Origin: Thermoguttaceae bacterium
GTDB lineage: Bacteria > Planctomycetota > Planctomycetia > Pirellulales > Thermoguttaceae
Direction: 5' to 3'
DNA length: 58,287 bases
Assembly: GCA_028694795.1 (NCBI GenBank)
Contig: JAQVKF010000002.1
Coordinates: 1 to 58,287, forward strand
Position 1 is the stretch's first letter. Each line of letters begins with the position of its first letter. The position numbers and the translations under genes are program-made. Shown in pieces: positions 1-58,287 of the stretch. The notes under the pieces are model-generated. The model made no database searches and was not told the DNA's origin. It saw only the letters and a program-made list of their open reading frames with translations.

Positions 1-691
1 GTAGTGTTAAGATGAGCAGGTCCCATCGAAATGACGCAGGTTGCGGTACGGGGAGTTCCTGACGTTTGACCTCCAAATGGCCTGTTTGGGATTGCCCCGT
101 TGGCAGTGGTAATGGTGAGTTGGAAAGCGTGTCTGAGGCGTTATCCATAATCATTTCCCAAAAGGCGAAGGTCCAAAAGAATATAAAGACGTATGTCCCT
201 TACGTTCGACATCTACGATATATGGGTTTAACTTAAAATACGACGAGTACACAACCCGAAGCATTGTTGCGGTGCAAAACCATGAACGTACACCCAAATA
301 TCGTGCGAATAAGCATATCAGGATTCAAGTTATTATGCTTTATCGGTTTCGATTTTTCAACCATTGGGGCATGAAGTTCCCGCTCAATTGGTGCCGAAAT
401 GTAGGTAGCAATTGATATGAGAATAGATTCGATGATGCCCCAGAGTGATCGACTCTACTTGCTGGGGAGATACGGTGACAGCCATATCGCAAATGGCGAT
501 GCAGAGGATACTACGAGTCAGTTATGGTGTAGATTGCGTTTCAGAATAGATTCGACCCCACACAAGGCAAGCGAATATTTTCGTCCCATGCCTCGTTTAT
601 GATATCGAATCATGGTGAAATCTGGAGCCGAGTCGTGCCAACCGAACGGGGCCGTACGATCGTCAGCTCCGTAGGGAGCTGTGACCGGTAG

Positions 692-2593
692 TTATGCTTC
701 ATCCGGAGCATGAGCCTCATGAGGCGGTTCCTGTTGGAGGTGTTCGAGGCCAATCCGTACAACCATCAGATCCGCTGGTGTAATCCCGGGAATACGCAGT
801 GCCTGTGCAAAATTCCACGGATGTACACGATTCAATTTTTCACACGCTTCCGATCGTAAATGTCGAATCGTACGGTAATCGGTTTCGTGTGGAAGAAGTA
901 TTTTTCCATGCTTTTCCATCGCCACCACTTCACGATTTTCTCGGTCAATATATCCGGCGTATTTGGCGTCAATCAAAATCGAATCCATGACACGCGATGT
1001 CACGGTTTTTAATTCGGGACAAATTTCCATTAGCTTTTCCGCCGTCACTTCTGGACGCCTACTGATTTCCTCGAGCGAAAATCCTTCGTGTCGTTGTGTT
1101 TGCAATAGAGTTTTAGCGCATTGGATATCCGCCTCTTTTTGCTGAAATTTGGTCCATCTTGACGTTTCAACGACACCCAACTTATATCCCAATGGCGTCA
1201 ACCGCCGATCGGCGTTATCCTGCCGCAATCGCAATCGATGTTCCGCGCGACTGGTGAACATTCGATACGGCTCATCGACACCTCGAGTGATCAAATCGTC
1301 GATCATCACTCCGATATAGGCCTGGTCGCGTGTAAAAACGAGAGGCGATTTGCCAGCCAACGCGAGTGCGGCGTTCAAACCGGCGACCAATCCCAACGCC
1401 CCCGCCTCTTCATAACCGGTCGTTCCATTAAGTTGACCGGCGAGGTATAACCCTTGCACTGCCTTGGTTTCGAGCGTTGCCCAAAGCTGTTGCGGCGGCG
1501 CGTAATCGTACTCAATCGCGTAACCAAACCGCAAAAGTTCCGCTTTCTCCATACCTGGAATGGCGTGAATCATAGCTATTTGTACATCACATGGCAGACT
1601 TGTAGAAATACCATTCACGTATAATTCCTGTGTTCGACGTCCCTCCGGTTCGAGAAAAACCTGGTGTCGCGTTTTTTCACGGAATCGCACGACTTTCGTT
1701 TCGATTGAAGGACAATAACGCGGACCAGTGGACATAATTTGACCTGTGTACATCGGTGCACGGTCCAGATTGTCCATAATAATCTGATGTACATGTTCGT
1801 TTGTCCATGCGATCCAGCAGGGCACTTGCGTCGAGTCAATCCAATCATTCAGGAAAGAAAACGGTTCCGGCGGATTGTCACCGCCATGTTCTTCAAACCG
1901 CGATAAATCAACACTGCGCATGTTAATTCGCATCGGTGTTCCGGTTTTGAAACGTTCGAGTTGAATGCCCGCACGTCGCAACGAATCGCTTATTCCCTCC
2001 GCCGGTTCGTCGCCGCTACGTCCACCCGGCATCCGCACATCACCATAATGCAACACGCCATGAAGGAATGTACCTGTACATAAAACTACCTTTTTGGCAG
2101 AATAAATCGAACCACTCCGCGTACGCACTCCAACCACGCGGCGTCGCTGTGGACGAGCGGTGGTGTTCGCCGCATCCTCGACATTTGCCGCGGAGTCGAA
2201 CGTCGGCTCGACCACCACTTCGATCACCTGTTCTTCGCGGAGGGTTAGATTCGGTGTGCATTCGCATTCATTTTTGACCCAGATGGCATATTCGCGGCGA
2301 TCTGCCTGTGCACGCGGTCCGTGCATAGCCGGGCCTTTGCTTCGATTGAGCATTCGGAATTGGATTCCATTCGCGTCAATGGCACGTCCCATGACGCCGC
2401 CCAACGCGTCGATTTCACGAACGAGATGACCTTTTCCCACGCCTCCAATTGCGGGATTACATGACATGCGAGCGATCGTATCGAGATTTCCCGTGAGCAG
2501 TGTGGTCCGTGCGCCCATTCTCGCGGCAGCCGCAGCTGCTTCCACACCGGCATGTCCAGCTCCGACCACCAACACATCAGCCTCGTACCGCAT
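692..2593 (-). CDS. mnmG: tRNA uridine-5-carboxymethylaminomethyl(34) synthesis enzyme MnmG (GidA)
   Basis: MRYEADVLVVGAGHAGVEAAAAAARMGA FAD-binding start, CNPAIGGVGKGHLVREIDALGG and TSRAEHRLRLRQDNAD motifs; start trimmed from the 705-aa ORF to the ATG at 2593. Confidence 0.97.
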   Translation of the reverse strand: MRYEADVLVVGAGHAGVEAAAAAARMGARTTLLTGNLDTIARMSCNPAIGGVGKGHLVREIDALGGVMGRAIDANGIQFRMLNRSKGPAMHGPRAQADRREYAIWVKNECECTPNLTLREEQVIEVVVEPTFDSAANVEDAANTTARPQRRRVVGVRTRSGSIYSAKKVVLCTGTFLHGVLHYGDVRMPGGRSGDEPAEGISDSLRRAGIQLERFKTGTPMRINMRSVDLSRFEEHGGDNPPEPFSFLNDWIDSTQVPCWIAWTNEHVHQIIMDNLDRAPMYTGQIMSTGPRYCPSIETKVVRFREKTRHQVFLEPEGRRTQELYVNGISTSLPCDVQIAMIHAIPGMEKAELLRFGYAIEYDYAPPQQLWATLETKAVQGLYLAGQLNGTTGYEEAGALGLVAGLNAALALAGKSPLVFTRDQAYIGVMIDDLITRGVDEPYRMFTSRAEHRLRLRQDNADRRLTPLGYKLGVVETSRWTKFQQKEADIQCAKTLLQTQRHEGFSLEEISRRPEVTAEKLMEICPELKTVTSRVMDSILIDAKYAGYIDRENREVVAMEKHGKILLPHETDYRTIRHLRSEACEKLNRVHPWNFAQALRIPGITPADLMVVRIGLEHLQQEPPHEAHAPDEA

Positions 2594-2607
2594 GAATCTT
2601 CTACTCC

Positions 2608-3423
2608 TTATTTCGCAACTAGGGTATCCTGACGCAGATGAAACCGTTCGATATGCTGAGCGTGACCGGTTTCCGCATCGACTTCGATGATTGCCCCACT
2701 CAATCGGACATCTTGTTTCGCCACCTCGAACCGCATCGGACACCCGGTTCGCATGACGGGGATTACCTGTTTTATTTGACTTCCGATGATACTTTCGTAC
2801 GGTCCACACATTCCAGCGTCGGTCAAAAACGCCGTGCCATTGGGAAAAATCCGCTCATCCGCCGTTTGAACATGGGTATGAGTTCCGATCACCGCCGAAA
2901 CACGCCCATCCAAATAGCGGCCCATCACCTGTTTATCGCTGGTTGCTTCGGCGTGGTAATCGACCAGTCGCACGACCACATCCGAAGGCAATGTCGCCAA
3001 CAGTCGATCCGCGGCAGCCAAAGGACAATCGACAGGATTCATGAAAGTTCGCCCTTGGAGATTGAGCACCGCGATACGGACGCCTGAGGCCGTGCGCACG
3101 ACGGTCATTCCACGACCTGGAGCTTCCGGTGGAAAATTCGCGGGACGAATGATCCGGATTTCTTCCGTAGCCAGCTCTAGGGTGGGAAAAATTTCTGAAC
3201 GACGCAAAGCATGGTCGCCTAGCGTGACCACATCGACTCCGGCACGAAGAAGCGATTCGAAGATTTTGGGTGAAATGCCTGAGCCGGACGCCGAGTTTTC
3301 CCCATTGACCACGACAAGATCCAAACCATACTCTTGGCGCAATCGCGGCATTTGCTGCGCGAGAAAATCACGCCCAGGTTGTCCAAAAAGATCGCCCAAA
3401 AAAAGTAATCTCACCGTACTCAT
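2608..3423 (-). CDS. YmdB-family metallophosphoesterase (TIGR00282-like)
   Basis: MSTVRLLFLGDLFGQPGRDFL, VVNGENSASGSGI, GTHTHVQTADERIFPNGTAFLTDAGMCGP. Confidence 0.93.
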   Translation of the reverse strand: MSTVRLLFLGDLFGQPGRDFLAQQMPRLRQEYGLDLVVVNGENSASGSGISPKIFESLLRAGVDVVTLGDHALRRSEIFPTLELATEEIRIIRPANFPPEAPGRGMTVVRTASGVRIAVLNLQGRTFMNPVDCPLAAADRLLATLPSDVVVRLVDYHAEATSDKQVMGRYLDGRVSAVIGTHTHVQTADERIFPNGTAFLTDAGMCGPYESIIGSQIKQVIPVMRTGCPMRFEVAKQDVRLSGAIIEVDAETGHAQHIERFHLRQDTLVAK

Positions 3424-3590
3424 GAGGTATTTCCCTTACTTTCACATTTCACGAACGAAAATACGCGAACGGTATCGGTGATTCCATGCGAGCAGCAACG
3501 AATTTCACCCATCTTAACCAGCGTGATTTCGCCGGAATGTCTTACTTCGGGCCCGGATTCTCACGACGGCGTCTTGTGGCTGGCTATCCC

Positions 3591-4229
3591 TTAAAATCCG
3601 AGGCTTTTTCGGAGTCGTGCCATACGTTCGTCCGGCGTTTCATCGACACGAATCAAATCGGGTGGTATCACCCGTTGACCGTAAATCCGCCCATAACGTT
3701 GGATCAATTCGGAACTATTCAATCGTAAAATTTCGAGCATCTCGCTGGGAGCGCCCCGTTGAATCCAATGTTTGCCCAACGCCTGAGCATACGCATCGAA
3801 ATTTTTCTGATTTGCACCATGGGCATAACAACGTCCTTTGAAACGACGAATATCACCGTTAAAATAGGGACTAATATGCAGTAATTCATGGATCACCGTG
3901 GTCAGCTTCTCTTCAAACGGGCAATCCCATAAACGCGGCAAATAAATCCGATAGATGTACAAATATTCGATTCCATCTGTACCATTAAGTGGTGGTATTC
4001 TCCACCGTTTTCCACGTCGGATGGTGATCGTCGCTCCCTTCTCAAACCGTAGCGGCGTGATGGAAGCAAAAACACCATATTCCCGATTGTTACGAGTTTG
4101 TGAAAAACTAAACGCGATTCGCCGTATGTCAATATAGGAAAAATGGGGGATGCGTTTCGAAATATCGTCGCAAAGGTCACGCATAAAACGAGTGATATCC
4201 CATCCCGATTGTTGCGATTTCGCACTCAT
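3591..4229 (-). CDS. putative zinc metallopeptidase-like protein
   Basis: HELLHISPYFNGDIRRFKGRCYAHG: HExxH-like motif in a coherent 212-aa ORF. Confidence 0.7.
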   Translation of the reverse strand: MSAKSQQSGWDITRFMRDLCDDISKRIPHFSYIDIRRIAFSFSQTRNNREYGVFASITPLRFEKGATITIRRGKRWRIPPLNGTDGIEYLYIYRIYLPRLWDCPFEEKLTTVIHELLHISPYFNGDIRRFKGRCYAHGANQKNFDAYAQALGKHWIQRGAPSEMLEILRLNSSELIQRYGRIYGQRVIPPDLIRVDETPDERMARLRKSLGF

Positions 4230-4394
4230 CCGGCTATCCCCTACTCGTTTGTGTTCCTCTCATGGTGTGTTGCGATTTTCGTAGGCCTGTTTCCCATGGC
4301 TCCCGTTCATACGACAAAACGGATTCACCACGAAGATGAACCCGTTTTTCAGATCGTTGTTTCAGATCATGCGCGGTCAACTGGCGAAAAATGC

Positions 4395-5042
4395 TTACTC
4401 AGAGGCATTTTCCTTCGTTGCAGCTTCCGCGATGGCTTCTTCACTCACCATTTTGGCGGTTTCTGTCGCTTCCGGGGCTTCCACTTCAAACGCCGGCTTA
4501 GCCGACTTCGTGCTAACGCGGTCATTTTTACCGACGAATTCCAAAATCGCGCGCGTTCCACCATCACCCAAACGTGGCGTGGCTAAACGGAGAATACGGG
4601 TATAACCACCCGGACGCTCGGCAAAACGCTCGGCCAATTTCCCAAAAATAATACCGACGACTTCTTTATTGTGAAGCAGTTGCAGCACATTACGTCGCGC
4701 GGCGACCACAGGCGCGACCGCCTTACACCACTCCGCGCCCCGTTCCGACTTACGCCACGCCTTATACTCCGGCGTACCAAAATCGGCAGAAGGAAGCAAC
4801 GCATCTGCCGCCCGCATCGCGGGAAGGGCACGACGAGCCATCGTGATACAACGCTCCACCAACGGACGCACTTCTTTTGCCTTATCAATCGTCGTGATCA
4901 TGCGACCCGCGATCTTTGGATCTCCTGGCTCGTTGAACGTATCACGTTCCGTCAGGAAGAGCGAGCAGGCCAACGCACGCTGCAACGCGCGTTGATGCTT
5001 GGGATTACGACCAAATTTACGACCAGCCATACGATGTCTCAT
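4395..5042 (-). CDS. rplQ: 50S ribosomal protein L17 with internal and C-terminal extensions
   Basis: MAGRKFGRNPKHQRALQRALACSLF, GGYTRILRLATPRLGDGGTRAILEFV; position after rpoA. Confidence 0.95.
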   Translation of the reverse strand: MRHRMAGRKFGRNPKHQRALQRALACSLFLTERDTFNEPGDPKIAGRMITTIDKAKEVRPLVERCITMARRALPAMRAADALLPSADFGTPEYKAWRKSERGAEWCKAVAPVVAARRNVLQLLHNKEVVGIIFGKLAERFAERPGGYTRILRLATPRLGDGGTRAILEFVGKNDRVSTKSAKPAFEVEAPEATETAKMVSEEAIAEAATKENASE

Positions 5043-5368
5043 TTTTTACCATCCATTACTCAGGAAATTTCGGTATTTTCTCATCGCACCTATCGCGTGA
5101 AATACCGCCCGCTGAAACTTCTTATCATACACCCCAAGAAAAACGACATCCACACTTACCCGAAATCTTCACAACCCAGCTCACCTCGACTTGACAAATC
5201 GACCGTTCTCCTTGGGGAGGACGATATTTCCACCAAACGGATGTTCCAAACGCGAGTTGTTGTGCTTTCCAAAATACATCATTTTCCCGGATCGCATGCC
5301 GAAACGCGGCAATCAGCCAATGTCGGTCGTTCAGCAGCTCCAAACCGACATCGCCTTTATCAAATGAT

Positions 5369-6334
5369 TTACTTCAACGACATACCCAAACGCAAACCTT
5401 CCGCGGCCAAACGTTCACGCACTTCGTTCAAAGTGGTTTCACCAAAATTACGCACTTCCAAAAGTTGGTCTTCATTGCGAGTCACCAGATCGCGGATGGT
5501 CACAATGCCTTCGGATTCCAAGCAATTCATCGCCCGGACGGAAAGGTTCAACGTCGAAAGTGGCAACAGGTATTTCTGATCAATTCCCTGCTCATTGCTC
5601 GTGGTACGGCCTTCCGCATGGACGCTCGCCCCCAATTCTTCGTACTGGACGAACGGGTTGAGGTGCTTACGAAGAATCTTCGCCGCTTCGACCAATGCCA
5701 TATCAGGACTAATCGAACCGTTGGTTCCGATCTCCAGAATCAAACGATCGTAATTCGTCTTCTGGCCGACACGTGTTTCCTCAACATCGTATCGTACCTT
5801 GGTGACCGGGCTGAACGCGGCATCCAATGGAATGACGCCAAATTCCTGCGTTCGCTGCATCTGCTCGGCGACAGGCACGTAACCACGACCATTCTCCACA
5901 ACCATCTCAGCGTGAAAACCGGCGTTCTCCGTCGTCAACGTCGCGATGAGAAGTTCTGGATTCAGAATCTCGATCTCACTGTCTGTCGTGATATCACCAG
6001 CACGTATCTCACCCACGCCGTCTTTATCAATGCGAATGATTCGCGGCTGCTCACTGTAACTCTTCACAATGACGGCCTTCGTATTCAATACGATATCAGT
6101 CACATCTTCCAGCACGCCTGGCAGCGAGGAGAACTCGTGCGTCGCACCCTCTAATCTCAGCCGTGTGATCGCACTGCCTTCCAGACTCGAAAGGAGAATA
6201 CGTCGCAGACTGTTACCAATCGTCACACCAAAACCACGTTCAAATGGTTCCGCTACAAAACGTCCCCACGTCGGGGTTACTTTCTCACAGGTAAGCTGAC
6301 TGGGCAGTTCCAGACCACGCCATCGAATACGCAT
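5369..6334 (-). CDS. rpoA: DNA-directed RNA polymerase subunit alpha
   Basis: [34 protein letters not shown]-terminal alpha-[19 protein letters not shown]. Confidence 0.98.
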
Positions 6335-6414
6335 ACGGAAACCTCCGTAAAAAGTCGAATATCTTCAAAAAACGGCCCAAACACAATGAAAATCTTTTCA
6401 AAACCCAGTCGATA

Positions 6415-7089
6415 CTACTTCGAGCAAAGCTCAAGAATCAATTGAATCTTCAGATCTGGTACCGAACAGTCGTCCATTCCCGGTTTACGAAGCACGTGAC
6501 CTACCGGGTCCTTGCTTTCGCCCAATCCCAAAAAGTCCGGAATATATTTCTGGCTTTCCACGAGCGTCATTTTGGTCTGTTCGACGAGCTTCACATTGGC
6601 CGTTTTGACCGCAATTTCATCGCCAGGTCGAACCAAGTAACTGGGAATGCTCATTCGGCGACCGTTCACCAAGACGTGACCATGACGCACGAGCTGACGC
6701 GCCTGCGCTCGTGATGCCGCAAAACCGAGACGGCTTACCACGTTGTCCAAACGCGATTCCAAAAGCATCATCAACGCATCGCCTGTATTGATTTTCATGC
6801 GTTCCGCCATCTTGAAATACTGACGGAATTGACGCTCTAAAACGCCATAAAAATTCTTCACTTTCTGCTTTTCACGAAGGTGAAGCCCATAGTCGGTCAC
6901 CTTACCGCGTCGCGCACCATGGACACCAGGCGCTGGACGCGGATGACGCATTTTAATCTTATCATTGCGATCGCCGCCGCGTGATTCCGAAAGCGCACAC
7001 TTGTCTGAATCACAACGAAGTCCCTTCAAATACAACTTGATGCCTTCACGACGGCACATACGACACACTGCATCTGTATTGCGAGCCAT
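6415..7089 (-). CDS. rpsD: 30S ribosomal protein S4
   Basis: Zn-type N-terminus CRMCRREG..CDSDKC; LESRLDNVVSRLGFAASRAQARQLVRHGHVLVNG. Confidence 0.97.
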   Translation of the reverse strand: MARNTDAVCRMCRREGIKLYLKGLRCDSDKCALSESRGGDRNDKIKMRHPRPAPGVHGARRGKVTDYGLHLREKQKVKNFYGVLERQFRQYFKMAERMKINTGDALMMLLESRLDNVVSRLGFAASRAQARQLVRHGHVLVNGRRMSIPSYLVRPGDEIAVKTANVKLVEQTKMTLVESQKYIPDFLGLGESKDPVGHVLRKPGMDDCSVPDLKIQLILELCSK

Positions 7090-7523
7090 TTTTTCCTCTT
7101 TTTAGGCGTTTTACCCCGGTTTTGTGCGATCAGACTTTTTTCAACCAGTGACTCACCGATTCGTCCACAATTCCGCCAAACTTCGGTTATCGTCCCCGAC
7201 GTTACCCGTTACGTTCTTTCGTAACACTCACGCCGTCGTCCTACCATAGCGATCCGCCGAATTCACTTCGTACCACCACATTCGCGCTATTACGTGTCAC
7301 GAAATCCGCAAAATGACTGCGTTACGAAATTACGGCACCGCGTTCGGGACGATTCCACACTTGACGGTATCGCAGGTCAGTGATAGGTCACTTCCCACGC
7401 ATCGGTTCCCGTCCGATCGCTATCGGAACCGAATGCTCGCTTATTTGACGATCAGGTCCACGTTACCCATTGGGAAAATTCCAACATCGCAACCTATTCG
7501 GACCCGCCAAAGTCATTTTCAAT

Positions 7524-7588
7524 CTTATTCAGCAGAATAAGAGGTGGCTTCGTGACTTAAACCTGAGGTTTTACGTCCCAAGCCACCT
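7524..7588 (-). other. two adjacent hairpins in the rpsK-rpsD spacer
   Basis: cttattc-agca-gaataag (7524-7541) and aggtggctt...aagccacct (7542-7588) with apical aaacct-g-aggttt. Confidence 0.7.
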
Positions 7589-7613
7589 ACTCTACCCACC
7601 CGACACATCCAAA

Positions 7614-8003
7614 CTACACACGACGACGCTTCTTAGGACGGCAACCGTTGTGCGGCAACGGCGTTACATCCTCGATTGACTTGACGACCAAACCGGCCTG
7701 CTGCAGAGCGGTGACCGCGCTTTCACGACCACTTCCAGGTCCCTTCACACGCACTTCCACTTCACGAACGCCAAATTTGATCGCCTTCTCAGCGGCTTGC
7801 TGAGCGGCCATCTGACCCGCGAACGGCGTACTCTTACGGCTTCCCTTGAATCCGCTCGTACCCGACGTGGACCAGCAGAGCGTATCGCCCTTCGAATCTG
7901 TAATCGTGACCGTGGTGTTGTTGAACGTCGCACAAATATGGGCGACACCGGCTGAAACATTACGACGCGTCTTACGTCGTGACGATGCTGTTGATTTTGC
8001 CAC
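7614..8003 (-). CDS. rpsK: 30S ribosomal protein S11 (GTG start)
   Basis: [53 protein letters not shown] at 8001-8003 is the likely start. Confidence 0.96.
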
Positions 8004-8479
8004 GCTATATTTACTCCAACTGATGGTGTTTTCCCAGCAATTTGCAAAACACCCGATTGCTCGACTAGGTCGACGCAAACCTAACGATTCCCATCGCCGC
8101 GTTTGCGGGTTGCTTTCCTCACCGGATCCTCAGACACGTCCCTTCCGAAGCTGGTGTCCTACCCGATGGTGCCACAACACTCGAAGCGATCTCCTCACTT
8201 ATCACAATTCCCGACGCCTCTTGCCATACGCCGAATTGTTCTTTTGTGAACCGATTCGCTGGAATGAATCCGCGATTGGACACCAATCAAAACGACCTCT
8301 TCGTGTCATTCTGTCCTAAAATATCCAACGATCCATTCGATTTACACCCAAACGTGCATATTAAAGCGTTTATATCGATCACCAAGTGATATCGAACACG
8401 GTATCCTATGAACCACCGTAAACGCCCAATTCTTCTCAACACGTTTAAACTGTCAGACCCGCGCCTAACCCGCTCCGGA

Positions 8480-8863
8480 TTAACGCAAGTCCTTGACGCC
8501 CTTCTTACCGGCGACCGTCTTCTTCGGTCCCTTACGGGTACGAGCATTCGTCCGGGTCCGTTGACCACGTACCGGAAGACCTTTGCGGTGTCGTAAACCG
8601 CGATAGCACGCAATGTCACGCAGACGCGCGATGTTCTGATTCGTCTGACGACGAAGCTGACCTTCCACCACGTACTCGTTATCGAGAATCACCGCGATTT
8701 GAGCCACTTGATCTTCTCGAAGATCCTTCGCTCGGACTTGAGGATCAATTCCTACTTTTTGACATAACTCACGCGCGACTCGCGGACCTACTCCGTAGAG
8801 GTACGTCAGCGAGATCACCGTCGGCTTGTTAGCCGGGATATCCACACCTAATAGACGCGGCAT
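8480..8863 (-). CDS. rpsM: 30S ribosomal protein S13
   Basis: MPRLLGVDIPANKPTVISLTYLYGVGP, YRGLRHRKGLPVRGQRTRTNARTRKGPKKTV. Confidence 0.97.
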   Translation of the reverse strand: MPRLLGVDIPANKPTVISLTYLYGVGPRVARELCQKVGIDPQVRAKDLREDQVAQIAVILDNEYVVEGQLRRQTNQNIARLRDIACYRGLRHRKGLPVRGQRTRTNARTRKGPKKTVAGKKGVKDLR

Positions 8864-9004
8864 ACCAGAAACCTCCGCTCTGCTTCCGATTACATCATCC
8901 AGTCACTTCCAGACGCTGTGGACCTTCCACCGCTTCTGATCGCTGAACTGCCGCACATGATGTAACCGCTGTTACAATAAATAGTTACGCTCGAACTTGG
9001 CACA

Positions 9005-9118
9005 TCAGCCCTGACGCTGTTTGTGCTTTGGATTCGAACAAATGATGTAAACCGTCCCACGACGGCGCACCACCTTGCAGCTCTCACAGATCCGCTTGAT
9101 GCTTGCACGAACTTTCAT
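9005..9118 (-). CDS. rpmJ: 50S ribosomal protein L36
   Basis: [37 protein letters not shown], full 37 aa, trimmed from the longer ORF. Confidence 0.97.
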
Positions 9119-9405
9119 GATCACACCTCTTCTCATCATTCCCAGTGGATTTTGGGTTTCCGATTCGTCTCGGGATCGCCACGCTGATTGGGTCGCTAGG
9201 TATCGTCTCGACAGCTCAGAAGCAGCAGACAACGTATGATAAACGGTACCAAAAATGCTGGATTTCCATTACTTTCTTGAACTCGCCACCACTTTTTACC
9301 TGCATCCTCTTTTTATCGCCAAATGGTCTTTCCATGACGCGATATTCATTCATCGCCACCCACTGCGGCGCATACAAACCTTGCGAAACCGATAAACCGG
9401 GAACT

Positions 9406-9422
9406 CCATAATATAACGGAAA
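9406..9422 (-). promoter_or_regulatory. 17-bp motif shared with the LysM promoter region (possible promoter of rpmJ operon)
   Basis: ccataatataacggaaa identical to 45763-45779; minus strand contains TTATATTATGG. Confidence 0.45.
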
Positions 9423-9446
9423 CTACCGAAACCGGAATGGGGAGGG

Positions 9447-9465
9447 GGGGATTTCGTCCCCTTTT
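9447..9465 (+). terminator. possible intrinsic terminator with no upstream + strand gene
   Basis: ggggatttcgtcccctttttc: G4A/TC4 stem followed by T5. Confidence 0.35.
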
Positions 9466-9997
9466 TCATCCGTTTGGAACTTCTAACCAAGAAACTCCTC
9501 CGCAATCATCTTGTTTGGCGAAATGGATCGTTTGACGAAAGGAACCTTCTAATCCGGTTGGGAGGGAGCGAAAAATTGCAATTTTGGTAACTTTTTTGGT
9601 AAAAGCTCTTGCAGTCCGCACTTCTAGCGAACACAATATCGTATGGTATCGTGAGGTTTTTTCGCCGTAAGCAATTCGGGGTTTCCGAAAAGGTTTCCTG
9701 GCGAAAGCCCCCTAATCCATCTCTCCTCATTGTGGTTCATACCGCAAAATGGGGAAAAGGGTAAAAAGCCCAACACGCGGCGTGATTCCCCCACGCCACA
9801 CGAATAGACGTCTCCTGAGATGGAATTGGACCGAATTTTCAAAATATCCTTTCACCCGCGGGTGGATCCATTTCTATCACGGCTTGGTCGTTTTGCCGTG
9901 TGTTGTTACCGTGTTGTCGAGCTTTCGCGTGGGGATAGAAACACGGGGAACACCGAAAGAAATTGGTTTGGCCGCATAAACCTAATGGAATCTGTCT

Positions 9998-12757
9998 ATG
10001 AATCTTAATTGGGTCGATTATTCCGTTTTTTTAGGCTTTATCGCACTCGTGATTTTCGTTGGCCTTTGGAAAAGCGTTCGAACGAAAGAGGAATGCGAGC
10101 ACGAAGGCGTGGAAAATTACTTTCTCGCAGGTCGTGGCTTAGCGTGGTGGTTGGTCGGTTTTTCGTTGATTGCGGCGAATATCTCGACGGAACAATTCGT
10201 CGGTATGTCCGGTTCCGCGTCGAATAAAGTCGGTTTAGCCATCGCGAGTTACGAGTGGATCGCGGCGGTTTCGCTCGTCATTGTGGCGTTTGTGTTTCTG
10301 CCCAAATTCCTGCGAGCGGGTGTGTACACGATTCCGGAATTTCTCGAACACCGTTTTACGCCGTTGGCACGTTGGCTCATGGCTCTGTGCATGATGGTGA
10401 TGCTCGTCGGGGTACCGACTTCCGCGGTCATTTATTCCGGTGCGAAGGTGCTGTGCGTGTATTTCGCTGATGTGCGTTTTATGCTGTTTGACACGGAAAT
10501 TTGGCTCGGTGATTTGACTGTTGGCTGCTGGATTATCGGCGTTTTGGCGGCGTTGTATGTATTTGCGGGTGGTTTGAAAGCGTGTGCGTGGGCTGACCTT
10601 TTCCAAGGTTCCGCGCTCATCATTGGTGGTGCCATCATTGCTGGTTTGGCATTGGTTGCGGTCCAAAAAGCGGATCCCGCGACTCTCACCCCGGCGCAAG
10701 GTATGAGTATCACGCAGAAGGATGGACAAACGAACGTCAAACTGCAAGCTCTTTTGGCTTCAGCTATGAGCAAGACCCCCGAAAATTCAGGGGCTCAAAC
10801 GTCGTCATCCGAACTCGCGCCCAAAGTGGATGGGGCGTTGGAACGATTGTTCGTACTCAACGGTGCGCCGGCGGAGGAAGGTGGAAAACTCCATATGTCT
10901 CGCCCCGCGACTGACTCCGAATTGCCCTGGACCGCTTTGCTTCTGGGTATCTGGATTCCGAACCTGTATTATTGGGGATTGAATCAATACATCGTTCAGC
11001 GTACGCTTGGCTCACGTTCTTTGGCCGCTGGTCAAAAGGGACTTGTGTTTGCGGCGTTTTTGAAGTTGATCATTCCGTTCATTGTCGTTATTCCAGGCAT
11101 TTTGGCGTGGAACCTCTACCGTGAAGATTTGCGGATCGAAGCAACGACCAACACGCACCAAGTGGATGTGATCGAGGCATATGCCCATCGCGGCGAGACG
11201 AAAACGGCTCCACCTTACTTCAAATTTGACCAAAATTACGCGGAACTCAATCCAGGATTCGCGGAAGAATTATATCGAACCAATTGCGCGTTGAAGGGCG
11301 TCGCTCCAATCACACGGGAAGTGGCTGATGCGGCGGAAGCCGCGGTTAAGGCTACGGAAGGTGTCCCGGACAACGCTACCGAAACCAAGGAGACGCCCAA
11401 AACGCCGGAAAACGTAACACCGGTGACCGAGGCGAGTGTAGCCACCCCGGAAGCGGTTCCTGCTCCAGCGGCCGCTCCGGCAGTCCCGGCGGAAGCAGCC
11501 CCAGCGGATACGACAACTGCGGCACCAACTGCGGCAATTGTTTTGAAGACGCGGCTTGTGGCGACACACGGTATGACATCGCTTCCGATGAACGTTTATG
11601 CTCAGTGGGCCAATGATCTCGAAGCACCGATTCCTGCCATTCCGGTTTCGCAACAGGTGACCGAAGAAGCTGCCGCCCCGGCAGCGGAAACATCCACTCC
11701 AGCGGCACCAGTGGCGGCAGAAGCAACAGCGGCACCGGCAGAAACGGTCCCTGCACCAGCGGACGCGGTTGCGGCACCCGTAGCGGCTGAAGTGCCGGCG
11801 GTTCCGGAAGCAACTGCTCCGGCAGAAGCGGTTCCCGCACCAGCTGTTGAAGCGGCGAACAAGGCTGCGGATGATGGAACGGCTCAAACGATGGCCAATA
11901 AAATGAAACGAGTCGAAGCCTCCCAGGCATTGGTGGCGGATATCAACGCGAACCGTCCGGCCACGCTCACCCCGCAGCAGATTTATGCCGCGAATCAGGC
12001 GTTATTGACAGAGGTCGCAGAGGCTGGCGGAAAGACGCCGAGTGCCGTTTCGACCGAGTTGATCGGTTACGATCACAACTCGGCGTTCCCTATTTTGCTG
12101 AAGAAATTGCTTGCCGATAAGACGGGTTGGGGGGTTATTGGGTTTGTTCTCGCGTCACTGTTCGGCGCGATTGTCAGCTCGCTGGCGGCGATGCTCAACT
12201 CGGCCTCGACGATTGCAACGATGGATATCTATAAGAAGTTGCACAAAAGTGCGTCGGACAAAGTACTCGTGGGTATGGGACGTATTTTCATCGTGATTTT
12301 TGTCGGGATTGCGATCTGGATTGCCCCGATGCTCGACAGACCGGTGTTTGGTGGAATTTTTACCTTTATCCAGGAATTCCAAGGGTTCATTTCACCGGGC
12401 ATTTTGGCTGTATTTCTCTTCGGTATGTTTGTTCCGTGGGCACCACGAGTGTGTGGTATCGTCGGTCTTTTGATGAGTCCAATTATTTACGGTATTTGCA
12501 AATTTTACTGTCCTGTGGCGATTCCATTCATCAGTGACGTACCCGTTCAAGATTGGGCGTTTTTGAATCGTATGGCATTGACGTTTACGATGGTCATGTT
12601 TGTATTGCTGCTGCTGACAATCTTCCATCCGATGAAACGCAGCGATCTTAAAATGCCTGTGAACGACGAGATTGAATTGACGACCTCCATCGCGGCTATC
12701 TTCTGGGGGGTTGCCGTTTTGGTGGTTACCGCATCCTTGTACTGGATATTCTGGTAA
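9998..12757 (+). CDS. sodium:solute symporter (SSS) family transporter with a large Ala/Pro/Glu-rich loop insertion
   Basis: GLAWWLVGFSLIAANISTEQFVGMSG and SSLAAMLNSASTIATMDIYKKL SSS signatures; PAPAAAPAVPAEAAP-rich segment between TM regions. Confidence 0.93.
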   Translation: MNLNWVDYSVFLGFIALVIFVGLWKSVRTKEECEHEGVENYFLAGRGLAWWLVGFSLIAANISTEQFVGMSGSASNKVGLAIASYEWIAAVSLVIVAFVFLPKFLRAGVYTIPEFLEHRFTPLARWLMALCMMVMLVGVPTSAVIYSGAKVLCVYFADVRFMLFDTEIWLGDLTVGCWIIGVLAALYVFAGGLKACAWADLFQGSALIIGGAIIAGLALVAVQKADPATLTPAQGMSITQKDGQTNVKLQALLASAMSKTPENSGAQTSSSELAPKVDGALERLFVLNGAPAEEGGKLHMSRPATDSELPWTALLLGIWIPNLYYWGLNQYIVQRTLGSRSLAAGQKGLVFAAFLKLIIPFIVVIPGILAWNLYREDLRIEATTNTHQVDVIEAYAHRGETKTAPPYFKFDQNYAELNPGFAEELYRTNCALKGVAPITREVADAAEAAVKATEGVPDNATETKETPKTPENVTPVTEASVATPEAVPAPAAAPAVPAEAAPADTTTAAPTAAIVLKTRLVATHGMTSLPMNVYAQWANDLEAPIPAIPVSQQVTEEAAAPAAETSTPAAPVAAEATAAPAETVPAPADAVAAPVAAEVPAVPEATAPAEAVPAPAVEAANKAADDGTAQTMANKMKRVEASQALVADINANRPATLTPQQIYAANQALLTEVAEAGGKTPSAVSTELIGYDHNSAFPILLKKLLADKTGWGVIGFVLASLFGAIVSSLAAMLNSASTIATMDIYKKLHKSASDKVLVGMGRIFIVIFVGIAIWIAPMLDRPVFGGIFTFIQEFQGFISPGILAVFLFGMFVPWAPRVCGIVGLLMSPIIYGICKFYCPVAIPFISDVPVQDWAFLNRMALTFTMVMFVLLLLTIFHPMKRSDLKMPVNDEIELTTSIAAIFWGVAVLVVTASLYWIFW

Positions 12758-12845
12758 AATGGGAATAGCTCGGCGTCTCCCGGTACCATACATACCGGGA
12801 TGCGCGGTGTCGTTCTAACCACATCATGTTGGTTGGGTCGATTGA

Positions 12846-13167
12846 CTAGGGTGTGTTCACACAAACGTCGTAGCAATGTCGTTGCTTTGATCAGGGAACG
12901 TCCGATTTTAGATTGGCGACCGCACTAGGTAAAAAATCCAAAAAATTTGCGTGTTTTCTGCGAAAATGTTTTTTCGTAAAACTTTTTTGAGGCGAAGAAC
13001 CCATGAGAGGAAACTTTTTGCAAAAAGTTTCCCCTCAAACGCCCCTTCCAAAACTTTTTACTAGACGCACAAACCTCAAGATCAACCGACATAAACCACT
13101 TCGATTGCAGTCATTTCATCCTTGGCTATCGGCTTTTACCATGTAATCATATGTGAACACGCCCTGG
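12846..13167 (+). repeat. MITE-like element family A, full-length copy (A1)
   Basis: ctagggtgtgttcacac left end, tgtgaacacgccctgg right end, central gaggaaactttttgcaaaaagtttcccctc palindrome. Confidence 0.88.
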
Positions 13168-13278
13168 CTGGGTTGATTGGCTGATTAACAGAGGCGTGGA
13201 CCCGAAAAGGAACCATCGGCGGACAGGCAAATGGTGCCCTGAGAAAATTCGACTCTACTTATTTGGGAGAATCTAGCG

Positions 13279-16200
13279 ATGTCACGATGTCCCGCGTTTT
13301 TGGCCCCACGTTCATCTCGAACACCACAGATTCCGATGGAATTGCGACTACTTTCTTGGGAATATTTGCCCAGTAACATCTGTTCGGAAGACCGCTCGCA
13401 GGTTTGTGTTTCGTGGGTTGAACATCGTATTTCGTATCGTCTTGAGCGTGGTTGCGCATCTCTTTTGGGTGTTTTTTTGTTCGGATTACTGGTGGTGATG
13501 TCCTTTTTTTCCAGTTCGAGTTGGGCCGCTGGATCAGCGGTCATGGCCGAATCGGACCAATCAGCGGCGGAAGCCGGAAAGGACGCTAAAAAAACGACCG
13601 CGAAGACGACTGTGGCGGAAGTCTCCGTGACGGAAGAATCGGAGGAGCCAGCGGATGGCGATCCTGGAGCGGCAGAGTTTCTCGCCTCGCTCCAACAGCG
13701 TGGTTACTACGATCTAGCCATTGATTACCTCAATTGGCTGAAAACGTCCGGACAACTACCGACGAACATGTCCGAGTTATGGGACCTTGAAATGAGTCGT
13801 GGTCTGATGGAAATGTCCACTCACGCATACAATGAGGAAGAGTCGAAAAAGCTACTCGAACAGGCGCAAGGGCATCTGAACCAGTTTTTGAAAGAGCATC
13901 CGGATCATCCGGACGCATATCGTTCGCTCACGATTTGGGGCGATTTTTCTCGCGACGCGGCGCAAAAAACATTACAAAAAATCGAACTTCCTGATACGAC
14001 CGCGGCACAGCGAACGGAACTGTTAGCCGAGGCGGCAAAGGCTATAGCTGAGGCGAAAGGTCGGTACACCAACGCGCAAAAACAGCTTGCCAATCGACTG
14101 GAAAATTTACCGCCAGAGCCGCCTAAAATGAATGGTCGAAGTGTTTCGAAGGCGTACAAAAAATGGTTCACGCAACAGCAAAGCCTACTTGATGCGGACG
14201 CGCAGGCGAATTTTCAATTGGCGGTATTAGAATATTTATCCGCGCAGATATTAGATCCGAAATATACGGCGGTCAGTCCGGATACGCAGGCGGAAACGCG
14301 TAAGACGATTTACCAAAGCGCAGCGGGAAAATTTGACGCATTGTACCAAAAATTTCGGATTTCATCCACGCTGAGCATCAGTTTAATCGGTCTGTTGGCC
14401 CATCGTTGGGAAGGCAAATGCTGGTTGGAATATGGCGACACGGACGAAGCGGAGGCGATTCTCGAAGAGGTGATGAATAATTATCGTCCCGGTGTTTCGC
14501 CAGCGATTTTGCCTCTTTTTTCCGCCGCCCAATACGATCTTTATCAGCTCATCAAAATACGAAAACCGAACGAATACCTAGCGTTAGCCTCCCAATGGCT
14601 TGATGACAACGAGAAAATATTTGGCCATACCGAGGGTTACCAAGCGATCGCGTACATGGTCGCGGAGGGCAAAGCGGAATTACTCAAAAATGCGTCTGGG
14701 AACAGCGTGGCCGTTCCAGTTATCGAACAGAGCCGTGGCGAAATTTTTGAGAATGTCGTCGCGCAAAATATGCCGAAAAATCGATTGGCTAGGGATATCG
14801 ATAGCTTGTTGCGTAAGATTCTCAAAGTACCGTCGCCCTACCAGAAAAAAGCGTTGGCGTTACGTGGTCAGCTAGGAGCGACGGATAGCGGTCAGGAAGA
14901 AGGGTCTCCGCTGTCGCTCGACAATGCCAAAACGTTCGCGGAAGCGGCGAGTGTGGGGAATCAACACGCGAACAAAAAGGAATGGAAACAGGCCGCCGAA
15001 GCGTACACCAAGGCTATTTCGATCGGTTCGTCGGATAAGGCACAATTGGACGAGGCGAAGGATATGCTTCTGAAAATGCAGGTCGCTCAAGGCAATGATC
15101 TGCTTCTTGCGGGAGAGTATACGAAATGCTTCCAATCAATGGATAAACTCTGGAAAGCGAATCGTCAGCTTCCGTCCGCGGGGCTGGCGGGAACGCTTGC
15201 CATGCGAGCGGCTTTAGCCCTTCAAAATACCGCGAAAGACGCCGAATCCAAAGCGAAAGCGAAAGAGCGTTTGGCAACCGTTGCGAAGGAGATTATGGAT
15301 ACGTGGCCGGCGAAACCTGCCGCGGACGATGCGAGGATTATGCTCGGTCAAGCCGCGTTGGCCGACGCATTCGCCGATCTTGCGAAAATCGACGAGACGC
15401 AATTTGCCGAAGCGATGAAAATCTTTGGACAAGTGAATCCGCTTTCAGAGCGTTATCCATCGGCGCTTTCGACGATGGCCAAAGCCTATTGGCAGCGATA
15501 TTTGGTAGGCAAATCGCAGCAAGACGCTGAAGATGTGCAAAATGCTCGTCGCAATTCGGCGGTCGAATACGCGCAAAAATCAAAAGACGCGGCGAAGCAG
15601 CAGGCGGCCAAACAACCGGGTGGTGAGTTGTCCGCATTTGAGGCACAATATTTGCTCGGTGAAATGGCGATGGAAAAGGGAGATTCTGCCGCGGCGTTGA
15701 CGGAGCTCCAACCGATCGTCGATTCGATTGGGAGTCCGGATCAGGTGACGCCGTTGACGAATGCAGCGTTACTCACGGCGACGCGAGCCTATTTGGAACA
15801 GGGCGATATCGATGGCGCGGCCAAATCGGCGTTAGTGCTGATTGATTCCGGAGCGGACACACAGTCGATGAATCGGACGTTGGTCAATTTTGCAAAACGG
15901 TTGGATATGGAACGAAAATCCGCGAATGCGGAGCAAATTCAAGCGGTGTCCGAGACGGATAAACAGCGGGCCGCCCAAAAGGTTCAGCGAGCGGAAGAGA
16001 TGATGGGGCGAATTTTACCGAAGCTCACTTCCCGACAACAGTTGGACGTTTCGACCTCGTTGAGTTTGGCCGATCTCTGTATTACGGCACGACGCACGGA
16101 CGATGCGAAGGCGATTTTTGAACGATTGATCGCCGCTTCCGATACCGATCCGCGAGCGGTGTTGCGTTCCAGGGCACAACTAGCCGGACTGTTGCGTATC

Positions 16201-16629
16201 GAGAAAAAATATACCGAAGCGTTCCAACAGGTCGATATTTTGCTCAAAGAGAATCCGAATGCGTTTGAACCGCTTGTGGAAAAGGCCCGCATTTTGCAGG
16301 ATTGGGCAAGCGCTGATAATAATACGAAGCTGTTTGACGACGCGGCGTCCGCATGGATCAGCCTGCGTAATCGTTTGCAAGGTCAACGTGGTCCGAAGCC
16401 GCCGGAATTTTTTGAGGTCAACTACAACGCGGCGGTCTGTTTATACCAACAGGCGATCAAACTGACTGCCGTCTCGCCCGAAAAAGCGAACGAAAAATTG
16501 GTCATGGCCAAGCAGCTATTGCAGGGCACGCTTGTGATGAACAAGTCGCTTGACGGTCCTGACCGGGTCGCACAATATCGACAGCAGATCAAGAAAATAG
16601 ACGACATTTTGAAAGCGAACAAAAAATGA
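13279..16629 (+). CDS. large exported tetratricopeptide-repeat-like protein (start uncertain)
   Basis: Long ORF with hydrophobic LLGVFLFGLLVVMSFFSSSSWAAG export signal and repeated helical TPR-type segments. Confidence 0.75.
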   Translation: MSRCPAFLAPRSSRTPQIPMELRLLSWEYLPSNICSEDRSQVCVSWVEHRISYRLERGCASLLGVFLFGLLVVMSFFSSSSWAAGSAVMAESDQSAAEAGKDAKKTTAKTTVAEVSVTEESEEPADGDPGAAEFLASLQQRGYYDLAIDYLNWLKTSGQLPTNMSELWDLEMSRGLMEMSTHAYNEEESKKLLEQAQGHLNQFLKEHPDHPDAYRSLTIWGDFSRDAAQKTLQKIELPDTTAAQRTELLAEAAKAIAEAKGRYTNAQKQLANRLENLPPEPPKMNGRSVSKAYKKWFTQQQSLLDADAQANFQLAVLEYLSAQILDPKYTAVSPDTQAETRKTIYQSAAGKFDALYQKFRISSTLSISLIGLLAHRWEGKCWLEYGDTDEAEAILEEVMNNYRPGVSPAILPLFSAAQYDLYQLIKIRKPNEYLALASQWLDDNEKIFGHTEGYQAIAYMVAEGKAELLKNASGNSVAVPVIEQSRGEIFENVVAQNMPKNRLARDIDSLLRKILKVPSPYQKKALALRGQLGATDSGQEEGSPLSLDNAKTFAEAASVGNQHANKKEWKQAAEAYTKAISIGSSDKAQLDEAKDMLLKMQVAQGNDLLLAGEYTKCFQSMDKLWKANRQLPSAGLAGTLAMRAALALQNTAKDAESKAKAKERLATVAKEIMDTWPAKPAADDARIMLGQAALADAFADLAKIDETQFAEAMKIFGQVNPLSERYPSALSTMAKAYWQRYLVGKSQQDAEDVQNARRNSAVEYAQKSKDAAKQQAAKQPGGELSAFEAQYLLGEMAMEKGDSAAALTELQPIVDSIGSPDQVTPLTNAALLTATRAYLEQGDIDGAAKSALVLIDSGADTQSMNRTLVNFAKRLDMERKSANAEQIQAVSETDKQRAAQKVQRAEEMMGRILPKLTSRQQLDVSTSLSLADLCITARRTDDAKAIFERLIAASDTDPRAVLRSRAQLAGLLRIEKKYTEAFQQVDILLKENPNAFEPLVEKARILQDWASADNNTKLFDDAASAWISLRNRLQGQRGPKPPEFFEVNYNAAVCLYQQAIKLTAVSPEKANEKLVMAKQLLQGTLVMNKSLDGPDRVAQYRQQIKKIDDILKANKK

Positions 16630-17393
16630 ACGAGACTTTTTCGGATTCCGAAACACAACAGTCCGTTTATCAGGAACGATTGGCGGCGGTCATGGATCGA
16701 ATCGCGGTCGCCGCACAGCGAAGTGGCCGAGCGAACACGGAGGTGACGCTTGTCATTGTGTCGAAATATTTGGATATCCCATCGACCGAACAGCTCATTC
16801 GTGCTGGAATTGCGTGGTACTCGCAAAGCGAGACGCCGAGCATACCGTTGGTATTGGGCGAAAGTCGTCCACAGCTTTTATCGGAGAAGGCATCGGCTCT
16901 GTCGGCATATGCGGAGCGTGTTGCATGGCATCAGATTGGTCCATTGCAGACGAATAAAATGCGACGTGTTTTGCCATGGATTACGCGGTTGCATTCGGGC
17001 GAATCGCTCTCACGGCTGGTCGAATTGAACCGGGAAGCGGAGCGAATTGCCAAACGATTGCCCGTGCTGTTGGAAGTGAATATTTCCGGCGAGTCGGCAA
17101 AATATGGGTTTTCTCCGGATGAACTGCCTTTCATGCTGGACACACTTGCGACGCTTTCCTCCCTGCAAATTGACGGTTTGATGGGGATGGCCTCGCTCAA
17201 CGCGACGGAATCAGACGTACATCGCCAATTTGCGTCGCTTCGCCAACTTGCGGAACGATTGCGCCCGAATCTTCCAGATTCGATTCAGATGCGTCATCTT
17301 TCGATGGGCATGAGCGGCGATTTCGAGATTGCCATCGAAGAGGGGGCGACGCTCGTGCGTGTCGGTTCCGCCATCGCCCCGCCCATGCCGTAA
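16626..17393 (+). CDS. YggS/PLPBP-family pyridoxal-phosphate homeostasis protein
   Basis: VTLVIVSKYLD, WHQIGPLQTNKMRRVLP, LEVNISGESAKYGF, LSMGMSGDFEIAIEEGATLVRVGSAI; ATGA overlap with upstream ORF. Confidence 0.94.
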   Translation: MNETFSDSETQQSVYQERLAAVMDRIAVAAQRSGRANTEVTLVIVSKYLDIPSTEQLIRAGIAWYSQSETPSIPLVLGESRPQLLSEKASALSAYAERVAWHQIGPLQTNKMRRVLPWITRLHSGESLSRLVELNREAERIAKRLPVLLEVNISGESAKYGFSPDELPFMLDTLATLSSLQIDGLMGMASLNATESDVHRQFASLRQLAERLRPNLPDSIQMRHLSMGMSGDFEIAIEEGATLVRVGSAIAPPMP

Positions 17394-17407
17394 ACCCACG
17401 AGGAAAT

Positions 17408-17833
17408 GTGATGTTTTGGACGCAAAAAGAGATTATTTTGCCGGAATTTTCTCACGGAATCCATCCAATCACCAGTCAATTGTTGAGCGAGTTGCCGGAG
17501 TTGTCACGTGTTTCTGTCGGTCTGTTGCACCTATTCATTTTGCACACATCCGCCGGTTTGACGATCAACGAAAATACGGATCCCGATGTGCCACGTGATC
17601 TAGATCGAGTGTCGCAAACGCTTTTTCCGGAAGATTTTCCGTATCGGCATACGCTGGAAGGTCGAGACGACATGCCCGCGCACCTAGCGTCGTCGATGTT
17701 TGGATGTTCACTTACGATTCCGGTCACGCAGGGGCATTTACGCTTGGGAACATGGCAGGGAATTTTTTTGGTCGAGGGGCGTTATCATGGAGGGCGTCGC
17801 CATCTGATTCTGACGCTCCACGGGCAGGAGTGA
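17408..17833 (+). CDS. YjbQ-family (UPF0047) secondary thiamine-phosphate synthase-like protein
   Basis: LLHLFILHTSAGLTINENTDPDVPRDL, HLASSMFGCSLTIPVTQGHLRLGTWQGIFLVEGR. Confidence 0.93.
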   Translation: MMFWTQKEIILPEFSHGIHPITSQLLSELPELSRVSVGLLHLFILHTSAGLTINENTDPDVPRDLDRVSQTLFPEDFPYRHTLEGRDDMPAHLASSMFGCSLTIPVTQGHLRLGTWQGIFLVEGRYHGGRRHLILTLHGQE

Positions 17834-17943
17834 CCGGCTCGTTGAATCTACTACCTACAGCCCAATATTCTACTCCAACCTGACTGGAGGGTAATGGTAG
17901 CCGCACCCTGCGGCCCAACTGCCCGCAGGGCCAGAAGGGGGGT

Positions 17944-18065
17944 AAAAGGTCGCGTATTTCCCGAGGAAATGCTTTTTCGTAAAACTTCTTTGAATGAGAA
18001 CAAGCAATGAGAGGAAACTTTCTATAGGAAGTTTCCCCTCAAACTCCCGCTCAAGGATTTTTAAT
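17944..18065 (+). repeat. MITE-like element family A, diverged internal fragment (A4)
   Basis: gcgtatttcccgaggaaatgctttttcgtaaaactt...atgagaggaaactttctataggaagtttcccctcaaactccc aligned to A1/A2. Confidence 0.75.
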
Positions 18066-18183
18066 ATACACACGAACTGCAATATTGGTTGGTAGGACTG
18101 CAAATCCGTTTGAATGGTCGCTATGCATCCGGATCTCATATTCATGAGCCGATTCCGCATTTTCTAGGTAGCGAACAGCGCCA

Positions 18184-19305
18184 CTACGGCTTGATGATCT
18201 CAGATTTGGGTACACGTGTCCAGACGATTTCCTGGTAGTTGTCTTTTTCCCACAGGATACCGATATCACCGTTCGTTAGTCGTTGCATATCGGAATAAGC
18301 GGCCAATCCATCAAAGATGACCAACTCGTTTGCCTGATCGAAACTACGTCCTTCGTCGGTACTGACCCGCAACACCAATCTCGCGCGTTTGGGGGCCGTG
18401 GGGCCCGTCCAGACCAAGCGATCCGCGTCATCCCCGGTCTGTTTTTCGGTAAATCGCTCAATCGCACAGGCTACTGGACTGACCACCTCGCCCGTAAACG
18501 GTTCGGACCACGTTACCCCGCCATCGCGGCTGAGTGTACGCCAACGGTGTTTCACGCCTGCTCCATTTTGGCGATAATCCATCATCAACGTCTCGTCCGT
18601 TAACGCAACGAGCTGGTCTTCGTCACCAGTCTGCCCACCTGGCACCATCTGTCCACGCTGCCACGTCTTTCCGTGATCCGCACTGTACACACAGAAATTT
18701 CCCCATGGATGTTTCCATGCCGGAAAGAGAAGCCGACCAGCCGCATCCTGCACCGCTCCACCCGGCCCGATCACCGTCGAACGCCATGTAGTGTCCGATT
18801 GATCACGACAGATGTTGGTTAAATCAATCGGTTGCGACCACGTGGCACCAGAATCATCCGAGTAGATCGCCAGCGTTTGGCAATCGTTCGTACCGGGCCT
18901 CGCTTGGAATGTATTGGCTCCGGGCACGTCGAGCAAATACAAACACCAGAGCCGACCGGTCACACGATCCAACAGCGGTGAAGGATTGGCCGCGGACCAA
19001 TTTGTATCCGCATCGCGCAACATTTGCATCACGCCCCACGTTTGTCCACCATCAGATGAACGTTTGAGCACGAGGTCAATCTCCTGACCATCGTAACCAG
19101 GGTCGGCTTGGTTATTTTTCCTGGCTTCACAAAACGCCAGCAACGTTCCATCCGCCGCCTCGATAATTGCCGGTATCCGATACGACGCGTAACCATCTTG
19201 ACCGCTATGGAAAACAGCGACCGATTCCGCCGCCTGTGACCAAGCTGTCAAACTCGTTAGACTCAGCAAAAACACCCCCACCACAGTGAAGAATGGACGG
19301 ATCAT
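18184..19305 (-). CDS. secreted exo-sialidase (BNR/Asp-box) family protein
   Basis: Signal peptide; YRIPAI; Asp boxes SSDGGQTWG, SDDSGATWS, SADHGKTWQ, SRDGGVTWS, STDEGRSFD. Confidence 0.92.
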   Translation of the reverse strand: MIRPFFTVVGVFLLSLTSLTAWSQAAESVAVFHSGQDGYASYRIPAIIEAADGTLLAFCEARKNNQADPGYDGQEIDLVLKRSSDGGQTWGVMQMLRDADTNWSAANPSPLLDRVTGRLWCLYLLDVPGANTFQARPGTNDCQTLAIYSDDSGATWSQPIDLTNICRDQSDTTWRSTVIGPGGAVQDAAGRLLFPAWKHPWGNFCVYSADHGKTWQRGQMVPGGQTGDEDQLVALTDETLMMDYRQNGAGVKHRWRTLSRDGGVTWSEPFTGEVVSPVACAIERFTEKQTGDDADRLVWTGPTAPKRARLVLRVSTDEGRSFDQANELVIFDGLAAYSDMQRLTNGDIGILWEKDNYQEIVWTRVPKSEIIKP

Positions 19306-19373
19306 GAGGGCCTCCTTTGTGTGGAAAATAATTCAAACTTTTTCAAAACCGAGATTCGTTTCATGACTCGCGT

Positions 19374-19604
19374 TTATGGAGGATCGTATCCACCTTTGCA
19401 GAACGGATTACAACGCAAAATCCGCCAAATCCCTTTGAGCGTGCCGCGAATGACGCCATATTTCTGGACTGCTTCAATAAAATATTGGGAACATGTCGGT
19501 TGAAAACGACAACAGGGACCGATGAGCGGACTAATGAGCAGTTGGTACACACGCACTGGAAAAATCAGCAATCGTATGCAAAACTGCCGGAGAAAACGAA
19601 ACAT
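19374..19604 (-). CDS. yidD: membrane protein insertion efficiency factor YidD
   Basis: [54 protein letters not shown]. Confidence 0.96.
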
Positions 19605-19739
19605 CAGACGCTCCTAACGCGTTCATCTCACGCATACGCTTGACGGAAAAACCACCAAAATCGCAGTTCAGTTTCTCCTGAAATACACGACGGACGGCTT
19701 CGATCCCGATATCATTCCATTCCGTTTATCGCCCCGATT

Positions 19740-20906
19740 TCAAGCGTCATTCGCTTCCATCGCTTCGAGTCTTGCTTGTACATCTCGCACCTCCGTTCGT
19801 GACAGGAAGTAACAGGGAATGAGCAATGCGGCGACCGCGATAAAACTGCATCGCCATGCAATGGCCACGATGAGTCCTTCGCCCGCCTTCATCGTCGGAC
19901 CGTTTGCGTAGATCGGCACCCATTGGTATAACCAATCAATCACCAATTCAAATGGCCCAAGCGGTAACGGGATCACCTGCGAAGAATTTGCCAACGAGGT
20001 GAGTAACACCTGATAAATGGCACTATATGTCTCCGCAAATAGTCCTTGCCCAAAACACCAAGCCCCTAAACCGAAACATCCGTGAAAACTCATTGCCAAA
20101 AGAATTGATTCACAGAGGGTGCATGGCACCTTTCCAAATTTTTCAAAACCTTGAAACAGTGCGGCAAATTTCGGTCCGATTTTTGGAATTTTCGCCACTC
20201 CCATCAGAAGATAACGCCCACCGGTCTGCTTCGGATACAACACCAGCACCATGGCGATGGATCCCAGAAGTGTCAACGCAAACGCGAACCAAATCAGAAG
20301 CTGGAAAATCAATTCTCCAGGAAGCAATGTGAGCGAACCGGCCCGATATTGCGTCCAAACTTCACGAAATTCCACCAACGGTATCGGAAAACGAATCGCT
20401 CCAGAAACGATCGCCACGATCGTGATCAGATAAAACAACGCCGCTAAACCGATCACTCGGTCGATCAGTACCGAGGCTATCGCATCTGCCCGACGATTCG
20501 GCTGATGACGCGCGATCAGCACACTTTTCAGCAAATCTCCACCGACAATCCCCATCGGTGCCAGATTCATTAAATAACCAACCGCAGAAAATCGGAATGT
20601 CGTACTCCATGGCACCTCCAATCCCTGGGAACGCAAAAGGCGGAACCATCGAAAAAAAGTGCCCACCACTCCCAACCCTACAAACAGCGTCCCTAACAGC
20701 AGGTATCCCCAATGTTTGTCATGTTGTACCAAGTCCGAAAACGCGCCGCTGCGGCTCGCCTGGACGCACAACCAGACCATAATCACCGCAGAGACCGCTA
20801 ACTGGAACAGCACGATCCCTAGGCGTTTCCAACGAGAATGGGATTCGGAACCTCGCACGGAAACCGCTCCCGAATGAACTGCATTCATTTTATCACTCGC
20901 ACTCAT
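19740..20906 (-). CDS. lysylphosphatidylglycerol synthase TM-region / UPF0104-like membrane protein
   Basis: Multi-TM protein; FSAVGYLMNLAPMGIVGGDLLKSVLIARHQPNRRADAIASVLIDRVIGL. Confidence 0.88.
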   Translation of the reverse strand: MSASDKMNAVHSGAVSVRGSESHSRWKRLGIVLFQLAVSAVIMVWLCVQASRSGAFSDLVQHDKHWGYLLLGTLFVGLGVVGTFFRWFRLLRSQGLEVPWSTTFRFSAVGYLMNLAPMGIVGGDLLKSVLIARHQPNRRADAIASVLIDRVIGLAALFYLITIVAIVSGAIRFPIPLVEFREVWTQYRAGSLTLLPGELIFQLLIWFAFALTLLGSIAMVLVLYPKQTGGRYLLMGVAKIPKIGPKFAALFQGFEKFGKVPCTLCESILLAMSFHGCFGLGAWCFGQGLFAETYSAIYQVLLTSLANSSQVIPLPLGPFELVIDWLYQWVPIYANGPTMKAGEGLIVAIAWRCSFIAVAALLIPCYFLSRTEVRDVQARLEAMEANDA

Positions 20907-20981
20907 GCAGCAACTCCCTTATCCACCGTTCACGTCTTCAACGCCAAGAGGAGATATTACCAAGTGGTCTGGCCGCCCAAG

Positions 20982-22796
20982 CTATCGGATACCGAACGCA
21001 CGACGGATCGCCTTTTCCGCGGCTTCACGATGTTCGAGTGCAACCCCAATGCTCAGGCTGACTTCTCCCGTGTTGATCATCTCGATCGGCGTGCCCGCTT
21101 CGGATAAGGCGCTGAATACGTGGGCCGTTACCTGCGTGTCGCTACGTAGGCCGGAACCTGAAACTGTGATCTTCGCAAACTGTTCGGTACAAAGCACATG
21201 ATAGCCTTCCGCACGAAGCGACTCGGCAATCTGTGCCGAAACATTCGCTGGAACCGTAAAACTCAACGACGCCAGATCGTCATTGCCGCCGCCTTGAACG
21301 ATCATATCGACATCCGCCGTGTGACGCAAACGTTCAAACACCTGTGCCGCACAACCGGGACGGTCCGCTAAATCGATTAGCGTAACACACCCCTGCGTCT
21401 CATCCACATGGATATCTTCCACCAAAAAACTCTCCATGTTTTGCAATAGACGCCGTGCGTTGCCTCGTGAAAAGTTCCGCGCAATCCGATCTTCCGAATG
21501 CGGTTGGCTCCACTCTACGCGGGTACTTTCCTCCCCCAAATTGAACGCCTCGTGGACTTCTGTGAGTGCGTTACGTCCATAACGCCCGTCTTCCTGATCC
21601 TCAATCAGAACGGAAATTTTAATGTCACTCGTGGAAATCATGTGAATATTCAGCTTATTTCCCTGATCGTCTTCACATTTGGCAATCGCGTTGAACATGG
21701 TTGACGCAATACCTCGATTCGCCTCACCGCTCGAAACCACGTCCATCCCATCGCCCACAATCGACAACTTCGAGAAGAAACGATTATCGGCGAAACATTT
21801 ACCAACACCAATCTCCTTCAACGCCTCGTCCACCGCTTCGACTGTCATTGCCAAATCTTTATACGCGACCGAGAAAGAAATATCGGTCATCCCACTGTAC
21901 GGTACGTTTTGAACGATCATGTCAACCACGACATTTCGATCCGCAATTTTCTGGAAGAGCGTCGCAGTCGCCGCTGGTGAGTACGGAATGCCACGAATCG
22001 TCACACTTGCCTCTTTACGAACAACCGCCACACCACATACACCTTCCGAGTTGGAACCACTCTCCCAACCAATCAGCGTACCCGGGTCATTCTCGTGGTC
22101 CGGAGCACTCGAACGCACCACCACCGGCACATTGAACTTCTTCGCCAGCTCAATCGAACGATTGTGCATGACACCCGCTCCCGCGGAAGCCAGCTCAAGC
22201 ATTTCGTCGTAGCTAATCTTTTCAAGACGACGCGCATGCGGCACCAACCGTGGATCGGTCGTATAAACTCCTTTCACGTCGGTATAAATCTCACATTTAT
22301 CGGCGTCGAGAGCCACGGCTAACGCCACCGCCGTGGTGTCCGAACCGCCACGACCAAGCGTCGTCACGTCGTTAAGTTCGTTCATCCCCTGGAAACCGGC
22401 GGCGATAATAATATTGCCTTTGCCCATCTCCGCTAAAACGCGACTCGTATCAATCGAACGAATCCGACTCGCACGGTGCACACTACTCGTCTTGATACCG
22501 AGCTGCTGACCAGTCATACTGATCGCCTTGCCGCCTTCGGCGTGAACAGCCATCGCGATCAGCGAACTCGATTCTTGTTCACCAGTCGCCAACAGAACAT
22601 CCATCTCACGAGCGTTCGGTTTTTCGTTGACCTCGTGGGCCAGTTTAATTAGTTCATCCGTTTTTTTACCGCGGGCACTCACGACGACGAGAACATCATT
22701 CTCACCATCTTTACCCTTAGCACGAATGGCTTTGAGGGCTACATTTTCTTCATCGACTACACTTGTCCCGCCGAATTTCTGGATGATACGCATCAA
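20982..22796 (-). CDS. lysC: aspartate kinase with extended ACT regulatory region
   Basis: IIQKFGGTSVVDEENV, TTLGRGGSDTTAVALAVALDADKCEIYTDVKGVYTTDPRLV; two successive ACT-type regions. Confidence 0.95.
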   Translation of the reverse strand: MMRIIQKFGGTSVVDEENVALKAIRAKGKDGENDVLVVVSARGKKTDELIKLAHEVNEKPNAREMDVLLATGEQESSSLIAMAVHAEGGKAISMTGQQLGIKTSSVHRASRIRSIDTSRVLAEMGKGNIIIAAGFQGMNELNDVTTLGRGGSDTTAVALAVALDADKCEIYTDVKGVYTTDPRLVPHARRLEKISYDEMLELASAGAGVMHNRSIELAKKFNVPVVVRSSAPDHENDPGTLIGWESGSNSEGVCGVAVVRKEASVTIRGIPYSPAATATLFQKIADRNVVVDMIVQNVPYSGMTDISFSVAYKDLAMTVEAVDEALKEIGVGKCFADNRFFSKLSIVGDGMDVVSSGEANRGIASTMFNAIAKCEDDQGNKLNIHMISTSDIKISVLIEDQEDGRYGRNALTEVHEAFNLGEESTRVEWSQPHSEDRIARNFSRGNARRLLQNMESFLVEDIHVDETQGCVTLIDLADRPGCAAQVFERLRHTADVDMIVQGGGNDDLASLSFTVPANVSAQIAESLRAEGYHVLCTEQFAKITVSGSGLRSDTQVTAHVFSALSEAGTPIEMINTGEVSLSIGVALEHREAAEKAIRRAFGIR

Positions 22797-23006
22797 TTTG
22801 GTTCCTATGAATCATGAAACATTGGCGACCTGGAGCCGATTCCCTAAGGTGGAATCTTATCTGATGTGGAATTAAAAGTACTCATTCCACGACAGCTCCC
22901 GCTTGCCATAAGTGTACCCGTAACCCCCCTTTTTTTTAAGGGGGTGGGATGCTTCCCACGCAAGAAAAGATTCATCTATGCCAACTTGCCTCGTCATCCA
23001 CGGAAG

Positions 23007-23459
23007 TCAGCTGATGGAGGCATCCGACGCTTTCTGTTTTTCCTTGTTCAGACCCATATAACTCGCTTTGCCACAGTCCAAACGCCTCTGAACTTGGCGG
23101 ATAATTTCATGAAGTTCTTCGTCCGGAAGAATAAGCTTATGGTCGTTCAAACAGCACTTGACTGCCGTTAGAAGTGAACCTTTGAAAAATGTCTCCAACA
23201 GTAGACGAAGCGAACGCTGAGCTGCCTGTTCGGTCGTCGTCGTAGGAGAATATACATACGTATTGCCCAGTACTTTATGTTTCACAAATCCTTTCCGTTC
23301 CAAGATACGCAGGAACGTTCTCACCGCGGTTTTGGAAGGTGAATCTGCTAATTTCTCACAAATTTGAAGTGCCGACGCAGAACCGTATCGATAAATAATC
23401 AACATGATTTCGCGTTCACGACGACTTAACGTACTTGGATCTAATAACTTAGAGTCCAT
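23007..23459 (-). CDS. BlaI/MecI/CopY-family transcriptional regulator
   Basis: LSRREREIMLIIYRYGSASALQICEKLADSPSKTAVRTFLRILERKGFVKH winged helix. Confidence 0.88.
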   Translation of the reverse strand: MDSKLLDPSTLSRREREIMLIIYRYGSASALQICEKLADSPSKTAVRTFLRILERKGFVKHKVLGNTYVYSPTTTTEQAAQRSLRLLLETFFKGSLLTAVKCCLNDHKLILPDEELHEIIRQVQRRLDCGKASYMGLNKEKQKASDASIS

Positions 23460-23996
23460 ACTGAAAACACCTCTTCCAACACGAGCACTCAGACTCCGTT
23501 ATCAAGCTAGCAAAGATGGACTCATCATGCTGCTCGCGGTTAAAAAATATGATAGGAACCCATTTTCGCTGGGATCATATGACGAACTGGTACTCTTCAA
23601 TATTGAAGTGAGTAAATGGGACACCCTTTAGGCGTCCTCGGTTGATTGGAGACACCCAATGCAAAAATTCAGATGGCGTTCGGATTACTTAGCGATATCC
23701 CTTGTGCTTGAAATTGTGAAGGACGAGAACCTGGCCAAAAACGACTTTCTGGTAAAAAATCGCGAATGGAAACACAAGATCAAATAGCACAATATCTTGG
23801 GTAGCGTCACGAAAAAACGTACGCTAAAAAGTAATCTCGTTGAAAAACTATACCCCCGTCCATCTACAGTCTACTGAAACCATAGTATACAACTAAACAG
23901 AGATACATTTCAACAAGAATATCCTGTTTTTTGAATATTTCAACCAAAGATTACTGAAACAATCCACATATGATTCCATTCTGATAGCCATATTCC

Positions 23997-24060
23997 ATAA
24001 AAAACACCATCTCTATCGAGTACCGAATGATTCCGGAAACGTCCTCGATAGAAATGGTGC
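23997..24060 (-). terminator. rho-independent terminator downstream of xylA
   Basis: Inverted repeat caccatctctatcgag / ctcgatagaaatggtg (15 of 16 paired) followed on the minus strand by a T run. Confidence 0.75.
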
Positions 24061-24101
24061 TTTCACACGTTAAACGTAGATAGGATGTACCCAAATATTT
24101 T

Positions 24102-25412
24102 TTAGAATGTATACCGGTTGACCACGTTCTCAAAGAGTTCTTGGTGTCCACTGGTGTTTTGTACTTCGCCGAGTTTTTCGACATACTTTTCGAGCGAGGT
24201 GAAATCTTGTTTACCTGCTTCGATTTCTGCACCGATACCAGTGTCCCACGAAGCATAACGTTTGGCGACCATGCCATCGAGTTCACCCGCCGCACGTATT
24301 TGTGCCGCGATACGCAAACCTTTCGCGAAGGTGTCCATTCCACCGATGTGAGCGTAGAACAAATCCATTGGCTCGAAACTTTCACGTCGCACTTTTGCGT
24401 CAAAATTGACACCACCCGTCGTGAAACCTCCGTACTTCAGGAATTCGAGCATCACTTTGGTCGTCATATAGATGTCGGTCGGGAACTGGTCGGTGTCCCA
24501 CCCCAAGAGCATATCGCCGGTGTTGGCATCGACCGATCCCAAAAAACCTTGGTGACCAGCGTAATCGAGTTCATGTTCGACCGTATGACCGGCGAGCGTC
24601 GCGTGATTTGTTTCGATATTCAGTTTGAAATAAGGAGCCAGATCGTAGGCACGTAGGAAGTTGATACAGGCGGCGGCATCGAAATCGTATTGGTGTTTCG
24701 TCGGCTCTTTCGGTTTCGGTTCGATGTAAAACTGACCTTTGAATCCGATCTTTTTCGCGTAATCGACGGCCATGTGCATGAATGCCGCCATGTGATCGAG
24801 CTCACGTTTCATATTCGTATTCCACAGCGATTGATATCCTTCACGTCCACCCCAGAATACATAACCTTGTCCACCGAGTTCGTTGGTGATTTCCAACGCT
24901 TTTTTAACCTGTGCGGCGGCGTACGCGAACGCGTCGGCGTTGCAGCTGGTCGAAGCACCATGCAGATAACGCGGATTGCCGAACAAATTGGCCGTGCCCC
25001 ACAGAAGACGAATTCCCGTGCGAGCCATTTCCTCTTTAATGACATGGACGACGGCATCGAGATTTTTGTTGCTTTCCATCAGGCTGGAACCTTCCGGAGC
25101 GATATCGCGATCATGGAAGCAGAAGAACGGAGCGTCGAGTTTTTCGATGAACTCGAACGCGACGCGAGCGCGTGAGCAAGCGTTTTCAACGGAATCGGTG
25201 GCCGCTTCCCACGGTCGAAACATCGTCGGAGCACCAAATGGATCGGCTCCATTCGCGCGGAACGTATGCCAATACGCGACGCTGAACCGCAAATGTTCAC
25301 GCATCGTTTTGCCCTCGATCACCTCATCCGGGTTGTAACAACGGAACGCGAGCGGATTTTTCGAGTCAGGTCCTTCGTACTTGATTTTGCTCACATTGGG
25401 GAAAACGGTCAT
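24102..25412 (-). CDS. xylA: xylose isomerase
   Basis: [56 protein letters not shown]; start trimmed to MTVFPNVSK. Confidence 0.97.
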
Positions 25413-25635
25413 AAAACGTCCTTTCCTGAATCTTTTTTGGGAGTCTTGATATTTTTTGGAATTTCCATATGGAGGCATCGCGATTCGGCCTTGCCATCAC
25501 TCCATGTAACAGTCATGTTTCGTCGAGCGCAGTGACACCAGAGGGGCTATGGATTCCCTCGATAGATTCCGTTAATATAGACGATTGTTTGTCCCATTTC
25601 CATACCATTCCATCTTTTTTATACAAAGGTATTTT

Positions 25636-27024
25636 ATGCCAGATTTTTCGCAAGCCCGTCTTGCATGGATACGGCTGGCCCTCGTTCCGGAGGTCGGGCC
25701 AGTGACGATTGCACGATTGCTCAACGTGTTTGGAGATGCGCAGCAAGTGCTCAAATCCACGCAGGACGAGTTATTGCAAGTGCCGGACGTCGGTCCGAAA
25801 CGAGCAAATTCAATCCAGGCGGCGCGTCGTATGCCTTTGGAAGAAATGCTCGACGAATGTGAGCGGTATGGTATTCAACTGCTCACGCCGCTTGATCCCA
25901 GTTATCCGGAACCTTTGCGGAAAATTCCCGATCCGCCAAGTGTTCTTTTTATGCGAGGAACGTTGCGACCGGAAGACTCGTTAGCATTGGCGATGGTCGG
26001 CACACGCCATCCGAGTCTGTATGGTCGTCAGATGGCGACACGATTAGCCGAGGGATTCGCACACGCTGGATTAACCGTGGTGAGCGGATTAGCACGGGGG
26101 ATAGACGGTTGTTCCCATGAGGGAGCGTTAGCTGGTGGAGGACGTACACTCGCCATTTTAGGCAGTGGATTACTCGAAATTTATCCACCAGAACACGCCA
26201 AACTCGCCGAGCGCATCGTAGAGCATGGGGCATTGCTGAGCGAATCGCCGCCCCATGTTAAACCCTTGGCCGAATCGTTTCCGCGTCGCAATCGGATTGT
26301 GAGTGGATTATCGCTGGGGGTCGTGGTTGTCGAGGCGGGTGATCGGAGCGGTTCGACGATTACAGCGCGGCACGCGACAGAACAAGGACGTGAAGTGTTT
26401 GCCGTACCGGGACGTCTGACGGATCGAACGGCTCATGGAACGTTACGGCTGATCCGAGATGGAGCGTCGGTCGTGTTGGGTGTCGAGACCGTACTCGAAG
26501 AATTGGGACCGCTTATCGCACCCATTACGCAAAAACTGACGCGATTCGGAATGAACGATCCACGTGAATTTGATTTGGGTGAGCCGCTTGTCACGGAAAA
26601 GCCGACCGAAAACGGGTCCACGGCGGCATGCACCACCGCCGATGTGACGCGCTTCACCGGCCATGCCCATCGGAAAAAAATGACCGCGGCTCAACCGTTG
26701 CCGTTTACGGACGATTCTCAATCGAATGGTCCGTCATCGGATGATTTTCCAGATGAGACGTCACGGTCTCAGGAATCGCAATCCGATGTACCGTCTGATC
26801 AAACTGCGCGATCCGAATCGCTAACGATTCGTCGTCCCGCGGAGTTACTCATTAACGAGGTGGAGCGGACCGTGTTGTCGGCGATAGGAAACGGCGATGC
26901 GGTACAGGTGGATGCGGTCATTCGTCAATCGGGTTTAACATCGCAACAAGTGCTCACGGCGTTGGCGGTATTGGAAATGCGACATCTGATCCGTCGCCGC
27001 GGAACGTTTGTTGCCAGAGCGTAA
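25636..27024 (+). CDS. dprA: DNA-processing protein DprA
   Basis: MVGTRHPSLYG, VVSGLARGIDGCSHEGALAGGGRTLAILGSGL, FPRRNRIVSGLSLGVVVVEAGDRSGSTITARHATEQGREVFAVPG; C-terminal winged-helix. Confidence 0.97.
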   Translation: MPDFSQARLAWIRLALVPEVGPVTIARLLNVFGDAQQVLKSTQDELLQVPDVGPKRANSIQAARRMPLEEMLDECERYGIQLLTPLDPSYPEPLRKIPDPPSVLFMRGTLRPEDSLALAMVGTRHPSLYGRQMATRLAEGFAHAGLTVVSGLARGIDGCSHEGALAGGGRTLAILGSGLLEIYPPEHAKLAERIVEHGALLSESPPHVKPLAESFPRRNRIVSGLSLGVVVVEAGDRSGSTITARHATEQGREVFAVPGRLTDRTAHGTLRLIRDGASVVLGVETVLEELGPLIAPITQKLTRFGMNDPREFDLGEPLVTEKPTENGSTAACTTADVTRFTGHAHRKKMTAAQPLPFTDDSQSNGPSSDDFPDETSRSQESQSDVPSDQTARSESLTIRRPAELLINEVERTVLSAIGNGDAVQVDAVIRQSGLTSQQVLTALAVLEMRHLIRRRGTFVARA

Positions 27025-27180
27025 AAGCGATTACAGACGCAAAGTTGGTTGTGATTGTCAAAACGACAACTTTGCGACTGGTCGCGGTTTCGCGGCAGGC
27101 GTTCCCACCTTTCGGCATCGGCTCACGTATGTACTACTCCAACCTGGCCGCTTGCGCAGCAAGCCGGGAGGGAGGTAAAA

Positions 27181-30036
27181 TTATTTGGCGACGAAATTGA
27201 CCATGCGTCCGGGTACAACGACCGTCTTCACGATCATTTTGCCCTCCAACAACGCGGCAATGTGAGGATCCGCTTTGGCCGTTGCTTCGAGCAATTCTTT
27301 CGAAAGATCGGCGGCAACCGTGATTTTCGCGCGTACCTTACCGCAAATCTGTACAGGAATCTCCACGGTATCGGCCTTCAGATGGGCTTCGTCGAATGTC
27401 GGCCATGGTTCATATGCTAACGTTGTTTTGCCGCCCAGCAGTTGCCACAATTCCTCCGTGATATGCGGAGCCATCGGCGAGAGCAACAGCACGAGCTGTC
27501 GCATCGCACTAAGTGGACGTACTGTTTCTTTGGTGAAGAAATTGACCGCTTCCATCAAACGAGCGATCGCCGTATTGAAACTCATCGCATCGAAATCGCG
27601 AGTCACCGCTTGTACGGTTTTGTGCAGTACTCGATTCTGATCCGACGTCGGTTCGACCTCTTGCACCGATTCCGACAGTACGACCGTTTCGGCGCGATCA
27701 TCGACAATCATCCGCCAAAATCGGTCTAAAAACTTACGAACGCCATCGACGCCTTCCATATTCCACGGTTTAACCGCTTCTAACGGTCCCATGAACATCT
27801 CGTACAAACGCAGCGAATCGGCCCCGTAATTCTTCACCACTTCATCGGGATTAACCACATTTCCACGACTTTTTGACATTTTGAACGAACGTGCATCCAC
27901 CGCGATTGCGGGATCGGCCTTCAGAACGAAGCTGTCGCCCCGTTTTTCGACTTCCTCACGGCCACATTTGAGGCTTGTGACCTCGTTTCCCAATTTTTCC
28001 GCTTCGGCTGGAGAAACCCATGCACCATCCGCGTTCTTGAACGCCGTGTATTCGACCTCACCAAGGATCATGCCCTGATTCACGAGTTTGTGGAATGGTT
28101 CTTTGGTGGTGACATAACCACGGTCGAACAGCACTTTATGCCAGAATCGCGCGTAAAGCAGATGGAGTACCGCATGTTCCGCACCGCCCACATACAGGTC
28201 AACCGGCATCCATGCCTTCTCAATCTCTGGGTCACATAGCGATTTCGTATTTTCCGGATCGAGATAACGCAGATAATACCAACACGAACCGGCCCATTGC
28301 GGCATGGAGTTTGTTTCACGTTTATATTTTTTGCCGTCGATGGTCACATACAACCAATTGGCGGGCGCGGCTCCGAGTGGCGGTTCTGGCGAATCATGTT
28401 TGAAATCAAACGCCATATCTTTCGGAAGATCGAGCGGCAGCTCTTCCAGTTTCAACGCCCGGACACGACCGTTCGGCTTGCCATCCTCACCCAGTTCATG
28501 CAGCAAGGGGAATGGTTCGCCCCAGAAATGCTGACGGCTAAAGAGCCAGTCACGCAACTTGTAATTGACCGCCTTGCGGCCTACGCCGCCATTTGTGAGG
28601 AATTCGACAATTGATTTCTTCATTTCAGGTGTCGAAAGTCCACTAAACTTACCCGAATGGATCGCTGTACCGTCGGCCACAAACGCCTTGCGATGCGCGA
28701 GCAAATCGTCACGGTCTTGCCCCATCGACTCACCCGGATCGACCACCGTGATGATCGGCAGATTGAACTGTTTGGCAAAATCAAAGTCACGTGTATCGTG
28801 AGCAGGAACCGCCATGATTGCGCCCGTACCGTAACCCGCCAACACGTAATCGGCCACCCATACCGGTACCGGTTCACCATTCACCGGATTAATCGCGTAG
28901 GAACCGGTGAATACCCCCGTTTTTTCTTTCGCCAACTCCGTACGGTCCAGATCGCTTTTCTTCGATGCCGCTAAGCAGTACGCCTCGACCGCGGACCGCT
29001 GGCCAGCGGTGGTTAATCGCCTGACAAGCGGATGTTCCGGCGCGATCACCATGTAGGTCGCGCCGAAAAGCGTGTCCGGACGTGTCGTATAAATGCGCAG
29101 TACATCGTTGCCAGGTTTCCGTGGAAATCCAGTCACCCTACGTTCCGTCATATAGTGCTCGAATGCCGTTTGGGACGGTTGACGATTCCCCGTCGTATGT
29201 TCCGTACTGTCGGATTCGAATCCGATGAAGAAATCGACTTCACCACCCTCGCTACGGCCAATCCAATTCCGCTGTAATAATTTGATTCCTTCCGACCAAT
29301 CGAGTTCGTCGAGATCATTCGCCAAGCGATCACCATACGCCGTAATGCGCAGCATCCATTGACGCATCGGCGTTCGATAGACAGGATAATCGCCGCGTTC
29401 GCTGCGACCGTCGATCACTTCCTCGTTAGCCAAAACAGTCCCCAAACCAGGACACCAATTGACCGGAGCTTTCAGCTGATACGCCAATCGATGATCGTCC
29501 CGGTATTTTTCGACCGCCAATTCGCCTTCCGCCGCAACCTCCGGCGGAATAGGGAGTTCGGCAATCGGGCGGCCTTTCTGCCGCTCCATATCGAACCAGG
29601 TATCGTATAATACGAGGAAAATGTGTTGCGTCCAGCGGAAATACTCGACATCGGTTGTTGCCAGCTCACGTTCCCAATCGTACGAAAATCCCAACATTTT
29701 GAGTTGCCGCGTGAACGTGGCGATATTTTTTTCCGTCGTAATTCGCGGATGGGTTCCTGTTTTCTTCGCGTATTGTTCAGCGGGCAGCCCAAATGCGTCG
29801 AACCCCATCGGGTGCATTACCGAAACACCACACATCCGCTGATATCGACTGACGATATCCGTGGCCGTATATCCCTCCGGATGACCGACGTGTAATCCAT
29901 TACCGCTCGGATATGGAAACATATCGAGTACGTATTTCTTCAATGGGCCGGGAAGTCTAGGTGCGGCGAAGGTTTTATGTTTCTCCCAGTATTTTTGCCA
30001 TTTGGGTTCGAGTTCGGCTGGATTGTAACGTGGCAT
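27181..30036 (-). CDS. leuS: leucyl-tRNA synthetase
   Basis: [56 protein letters not shown], editing domain. Confidence 0.98.
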
Positions 30037-30098
30037 GGTTTTCGACCTATCTGCTGAAATGTTGATGGATACTTCTTGCGATGTTGGATCATCCGTTT

Positions 30099-30296
30099 TT
30101 ACTCCGCCGGGTGATACACCACCAGCGGCGGCTTCCGGATCACGGTCACTCGAAACGGTACCCCATCACCCCTTGGTAGTGTCCCGCTCGTGATAGTAAT
30201 CTGTACGACAATGGCATCCGATAGCGGCGGCGCTTCCGCGGACGCCTTGGTTGACGTGGCTTTTCGTTCGCCCCCACGGACTTTGTCCATAGACAC
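30099..30296 (-). CDS. possible small hypothetical protein (65 aa)
   Basis: Only an uninterrupted small ORF in the leuS-upstream gap; no recognised homolog. Confidence 0.25.
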
Positions 30297-30450
30297 ATCC
30301 GAATGTAAAAGAGATCGCCCTTATTTTATCGGATATGCGATAAAAATCCACTACTGCCGCGAGAGATCTCCAATGGCGTTGAGCAACCACGACAGCGACG
30401 AATGGTCGCTGTCGCGACGTTGTTCATTCCAATACGGTCAAACGATATTT

Positions 30451-31005
30451 TTACGGGGTATGGTATAAGCGAACGTAAATGGCCAGATCGGTAATTCCGG
30501 CATCATCAGTCAATACCGCAGGCCCGCCGCCGCTTGCGTGCATCATCGGCACGCCTTTTATCCTCACGGTGATCCGACGAAAAATGTCGAGCGGTTCCGC
30601 TCCATTGTGGTACCCACCCAACCGGAGATCTCGCGGATACAGCCGCTGAGCGGGGAGGCGATACCGTTGATCGAGTTCCTTTTGCCGTTCGGGATGGTGA
30701 CTAACTTTAACAATATTCCAATCGTTCCAAACTTTCCCCTTTTCTGAACCATTCGCATCGCCATTTTCGCCATGTCTCGTATTGACTCCGCGGTTCGAGA
30801 TAAATCCGCCGTCCACGTTCGATGGACGCTGCTCGGTGATTGCCGCAAGGTAACGTGATTCGAGTGGGCCGCGACCTTCCTTATTCTCGCAATAATCCCG
30901 CGCGGGATCCACCGAGGTACCACCATCCCGATACCAACCATATCCCACGAAACACACTCCAAGAAAGATGACATATCCCGCGTATGTAATCCATTTTTTC
31001 ACCAA
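30451..31005 (-). CDS. hypothetical membrane-anchored protein
   Basis: N-terminal TM (ITYAGYVIFLGVCFVGYGW); 10 bp downstream of recO on the same strand. Confidence 0.65.
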   Translation of the reverse strand: MVKKWITYAGYVIFLGVCFVGYGWYRDGGTSVDPARDYCENKEGRGPLESRYLAAITEQRPSNVDGGFISNRGVNTRHGENGDANGSEKGKVWNDWNIVKVSHHPERQKELDQRYRLPAQRLYPRDLRLGGYHNGAEPLDIFRRITVRIKGVPMMHASGGGPAVLTDDAGITDLAIYVRLYHTP

Positions 31006-31015
31006 TCCGTTCCGA

Positions 31016-31936
31016 TTAGAGAGGGTTTACGTAGCGTCGCAGTCGGAAGGGTCCGAGCGTTTGAGCCAATGGTGCAGCGGTGCGTGGAATCCGCCCAAGC
31101 TGGTCGGCGATCCATTGGTTCATAATCCGCCGTAATTCGGCGGGCATGGGTGTCGAGTATAGTGACACGAGGGGCACACGTAAATCGACGAGCTGCCTCA
31201 TCAATTCGAGCGTGGATTCAGCGATGGAAACGGTCAATCCGCCCCGTTCGAATCGACTGGAGGGATACGCATTGCGCGTGTTCGGAACTGCCGGGATTAT
31301 TCCGTGAGTGTCCGAATAGTTTCGATCCAACTCGTTCGATTCGACGGGAAATCTTCTCGCCCCACGACATGCCGGACAGAGTAATCCATCGCTCGAATGG
31401 AACGCTGCACGACCACGATAAACGACTCGATCACCGCATCCCGAACAGCCGGACAAGTCAGGAAACAGCCCCAAAAGTGTCAAAGTTGCCATCTCCCAGC
31501 GGGTGATCGCTGTAGCCACATTGACATATCGCGGCGTGTGAATTCCATCGCTTGGCTCCCCCGATAATTCCTGAACGATTGACTCAGTTAAATCAAAAAG
31601 TTCTGGGATAGGTTGCTCCGTTTCGGTCAATGTGTCGAGCAGTTCAGCGATGTAAAATCCAGCGTACCAACGCGGCAAATCGGGCGGTAAACGAAACCAA
31701 CGCAGAAGTTTTGCCTCTGTCACCAAGTGCAATGCGTCGGACGATTTACGTAAAAAACTGATCCGACTACTCGAAAGAAGATCCAACGCCGAATCAAATG
31801 GCGCCTTCGGACGCCGCGCACCCTTAGCCAACATATGGAGCTTGCCAGACTCTCGTGTGAAAAATGTCAACACGAGACTACTCTCGCTCCACTCCACGAG
31901 CCGAATGATGATTGCTGTTGCCGATTCGTACGCCAT
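31016..31936 (-). CDS. recO: DNA repair protein RecO
   Basis: IIIRLVEWSESSLVLTFFTRESGKLHMLAKGARRPKAPF; zinc-finger CSGCGDRV...CPACRGA. Confidence 0.93.
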   Translation of the reverse strand: MAYESATAIIIRLVEWSESSLVLTFFTRESGKLHMLAKGARRPKAPFDSALDLLSSSRISFLRKSSDALHLVTEAKLLRWFRLPPDLPRWYAGFYIAELLDTLTETEQPIPELFDLTESIVQELSGEPSDGIHTPRYVNVATAITRWEMATLTLLGLFPDLSGCSGCGDRVVYRGRAAFHSSDGLLCPACRGARRFPVESNELDRNYSDTHGIIPAVPNTRNAYPSSRFERGGLTVSIAESTLELMRQLVDLRVPLVSLYSTPMPAELRRIMNQWIADQLGRIPRTAAPLAQTLGPFRLRRYVNPL

Positions 31937-31964
31937 AAAAGATATTTCGTAAAAACTACAGTGT

Positions 31965-32215
31965 CTAGGGACTGTTCACATATAATCACATAGTAAAACC
32001 GATGGCCAAAAGGGAAATAACAGCAATCGGGGTGGTTTACGTTGGTTGATATTGGAGTTTGCGCGTCTAGTAAAAAGTTTTGGAAGGGGAGCTTGAGGGG
32101 AAACTTTTTGCAAAAAGTTTCCTCTCATGGGTTCTTCGCCCCAAAAAAGTTTGGCGAAAAAAGCATTTTCGCGGAAAATGCGCAAACTTTTTTGAACCTT
32201 TTTGCCTGACGTTGG
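31965..32215 (-). repeat. MITE-like element family A, truncated copy (A3)
   Basis: CTAGGGACTGTTCACATATAATCACATAGT end, then gcgtctagtaaaaagtttt, gaggggaaactttttgcaaaaagtttcctctc and gcattttcgcggaaaatgc blocks shared with the other copies. Confidence 0.85.
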
Positions 32216-32369
32216 TACTGCCGCTTTGGTGAGTAGGCATGAATGGTACGTTCGGACGGTCGCTTGCAGCTCCCGTCGCTCACTTATTCACAAGCCGATG
32301 CCGGAGGCAAAGCGACCGCATCAGCGGACCATTTATGCTTGCTCATTAGGTTTGCACAACCACCGTCTA

Positions 32370-32708
32370 TCAAAAGGTTTTGAAACGAAGATCGCGGATA
32401 CCAGAACCTGGCAACAATTGCTGTAATTTCTTGAGGATTTCCGCTTTTCGGAAAGTGAGTTCCTGCGCAAAAATAGAAGCGGCAACGCGTATTTCCAACA
32501 CGCCGCGTCGTACTGTGCCAGGAGACGTTTGTTTGGCAAACAGCTCACCAACCGCCGCATTCCACGCCTCACGAAGCTGATCGGCAGTACGTACACGACC
32601 GAATCCTGTGCGCGCTAAATATTGATTCAGCACTTTTTGAATGGGATCCGGTTCGCGCCAATAACGTTCTTCGGGATCCTCCTCTCGATAACGACCTTTC
32701 GCCATCAT
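32370..32708 (-). CDS. DUF721 (DciA-like) domain protein
   Basis: VLNQYLARTGFGRVRTADQLREAWNAAVGELFAKQTSPGTVRRGVLEIRVAASIFAQELTFRKAEILKKLQQLLPGSGIRDLRFK. Confidence 0.85.
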   Translation of the reverse strand: MMAKGRYREEDPEERYWREPDPIQKVLNQYLARTGFGRVRTADQLREAWNAAVGELFAKQTSPGTVRRGVLEIRVAASIFAQELTFRKAEILKKLQQLLPGSGIRDLRFKTF

Positions 32709-32745
32709 ACCACCCCTTTTTGCCTGTCACTGGTACTTCTACTTC

Positions 32746-32790
32746 GGTGAAGTATTGCCGACGATGCGGTCACTCCGTTCCCAGCATTCG
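32746..32790 (-). repeat. 45-bp repeat B, copy 1 (inverted relative to copy 2 at 35459)
   Basis: Reverse complement cgaatgctgggaacggagtgaccgcatcgtcggcaatacttcacc matches 43 of 45 positions at 35459-35503. Confidence 0.85.
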
Positions 32791-32907
32791 CGGTCCATAA
32801 GACTCTTACCCGACGTGGATGCTGCAGCTCCACACGGCGCACCTGCAGGTCGCAAGTGCGGCGCCCCAGTGGTATAGCAGCACACACACAAGCCGTTGCC
32901 GTCCGGA

Positions 32908-34488
32908 TTATTTTACGGAGTTGCTCGCGCCGATTGCGTTCAAGCCCATACCGTCACCAATCAGCACGATCACATTCCGAATGCCGCTGCGGCTGTCGGT
33001 AATCGCGCGCGAGGACAGACGAAACACGTCCGTATTATCGAGATACCGCGTATATTCCGGACCGTACAACGCTCCCATTTCGGGATCCGTTTTGATCGTC
33101 ATCCCTTGGAAAAGCACCTCGTTGCCACCCCAAACCCAGAATGGCACGAGCGAATTGCTATGACCTCCACTGTTGAAACGGAAATCGGCCACGCCGTCGC
33201 CATTGACGTCACGAATCGGATCAAACGCAAATTTGTCCGATTCCGGTCCCCAAACCAAACCGGTTTCATGATCGGCGGTTGAAATAACGAGTGTCTCCTT
33301 GAGCAGATCGTTCTTTTCGAGCCATTCGAGTACGGCCACCGTCGCCTTCTGATGAGCCTGAATTTCTTCCACAATACGCGGCTTTTGATTCGCGTGGGCG
33401 GCCCAGTCTACCGCGCCACCCTCAAGCATCACATAAAAGCCCACATTACCTGCTTCTTTCGAACGTTTTTGGAGAAAATTGAGCGCACCGATAATCATCG
33501 TCGTTTCATCAGGCACATTGGTATTCATCGGCACCGCATATGGTGCGGGTACCTCCGCATCAGTCTGCACGCCACGTGCCCCCGTTCGCCCTTGCTGCAG
33601 GGTCGAAGCTACAAACGGAACACCAGTCAACTTTGTGACATGCGCAAACGCTTCGTCCATCAACAGCGAACCGTCGGCCAGCTTCTCAAAATCGGCCTTC
33701 GTCTCGATCAGTTTCCAACCGTTTGAGTGTTTCCCCGATTTTAACAGTTCCCATGTTTCCTTACCACCGACATAATTGTAATTTCGCTTTTCTGGATCGG
33801 TAATGTCACGACTGCTGTCGTCATACATCGGATGCCCCGCGCCAAATACGAGGTCAAGCGTACCACGAGTGTACATTTCATTCGCGATTTCCGCGTAATT
33901 TCCGCGTGAAAGATTGTGCGCTCCACCGAGTCCCGCTGGCGTGGCGTGTGACAGCGGTACCGTCGTGACTGTACCGGTGATTTTCCCGTACTGTTTCGCC
34001 AGCTGCGGAATCGCCACAAAATCAAATGAGCGTTGGTCTGTTGAAGCATCGCTTTTGTTAATTGAACTATTGTAAGTTTTGGATCCACTGCCCAATGCTG
34101 AGGCCGAGGCCGCCGAGTCGGTTGGGGTACCAGTTAGAAAACTTGGACCTGTGGCCTTGCCTTCCTTTTCTGCGTGCCAAATCTTCGCTGGATCGTAAAT
34201 CAAATTCACGTCTTGCTCATTTTTCCCTGTGGCTTTACCGCTTTGGGTGAGCGGATAGGTCGAAGCGGCAAACTTGGTCGCGCGATCAACCCACTTTCGG
34301 GCCGTATGGCTGGGTAACATTCCGTAGTCGACCGTTTTGGCTGATTCTGCCACTCGCTGCTGATGCGTCGCGGCATCCTGAAACGTCACTGTCGGTTGAT
34401 CGTCTGCCGCAAACGTCGTACCCACAAGCGACATTCCAATGATCGCCGCCCCTAACCAACATGGCGCATAACCCAATCTTTTGTTCAT
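32908..34488 (-). CDS. exported alkaline phosphatase with circularly permuted motif order
   Basis: Signal peptide; TPTDSAASASALGSGSKTYN, VPLSHATPAG, MLEGGAVDWAAHAN, STADHETG, SGGHSNSLVPFWVWG, and then NVIVLIGDGMG at the C-terminus. Confidence 0.9.
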   Translation of the reverse strand: MNKRLGYAPCWLGAAIIGMSLVGTTFAADDQPTVTFQDAATHQQRVAESAKTVDYGMLPSHTARKWVDRATKFAASTYPLTQSGKATGKNEQDVNLIYDPAKIWHAEKEGKATGPSFLTGTPTDSAASASALGSGSKTYNSSINKSDASTDQRSFDFVAIPQLAKQYGKITGTVTTVPLSHATPAGLGGAHNLSRGNYAEIANEMYTRGTLDLVFGAGHPMYDDSSRDITDPEKRNYNYVGGKETWELLKSGKHSNGWKLIETKADFEKLADGSLLMDEAFAHVTKLTGVPFVASTLQQGRTGARGVQTDAEVPAPYAVPMNTNVPDETTMIIGALNFLQKRSKEAGNVGFYVMLEGGAVDWAAHANQKPRIVEEIQAHQKATVAVLEWLEKNDLLKETLVISTADHETGLVWGPESDKFAFDPIRDVNGDGVADFRFNSGGHSNSLVPFWVWGGNEVLFQGMTIKTDPEMGALYGPEYTRYLDNTDVFRLSSRAITDSRSGIRNVIVLIGDGMGLNAIGASNSVK

Positions 34489-35380
34489 CTCTTTTTCCTG
34501 TTTCTCGTATGACTAAAAATGAAACTGTTTAACTTAGTTAATATCTCGAACATCTCGACTTTTGTACCGCCAAATGCGTGAAGAATTCTATCGCATACAA
34601 TGGTGCGTGTGGATTTTCAACGCATAAATCGTTGGGAAAACGATTTGCCGATACGAAAAATATCCCCGTTAATATTTTCGCTAGAGGTTCCGCACGAAAA
34701 ACGGTGGACAGAAAACAAATTTCCATAGAAAGAGTCCAACTCGTTGATTTTGGCTGGCTGCGTATGGCCGGCATGGACCTGTGGAACCCACCGATCTCCC
34801 CCATTATACCGAAAAACAGAAGAGGAATGCTAGTGTCATTCTCGCAAGAGAACCCAATTTTTATCCGAACTTATTCCATTTAATTTGGTACTCACTCTCG
34901 TGATGCCTCGCGGCCAAACCGTTTTGGTATGGGTAAGTGACAGCCAATGGTACGGAAACAGACTCCATCAATTTCTTTTTTCAACGGAAATAATTCATCT
35001 CCCCCAATGAAATACAAAGGGCTTTTCAAAAGCGGGATAAGTCTCCCTGTCCCAAGCTGTTCTGGGGCAAAAATATTTTCATCATTGAATCGGCGTCACC
35101 GAATCGGTCAAATTTCAAACTCCCGCAGCTCATGATCTCTTCTTACCATTTTGCCGCGGCGTTGGTGTACCACAGTCCCGACAAGTCCCATCCCGGCGAG
35201 CATTGCCATGTCGCGGGTTCTGGATGGTGTGTCGCCTTAAGTCCGACGTTCGTCATGTTCAAACTGATCCTCCCGCATTTGTGAACGGAAACGCAAAACG
35301 GTTATCGTAACCCGAATCGTAGTCGAATATGTTATGGTCGATGAAAACCGATACGTGTTCCAATCGTGACTGTCGAATAT

Positions 35381-35595
35381 CTAGGGTATGTTCACACAAG
35401 TTGCCACCTTAATCGGAGCGACCGACCGTACCAATGTCAGGTAAATATTATAAACCGACGAATGCCGGGAACGGAGTGACCGCATCGTCGGTAATACTTC
35501 ACCGGGTTGGTAGCATCAATGTCAGGTAAAAAGTTTGCGTATTTTCGTAGAAAATGCTTTCCCGTCAAACTTTTTACTAGACGTACAAGCTGTAA
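35381..35595 (+). repeat. MITE-like element family A, internally deleted copy (A5)
   Basis: ctagggtatgttcacacaagttgccaccttaatcggag and gcgtattttcgtagaaaatgc blocks, then actttttactagacg without the central palindrome. Confidence 0.8.
35459..35503 (+). repeat. 45-bp repeat B, copy 2 (inside A5)
   Basis: cgaatgccgggaacggagtgaccgcatcgtcggtaatacttcacc; see copy 1. Confidence 0.85.
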
Positions 35596-35690
35596 CGCGG
35601 GGCAACATGGCACGACGTTTACGTGGACACGTCCTAGACGCTGGTGTTGCCAACGCAAAAAATAGATGGCGGCGAGTTCGGACCATTTTG

Positions 35691-37148
35691 TTACGGTTCT
35701 GATGGAGCGAGTCGGACTTTCACTACCCGGATTTCGCCTTGGAAAAAACCGGTTTCACGGTAATATGTTACGAACTCGACCTGTCCATTTTCTCGAGCAA
35801 ATTCAGGATGCGCGACCCCTGCGTAACAACCGATGCTAAAAGTCGTCGGCAGGCATGGAGCGATTTCGACCGCCGCGGACCATGGGCCTTCGGGGGCCGG
35901 TGCCGTTCGTAATACCAGTCGATTGGCCAACGGTTGTGTGTAAACGGCTAAAAAACAGTGGAATGCGGCGTTATAATGAACGCTTGCCATTGGCGCACCA
36001 TCAAACACGCTGACCGCGTCGTTGGCGTTCTTGCTCCAGCAACCGTTCCCTGCGTAAAATTCCCATGTCTTGCGATCGTTTGCTTGGTCGAACGCCACTC
36101 GGCCCAAAAGCATCGGCCAACTTAGCGTTTGAGATTGGCAGCCGTAAGCGTAAACGGTCTCATCCACACGGCAAGCGGCGTCACCCAATTGGATATCTTC
36201 CTCGGAAAATAAAATTTCCGCGCGTTCCGGCGATTGGTCGAAATCTCGCCAGACGGCAATCGAGCGTCCGGTACCGTGAAAATCCCAGGCTCCATTAGGA
36301 CCGGCAGTTAGATTGGCGAAGAAAACCAACGCCGATTGATCGTCCGCTGAAGCGACCAACGGGCCGGGCCATATGGCAAAACGCTCACGCTTTTCCCCTG
36401 GGACGTCAAACGTAAAATGAAGGGAATTAAACGCTTTTTCTTCCGCCGTCCAGGGGATAAACTCTTCTGGCACCTTCGTGCGTTCGGAGATTTCCGTAAA
36501 CGTTAGTTCCGATAGTTCCATCCTGGCAAATTCTTTCCTAGCGCGCTCCGCAACTGGCTTTGCGGCGGATTTTGCGGAGTCATCGAGACGCTCCAAACCG
36601 TCCGCATGATTCGCGGCTTCCTTTGTGTGGGAGTCAATAAAACACGCCGTATTGCTCAGCCAATTCAAGCCACTGGCTGCTGGTCGAGTGGTGACCGTGT
36701 CGCCAAAAAGCCAGATGGATCGTCCTTGCCACAACCCGCTCGTTCCACCATCACGGCAATGGATGAGCGGCTCGAACGTCAATCGCCCAGCGTCCGTTGC
36801 TTCGACCACCCGAACGACCGCTGGCGATTGTGGGAACTCCGATTTTGTGGATGTGGGCATTCGCTTGACTTTCGTGGTAGGTACTTGGGTGGCGTCTGTT
36901 GGCGAGGCTGCCCCCGTTTCCGAAAGTGTCGGAGTATCCGATGCGACGAGTACTGCCGTTGGGACGTTTACCAGCCCAAGCCACAGGGCAAAAAACCCAA
37001 TCCGCCGCAAGAGACGCCCATTTCGTGTGATTTTTCCCATCAATTCACGATAACCCCTGGTTAAATCTCTTCTACCAAAAGGAATATCGATTTGATAATC
37101 CGCTGAGACAAACATCATACGGCTCCATTCCCAACGAGGTGTGTCCAT
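35691..37148 (-). CDS. exported DUF4185/glycosidase-like protein (start uncertain)
   Basis: N-terminal hydrophobic segment IGFFALWLGLVNVPTAVLVA; LWQGRSIWLFGDTVTT; APAPEGPWSAAVEI; predicted beta-propeller character. Confidence 0.55.
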   Translation of the reverse strand: MDTPRWEWSRMMFVSADYQIDIPFGRRDLTRGYRELMGKITRNGRLLRRIGFFALWLGLVNVPTAVLVASDTPTLSETGAASPTDATQVPTTKVKRMPTSTKSEFPQSPAVVRVVEATDAGRLTFEPLIHCRDGGTSGLWQGRSIWLFGDTVTTRPAASGLNWLSNTACFIDSHTKEAANHADGLERLDDSAKSAAKPVAERARKEFARMELSELTFTEISERTKVPEEFIPWTAEEKAFNSLHFTFDVPGEKRERFAIWPGPLVASADDQSALVFFANLTAGPNGAWDFHGTGRSIAVWRDFDQSPERAEILFSEEDIQLGDAACRVDETVYAYGCQSQTLSWPMLLGRVAFDQANDRKTWEFYAGNGCWSKNANDAVSVFDGAPMASVHYNAAFHCFLAVYTQPLANRLVLRTAPAPEGPWSAAVEIAPCLPTTFSIGCYAGVAHPEFARENGQVEFVTYYRETGFFQGEIRVVKVRLAPSEP

Positions 37149-38148
37149 GTCGTGTAAAGATGACCGCTATTCGGCGACAGTAAAAATTTTGATCACCAGA
37201 ATCGTTTTGGGATACACGTTTCATGAGACGTAAGCTCCCATAGGACATGATACCTGTTCCACTTGATTTTGTCCATCCGCGACATTTTCTAAGATGGCAG
37301 ATGTGCGTTCGAGGTCCTTTCCAGCGTTCAACAGGAGGACTGATCGTAAATCATGCGATTGTCACATCGGATACGGTGAATTGCCTACCTGTAGCCCGTC
37401 CAGTTTGGCTGGACATCTCGAAGAGTCTAAAGAAAGAATCATGAGCGATTCGTCACCGCGTTTTTTCACCATACTTTGGCTTGAGCGGTGTATGCGTCGG
37501 TTGGGCAACTCGATAGTCAAAGTACTTTCGTAAATATTTCACGGCGAATGACCGAAGTATCGCGGATATGGTGTACGCCATTTTCATCTTTCAAACGCCG
37601 AATTTTGATGCACGTCGCTGGATTCAAAAGGAAATAACCATATTGTCCAGCCCCACCATCTATTCACAGATGAGAAGGCGAGGTTCTAATAACACTTCAG
37701 TGTACTACAGTGCCCTGTTTGAATTTTGCGGAAAAAACGAAAAATCGAAAACGTTTTGTATGGAGATCGTTATTTCGATTGCCATCATGGACCCGTTACA
37801 TACATTTGTATTTGATACTTGTGCTCCGTTTGTACACTCGTAATACTTCATAGTACCTTTTTTCGGCCGTGAAAGCGATCCGGACTATCGAGTCATTGAA
37901 GTCCGCGCGGAAAAATCTTTTTTAATGTGGATAAATTTTGGCAATCAGGCTATATTTTCAGTATGTTCTCCGTAATGGGGGCAAGAGTAACCCCCTTTGC
38001 GTTGCCGCCGGGTTGGAACGGACTATGCAGCGGTGATGCTGGACCTTTTTCGCCGTAGAAACGATTTACCGAATTCAAATCAAACGATTTTAACCAAAAT
38101 CTACATTCCACATTCATCGCCTATTGAGCAATTGCTCAAGGAGTTTTT

Positions 38149-39564
38149 GTGACATCGACACCTCATTCCATGGATCGAGCACAGGCTGGAGCCGGGTGGG
38201 TTTTGTTTCTGCTGCTAATGATTAACGTTTTTAATTATATTGATCGTCAATTATTAGCCGCGGTGGAACCTTCGATTCGTCGTTCGCTGTTGGAAAAAGA
38301 GACCGCCGTAAGCGATCCAGGCATAGGCTCTGTACCGGAGTCTGGTGTCGTTCAACCCATAGAAGATGTCGGTTCGGAAGCCGCACCCGCGAAAACGTCG
38401 GGCGGTTCGCTCTTTTCAAGTCAATATGGAAAAATGGGACTGCTTTCCACCGCGTTTCTCGTGACCTATATGCTCAGCTCACCGATCTTTGGTTGGTTGG
38501 CTGAGCGGTCACGGCGTTGGTTATGGATCGCGGTCGGGGTCACGCTCTGGAGCTTTGCGAGTGGAGTGAGCGGCTTGGCGATGACATTTGGCATGTTGCT
38601 GTTGACGCGGTGTTTTGTCGGTATTGGTGAAGGTGCTTACGGTCCGATCGCTCCGGCAATGCTGTCAGATTGTTTCCCGGTGAAAAGTCGCGGGTTGGTG
38701 TTATCCTGTTTTTATCTGGCGATGCCCGTTGGCGGCGCGTTAGGGTATGCTATTGGTGATTTTTTCGCCAAGTGGAATCCGGCGGCGGAAAGCTGGCGTT
38801 GGGGATTTTACGCCGTGGTAATTCCTGGTCTACTTTTGGGATTATGGTCATTCCTTATGCGTGATCCCATTCGTGGCTGTTCGGATGGGGCCGAATCACC
38901 CACACGGACTTTGCGGTTGTGTGATTACCTCATTCTCGCCAAAACCCCATCTTACTTGCTCAATACTGCTGGAATGACCGCGATGACCTTTGCGATTGGT
39001 GCTTTATCGTTCTGGATGCCGGCTTACTTACAAGATATTCGAGGGGTGTCTTCAGTATGGGGAATTCCGCCGGTCACTTTTTTTGGTATTGTCACGGCGG
39101 TTGCGGGGTTATTCGCGACGTTGCTGGGCGGCATTGCGGGTGATTTTTTCCGACGTTGGTGTAGCGGTTCTTATTTTCTCGTGTCGGCAATTGGCATGTT
39201 TTGTTGTGCGGGTTGCATTGTGGCAATCGTTTACGTACCATTTCCCACCGCGTGGATTTGGGTCTTTTTGGCTGTATTTAGCCTGTTTTTCAATACGGGA
39301 CCGACCAACACGATTATTGCGAACGTGACCCATCCCGCGATGCGAGCGACCGGTTTCGCGATCACGATTTTGGTGATTCACACGTTAGGCGATGTCATTT
39401 CACCACCGATTGTCGGACTGATTGCGGACCGTGTGAGTTTCGACGCCGGGTTCCTGTTCATGGCATTTTTCACTTTTTTAGGCGGTTTATTCTGGCTTGC
39501 CGGAACGAAGTTTTTGCAACGCGATACAGAACGGGCGGTCCATCGTTTTGATCTCCATTCATAG
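38149..39564 (+). CDS. major facilitator superfamily transporter (spinster-like)
   Basis: INVFNYIDRQLLAAVEPSI, 12-TM pattern, LLLTRCFVGIGEGAYGPIAPAMLSDCFPVKSRG. Confidence 0.92.
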   Translation: MTSTPHSMDRAQAGAGWVLFLLLMINVFNYIDRQLLAAVEPSIRRSLLEKETAVSDPGIGSVPESGVVQPIEDVGSEAAPAKTSGGSLFSSQYGKMGLLSTAFLVTYMLSSPIFGWLAERSRRWLWIAVGVTLWSFASGVSGLAMTFGMLLLTRCFVGIGEGAYGPIAPAMLSDCFPVKSRGLVLSCFYLAMPVGGALGYAIGDFFAKWNPAAESWRWGFYAVVIPGLLLGLWSFLMRDPIRGCSDGAESPTRTLRLCDYLILAKTPSYLLNTAGMTAMTFAIGALSFWMPAYLQDIRGVSSVWGIPPVTFFGIVTAVAGLFATLLGGIAGDFFRRWCSGSYFLVSAIGMFCCAGCIVAIVYVPFPTAWIWVFLAVFSLFFNTGPTNTIIANVTHPAMRATGFAITILVIHTLGDVISPPIVGLIADRVSFDAGFLFMAFFTFLGGLFWLAGTKFLQRDTERAVHRFDLHS

Positions 39565-39821
39565 TGCATAATACGGGCCGCACTACTTGGAAATGCCGCG
39601 TCGGTGGGGACGCATGCCCGTGCAGCGTTGCACACGCACCGCAATCGGTGGGAACATAAGCAACCGGTAGTGTGAACTCACGCAGCACGTTTGCCGCTGG
39701 GTCGGAGTAGAATACCGGTGGTAGATTCGATAAGTCGATGTGCTATGTATTTGATCGTCCCATCAAAAGGGGTACAATGATCTTTGGGGTGGGGCTTGTT
39801 CCGTTTATTTAAGCCATCGTT

Positions 39822-40125
39822 CTAGGGCGTGTTCACACAAGTTGCCACCTTAATCGGAGTGACCGGCCGTACCAGCGTCAGGTAAAAAACTCAAAAAAGC
39901 TTGCGCATTTTCCGCGAAAATGCTTTTTTAGTCAAACTTTTTCGAGGCGAAATAAAATCAATGAGAGGAAACTTTTTGCAAAAAGTTTCCCCTCAAACTC
40001 CCCTTCCAACACTTTTTACTAGACGCACAAACTTCAATATCAACCGACATAAACCGCCACGATTGCTGTTATTTCATTCTTGGCTATCGGTTTTTACTAT
40101 GTGATTATATGTGAACACGCCCTAG
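39822..40125 (+). repeat. MITE-like element family A, full-length copy (A2), 304 bp
   Basis: CTAGGGCGTGTTCACA at the left end and its exact inverse TGTGAACACGCCCTAG at the right end. Confidence 0.93.
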
Positions 40126-40138
40126 TAGAGGTTTTGCC

Positions 40139-41164
40139 ATGTTGACACGTCGAACGTTTTCCTATGGATGCGGACTAAGTGCCGCATCGCTGTTTTCGCG
40201 CTCCCTTTTTTCAGTTACCCTGGAAGCGGCAGCGACGCAGCAGTCTGAAGCAGCCATAACGGGGTGTCGATTCACGAGTTCGGACGATTCCGTCGTGGTA
40301 ACGGCGGCGGGCCAACCTTTTGCGACTTACCTGTCTCGTAGTAACACCAAACCGATTCTATATCCACTTTTCGCGCCGAATGGCAAACCGGTCACACGGG
40401 CTTGGCCAATGGATGAAACCGTGCCTAATGAAACGCATGATCATCCGCACCAACGTTCGTTTTGGTTTACACATGGAAATGTCAACGGCGTTTCGTTCTG
40501 GGATGAGATGCCAACGGCGGGAACGATTACCGAAACGTCACGGCAGGTCAAACAGGCGGACGAACGTGTGGTGCTTACGACGACCAATACGTGGCGCGGA
40601 CCGAAAGACACCGATCCCGTATTACTGACTGATGTGCGAACAACCACGTTCTGGTGTGACGCCTTGCGGCGGTGGAACGGCATTGATTTCGAGGTGACTC
40701 TTTGCGCGGTTGCCGATCCTGTGATTTTCGGTGATACGAAAGAAGGATCGTTCGGAATGCGGGTGTGGGAGGAAATGCGTGCGGATCGCGAAGAAAATCC
40801 AGGACGTATTGAAAACGCAGAGGGCTTGACGAACGACGACGCTTGGGGAAAACGTTCACCTTGGGTCGATTATCGCGGTCCGGTTCAAGACTCTGCCGCC
40901 GGTATCACGATCATGAACCATCCGTCGAGTTTCCGCTTTCCTACCTGGTGGCACGTGCGTTCTTATGGACTTTTCGCCGCCAACCCCTTCGGAATTGGCG
41001 ATTTCACCGGGGAGAAAAACCATCCGGGCGATTACACGTTGCCGAAAGGCAAAACGCTCACATTGATGTATCGTGTGCTGCTCCATGACGGTACACTTTC
41101 CACCGAGACCATTCGCCAAGAACATGAGAAATACGCTTCATTTTCGCTTCCCCATGATAGATAA
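40139..41164 (+). CDS. PmoA/DUF6807-family protein with Tat-like signal
   Basis: MLTRRTFSYGCGLSAASLFSRSL twin-arginine start; NETHDHPHQRSFWFTHGNVNGVSFWDE; GITIMNHPSSFRFPTWWHVRSYGLFAANPFG. Confidence 0.88.
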   Translation: MLTRRTFSYGCGLSAASLFSRSLFSVTLEAAATQQSEAAITGCRFTSSDDSVVVTAAGQPFATYLSRSNTKPILYPLFAPNGKPVTRAWPMDETVPNETHDHPHQRSFWFTHGNVNGVSFWDEMPTAGTITETSRQVKQADERVVLTTTNTWRGPKDTDPVLLTDVRTTTFWCDALRRWNGIDFEVTLCAVADPVIFGDTKEGSFGMRVWEEMRADREENPGRIENAEGLTNDDAWGKRSPWVDYRGPVQDSAAGITIMNHPSSFRFPTWWHVRSYGLFAANPFGIGDFTGEKNHPGDYTLPKGKTLTLMYRVLLHDGTLSTETIRQEHEKYASFSLPHDR

Positions 41165-41406
41165 AGTGGTATCATGAACGGTATTCTATGCGACGTTGAG
41201 TAGATTGTGAAAATGGATAGTGGTAACTTCCTAAACTACGTTGACCGCCCAAACTGGGGCGATTGCCTCAAGCGATACTCAACGCCGAGTCGAATGGAAT
41301 CCCTTTGGAATTGCAGGAAACGCGAAACGCTTTGCGGCAAAATCGGGGCCGTATCGCCGTTCTGTCCGTTCAAACACCTCACATATTGGGAAGAGCAGTA
41401 TTTTCG

Positions 41407-42948
41407 ATGATCCGTTTTCGATTGGTTAGTTTCGGTTGCAAAGTGAATCAGTACGAAACCGAACTGTTGCGTGAGGTGTTGTTGCGGGTGGTCCCCGATA
41501 GCGTTGAACTCAAACGATCGGCAAGCTCGCAAAATTCGGCAGATTCCAAGAATACGACAGATTCAAAAAAATCATCTGATCCGGATTGGATTTTCGTGAA
41601 CACCTGTACGGTGACGGCAGAAAGTGATGCTAAATGTCGTAAGGCGATTCATCGGTTGGCGGCGAAATATCCGCACGCAAACCTCGTCGTATGGGGATGT
41701 TATGCGCGTCGTTCCCCCGAAACTTTTCAATCATCGCGTTTTCCCGAAATTCACACTGTTCTCGTAACACAGGACGATCTGGAGCGTTTGGTAACGCGAC
41801 TTGCCGTCCCAACGATCGCCGCCGCATCCACAGGACAATTGAAAACGGCGGAATCAACCGATAAAACCCTAGGACTGCCGCTCATTTCCCAAGCAGTGGA
41901 AGAGGCGTTCCAAGGGGGAATCGCACAATTTCCGCGGCTCCATCGTGCGATGCTCAAAGTGCAGGACGGGTGCACGCAACATTGCAGCTACTGCATTGTG
42001 CCGGAAGCACGACCAGGGCTAACCAGTCGTCCGATGGCTCGCGTTCTCACCGAAGCAATGCGGCTGATCACGGCTGGCCACCATGAAATTGTACTCACTG
42101 GAACCCATCTGGGACTGTATGGGCTAAATCGGCCATATCAGAAAGATGTGTTAGATATATTGGATTCGAGAAATCGGATTATTGGTGGAAATAGCGAATA
42201 TGCCGAATTTATAGAGGATGCTGCGGCTCCACAAAATGGCGAATCACTCACCCTGCTCGTGCGACGGCTGACCGAATAGGAGACTGATCGACCTTATCGG
42301 ATTCGATTGTCGAGTCTTGAGGCCCCTGAGTTGACGCCGGAATTGTTGGAGTTGGCGGCAACGCGACGTGAGCGGTTTTGTCCGCATTTTCACCTGCCGA
42401 TGCAGCACGCAGCCGATTCCGTTTTGCGACGGATGCGACGACGATGTTCGAGTGAACAGTTTATTCATATCTGCCAAAACGTGCGTCAAACCCTTCCTGA
42501 TGCGGAACTTACGACCGATGTGATGGTCGGTTTTCCGGGTGAAACGCCGGATGATTTTCAACGGTTATGCGACGTGATCCGAATGATCGAATTTAGCCAA
42601 GTGCATATTTTTCGCTACAGTGCGCGGCCAAGTACCGATGCGGCGCGGTTTGCGAATCCGATTCCGCCGGAAATTAAACAACAACGCGCCGAGCAACTTG
42701 CCCAACTTGCCACCCAGCTCAAATTCCAGCGGATGCGGCGGCGAATCGGGCAAGTGAGCCGAGTGATTATCGAAGGAATTTCTCGCTGGGATCCTTGTCG
42801 CGCGATCGGAACGGATGAGTATCACTATCTGTGTGAATTGCCGCCTGGCACCGCCGGCCAGGAAGGAATTTACACGGTTCGGATCCATCATGTCGCTTGC
42901 GAAACGCCTCGTTTGCAGGCCGATTCGTTCGATTTACCGTGTCGGTAA
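41407..42948 (+). pseudogene. mtaB: tRNA t6A37 methylthiotransferase MtaB, interrupted by one in-frame TAG at 42277-42279
   Basis: SFGCKVNQYETE, NTCTVTAESDAKCR, GCTQHCSYCIVPEARPGLTSRP before the stop; RIRLSSLEAPELTPELLEL, FHLPMQHAADSVLRRMRR, TTDVMVGFPGETPDDF after it; both parts share one reading frame. Confidence 0.9.
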
Positions 42949-45708
42949 CACAAGTTGAGTACCGGGCGGAACGGTGCTAAAGGGATCGCTGATTCGCGAT
43001 TTGTTCAGCGCGTAAATTTCCGTCCATCGTGACGCACTGCCCAATCGTGTGCGAGCGATGTCGAAAATTGTCTGCCGATTCTGAACCGTATAGGTCGGCG
43101 TGCCAACCACGGTGGCGGTATTCGCGTTGGTCGAACGAGCCGTGCTGGCATTCGGGGCGTTGACGTTACTCCTTGTTTCTGAAGAAGTTACGTTGTTTGA
43201 TCTCACGTTTGGTGTCGATATCGCAGTGTTCGGAGCGGTAGGTAACACGGTCGCGTCTTTCTGCGATGCGGTGGTTCCGACTCCCGAACCACCCATCGTA
43301 TTCGACACCGTTGGACTCTCTTCCGTGAGGTCGTTCAAAGTGTTCCATCCACTTCCACCAGCTCCGGAATGATTATTAGAAGATGGGCTGTTTGGATTAA
43401 TTGAAATGTTTGTGTTAGCTGGAATATTTGTGGATGAGGCTGTTGTGTTCGCTGGCGTATTTGACGTAACATCTTGTGGTACAACGGGTTGCGTTGTGTT
43501 TAACGTTGTTGAGGCGGGTTGGCCCGCGGTAGATGTGGTGGGGGGAAGGGGGGCGTTCGGCTGCTCCCAAACGGAAAGGGCCCCCGGACCGTTCCGCAAA
43601 GAGCCGTCCGTCGGAAGTGCATTCTCCGGCTCTTTCGCCGGTGTGGGAAGTGGAGGTGATAGGGGGGGATCTGTCGAATTGGAATGGTTAGGCAAAATAG
43701 GATTGGCGGCAGGTTGGGATGTTTCCGAAGGTGGCATCGAGCCCAACGCGGGGGCTGAATTTGCCGAATTGGCAGTGGATGGTGTGCCGAATGCCGGGGG
43801 TGAGTTGGAAATCGAGTTCGAAGCCGATGTTCCCAATGTTTTTGTTTCAGGGATGTTCGTGGGTGCCGGAAGAGCACCCAATGCTGGCGGAGTCGCTGTT
43901 GCAGTCGCGGCCGGTGGGGTCGGAAGAGAGCTAAACGCTGGCGGCGTCGTACCCACTGCGGCCCCAGATGGAGTGTTCGACGAGGCGGAATCTGTTAAAT
44001 TGGCTAAATCGAAAGGTTCGGGAAGTTTGGTTCCTTCGGGCGATGCCGGAACCGAGTCGTCGGACTTTTCGTGGTTCACGTTTTCTAAAGCTGGTACCGT
44101 GGTGTCGGACGCCAATACCGTGGTATCCCTTGGTAAACTAAGAGTATTGGGTGTTAGATTGGGTGAACTGGATGGAGCTTCGGCGACGGTTCCCGGTTCT
44201 GTAGTGTTCGATTCCGCAATTTTCGTTTCCATATCGTCCGAGCTTGAGGATTGGGCGGCGGTATCTAAGGCTGGTGTGTCGGACGTGGGGGGAACCGAGT
44301 CCGTGTTTCCGGATTCCGCTGTCGCGAAAGTCGGCGGGGGTGGCAATATTGGCGTTTCTGCAGAATCTTTATTTTTGCTATTTTTACCATTTTGGCTATT
44401 GGTAGCCATGGTATCGGAGGAAGTGGATGGAAGATTGGTGGCAGCATCGGCAATATCGGGTAGAGAGGTCGAGTTGGCCGACGACGTAAGCTCTGGCAGG
44501 GCCGTAATTTCGGGTGTTTCCACATCGGTCGCCAAGGAGTCTGTCGGGGGAACCACAGACTGTAAATCGGTGACCGGAGCCGCATCGAAAGACGGAACCA
44601 AAGCGTCGGTCGGACTCGCTTTCTCGGTCGATGGCGAAGAGGACCCAACCTCGGTATCGAGCGGTGTTGTCGTTGCCGTTATATCCGGTAAATTCGCAGT
44701 TCCAGCGAGTTCTTCGGGAGCTTGCGTCCCACGATCTATCGCATTATTTGCCGCGTTCTCTATATTCGAGGCCGTTTTTTCGACTTTCTCCACCGCTTGT
44801 GAAATTACGTTTTGCGCATTTTCACCTAACGGCGCAAGTTGTATATCCGAAGTAGCCGCTTCAGCCGTGGTCTCTTCAGCCACCGGTTTTTTGAGGATTT
44901 TCCACGCTCCCAGTGATGCACCACCCAATGTCATGAGCAACGTGGCAGCAATTCCGAGCTTCATTTTACCACTGAAAAAGGATGGAATCGGCAAATCTTC
45001 GCCATATCCTTCAATTTGATACTCGGTCAGATCTTCCGGCGTTGGATCAGACTCATCCTGCGGCGTGGTTTTCTGTGATGGTACCGCGGCAGATGTCGGG
45101 ACTGCAGGTTCTTTTGACTTTGCCGGATGTTCAGGTTTCGCTATAGGCGGCGTTTGACGCGGCTCAGCCACGATTTCTTCTTTTTTGCCATGGAGAAAAG
45201 AGCCGAGAGGTTTCTTTTGCGGAATGCCCGCAAAGGGTGTAGAGGTTTGGGCTACGGGAGAAGTTGCCGCCGATGCTGAACTTGATGTGGTGTTTGTTGT
45301 CTTAACGTTTGATGTTACGGTACTGGTCGTGGGGTTATTCGAAGTAGGGGACGCATTCGACGGAATTGGCGGAGATGGTGGAGTATGCGACGCTTTCGAG
45401 GTCATCGCCCTCGCATTGGCCAACAGATTCCCTAATCCACCGGTTTTTGTGGGAACGGTGGCTACGGTAGGGTTGGGTTGTGCCGGAGGTGTCGGTTTTA
45501 CCGGTTCGGGTTCAGGCTCAGGTTCAGATTCCGGTTCTTCATCAACATCGTAGACGGAATAGGCACTCTGCGAACTGAATGGATCGTCAGGATCGTAACC
45601 GTAATCCTCATCGTCGTAATCGTCGTCATTGTAACGTCCACGATCACGGCGTCGATCATCATATTCGTTGTCCGTGTCTCGATCTCGATTTTTGTCGCGT
45701 CGTCCCAT
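42934..45708 (-). CDS. LysM-domain membrane protein with very long Ser/Thr/Pro/Asn-rich linker
   Basis: Charged N-terminus GRRDKNRDRDTDNEYDDRRRDRGRYNDDDYDDED; TM MKLGIAATLLMTLGGASLGAWKIL; C-terminal TYTVQNRQTIFDIARTRLGSASRWTEIYALNKSRISDPFSTVPPGTQLVLP. Confidence 0.88.
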   Translation of the reverse strand: MGRRDKNRDRDTDNEYDDRRRDRGRYNDDDYDDEDYGYDPDDPFSSQSAYSVYDVDEEPESEPEPEPEPVKPTPPAQPNPTVATVPTKTGGLGNLLANARAMTSKASHTPPSPPIPSNASPTSNNPTTSTVTSNVKTTNTTSSSASAATSPVAQTSTPFAGIPQKKPLGSFLHGKKEEIVAEPRQTPPIAKPEHPAKSKEPAVPTSAAVPSQKTTPQDESDPTPEDLTEYQIEGYGEDLPIPSFFSGKMKLGIAATLLMTLGGASLGAWKILKKPVAEETTAEAATSDIQLAPLGENAQNVISQAVEKVEKTASNIENAANNAIDRGTQAPEELAGTANLPDITATTTPLDTEVGSSSPSTEKASPTDALVPSFDAAPVTDLQSVVPPTDSLATDVETPEITALPELTSSANSTSLPDIADAATNLPSTSSDTMATNSQNGKNSKNKDSAETPILPPPPTFATAESGNTDSVPPTSDTPALDTAAQSSSSDDMETKIAESNTTEPGTVAEAPSSSPNLTPNTLSLPRDTTVLASDTTVPALENVNHEKSDDSVPASPEGTKLPEPFDLANLTDSASSNTPSGAAVGTTPPAFSSLPTPPAATATATPPALGALPAPTNIPETKTLGTSASNSISNSPPAFGTPSTANSANSAPALGSMPPSETSQPAANPILPNHSNSTDPPLSPPLPTPAKEPENALPTDGSLRNGPGALSVWEQPNAPLPPTTSTAGQPASTTLNTTQPVVPQDVTSNTPANTTASSTNIPANTNISINPNSPSSNNHSGAGGSGWNTLNDLTEESPTVSNTMGGSGVGTTASQKDATVLPTAPNTAISTPNVRSNNVTSSETRSNVNAPNASTARSTNANTATVVGTPTYTVQNRQTIFDIARTRLGSASRWTEIYALNKSRISDPFSTVPPGTQLVLPTR

Positions 45709-45762
45709 GACTATTTCTCCGGCGATTCCATTCCGCTCACTCATCCGTCCAAAAACACCACA

Positions 45763-45801
45763 CCATAATATAACGGAAAGCGTTTTTTTTGCCAACGCTG
45801 T
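45763..45801 (-). promoter_or_regulatory. predicted sigma70-type promoter for the LysM gene
   Basis: Minus strand reads TTGGCA-N17-TATATT, about 70 bp upstream of the ATG. Confidence 0.5.
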
Positions 45802-45872
45802 TTTTTCTGGTCCAATTTGGTACAATCGCAGGGAATAGAAGTCGAGACTATCCTTGTTTTGCCGGGAATATC

Positions 45873-46436
45873 ATGGAATCACTACCCTCTGAGCCAGTCT
45901 CTGTGCCAGCGTTGCCAAGTCGTCCGCGTGTGTTGCTTTTTACGGGCGATGGCAAAGGCAAAACGACCGCCGCTCTTGGCATGGTGTTACGAGCTGTGGG
46001 GAACGGGCTGCATTGTCGTGTGGTTCATTTTCTGAAAAGTGATATCGGGGTGGGTGAATACGCGGCCTTACAACAATTGGGGGTCGTTGTCCAAATGTGT
46101 GGTTTGGGATTCGTGCCTCATTCCGATACTCCGCTGTTTGCGCGACATACGCAAGCGGCGCAATACGCTTTGCAGGTGGCCGAACAATTTCTCGATCAAG
46201 CCGATTGTGATCTACTCCTTCTCGACGAAATTTGCGGCGCGATTGTTCTCGGGTTGATTCCCGTAGAAAGGGTGACCGCGCTTTTGGCACGCGCCCGTGC
46301 TCGACAAATCATCGTACTCACGGGACGCGATGCACCACAGGCTCTGATTGATCAAGCTGATACCGTCACGGAAATGCGAAAAATCAAACATGGATACGAC
46401 CAAAAGATTTTCGCACAACGCGGCGTTGAGTTATGA
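45873..46436 (+). CDS. cobO: cob(I)yrinic acid a,c-diamide adenosyltransferase
   Basis: RVLLFTGDGKGKTTAALGMVLRAVGNG P-loop; DLLLLDEICGAIVLGLI; IVLTGRDAPQALIDQADTVTEMRKIKHGYD. Confidence 0.94.
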   Translation: MESLPSEPVSVPALPSRPRVLLFTGDGKGKTTAALGMVLRAVGNGLHCRVVHFLKSDIGVGEYAALQQLGVVVQMCGLGFVPHSDTPLFARHTQAAQYALQVAEQFLDQADCDLLLLDEICGAIVLGLIPVERVTALLARARARQIIVLTGRDAPQALIDQADTVTEMRKIKHGYDQKIFAQRGVEL

Positions 46437-46540
46437 TTTTGGGATGGTGTCCGCCACTCTTTGTGGCCAATCTCGTCGTAAACGCGGAATTGGACAGCGG
46501 AATCCGATGGGAAAATCTCAACATCTTCGAGGAGGTGGAA

Positions 46541-48118
46541 ATGCGATATTGGATCGGTACGGACGAGGCGGGATATGGACCGACGCTCGGCCCTCTCTTG
46601 ATTTCTGCCACGTTATGGACCGATACCGACCAGACGATGGACGATTGCCCTCACAATGCCCATTTTGCGCATGTCTCCGCTCCGATGGAACCCGTTTCAA
46701 GAGAGCGAGTGACGGAAAAAACGATGGTCAAAAAACAACGTAAACGCCGCGCGATGGGGTATGACCACGATCTTTTCGATTGGAAACAACCCGACGAATC
46801 GCAGAAATCAGTCAGACCGCAGGCATTGACATCGGGAGCGCCGTCCGAAACCACAGCAAGACTGCTGACATGGAGTATGGAACGTTTCGCGTCGGCGCTG
46901 GTGACCACGTTGCCACGGATGGCCGCAACTCGGCTCGTGGCCGCCGATTCGAAGAAACTATACACACCACAACGTGGAATCGCACCGCTGGAGCGGCATT
47001 TATTCGGTTTTTTTGAACTTGCGGGCTGGCCGACCACGACGACTTTTCGAGGACTACTTCAACGCGCGGCAAGCGATGATACGCTTTGGCAAACGGTGCC
47101 ATGGTATCGGACGTTTGACATGCAGCTGCCCCAAAATGTGCTTGCGAACCACGGTCAAATCGTGGCCGAGACTCGGCGAAAATGGGCCAATGTGGGGATT
47201 GCTTTCCGAAATTTCGCCTGTCGTTTTCTCGATGCCGACGCATTTAATCGCCAACTCGCTCAACAGGAATCGAAAGCCGATTTACTCTCCACGGCGACGC
47301 TCGGATTGGTCATTCGCCATCTGCGAGACATTCTTACCACGTCCGATTTTCCGGAGGAACTTTTTGACGGATCTTCCGAATCCTCTTTTTTATCCGCGGT
47401 CCGCACGACCTCAGAGCGACGTCCGCTGGTGACGGTATTGTGCGATAAACATGGCGGACGCAATGCCTACGCTTCCATTTTGACGCGTCTCTTCTGTGAG
47501 CAGACAGCTCACGATGATCCCAATGCCAATCGTGCGGCCGATTCCACCTTTGATTCACCGCATAACAGTCATACGGCCCCTACCGTTATCGAACGATCGC
47601 GCCGTTTGCCGCCATCTTCGGCACTTTCCGCGTTATGGCCGGTGTTACATCCGTTTACGCCGCCACGGATTGTCCGCGAAAGTCGTGAGGAGAGTGTATA
47701 TGAGCTGGAAAGTACCCAATTTCGAATACGTTTCTACTTTACCGCGAAGGGTGAAAAACGTATTCCGGTCGCTTTGGCATCCATGCTCTCGAAATATCTG
47801 CGCGAGATGGCGATGACCGCATTCAACGCATTCTGGCAGCAGGCGTGGCGGACGAACGCCGAATCGCCCCAATTGGTGTCCGAATGGTCTCCATTCGTAA
47901 AACCATTGGAATCAATGGAACAAACCAAACCTCTTGCGGAATCGGCAAAATCGATGGAATCTGCCACGAAATCGGGGGTGAAATTGGACCGTGTGGGGCT
48001 AAGTTCACTACGTCCGACAGCGGGATATCCGGAAGATGCGGTTCGATTTTTGGCGGAAATTGAACCGCTGCGTCAAAAACTCGGTATTCCGCTCGCCATG
48101 CTTCGCCGCGCTAAATAA
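46541..48118 (+). CDS. large divergent RNase HII-like protein
   Basis: Strong SD ggaggtgg before ATG; MRYWIGTDEAGYGPTLGPLLISATLW, VAADSKKLY, VTVLCDKHGGRNAYASIL, PVALASMLSKYLREMAMTAFN correspond to RNase HII motif order. Confidence 0.75.
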   Translation: MRYWIGTDEAGYGPTLGPLLISATLWTDTDQTMDDCPHNAHFAHVSAPMEPVSRERVTEKTMVKKQRKRRAMGYDHDLFDWKQPDESQKSVRPQALTSGAPSETTARLLTWSMERFASALVTTLPRMAATRLVAADSKKLYTPQRGIAPLERHLFGFFELAGWPTTTTFRGLLQRAASDDTLWQTVPWYRTFDMQLPQNVLANHGQIVAETRRKWANVGIAFRNFACRFLDADAFNRQLAQQESKADLLSTATLGLVIRHLRDILTTSDFPEELFDGSSESSFLSAVRTTSERRPLVTVLCDKHGGRNAYASILTRLFCEQTAHDDPNANRAADSTFDSPHNSHTAPTVIERSRRLPPSSALSALWPVLHPFTPPRIVRESREESVYELESTQFRIRFYFTAKGEKRIPVALASMLSKYLREMAMTAFNAFWQQAWRTNAESPQLVSEWSPFVKPLESMEQTKPLAESAKSMESATKSGVKLDRVGLSSLRPTAGYPEDAVRFLAEIEPLRQKLGIPLAMLRRAK

Positions 48119-48434
48119 CTCTGCGTTCGATGTTCGTGAGGAGTGTCCACGTTCGGTGGCAAACCACGTTACCTGCCACGTTGCGTCGTATCGGTGATAA
48201 AATTTTGGAAATGGAGAATATCGAGTTGGAGTTTTACGACAATTCGTTCCAAGCCGTTGTCAGAATCTTAAAAATCGGGACAATATAGACTGGACGATGA
48301 GGTGGAGTCCCAGTCGAGAATGTGGCGGAGATTCACTTATCCCAACACGATTTTGTGTCGCCATCGGGCGGGCAAACACACAAAATCAATGGACCAGACA
48401 GAAAAAAGCCGATTTAAGCGGAAGAAGGTGTGTG

Positions 48435-49982
48435 ATGCGTATTCCTCAAGTGGTCATCGTAGGGCGTCCGAATGTGGGCAAGTCGAGTCTGTTTAATTGG
48501 CTCGCTGGTCGACGTTTAGCGATTGTGGATCCGACGGCGGGGGTGACACGGGACCGTGTTTACTACCTGCTCGCTTTGGAAGATCGTCGCCGTAAACAGG
48601 GGCGTGATGCCGGTGCGGTGGCTGACCGATATATCGAACTGGTCGATACCGGAGGCATTGGCATCGTCGATCGTGACGATCTGAGTGAAGAGGTGGAACG
48701 TCAGATTCACTATGCGTTGGATGGTGCCGACATGGTGCTTTTCGTGGTCGATTGCCGTAGCGGTTTAGCTCCCCTGGATGACGAGGTGGCGCGACGGTTG
48801 CGTGCCGTCGATTGTCCCGTATTGGTTGTGGCGAATAAAGCCGACACCCTCGCGATGGAAGATGATACCCATGAATTCGCCAAATTCGGGTGGCCCGTTG
48901 TGCCTGTAAGTACGCTCCAAGGACGAAATATGGGCGATCTGACCACGGCCATTCTCGATCGATTACCGGAAGATACCGACCGTGTAGAACTCGATGCGGA
49001 AGGCCGACCGATTTCGCCCGTTGTCGAACCGGAAATGAAGATTGCCATCGTCGGTTGCCGGAATGTCGGCAAAAGTACGTTCATCAACACGCTCACAAAA
49101 CAAGAACGCATGATCGTCAGCTCAATCCCCGGCACCACCCGTGATAGCGTGGATGTACGATTCGAAATGGATGGCAAAACGTTCATCGCTATCGATACGC
49201 CAGGAGTGCAGCGAAGTCGAAATATCGAGACTGACCTCGATTTTTACGAATCGCACCGAGCGAAACGGAGTATTCGCCGTGCGGACGTCGTGTTACATTT
49301 CTTTGACGCTTCGAAAGAGATCAACGCGACCGATAAACAGCTCGCCGCGATCATTGCCGAGGAACATAAACCGTGTATTTTTGTCGTCAATAAATGGGAT
49401 TTATACATGGGGAAGGTGGCAACGAGCGAATGGGCAACCTATCTGCGTGATACTTTCCGGACGATGACCCACGTGCCGATCATCTTCATTACGGGCCAAA
49501 AAGGCAAAAATATGAAGCTGCTGCTGAATCACGCGCAGCATCTGTTCAAACAGAGCCGAATCCGCGTGAGTACTTCGCAGCTGAACCGCGTGATCCGCGG
49601 CGCGTTGGAATATCAAGCTCCGCCGCTCTACCAAAGTTCACGACGTCCGAAAGTCTATTACGGAACGCAAGTGGCTGTCGAACCACCGACAATCGTCCTG
49701 TTTTGTAATGTGCCCAAGGCGTTTTCCCAATCGTATCAGCGATATCTCGTCAACTTTTTCCGCGATCATCTGCCGTTCGATGAGGTGCCCATCCGCGTGA
49801 TGCTCCGCAAACGAGAAGTGCTCGACACTCGTGACGAGGTCGATAGTGCGATGGCCGCATACCAACGTAAAAGCCATGAAGATGAGACCCTCGACGCAGA
49901 TGCGGACATGGATGTGATGGACACGGATGATAACGATTTTGACGAAGAACTCAATGTACACGATACGGATTTTCAACCATAG
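48435..49982 (+). CDS. der: ribosome biogenesis GTPase Der (EngA)
   Basis: Two G domains: VVIVGRPNVGKSSLFNWLAG and IAIVGCRNVGKSTFINTL; KH-like C-terminus. Confidence 0.97.
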   Translation: MRIPQVVIVGRPNVGKSSLFNWLAGRRLAIVDPTAGVTRDRVYYLLALEDRRRKQGRDAGAVADRYIELVDTGGIGIVDRDDLSEEVERQIHYALDGADMVLFVVDCRSGLAPLDDEVARRLRAVDCPVLVVANKADTLAMEDDTHEFAKFGWPVVPVSTLQGRNMGDLTTAILDRLPEDTDRVELDAEGRPISPVVEPEMKIAIVGCRNVGKSTFINTLTKQERMIVSSIPGTTRDSVDVRFEMDGKTFIAIDTPGVQRSRNIETDLDFYESHRAKRSIRRADVVLHFFDASKEINATDKQLAAIIAEEHKPCIFVVNKWDLYMGKVATSEWATYLRDTFRTMTHVPIIFITGQKGKNMKLLLNHAQHLFKQSRIRVSTSQLNRVIRGALEYQAPPLYQSSRRPKVYYGTQVAVEPPTIVLFCNVPKAFSQSYQRYLVNFFRDHLPFDEVPIRVMLRKREVLDTRDEVDSAMAAYQRKSHEDETLDADADMDVMDTDDNDFDEELNVHDTDFQP

Positions 49983-50062
49983 AACGCTGATAGGCCTCCT
50001 GATTCTAACGACGGATTACGGAAAAGTTCATTGATAGTAGCCGATTACGGATTGATTACGGA

Positions 50063-53000
50063 ATGGAAAATCGCATGACGGATCCCACGGACGCTGTACC
50101 ATCGCGTGACGAACTCGGTTTGCAATACCTCGAAACATTGCCTTTTGAACCCTATCCGCTTCAAGAGGAGGCGATTTCTGCGTGGTTCGATTCGGAGCAA
50201 GGCGTGTTGGTTTGTGCGCCTACTGGGACAGGCAAAACAGTCGTCGCCGAGGCCGCGTTATTTGAGGCGTTACATAGCCGCAAACGTGCGTATTATACGA
50301 CCCCGTTGATTGCGTTATGTGAACAAAAATTTCGCGAGTTGCAAGAAAAGGTCGTTTCATGGGGATTTTTTCCAGAGGACGTCGGATTGGTCACGGGCAA
50401 TCGTCGCGAGAACCCAGACGCACCAATCATCGTAGCGGTGGCAGAGATTCTCTTCAATCGTTTGCTCCATACCGAGACGTTTGAGTTCGACGACGTGTCG
50501 GCGGTCGTGATGGACGAATTCCATAGTTTTAACGATATTGAGCGTGGGATTGTTTGGGAACTTTCACTCTCGATGCTGCCCGAACATGTACGGCTAATGC
50601 TCCTTTCGGCGACGGTCGGAAACGCTTACGATTTCGTTGCGTGGCTGCGGAACGCACACCATCGCAAAATCGAACTCGTCCAAGGGACCGAGCGTCGGGT
50701 ACCGTTGACTTTTTCGTGGGTCGAAGATCAGCTGTTACCGGAGTTTCTCGAGTCGATGGTGCACGGCGGCGATGACGAGGGTTTTACGCCCGCGTTGGTG
50801 TTCTGCTTTAATCGTGATCAGTGTTGGGATGTGGCGGAACAGATTAAAGGACGTTCGATTTTGCAACCTGGTCAACAGGCGAAATTGGCCGAAGAATTGG
50901 CCAAATACAAAATGACGACAGGCATCGGTCCCAAAATGCGGCAACTCCTGTTGCGCGGCGTCGGGGTCCATCATGCGGGCGTCTTGCCTAAATATCGTCG
51001 AATCGTCGAGGATTTATTCCAAAAGAAACTACTCGCGTTTGCGACCTGTACCGAAACGCTCGCGGCGGGAATCAATTTGCCGGCTCGCTCGGTCGTGGTG
51101 CCCAGTTTGATGAAAGGGCCGAAAGGAAAAAAACGGTTGTTGGATCCCAGTACGGCCCATCAAATTTTTGGACGCGCGGGACGTCCACAATACGATTCTC
51201 AAGGATTCGTATTCGCGCTCGCTCACGAAGATGATGTACGGATGAACCGGTGGCGTGTTCGCTACGATCAAATTCCGGAAAATACGAAGGATCCCGGTCT
51301 CATCAAAGCCAAAAAAGCGTTAAAAAAGAAGCAGCCGAAGAAAAGTCCCGACGAACAATACTGGACAGAAGCACAGTATGATAAATTGCGTGACGCGAAA
51401 CCGGTTAATCTGGCTTCGCATGGACTTTTTCCATGGCGGCTGTTGGCCTATCTGCTCGATTTTTCGCCGGATTTGGAGAAAATTCGAGATGTAGTACGGC
51501 ATCGGTTGATGAGTGGTGCCGAGATCGAAGCCGGTTTGCGGGATTTGGACCGAATGCTCGTGACGCTCTGGGATGCCGGATTGGTACGGCTTGATCCCGC
51601 TCCGCCGACCTCATCCCACTTGGCCGAATCGAACGGTACCAACACGAGCGATGCTACTCAGACGGTGGACAGCAACACTTCTTCCGGTGGCGAAAATTTA
51701 AGCGGTGAGGTTCATTTGAATAGCGGTGATGACGTATACACTGAACGGCTGGATGTCGCGTGGAACGCGGTGCCAAAAACGCAGCTTTTGGAGGTACGTC
51801 GAAGCGATCAGCCGGTTGAATCGCTCATGGATCTCGCGTGGTATCGTACGCCGGACAATCTTCCTTTGCACGGTGGAGCGTCGAAAGCGGGGGACTCGAT
51901 GGTCTGGACCGGCTCGGTCACCACCGTCGTGAAGGGGGACGACGGACCGGATGCGTGGGATGCGCTCGATTCGCTGCTCGAAGAGGAACTTGACGACTCG
52001 GCGACTGACGCTGATTCGTTTGATCGCTCGGCGGATGAATCGTCAGCCGATGAATCGTTGGACGATGTGAAGGAGCAGGAGATGGAACCCCGAAACTCGA
52101 ATACTGTGGGGGGACGCCAGAGCGATAATTCGAGTGAATCGGAATGTTCGGACAGGAATCATTTTTCAGGGGAAAACAACCACTCGGACGACGCGAGTGG
52201 CAGCTCACGCGAAAAGGGAGTGGCAGAGGAAAGTTTGTCAGAAGACGCGACGGGCCCTTCCGCCAAATCGCCTACCACGCTGTTTGGCACATCGCTGGAT
52301 ATTGGTACTCGTGATTCGAGTGGCGGAAAATTGCCCGCCTCGAAATCAAACGAGAAACCGAAGTTGGTGGCGAGTCAGGCCTCCGAATCAGACCGCGTGG
52401 CGGAATTTCAACGGGCAGCATCCGGGCAGAAAACCGAGACGCCTGCGACGGATTCGGATGACGACGAATCGCCGATGGTCGAAATCACTTGGCGAAAACG
52501 GCCGGAACCAAAGTTGGAGTTACCGGAATTGGCGATTTATACACCACGACAAGCGTGGGCGGCTCCACAACTTTCGATGCTTACAGGATTTCGTTCTGTG
52601 AATCCGTTGTATGGTATGTTTTTGTTGTCGCACTTGGGAATCGCGAGTCGTGAGGAGCGGATTCAGGCGTTTGAAAGCGTGTTGGAAATGCCCGGTACCG
52701 TGGCGCGTTCACTTCGTGTCCCCCGTCAAGATACGTTGCCGCCCGGTCCACTGGCGACGCAACGATTACATCCCGCGATTTTGGCGCGTGGTTTGGCATC
52801 GCACGAGGAACTGGTCTACACGCCACGGGATGAGGAAGAGGAATACTCGCCGCTACGATCGTATGACGAGCGTCCGAAATGGGTGTTAACGTTGGCGGAG
52901 AAACTGTTTTTGCTGTTCGATGCCGACTATCCAGGGGTGCATAGCCTGTCGATTACGCCCGTTTGGGCGGCGGGTGAAATCCTTGAGTTTCGTGATTTTG

Positions 53001-53230
53001 ATAAATTTATTACCAGTCGTGGATTGCAAAAACAGGAAGGTATGGTATTTCGTCATCTGCTGCGGATGATCCTGCTATTGGACGAGTTTTACGCTTTTAT
53101 TCCCCCCGATACTATGGAGTCCGAGTGGCGTGGCGATTTGGAAGAAATGATGGTACTGCTCACGGATGTTTGCCGACGTGTAGACCCGTCAAGCACGGAA
53201 CAGATGCTCGCTCGCACGACCAACGATTGA
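50063..53230 (+). CDS. Ski2-like DEAD/DEAH-box helicase with acidic low-complexity insertion
   Basis: CAPTGTGKTVVAEAALFEAL, VVMDEFHSFND, LLSATVGNAYDF, HQIFGRAGRPQYDSQGFVFAL. Confidence 0.92.
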   Translation: MENRMTDPTDAVPSRDELGLQYLETLPFEPYPLQEEAISAWFDSEQGVLVCAPTGTGKTVVAEAALFEALHSRKRAYYTTPLIALCEQKFRELQEKVVSWGFFPEDVGLVTGNRRENPDAPIIVAVAEILFNRLLHTETFEFDDVSAVVMDEFHSFNDIERGIVWELSLSMLPEHVRLMLLSATVGNAYDFVAWLRNAHHRKIELVQGTERRVPLTFSWVEDQLLPEFLESMVHGGDDEGFTPALVFCFNRDQCWDVAEQIKGRSILQPGQQAKLAEELAKYKMTTGIGPKMRQLLLRGVGVHHAGVLPKYRRIVEDLFQKKLLAFATCTETLAAGINLPARSVVVPSLMKGPKGKKRLLDPSTAHQIFGRAGRPQYDSQGFVFALAHEDDVRMNRWRVRYDQIPENTKDPGLIKAKKALKKKQPKKSPDEQYWTEAQYDKLRDAKPVNLASHGLFPWRLLAYLLDFSPDLEKIRDVVRHRLMSGAEIEAGLRDLDRMLVTLWDAGLVRLDPAPPTSSHLAESNGTNTSDATQTVDSNTSSGGENLSGEVHLNSGDDVYTERLDVAWNAVPKTQLLEVRRSDQPVESLMDLAWYRTPDNLPLHGGASKAGDSMVWTGSVTTVVKGDDGPDAWDALDSLLEEELDDSATDADSFDRSADESSADESLDDVKEQEMEPRNSNTVGGRQSDNSSESECSDRNHFSGENNHSDDASGSSREKGVAEESLSEDATGPSAKSPTTLFGTSLDIGTRDSSGGKLPASKSNEKPKLVASQASESDRVAEFQRAASGQKTETPATDSDDDESPMVEITWRKRPEPKLELPELAIYTPRQAWAAPQLSMLTGFRSVNPLYGMFLLSHLGIASREERIQAFESVLEMPGTVARSLRVPRQDTLPPGPLATQRLHPAILARGLASHEELVYTPRDEEEEYSPLRSYDERPKWVLTLAEKLFLLFDADYPGVHSLSITPVWAAGEILEFRDFDKFITSRGLQKQEGMVFRHLLRMILLLDEFYAFIPPDTMESEWRGDLEEMMVLLTDVCRRVDPSSTEQMLARTTND

Positions 53231-53419
53231 ACGATAAGCACTCTGACAAATGCGCTAACCAACCGACGATACTTGCGTGAACAACTCGTGTGCAGTGCGC
53301 CACCGTGGCGAGTGGTCTGAAGGTGAATCGAACGAATGGCGATCAAATTCCGCCGAGGTATCTCCACTCGCTGTTACGATTTACACATTTTACCTATAAT
53401 CATACTCGCGCTAATAAAA

Positions 53420-53460
53420 AAAGCGTGGACCTCCGAAGAAGTCTACGCTTTAATTTTTTG
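53420..53460. terminator. bidirectional rho-independent terminator between helicase and small lipoprotein gene
   Basis: aaaaaaagcgtggac ctccgaagaa gtctacgctttaatttttt: 11-bp stem with one G-T pair, A run 5' and T run 3'. Confidence 0.88.
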
Positions 53461-53606
53461 GTACTTACCACAGGACCGCTAGAAGCTTTCGTTAAGGAAG
53501 ACTTCCTTCAACCCTTCCATCTGCCAAGAGACAGAACTCTCATCCAAAAATGAGAACAACAACCCCTTGCATGCAGACGAGACAACGGTCCCACGAGCAA
53601 CGCAGC

Positions 53607-53855
53607 TTACTTGGTGGCGTCAGCGGCCGGGGCGGCAGCATCAGCGGCCGGAGCAGCAGCATCAGCGGCCGGAGCAGCAGCATCAGCGGCCGGAGCAGCA
53701 GCGTCAGCGGCCGGAGTGGCTTCTTCGGTCTTCGCTTTATCCGCAGCGGCGGCCGGGGCAGCGGTGTCGGTCTTCGTAGCGTCTTCGGCTGGGGTGCAAC
53801 CAACGAACGAAACACTCAACACTACGAGCAATGCAAGCAAATACTTCATGGTCAT
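53607..53855 (-). CDS. small Ala-rich lipoprotein with heptad tandem repeats
   Basis: MTMKYLLALLVVLSVSFVGCTPAEDAT lipobox; (AADAAAP)n. Confidence 0.8.
   Translation of the reverse strand: MTMKYLLALLVVLSVSFVGCTPAEDATKTDTAAPAAAADKAKTEEATPAADAAAPAADAAAPAADAAAPAADAAAPAADATK
53617..53721 (-). repeat. in-frame 21-bp minisatellite, 5 copies
   Basis: gcgtcagcggccggggcggca, then three identical gcatcagcggccggagcagca units, then gcgtcagcggccggagtggct. Confidence 0.95.
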
Positions 53856-54085
53856 TTTCCTAATGAAAATAAGTTCTGCCGAGTCCCCCAGGACCTCCCT
53901 GGACACGATTAGCAGCTTCTGTGTGGGTAGAGTACCATCTTTCCGAGTTTATTCCCACTATTTCCAAAATTTTTCAAAATATTTGAGACGCGTTCGATTT
54001 TTGGTGAGAAATGGGGCTTTTATCCACCATTGATGGTCATGTGGCTAAGGTCGCTTCGTGGATCGACTCATAAATTAGAGGACCG

Positions 54086-54976
54086 ATGCCGAAAAGTCTT
54101 ATAACGTTCATCCCTTTGGACTTTTGTCCGATGACGATGAAATATTCGGGCGTAAAGCATTTTATAGGGAATAAAAATTTTGAATGTACCTCTCCCTATA
54201 TGTACGATTCATCGTCGAGTGGTTCTATGGACGAAAAAAACAATCGAATATCCGCACCCAATCACGCGAATCGGCTTCCCGATGCTTCGACATCTTTCCC
54301 TGTGGAAACTGCCGAGGGTATCCAAAATTGGGTGGAGACCCATTTTTCGTCGTTGTATGGTTTTGCGTATCGTCTGACGGGTTTGGACTGTGATGCGGAA
54401 GACCTCGTCCAAGAAACGTTTTTGGTCGCGTTGCGGAAAGGTGGGCAAATTCGGCAAAGCGAAACGTCGGAAGTCGTTCGGAGTTGGCTGTTTACAATTT
54501 TAAGACGTTTATTTTGGAGACGTCATCGACACAAGCGGAATCGGAAAGATGCCGGGAATACGGAAAATTCTTCCGAATCATCCGGTTTGTCGTCTACCCG
54601 GCTGGCGTCTGAAGACATGCCAGACCGCGAGATTCGTGAGATATTGACGAGTGATTTTGCGGGGGGGCTGGACGAGGCTTGGGATTTCGTCGATCCACGC
54701 ACCGAACCAACCCATCAGGAAGAGCAAACGATTGATTCCGAACAGCTGCAACAGGCTCTCGACGCATTGCCTCCAGAGTTCCGGATGGTGACCTTAATGT
54801 TTTCTATGGAACAACGCAGTTATCGGGAGATAGCCGAGACGCTCCAGGTCCCGATTGGTACGGTCATGAGTCGTATCGCTCGGGCTCGCAAAATGTTACG
54901 ACATACGCTGGAAAAAATGCTCGATGCGGAAGAGTCGTCCTCCCCGTCCTCTTCGCCAAATGAGGTGGGTGGGTGA
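54086..54976 (+). CDS. ECF-type RNA polymerase sigma factor (start uncertain)
   Basis: FSSLYGFAYRLTGLDCDAEDLVQETFLVALRKG (region 2) and LQQALDALPPEFRMVTLMFSMEQRSYREIAETLQVPIGTVMSRIARARKMLRHTL (region 4). Confidence 0.93.
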   Translation: MPKSLITFIPLDFCPMTMKYSGVKHFIGNKNFECTSPYMYDSSSSGSMDEKNNRISAPNHANRLPDASTSFPVETAEGIQNWVETHFSSLYGFAYRLTGLDCDAEDLVQETFLVALRKGGQIRQSETSEVVRSWLFTILRRLFWRRHRHKRNRKDAGNTENSSESSGLSSTRLASEDMPDREIREILTSDFAGGLDEAWDFVDPRTEPTHQEEQTIDSEQLQQALDALPPEFRMVTLMFSMEQRSYREIAETLQVPIGTVMSRIARARKMLRHTLEKMLDAEESSSPSSSPNEVGG

Positions 54977-55176
54977 ATTTGCGAAGGGGTGATTCGCCGA
55001 TGGTGATGCGAGCGGAGGCTGGGAATGACGCGATATGGCGAACGGAGCAGAATGCGGTATGAAAAAGCGATGCGACCTGAGCCGATGGGCTAGGTTTAGT
55101 GGGGTATAGCGGGCGAAAAATCGTGGTAAAAATTCATTGTTGATTCGAGATGTTTGGAAAGTTTTAGAGTGTCATC

Positions 55177-56094
55177 ATGGAAGAGTCGGAAATTCCTCAA
55201 AAAACGCCATTGGATTCGCGGTATGCGGAGGTTCCCGCCAGCGGAGAGTCTCCGGTAAGCGATGCGTTTTCGGCATTTTTGCCGGAGGTCCAGTTTCGGC
55301 ATTTGCTTGACTCACACCCTATTCCGGATGGCGTATTAGATCGGGTGACCCAACGAATTCTCGAAGAATGGCGTCAAATTCAGTCCGATTCCGCCTCCTC
55401 TTCTGTTTCCACGGCTTGGTCGGGTGAAGTGTCTCCAAATGTGGAAAAACCGGTGACTTTATCCGATTTGCCCAACACGTTGGACGCGAAGAGGACGAGC
55501 CCATCTCGCTGGGGACGGCGATTTTTCTTAGTGGGAGCGAGTGCGGCGGCATTGGGCGGTATCTTGGCATGGAACCGATGGTTCCAACAGCCGCAAGTGT
55601 CCACTCGTACCATTGGTCCGGAATCGCTCATGATGACGGGGGTTTCGCTATTTGATGCCGCGGTAGCCAATCGGACGTGGGGTACGGGAACGTTGATTCA
55701 CGAGGCGGATCAGCCGATGTTGGCCAATCATTCGCTCTGGCCGCGTGAGTCGTTCGGTCCATTTCCGGTCGTGCGACAGCGTGAGGAGCCGAATTTTCTC
55801 GGTCGCACCGCGGCGGCTTACGATATTCGTCACTACGCCGCGTTGATGGGGACGCTTTTTGCGATTACGGAAGAATCGCTGTGGGACACTTGCCATGAAT
55901 CTCACGAAGGTGTGGAACGATTCTTCGTGGAAGGTCTTGGTTCGCGGATTCCTGAACACGCCATGCACCCCACCGCTGGTCGCTGTGCCTCGACATGGAA
56001 AGAAACCAACCGGCTGTTTGTCCTCGTGGTCGCTGGCCAACCGGAAGATTACCGTCGCTTCTTGACACCACCGATTATCGGGACTTTAGGATAG
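55177..56094 (+). CDS. single-pass membrane protein, putative anti-sigma partner
   Basis: Downstream of ECF gene; cytoplasmic N-terminus, TM RRFFLVGASAAALGGILAWNRWF, C-terminal domain. Confidence 0.6.
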   Translation: MEESEIPQKTPLDSRYAEVPASGESPVSDAFSAFLPEVQFRHLLDSHPIPDGVLDRVTQRILEEWRQIQSDSASSSVSTAWSGEVSPNVEKPVTLSDLPNTLDAKRTSPSRWGRRFFLVGASAAALGGILAWNRWFQQPQVSTRTIGPESLMMTGVSLFDAAVANRTWGTGTLIHEADQPMLANHSLWPRESFGPFPVVRQREEPNFLGRTAAAYDIRHYAALMGTLFAITEESLWDTCHESHEGVERFFVEGLGSRIPEHAMHPTAGRCASTWKETNRLFVLVVAGQPEDYRRFLTPPIIGTLG

Positions 56095-56179
56095 ATGGCG
56101 AAAATAAAGTGACACAGTTCCGATGTATTCCCGTTTTGGCGGCAGGGTGATTTTTCTATCTTTGGGGCATGAGGGGGTA

Positions 56180-57535
56180 ATGATGCGAAAGTTGGTGTTT
56201 TGTTTTGCGTTGGCAATTTGGGTGATATCAGTAAGTTGGGCTGATGCAATAGAACCAGTATCGCTATCTGACACGGCGTCGTTTTGGTCCGAATCGGAGC
56301 TATGGCAAACGCCATCGTATGAACGTGCGGCGGAGTACGATGTCGATCAGGTGCAGGCGATTTTTCTTAAAGGACTGCCGTATCATGGAAAGCCGACCAA
56401 AATATTTGCTTTTGTGGGATTTCCTAGTGATGCCACCGGAAAACCCGTTCTCTCGCTGGACGACATCCTAGGATCTGGGTGGACTAGCGAGAATGGTAAA
56501 ATCACGCAAAAAATCCCTGCAATCGTTTTGGTACATGGTGGAGGCGGAACGGCTTTTGCGCACTGGGTTCGGCTGTGGAATGAGCGAGGTTATGCGGCGA
56601 TTGCGATAGATACGTGTGGTTCGTTACCTTTAGGAAACGATGGGACACCACATCCGCGTCATGAAGATGGCGGTCCCGCGGGTTGGGGTGGTTTTGACCA
56701 GCAGGGCGAGCCGGCGAGGGACCAGTGGACCTACCATGCGGTGGCCGACGTCATTTTAGCGCACTCGTTGATCCGAAGTTTCCCTTTGGTGGACGCCGAG
56801 CGTGTCGGATTGACGGGTATTTCGTGGGGAGGGTATTTGACCTGTATTACGGCGGGCGTGGACCATCGTTTCCAGTTTGCCATTCCGCAGTACGGCTGTG
56901 GTTTTCTTGGCGATAATTCCGCTTGGAGTCAGGAGTTAGCACAAAATCCGAATGGTGGAAAATGGCTGGAAATGTGGGATCCCTCCGTCTGGTTGGGTGA
57001 GGTTCGAACTCCGCTGTTGTGGATCAGCGGTACGAATGATTTTGCCTACCCACTCGATTCTTACCGTAAATCTTATCATCTGCCACCGGCGTCTCGCACA
57101 CTCTGTCTGACGCTTCGTATGCCGCACTATCACTTCATTACTCCGGAGGAAATTCATGTTTTCGCCGATTCCTTTGCCTTTGGGCAACCTCCATTGATTG
57201 AAATTACGGCAAGTGGCGAAAATCAGAAGATTGCAGATAATGCAGTAAATGAAAAATATAACGAAAAAAGCGAAAATGAGTCGGAAAGACAAGAGGCAAT
57301 CACCGAGGTTTGGGCCGATTTGGAGGTACCATCAGGCGTTACTTGTGTTCGGGCGGAACTCTGCTATACGACCGATCAGGGCGATTGGAAAATGCGAGAA
57401 TGGCGAACAGTACCAGCAACGTTGGTAAATCTCCATGTTGTTGCGGAGTTGCCTGCTCAGACTACCGCGTGGTTCATCAACGTGATTGATCATCGTCACT
57501 GCACGGTGAGTAGCGATTTACAATTTGGACATTGA
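56180..57535 (+). CDS. secreted alpha/beta hydrolase (acetyl xylan esterase / dienelactone hydrolase-like)
   Basis: Signal peptide MMRKLVFCFALAIWVISVSWADA; IVLVHGGGGTAFAHWV; nucleophile elbow GLTGISWGGYLTC. Confidence 0.85.
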   Translation: MMRKLVFCFALAIWVISVSWADAIEPVSLSDTASFWSESELWQTPSYERAAEYDVDQVQAIFLKGLPYHGKPTKIFAFVGFPSDATGKPVLSLDDILGSGWTSENGKITQKIPAIVLVHGGGGTAFAHWVRLWNERGYAAIAIDTCGSLPLGNDGTPHPRHEDGGPAGWGGFDQQGEPARDQWTYHAVADVILAHSLIRSFPLVDAERVGLTGISWGGYLTCITAGVDHRFQFAIPQYGCGFLGDNSAWSQELAQNPNGGKWLEMWDPSVWLGEVRTPLLWISGTNDFAYPLDSYRKSYHLPPASRTLCLTLRMPHYHFITPEEIHVFADSFAFGQPPLIEITASGENQKIADNAVNEKYNEKSENESERQEAITEVWADLEVPSGVTCVRAELCYTTDQGDWKMREWRTVPATLVNLHVVAELPAQTTAWFINVIDHRHCTVSSDLQFGH

Positions 57536-57560
57536 AATTCGAAAAAAAATTTCATTTTTG

Positions 57561-57588
57561 TTGACAATAAAAGTAGTATAGGTAAAAT
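57561..57588 (+). promoter_or_regulatory. predicted promoter TTGACA-N16-TAAAAT
   Basis: ttgacaataaaagtagtataggtaaaat upstream of the last gene. Confidence 0.5.
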
Positions 57589-57821
57589 AAATAACCTGAA
57601 GAATATACTTCACGAAGGAATTTTAGGGCTTATTTACCTGTCCATCCTGCGATGTGGATGGTGATGTTTGTTCTGTTGGATTTTGCGGATTACGGCGGCT
57701 ATTTTGCGGCAAAAAACGAGCCGGACACAAAGTTCCATGGGGCGGGTGTGTGATTTGTACGGATAGGAACAGGAATACATCATAGATTGAGCGTTGGAAA
57801 CGCTCGTCGATTTATAGGGGG

Positions 57822-58287
57822 ATGAAATTGATGAGGAAGTCTTTGTGGTGTCTGTTGGCAGCAACGGGTATTGTGGTTTGTTGCTGGGTAGCGACGTCGG
57901 TCGCATCTGGGAATGCGACAGCCAATGCGGAAGACGCGACGGCAACGGACGCCGCCGATGTTGAGGATTTGTTCAGCGAGAATGCCGACGAGGCAACGGA
58001 TGAAACGGCTGATGTCGGTGATACGGACGCTTCCATCACCGATGAGGCAACTGATGCGGCAGATCCATTTGCCGCTGGTGCTGACGAGGCAACCGATGGA
58101 ACGACTGACGCGGCTGAGGCTAGTGCGGATGCTGGCGCCTCGGATGAAGTCGTTGATGAGGATCTGTTTGGTCAGGGTGAAGAGATTGAAACTGATGTTC
58201 CGGTCGAAATCACGGCAGTAGAAGAAACCGAAGCTGCCCCGGTTGCTGAAACCACTCCGGCTGTTGAAGCTGCCCCGGTTGCTGAAG
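57822..58287 (+). CDS. partial secreted acidic Asp/Glu/Ala/Thr-rich protein, runs off the window
   Basis: Not in the supplied ORF track; translated by eye: MKLMRKSLWCLLAATGIVVCCWVATSVASGNATANAEDATATDAADVEDLFSEN..., open to the last base. Confidence 0.75.
   Translation, partial: MKLMRKSLWCLLAATGIVVCCWVATSVASGNATANAEDATATDAADVEDLFSENADEATDETADVGDTDASITDEATDAADPFAAGADEATDGTTDAAEASADAGASDEVVDEDLFGQGEEIETDVPVEITAVEETEAAPVAETTPAVEAAPVAE

Follow-up and report, generated by a model that had tools for sequence, protein, structure and literature searches.

A probable natural circular permutation of a PhoA-type alkaline phosphatase in a Thermoguttaceae bacterium, and a second, differently cut permutation in planctomycetes and Chlorobia

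An open reading frame in the window (the whole 58,287-nucleotide stretch of Thermoguttaceae DNA analysed here) is best explained as encoding a genuine alkaline phosphatase that has undergone circular permutation in nature, a reading to which we assign a probability of roughly 0.8. The gene product would be an exported, two-zinc-one-magnesium enzyme of the PhoA type. An ordinary chain of this type runs from the first beta-strand (beta-1), with its DGMG ligand, through TDSAAS to DNTDVF, whereas the window chain starts just past beta-1 and ends with it, and the former first strand would be connected to the former C-terminal helix by a short linker. The gene is laid out as follows.

32908..34488, minus strand: whole open reading frame of the permuted PhoA-type alkaline phosphatase, 526 aa, ATG start, stop-free
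34496..34499, minus strand: likely ribosome-binding site AGGA, 7 nt ahead of the ATG, as read from the sequence
34405..34488, minus strand: putative signal peptide, residues 1-28 (MNKRLGY...GTTFAA), judged by eye from the sequence
34279..34404, minus strand: new N-terminal part, residues 29-70, beginning just past the beta-1 position of relatives
34105..34122, minus strand: TDSAAS nucleophile motif, residues 123-128, with S125 (PhoA S102)
33937..33951, minus strand: SHATP, residues 180-184, with H181 and T183 (PhoA 153 and T155, Mg site)
33904..33906, minus strand: R195 (equivalent of PhoA R166), invariant in alignment A3
33394..33423, minus strand: EGGAVDWAAH, residues 356-365, with E356, D361 and H365 (PhoA E322, D327 and H331)
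33259..33279, minus strand: TADHETG (ADHET at 405-409), with D406 and H407 (PhoA D369 and H370)
33154..33171, minus strand: SGGHSN (GGHS at 441-444), with H443 (PhoA H412)
33016..33039, minus strand: DNTDVFRL, residues 484-491, the C-terminal element in ordinary relatives (alignment A4)
32980..33015, minus strand: 12-residue linker SSRAITDSRSGI tying the old C-terminus to the old N-terminus (alignment A4 and model)
32911..32979, minus strand: relocated beta-strand 1 and the next helix, RNVIVLIGDGMGLNAIGASNSVK, residues 504-526, with D512 (PhoA D51)

Motif order and coordinates are exactly as the original prediction gave them, including the stretch at 32944-32976 that encodes NVIVLIGDGMG, and its statement that each ligand motif is present once also holds. 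The full set of ligands is kept, with D512, S125, T183, R195, E356, D361, H365, D406, H407 and H443 singly matching all catalytic PhoA positions (D51, S102, T155, R166, E322, D327, H331, D369, H370 and H412), and D124 and S125 are invariant in alignment A3. By sequence the protein belongs to the Alk_phosphatase superfamily (PF00245; 4.5e-31, 108.7 bits against a curated cut-off of 24.4), although this match covers residues 123-411 only. In the PDB, both sequence and structure match it best to PhoA-type alkaline phosphatases, and enzymes of this type (TAB5 2iuc, Shewanella 3a52, Halobacterium 2x98 and E. coli PhoA 1alk) have the same motifs, ligands and predicted fold. They carry the beta-1/DGMG ligand at the N-terminus, ahead of TDSAAS, whereas in the window protein DGMG lies C-terminally, at residues 512-515. 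The same parts are present, each once, in rotated order; judged from its sequence, the protein departs from the standard linear order yet may well work like the rest of the family. The putative signal peptide has a basic n-region, a hydrophobic core and an A-x-A-like end, and the gene is the sole copy in its own genome assembly.

The relocated strand was scored with a position-specific matrix built on the beta-1 segments from 53 relatives. The window C-terminus reached +30.1 bits, against -3.8 bits for the best other stop-free 23-mer (63,133 scored, over the six reading frames of the window), so the match is not due to chance. Within residues 1-121 the best score was -22.6 bits, in line with the earlier observation that no DGMG equivalent precedes TDSAAS. 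It follows from these scores that beta-1 has its homologue in the C-terminal segment and none at the N-terminus. 'DG' occurs at three sites in the protein (272, 431 and 512), with the ligand-strand context at 512 only. RNVIVLIGDGMGLNAIGASNSVK aligns without gaps with the N-terminal segments of 19 relatives and also with the second-domain starts in three tandem proteins. At the other end of the chain, BLAST pairs residues 39-49 (AATHQQRVAES) with residues 54-64 (ASMYQGRVSES) of one of these tandem proteins, L002, 10 residues past the first DGAG of L002; residues 39-52 form a helix in the model of the window protein, with a pLDDT of about 70-80.

AlphaFold2 was run on alignment A4, in which the N-terminal segments of relatives were placed under the window's C-terminus; the model is supportive and not independent proof, because this input alignment already favours the permuted fold. 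It has a pLDDT of 88 and a pTM of 0.88. The original prediction had proposed structure prediction as a check, and the moved strand was modelled confidently, with a pLDDT of about 95-97 (means of 97 and 95 for the ten-residue blocks with strand 505-511 and helix 516-523). The leading PDB matches of the model in Foldseek were all alkaline phosphatases, and together with the pTM they identify the overall fold as that of an alkaline phosphatase; by query these matches reached a TM of only about 0.5, since Foldseek follows the order of the sequence, and for that reason the search gave no placement of the moved strand. The C-terminal strand would be expected to take up its normal position in the central sheet, where D512 would bridge zinc and magnesium opposite S125 and support ordinary phosphomonoester hydrolysis.

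The strand might instead complete the neighbouring subunit of a domain-swapped oligomer, so that the protein would be permuted but act in trans. Alkaline phosphatases of the PhoA type are mostly dimers, and the linker could permit swapping; however, the model of one chain is confident, the loop from the old C-terminal helix (487-497) to strand 505-511 being only seven residues long (498-504), and we regard completion in trans as very unlikely.

The window protein is at most about 49% identical to its closest relatives, which belong to the window's own taxonomic family and to other bacteria. DGxG is N-terminal in every ordinary-order relative examined, including the matches read from the window's family, and in the relatives read it lies about 30-40 residues ahead of the CTTYPL region. 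The original prediction took relatives with an N-terminal DGMG as a sign of rearrangement or assembly error; such relatives are indeed everywhere, but they are not by themselves evidence of an error because DGxG-first is the ancestral order. With the A1 profile, a junction profile in the window's (rotated) order, the ordinary relatives found in the family, order and phylum of the window were matched in two pieces, the DGxG piece first, and the window protein in one piece (1-458). No window-type permutation was found elsewhere in its family (120 genomes) or order (400 sampled genomes), and searches of the phyla of the window, of Opitutales (L002) and of Paludibacter (L008) returned the window only. 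The window type is a singleton, from a draft genome of 310 contigs. In one relative (G012), two phosphatase genes, on contigs C92 and C246, have matches that break near query residue 228, which suggests, at the level of sequence, an insertion near that residue.

Three proteins point to how the rotated order may have come about. L002 (1038 aa, Opitutales; ORF start 3842), L008 (970 aa, Paludibacter; ORF start 3677) and L010 (1048 aa, Bacteroidales; ORF start 3617) are each encoded by a single open reading frame with two complete PhoA-type domains. In all three a second DGxG strand, reached through a short linker, comes right after the DNTD helix of domain 1 and can be aligned through the window's C-terminus; they resemble it in this respect, but still have their N-terminal DGxG and the second domain in full. 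Domain 1 of L002 is the row nearest to the window by path in both trees. Duplication followed by trimming is the classical permutation-by-duplication route, and these tandem proteins appear to be its expected intermediate, since trimming of such a protein at both ends leads to the window layout. Most likely, the gene was duplicated to give an in-frame double phosphatase, after which beta-1 of the first copy and all of the second copy past beta-1 would have been lost.

The existence of tandem relatives is also what one would expect if the gene were a decaying remnant of a tandem phosphatase, with the second domain deleted and the first left without its DGMG strand, giving no working enzyme. As a singleton in a draft genome the gene could be dying: its end branch is long (about 1.0 substitution per site versus a median of 0.27), and its beta-1 is more diverged than that of any of the 53 relatives (30 bits, where the relatives average 62 and none is below 35). 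Decay nevertheless seems unlikely to us. The frame runs for 526 codons without a stop, retains all ligand residues, is equipped with a plausible signal peptide and ribosome-binding site, and has a tail whose fold is predicted confidently. No beta-1/DGMG segment or second-domain remnant was found in any frame up- or downstream of the open reading frame, and the loss of one beta-1 with retention of precisely the other is what a functional permutation requires. The complete ligands and the confident predicted fold would argue against a dying gene. The interpretation first proposed, a genuine circular permutation and not a truncated tandem copy, is favoured by the single ligands, the short linker and the confident strand.

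A second permuted layout (type 2) was found in other bacteria. In two planctomycete proteins recovered with a rotated profile, L067 (1405 aa or more) and L068 (659 aa), the phosphatase part opens at TDSA and closes with a DGM strand and a TTWSV...GYDT region, and the two are 53% identical across the whole permuted layout. L067 also has an N-terminal calcineurin-like phosphoesterase and chitobiase C-terminal-like repeats, so that two phosphatase-type domains are combined in one protein. Across all genomes searched of both planctomycete classes, these two seed cases were the only ones of type 2; ordinary-order cousins were found in one of the two classes. The expectation that the architecture would recur in other planctomycetes is therefore borne out in part, with a differently cut permutation in two other planctomycete families and the window's own cut site found in none.

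In the phylum of Paludibacter, the type-2 layout occurs in long open reading frames of about 22 genomes. These carriers are almost certainly Chlorobia, because 22 of 23 genomes examined for FMO (PF02327), a protein of green sulfur bacteria, have it. Among the 99 Chlorobia-class genomes searched, 19 have a complete type-2 unit, two of these units sitting on very long contigs, and others have partial copies. Identity to one Chlorobia representative, L190, is 60-89% in Chlorobia and 44-45% in the two planctomycetes. In Chlorobia the unit (L186-L211) is nested within a He_PIG Ig-like domain, which Pfam recognises in two stretches flanking the phosphatase: the intact He_PIG of L210 reads LSFNAGTRTFSGTP, and a nested example reads LSFEASSHN...(phosphatase)...AMTFSGTP. 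The ordinary-order cousins L114, L115 and L070 are continuous across the type-2 cut site. Less confidence attaches to a model of L190 (pLDDT 71), although its DGM strand and the two Ig halves mostly reach about 80-95. In L190 (1240-3009) the phosphatase in its split He_PIG follows a choice-of-anchor I domain (NF038117), and some Chlorobia genes carry two type-2 copies (G1349, G1365 and G1465). Conservation of type 2 in Chlorobia and in two planctomycetes shows that a permuted fold survives in nature.

These findings also bear on whether two fragments were misjoined, or a tandem repeat collapsed, during assembly of the window. The assembly is a draft in 310 contigs and tandem genes are prone to collapse. 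However, the locus lies mid-contig in 58 kb, the tail is in frame behind a linker that resembles those of the tandem proteins, GC3 is 0.70 in the tail versus 0.71 in the preceding 24 codons, and collapse of a tandem would leave an N-terminal DGxG. Permuted order in itself is not an artefact, because it recurs in at least 19 Chlorobia genomes. An assembly error is, in our judgement, highly improbable.

Like the window protein, type-2 proteins run from TDSA to DNTQ/DDTQ, a linker and the DGM strand. The two do not share a cut site: type 2 is cut just ahead of TDSA, whereas the window protein is cut just past beta-1, and type 2 forms a separate clade, is nested in a split Ig-like domain and is mostly found in long multidomain proteins. 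Trees built on the catalytic core put type 2 together with ordinary planctomycete enzymes from a different branch (100/99), the window lying among relatives of the first kind. A single origin was considered as well, and a joint clade of the window type and type 2 was rejected (p-AU 1.1e-6). Within type 2, the ordinary-order L115 is placed beside L067 and L068, but the AU test did not reject a single type-2 clade (p-AU 0.106); type 2 may reflect one or two events, two origins being suggested by the tree. Alkaline phosphatase therefore seems to have been reshuffled at least twice in nature. We think it likely that the PhoA-type enzyme was permuted independently two or three times, in the window lineage by duplication and trimming and at a second hinge once or twice, with the latter form ending up inside an Ig-like domain and spreading among green sulfur bacteria as a surface or secreted phosphatase.

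On the same strand, the window gene lies upstream of the genes for DciA and RecO (31016-31936 and 32370-32708, minus), and the ten neighbouring genes checked included no recognisable member of the phosphate regulon. Elsewhere in the window, at 46433-48118 (plus strand), Pfam recognises only a 27-residue RNase HII-like start in a 561-aa open reading frame; BLAST comparison of two 561-aa neighbours gave no meaningful similarity.

An E. coli alkaline phosphatase circularly permuted by engineering has been reported to have high specific activity (Kojima, Ayabe and Ueda 2005, cited in PMC2395249 and PMC3281007), and its title, as cited in PMC2395249, indicates that permuted PhoA can be highly active; that enzyme is man-made, whereas the window protein is natural. 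The original prediction knew of no description of a naturally permuted family of this type, and our literature search (natural, permuted, Chlorobium and planctomycete alkaline phosphatase) likewise found no natural permuted form, which is weak evidence because most subscription journals fall outside the search. Although alkaline phosphatase is a textbook enzyme, a form permuted in nature seems to be undescribed. Such enzymes are easily mistaken for truncated ones, because order-bound models cover only part of them, as Pfam does here.

The conserved second permutation makes the window permutation both more credible and more interesting. With different cuts and with tandem intermediates at hand, the two unrelated permutations would offer a natural test of permutation routes, that is, duplication and trimming versus insertion into a host domain. 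They would also test which hinges the alkaline phosphatase fold tolerates, and the nested type-2 form suggests that an enzyme may be displayed by insertion into an Ig-like hairpin.
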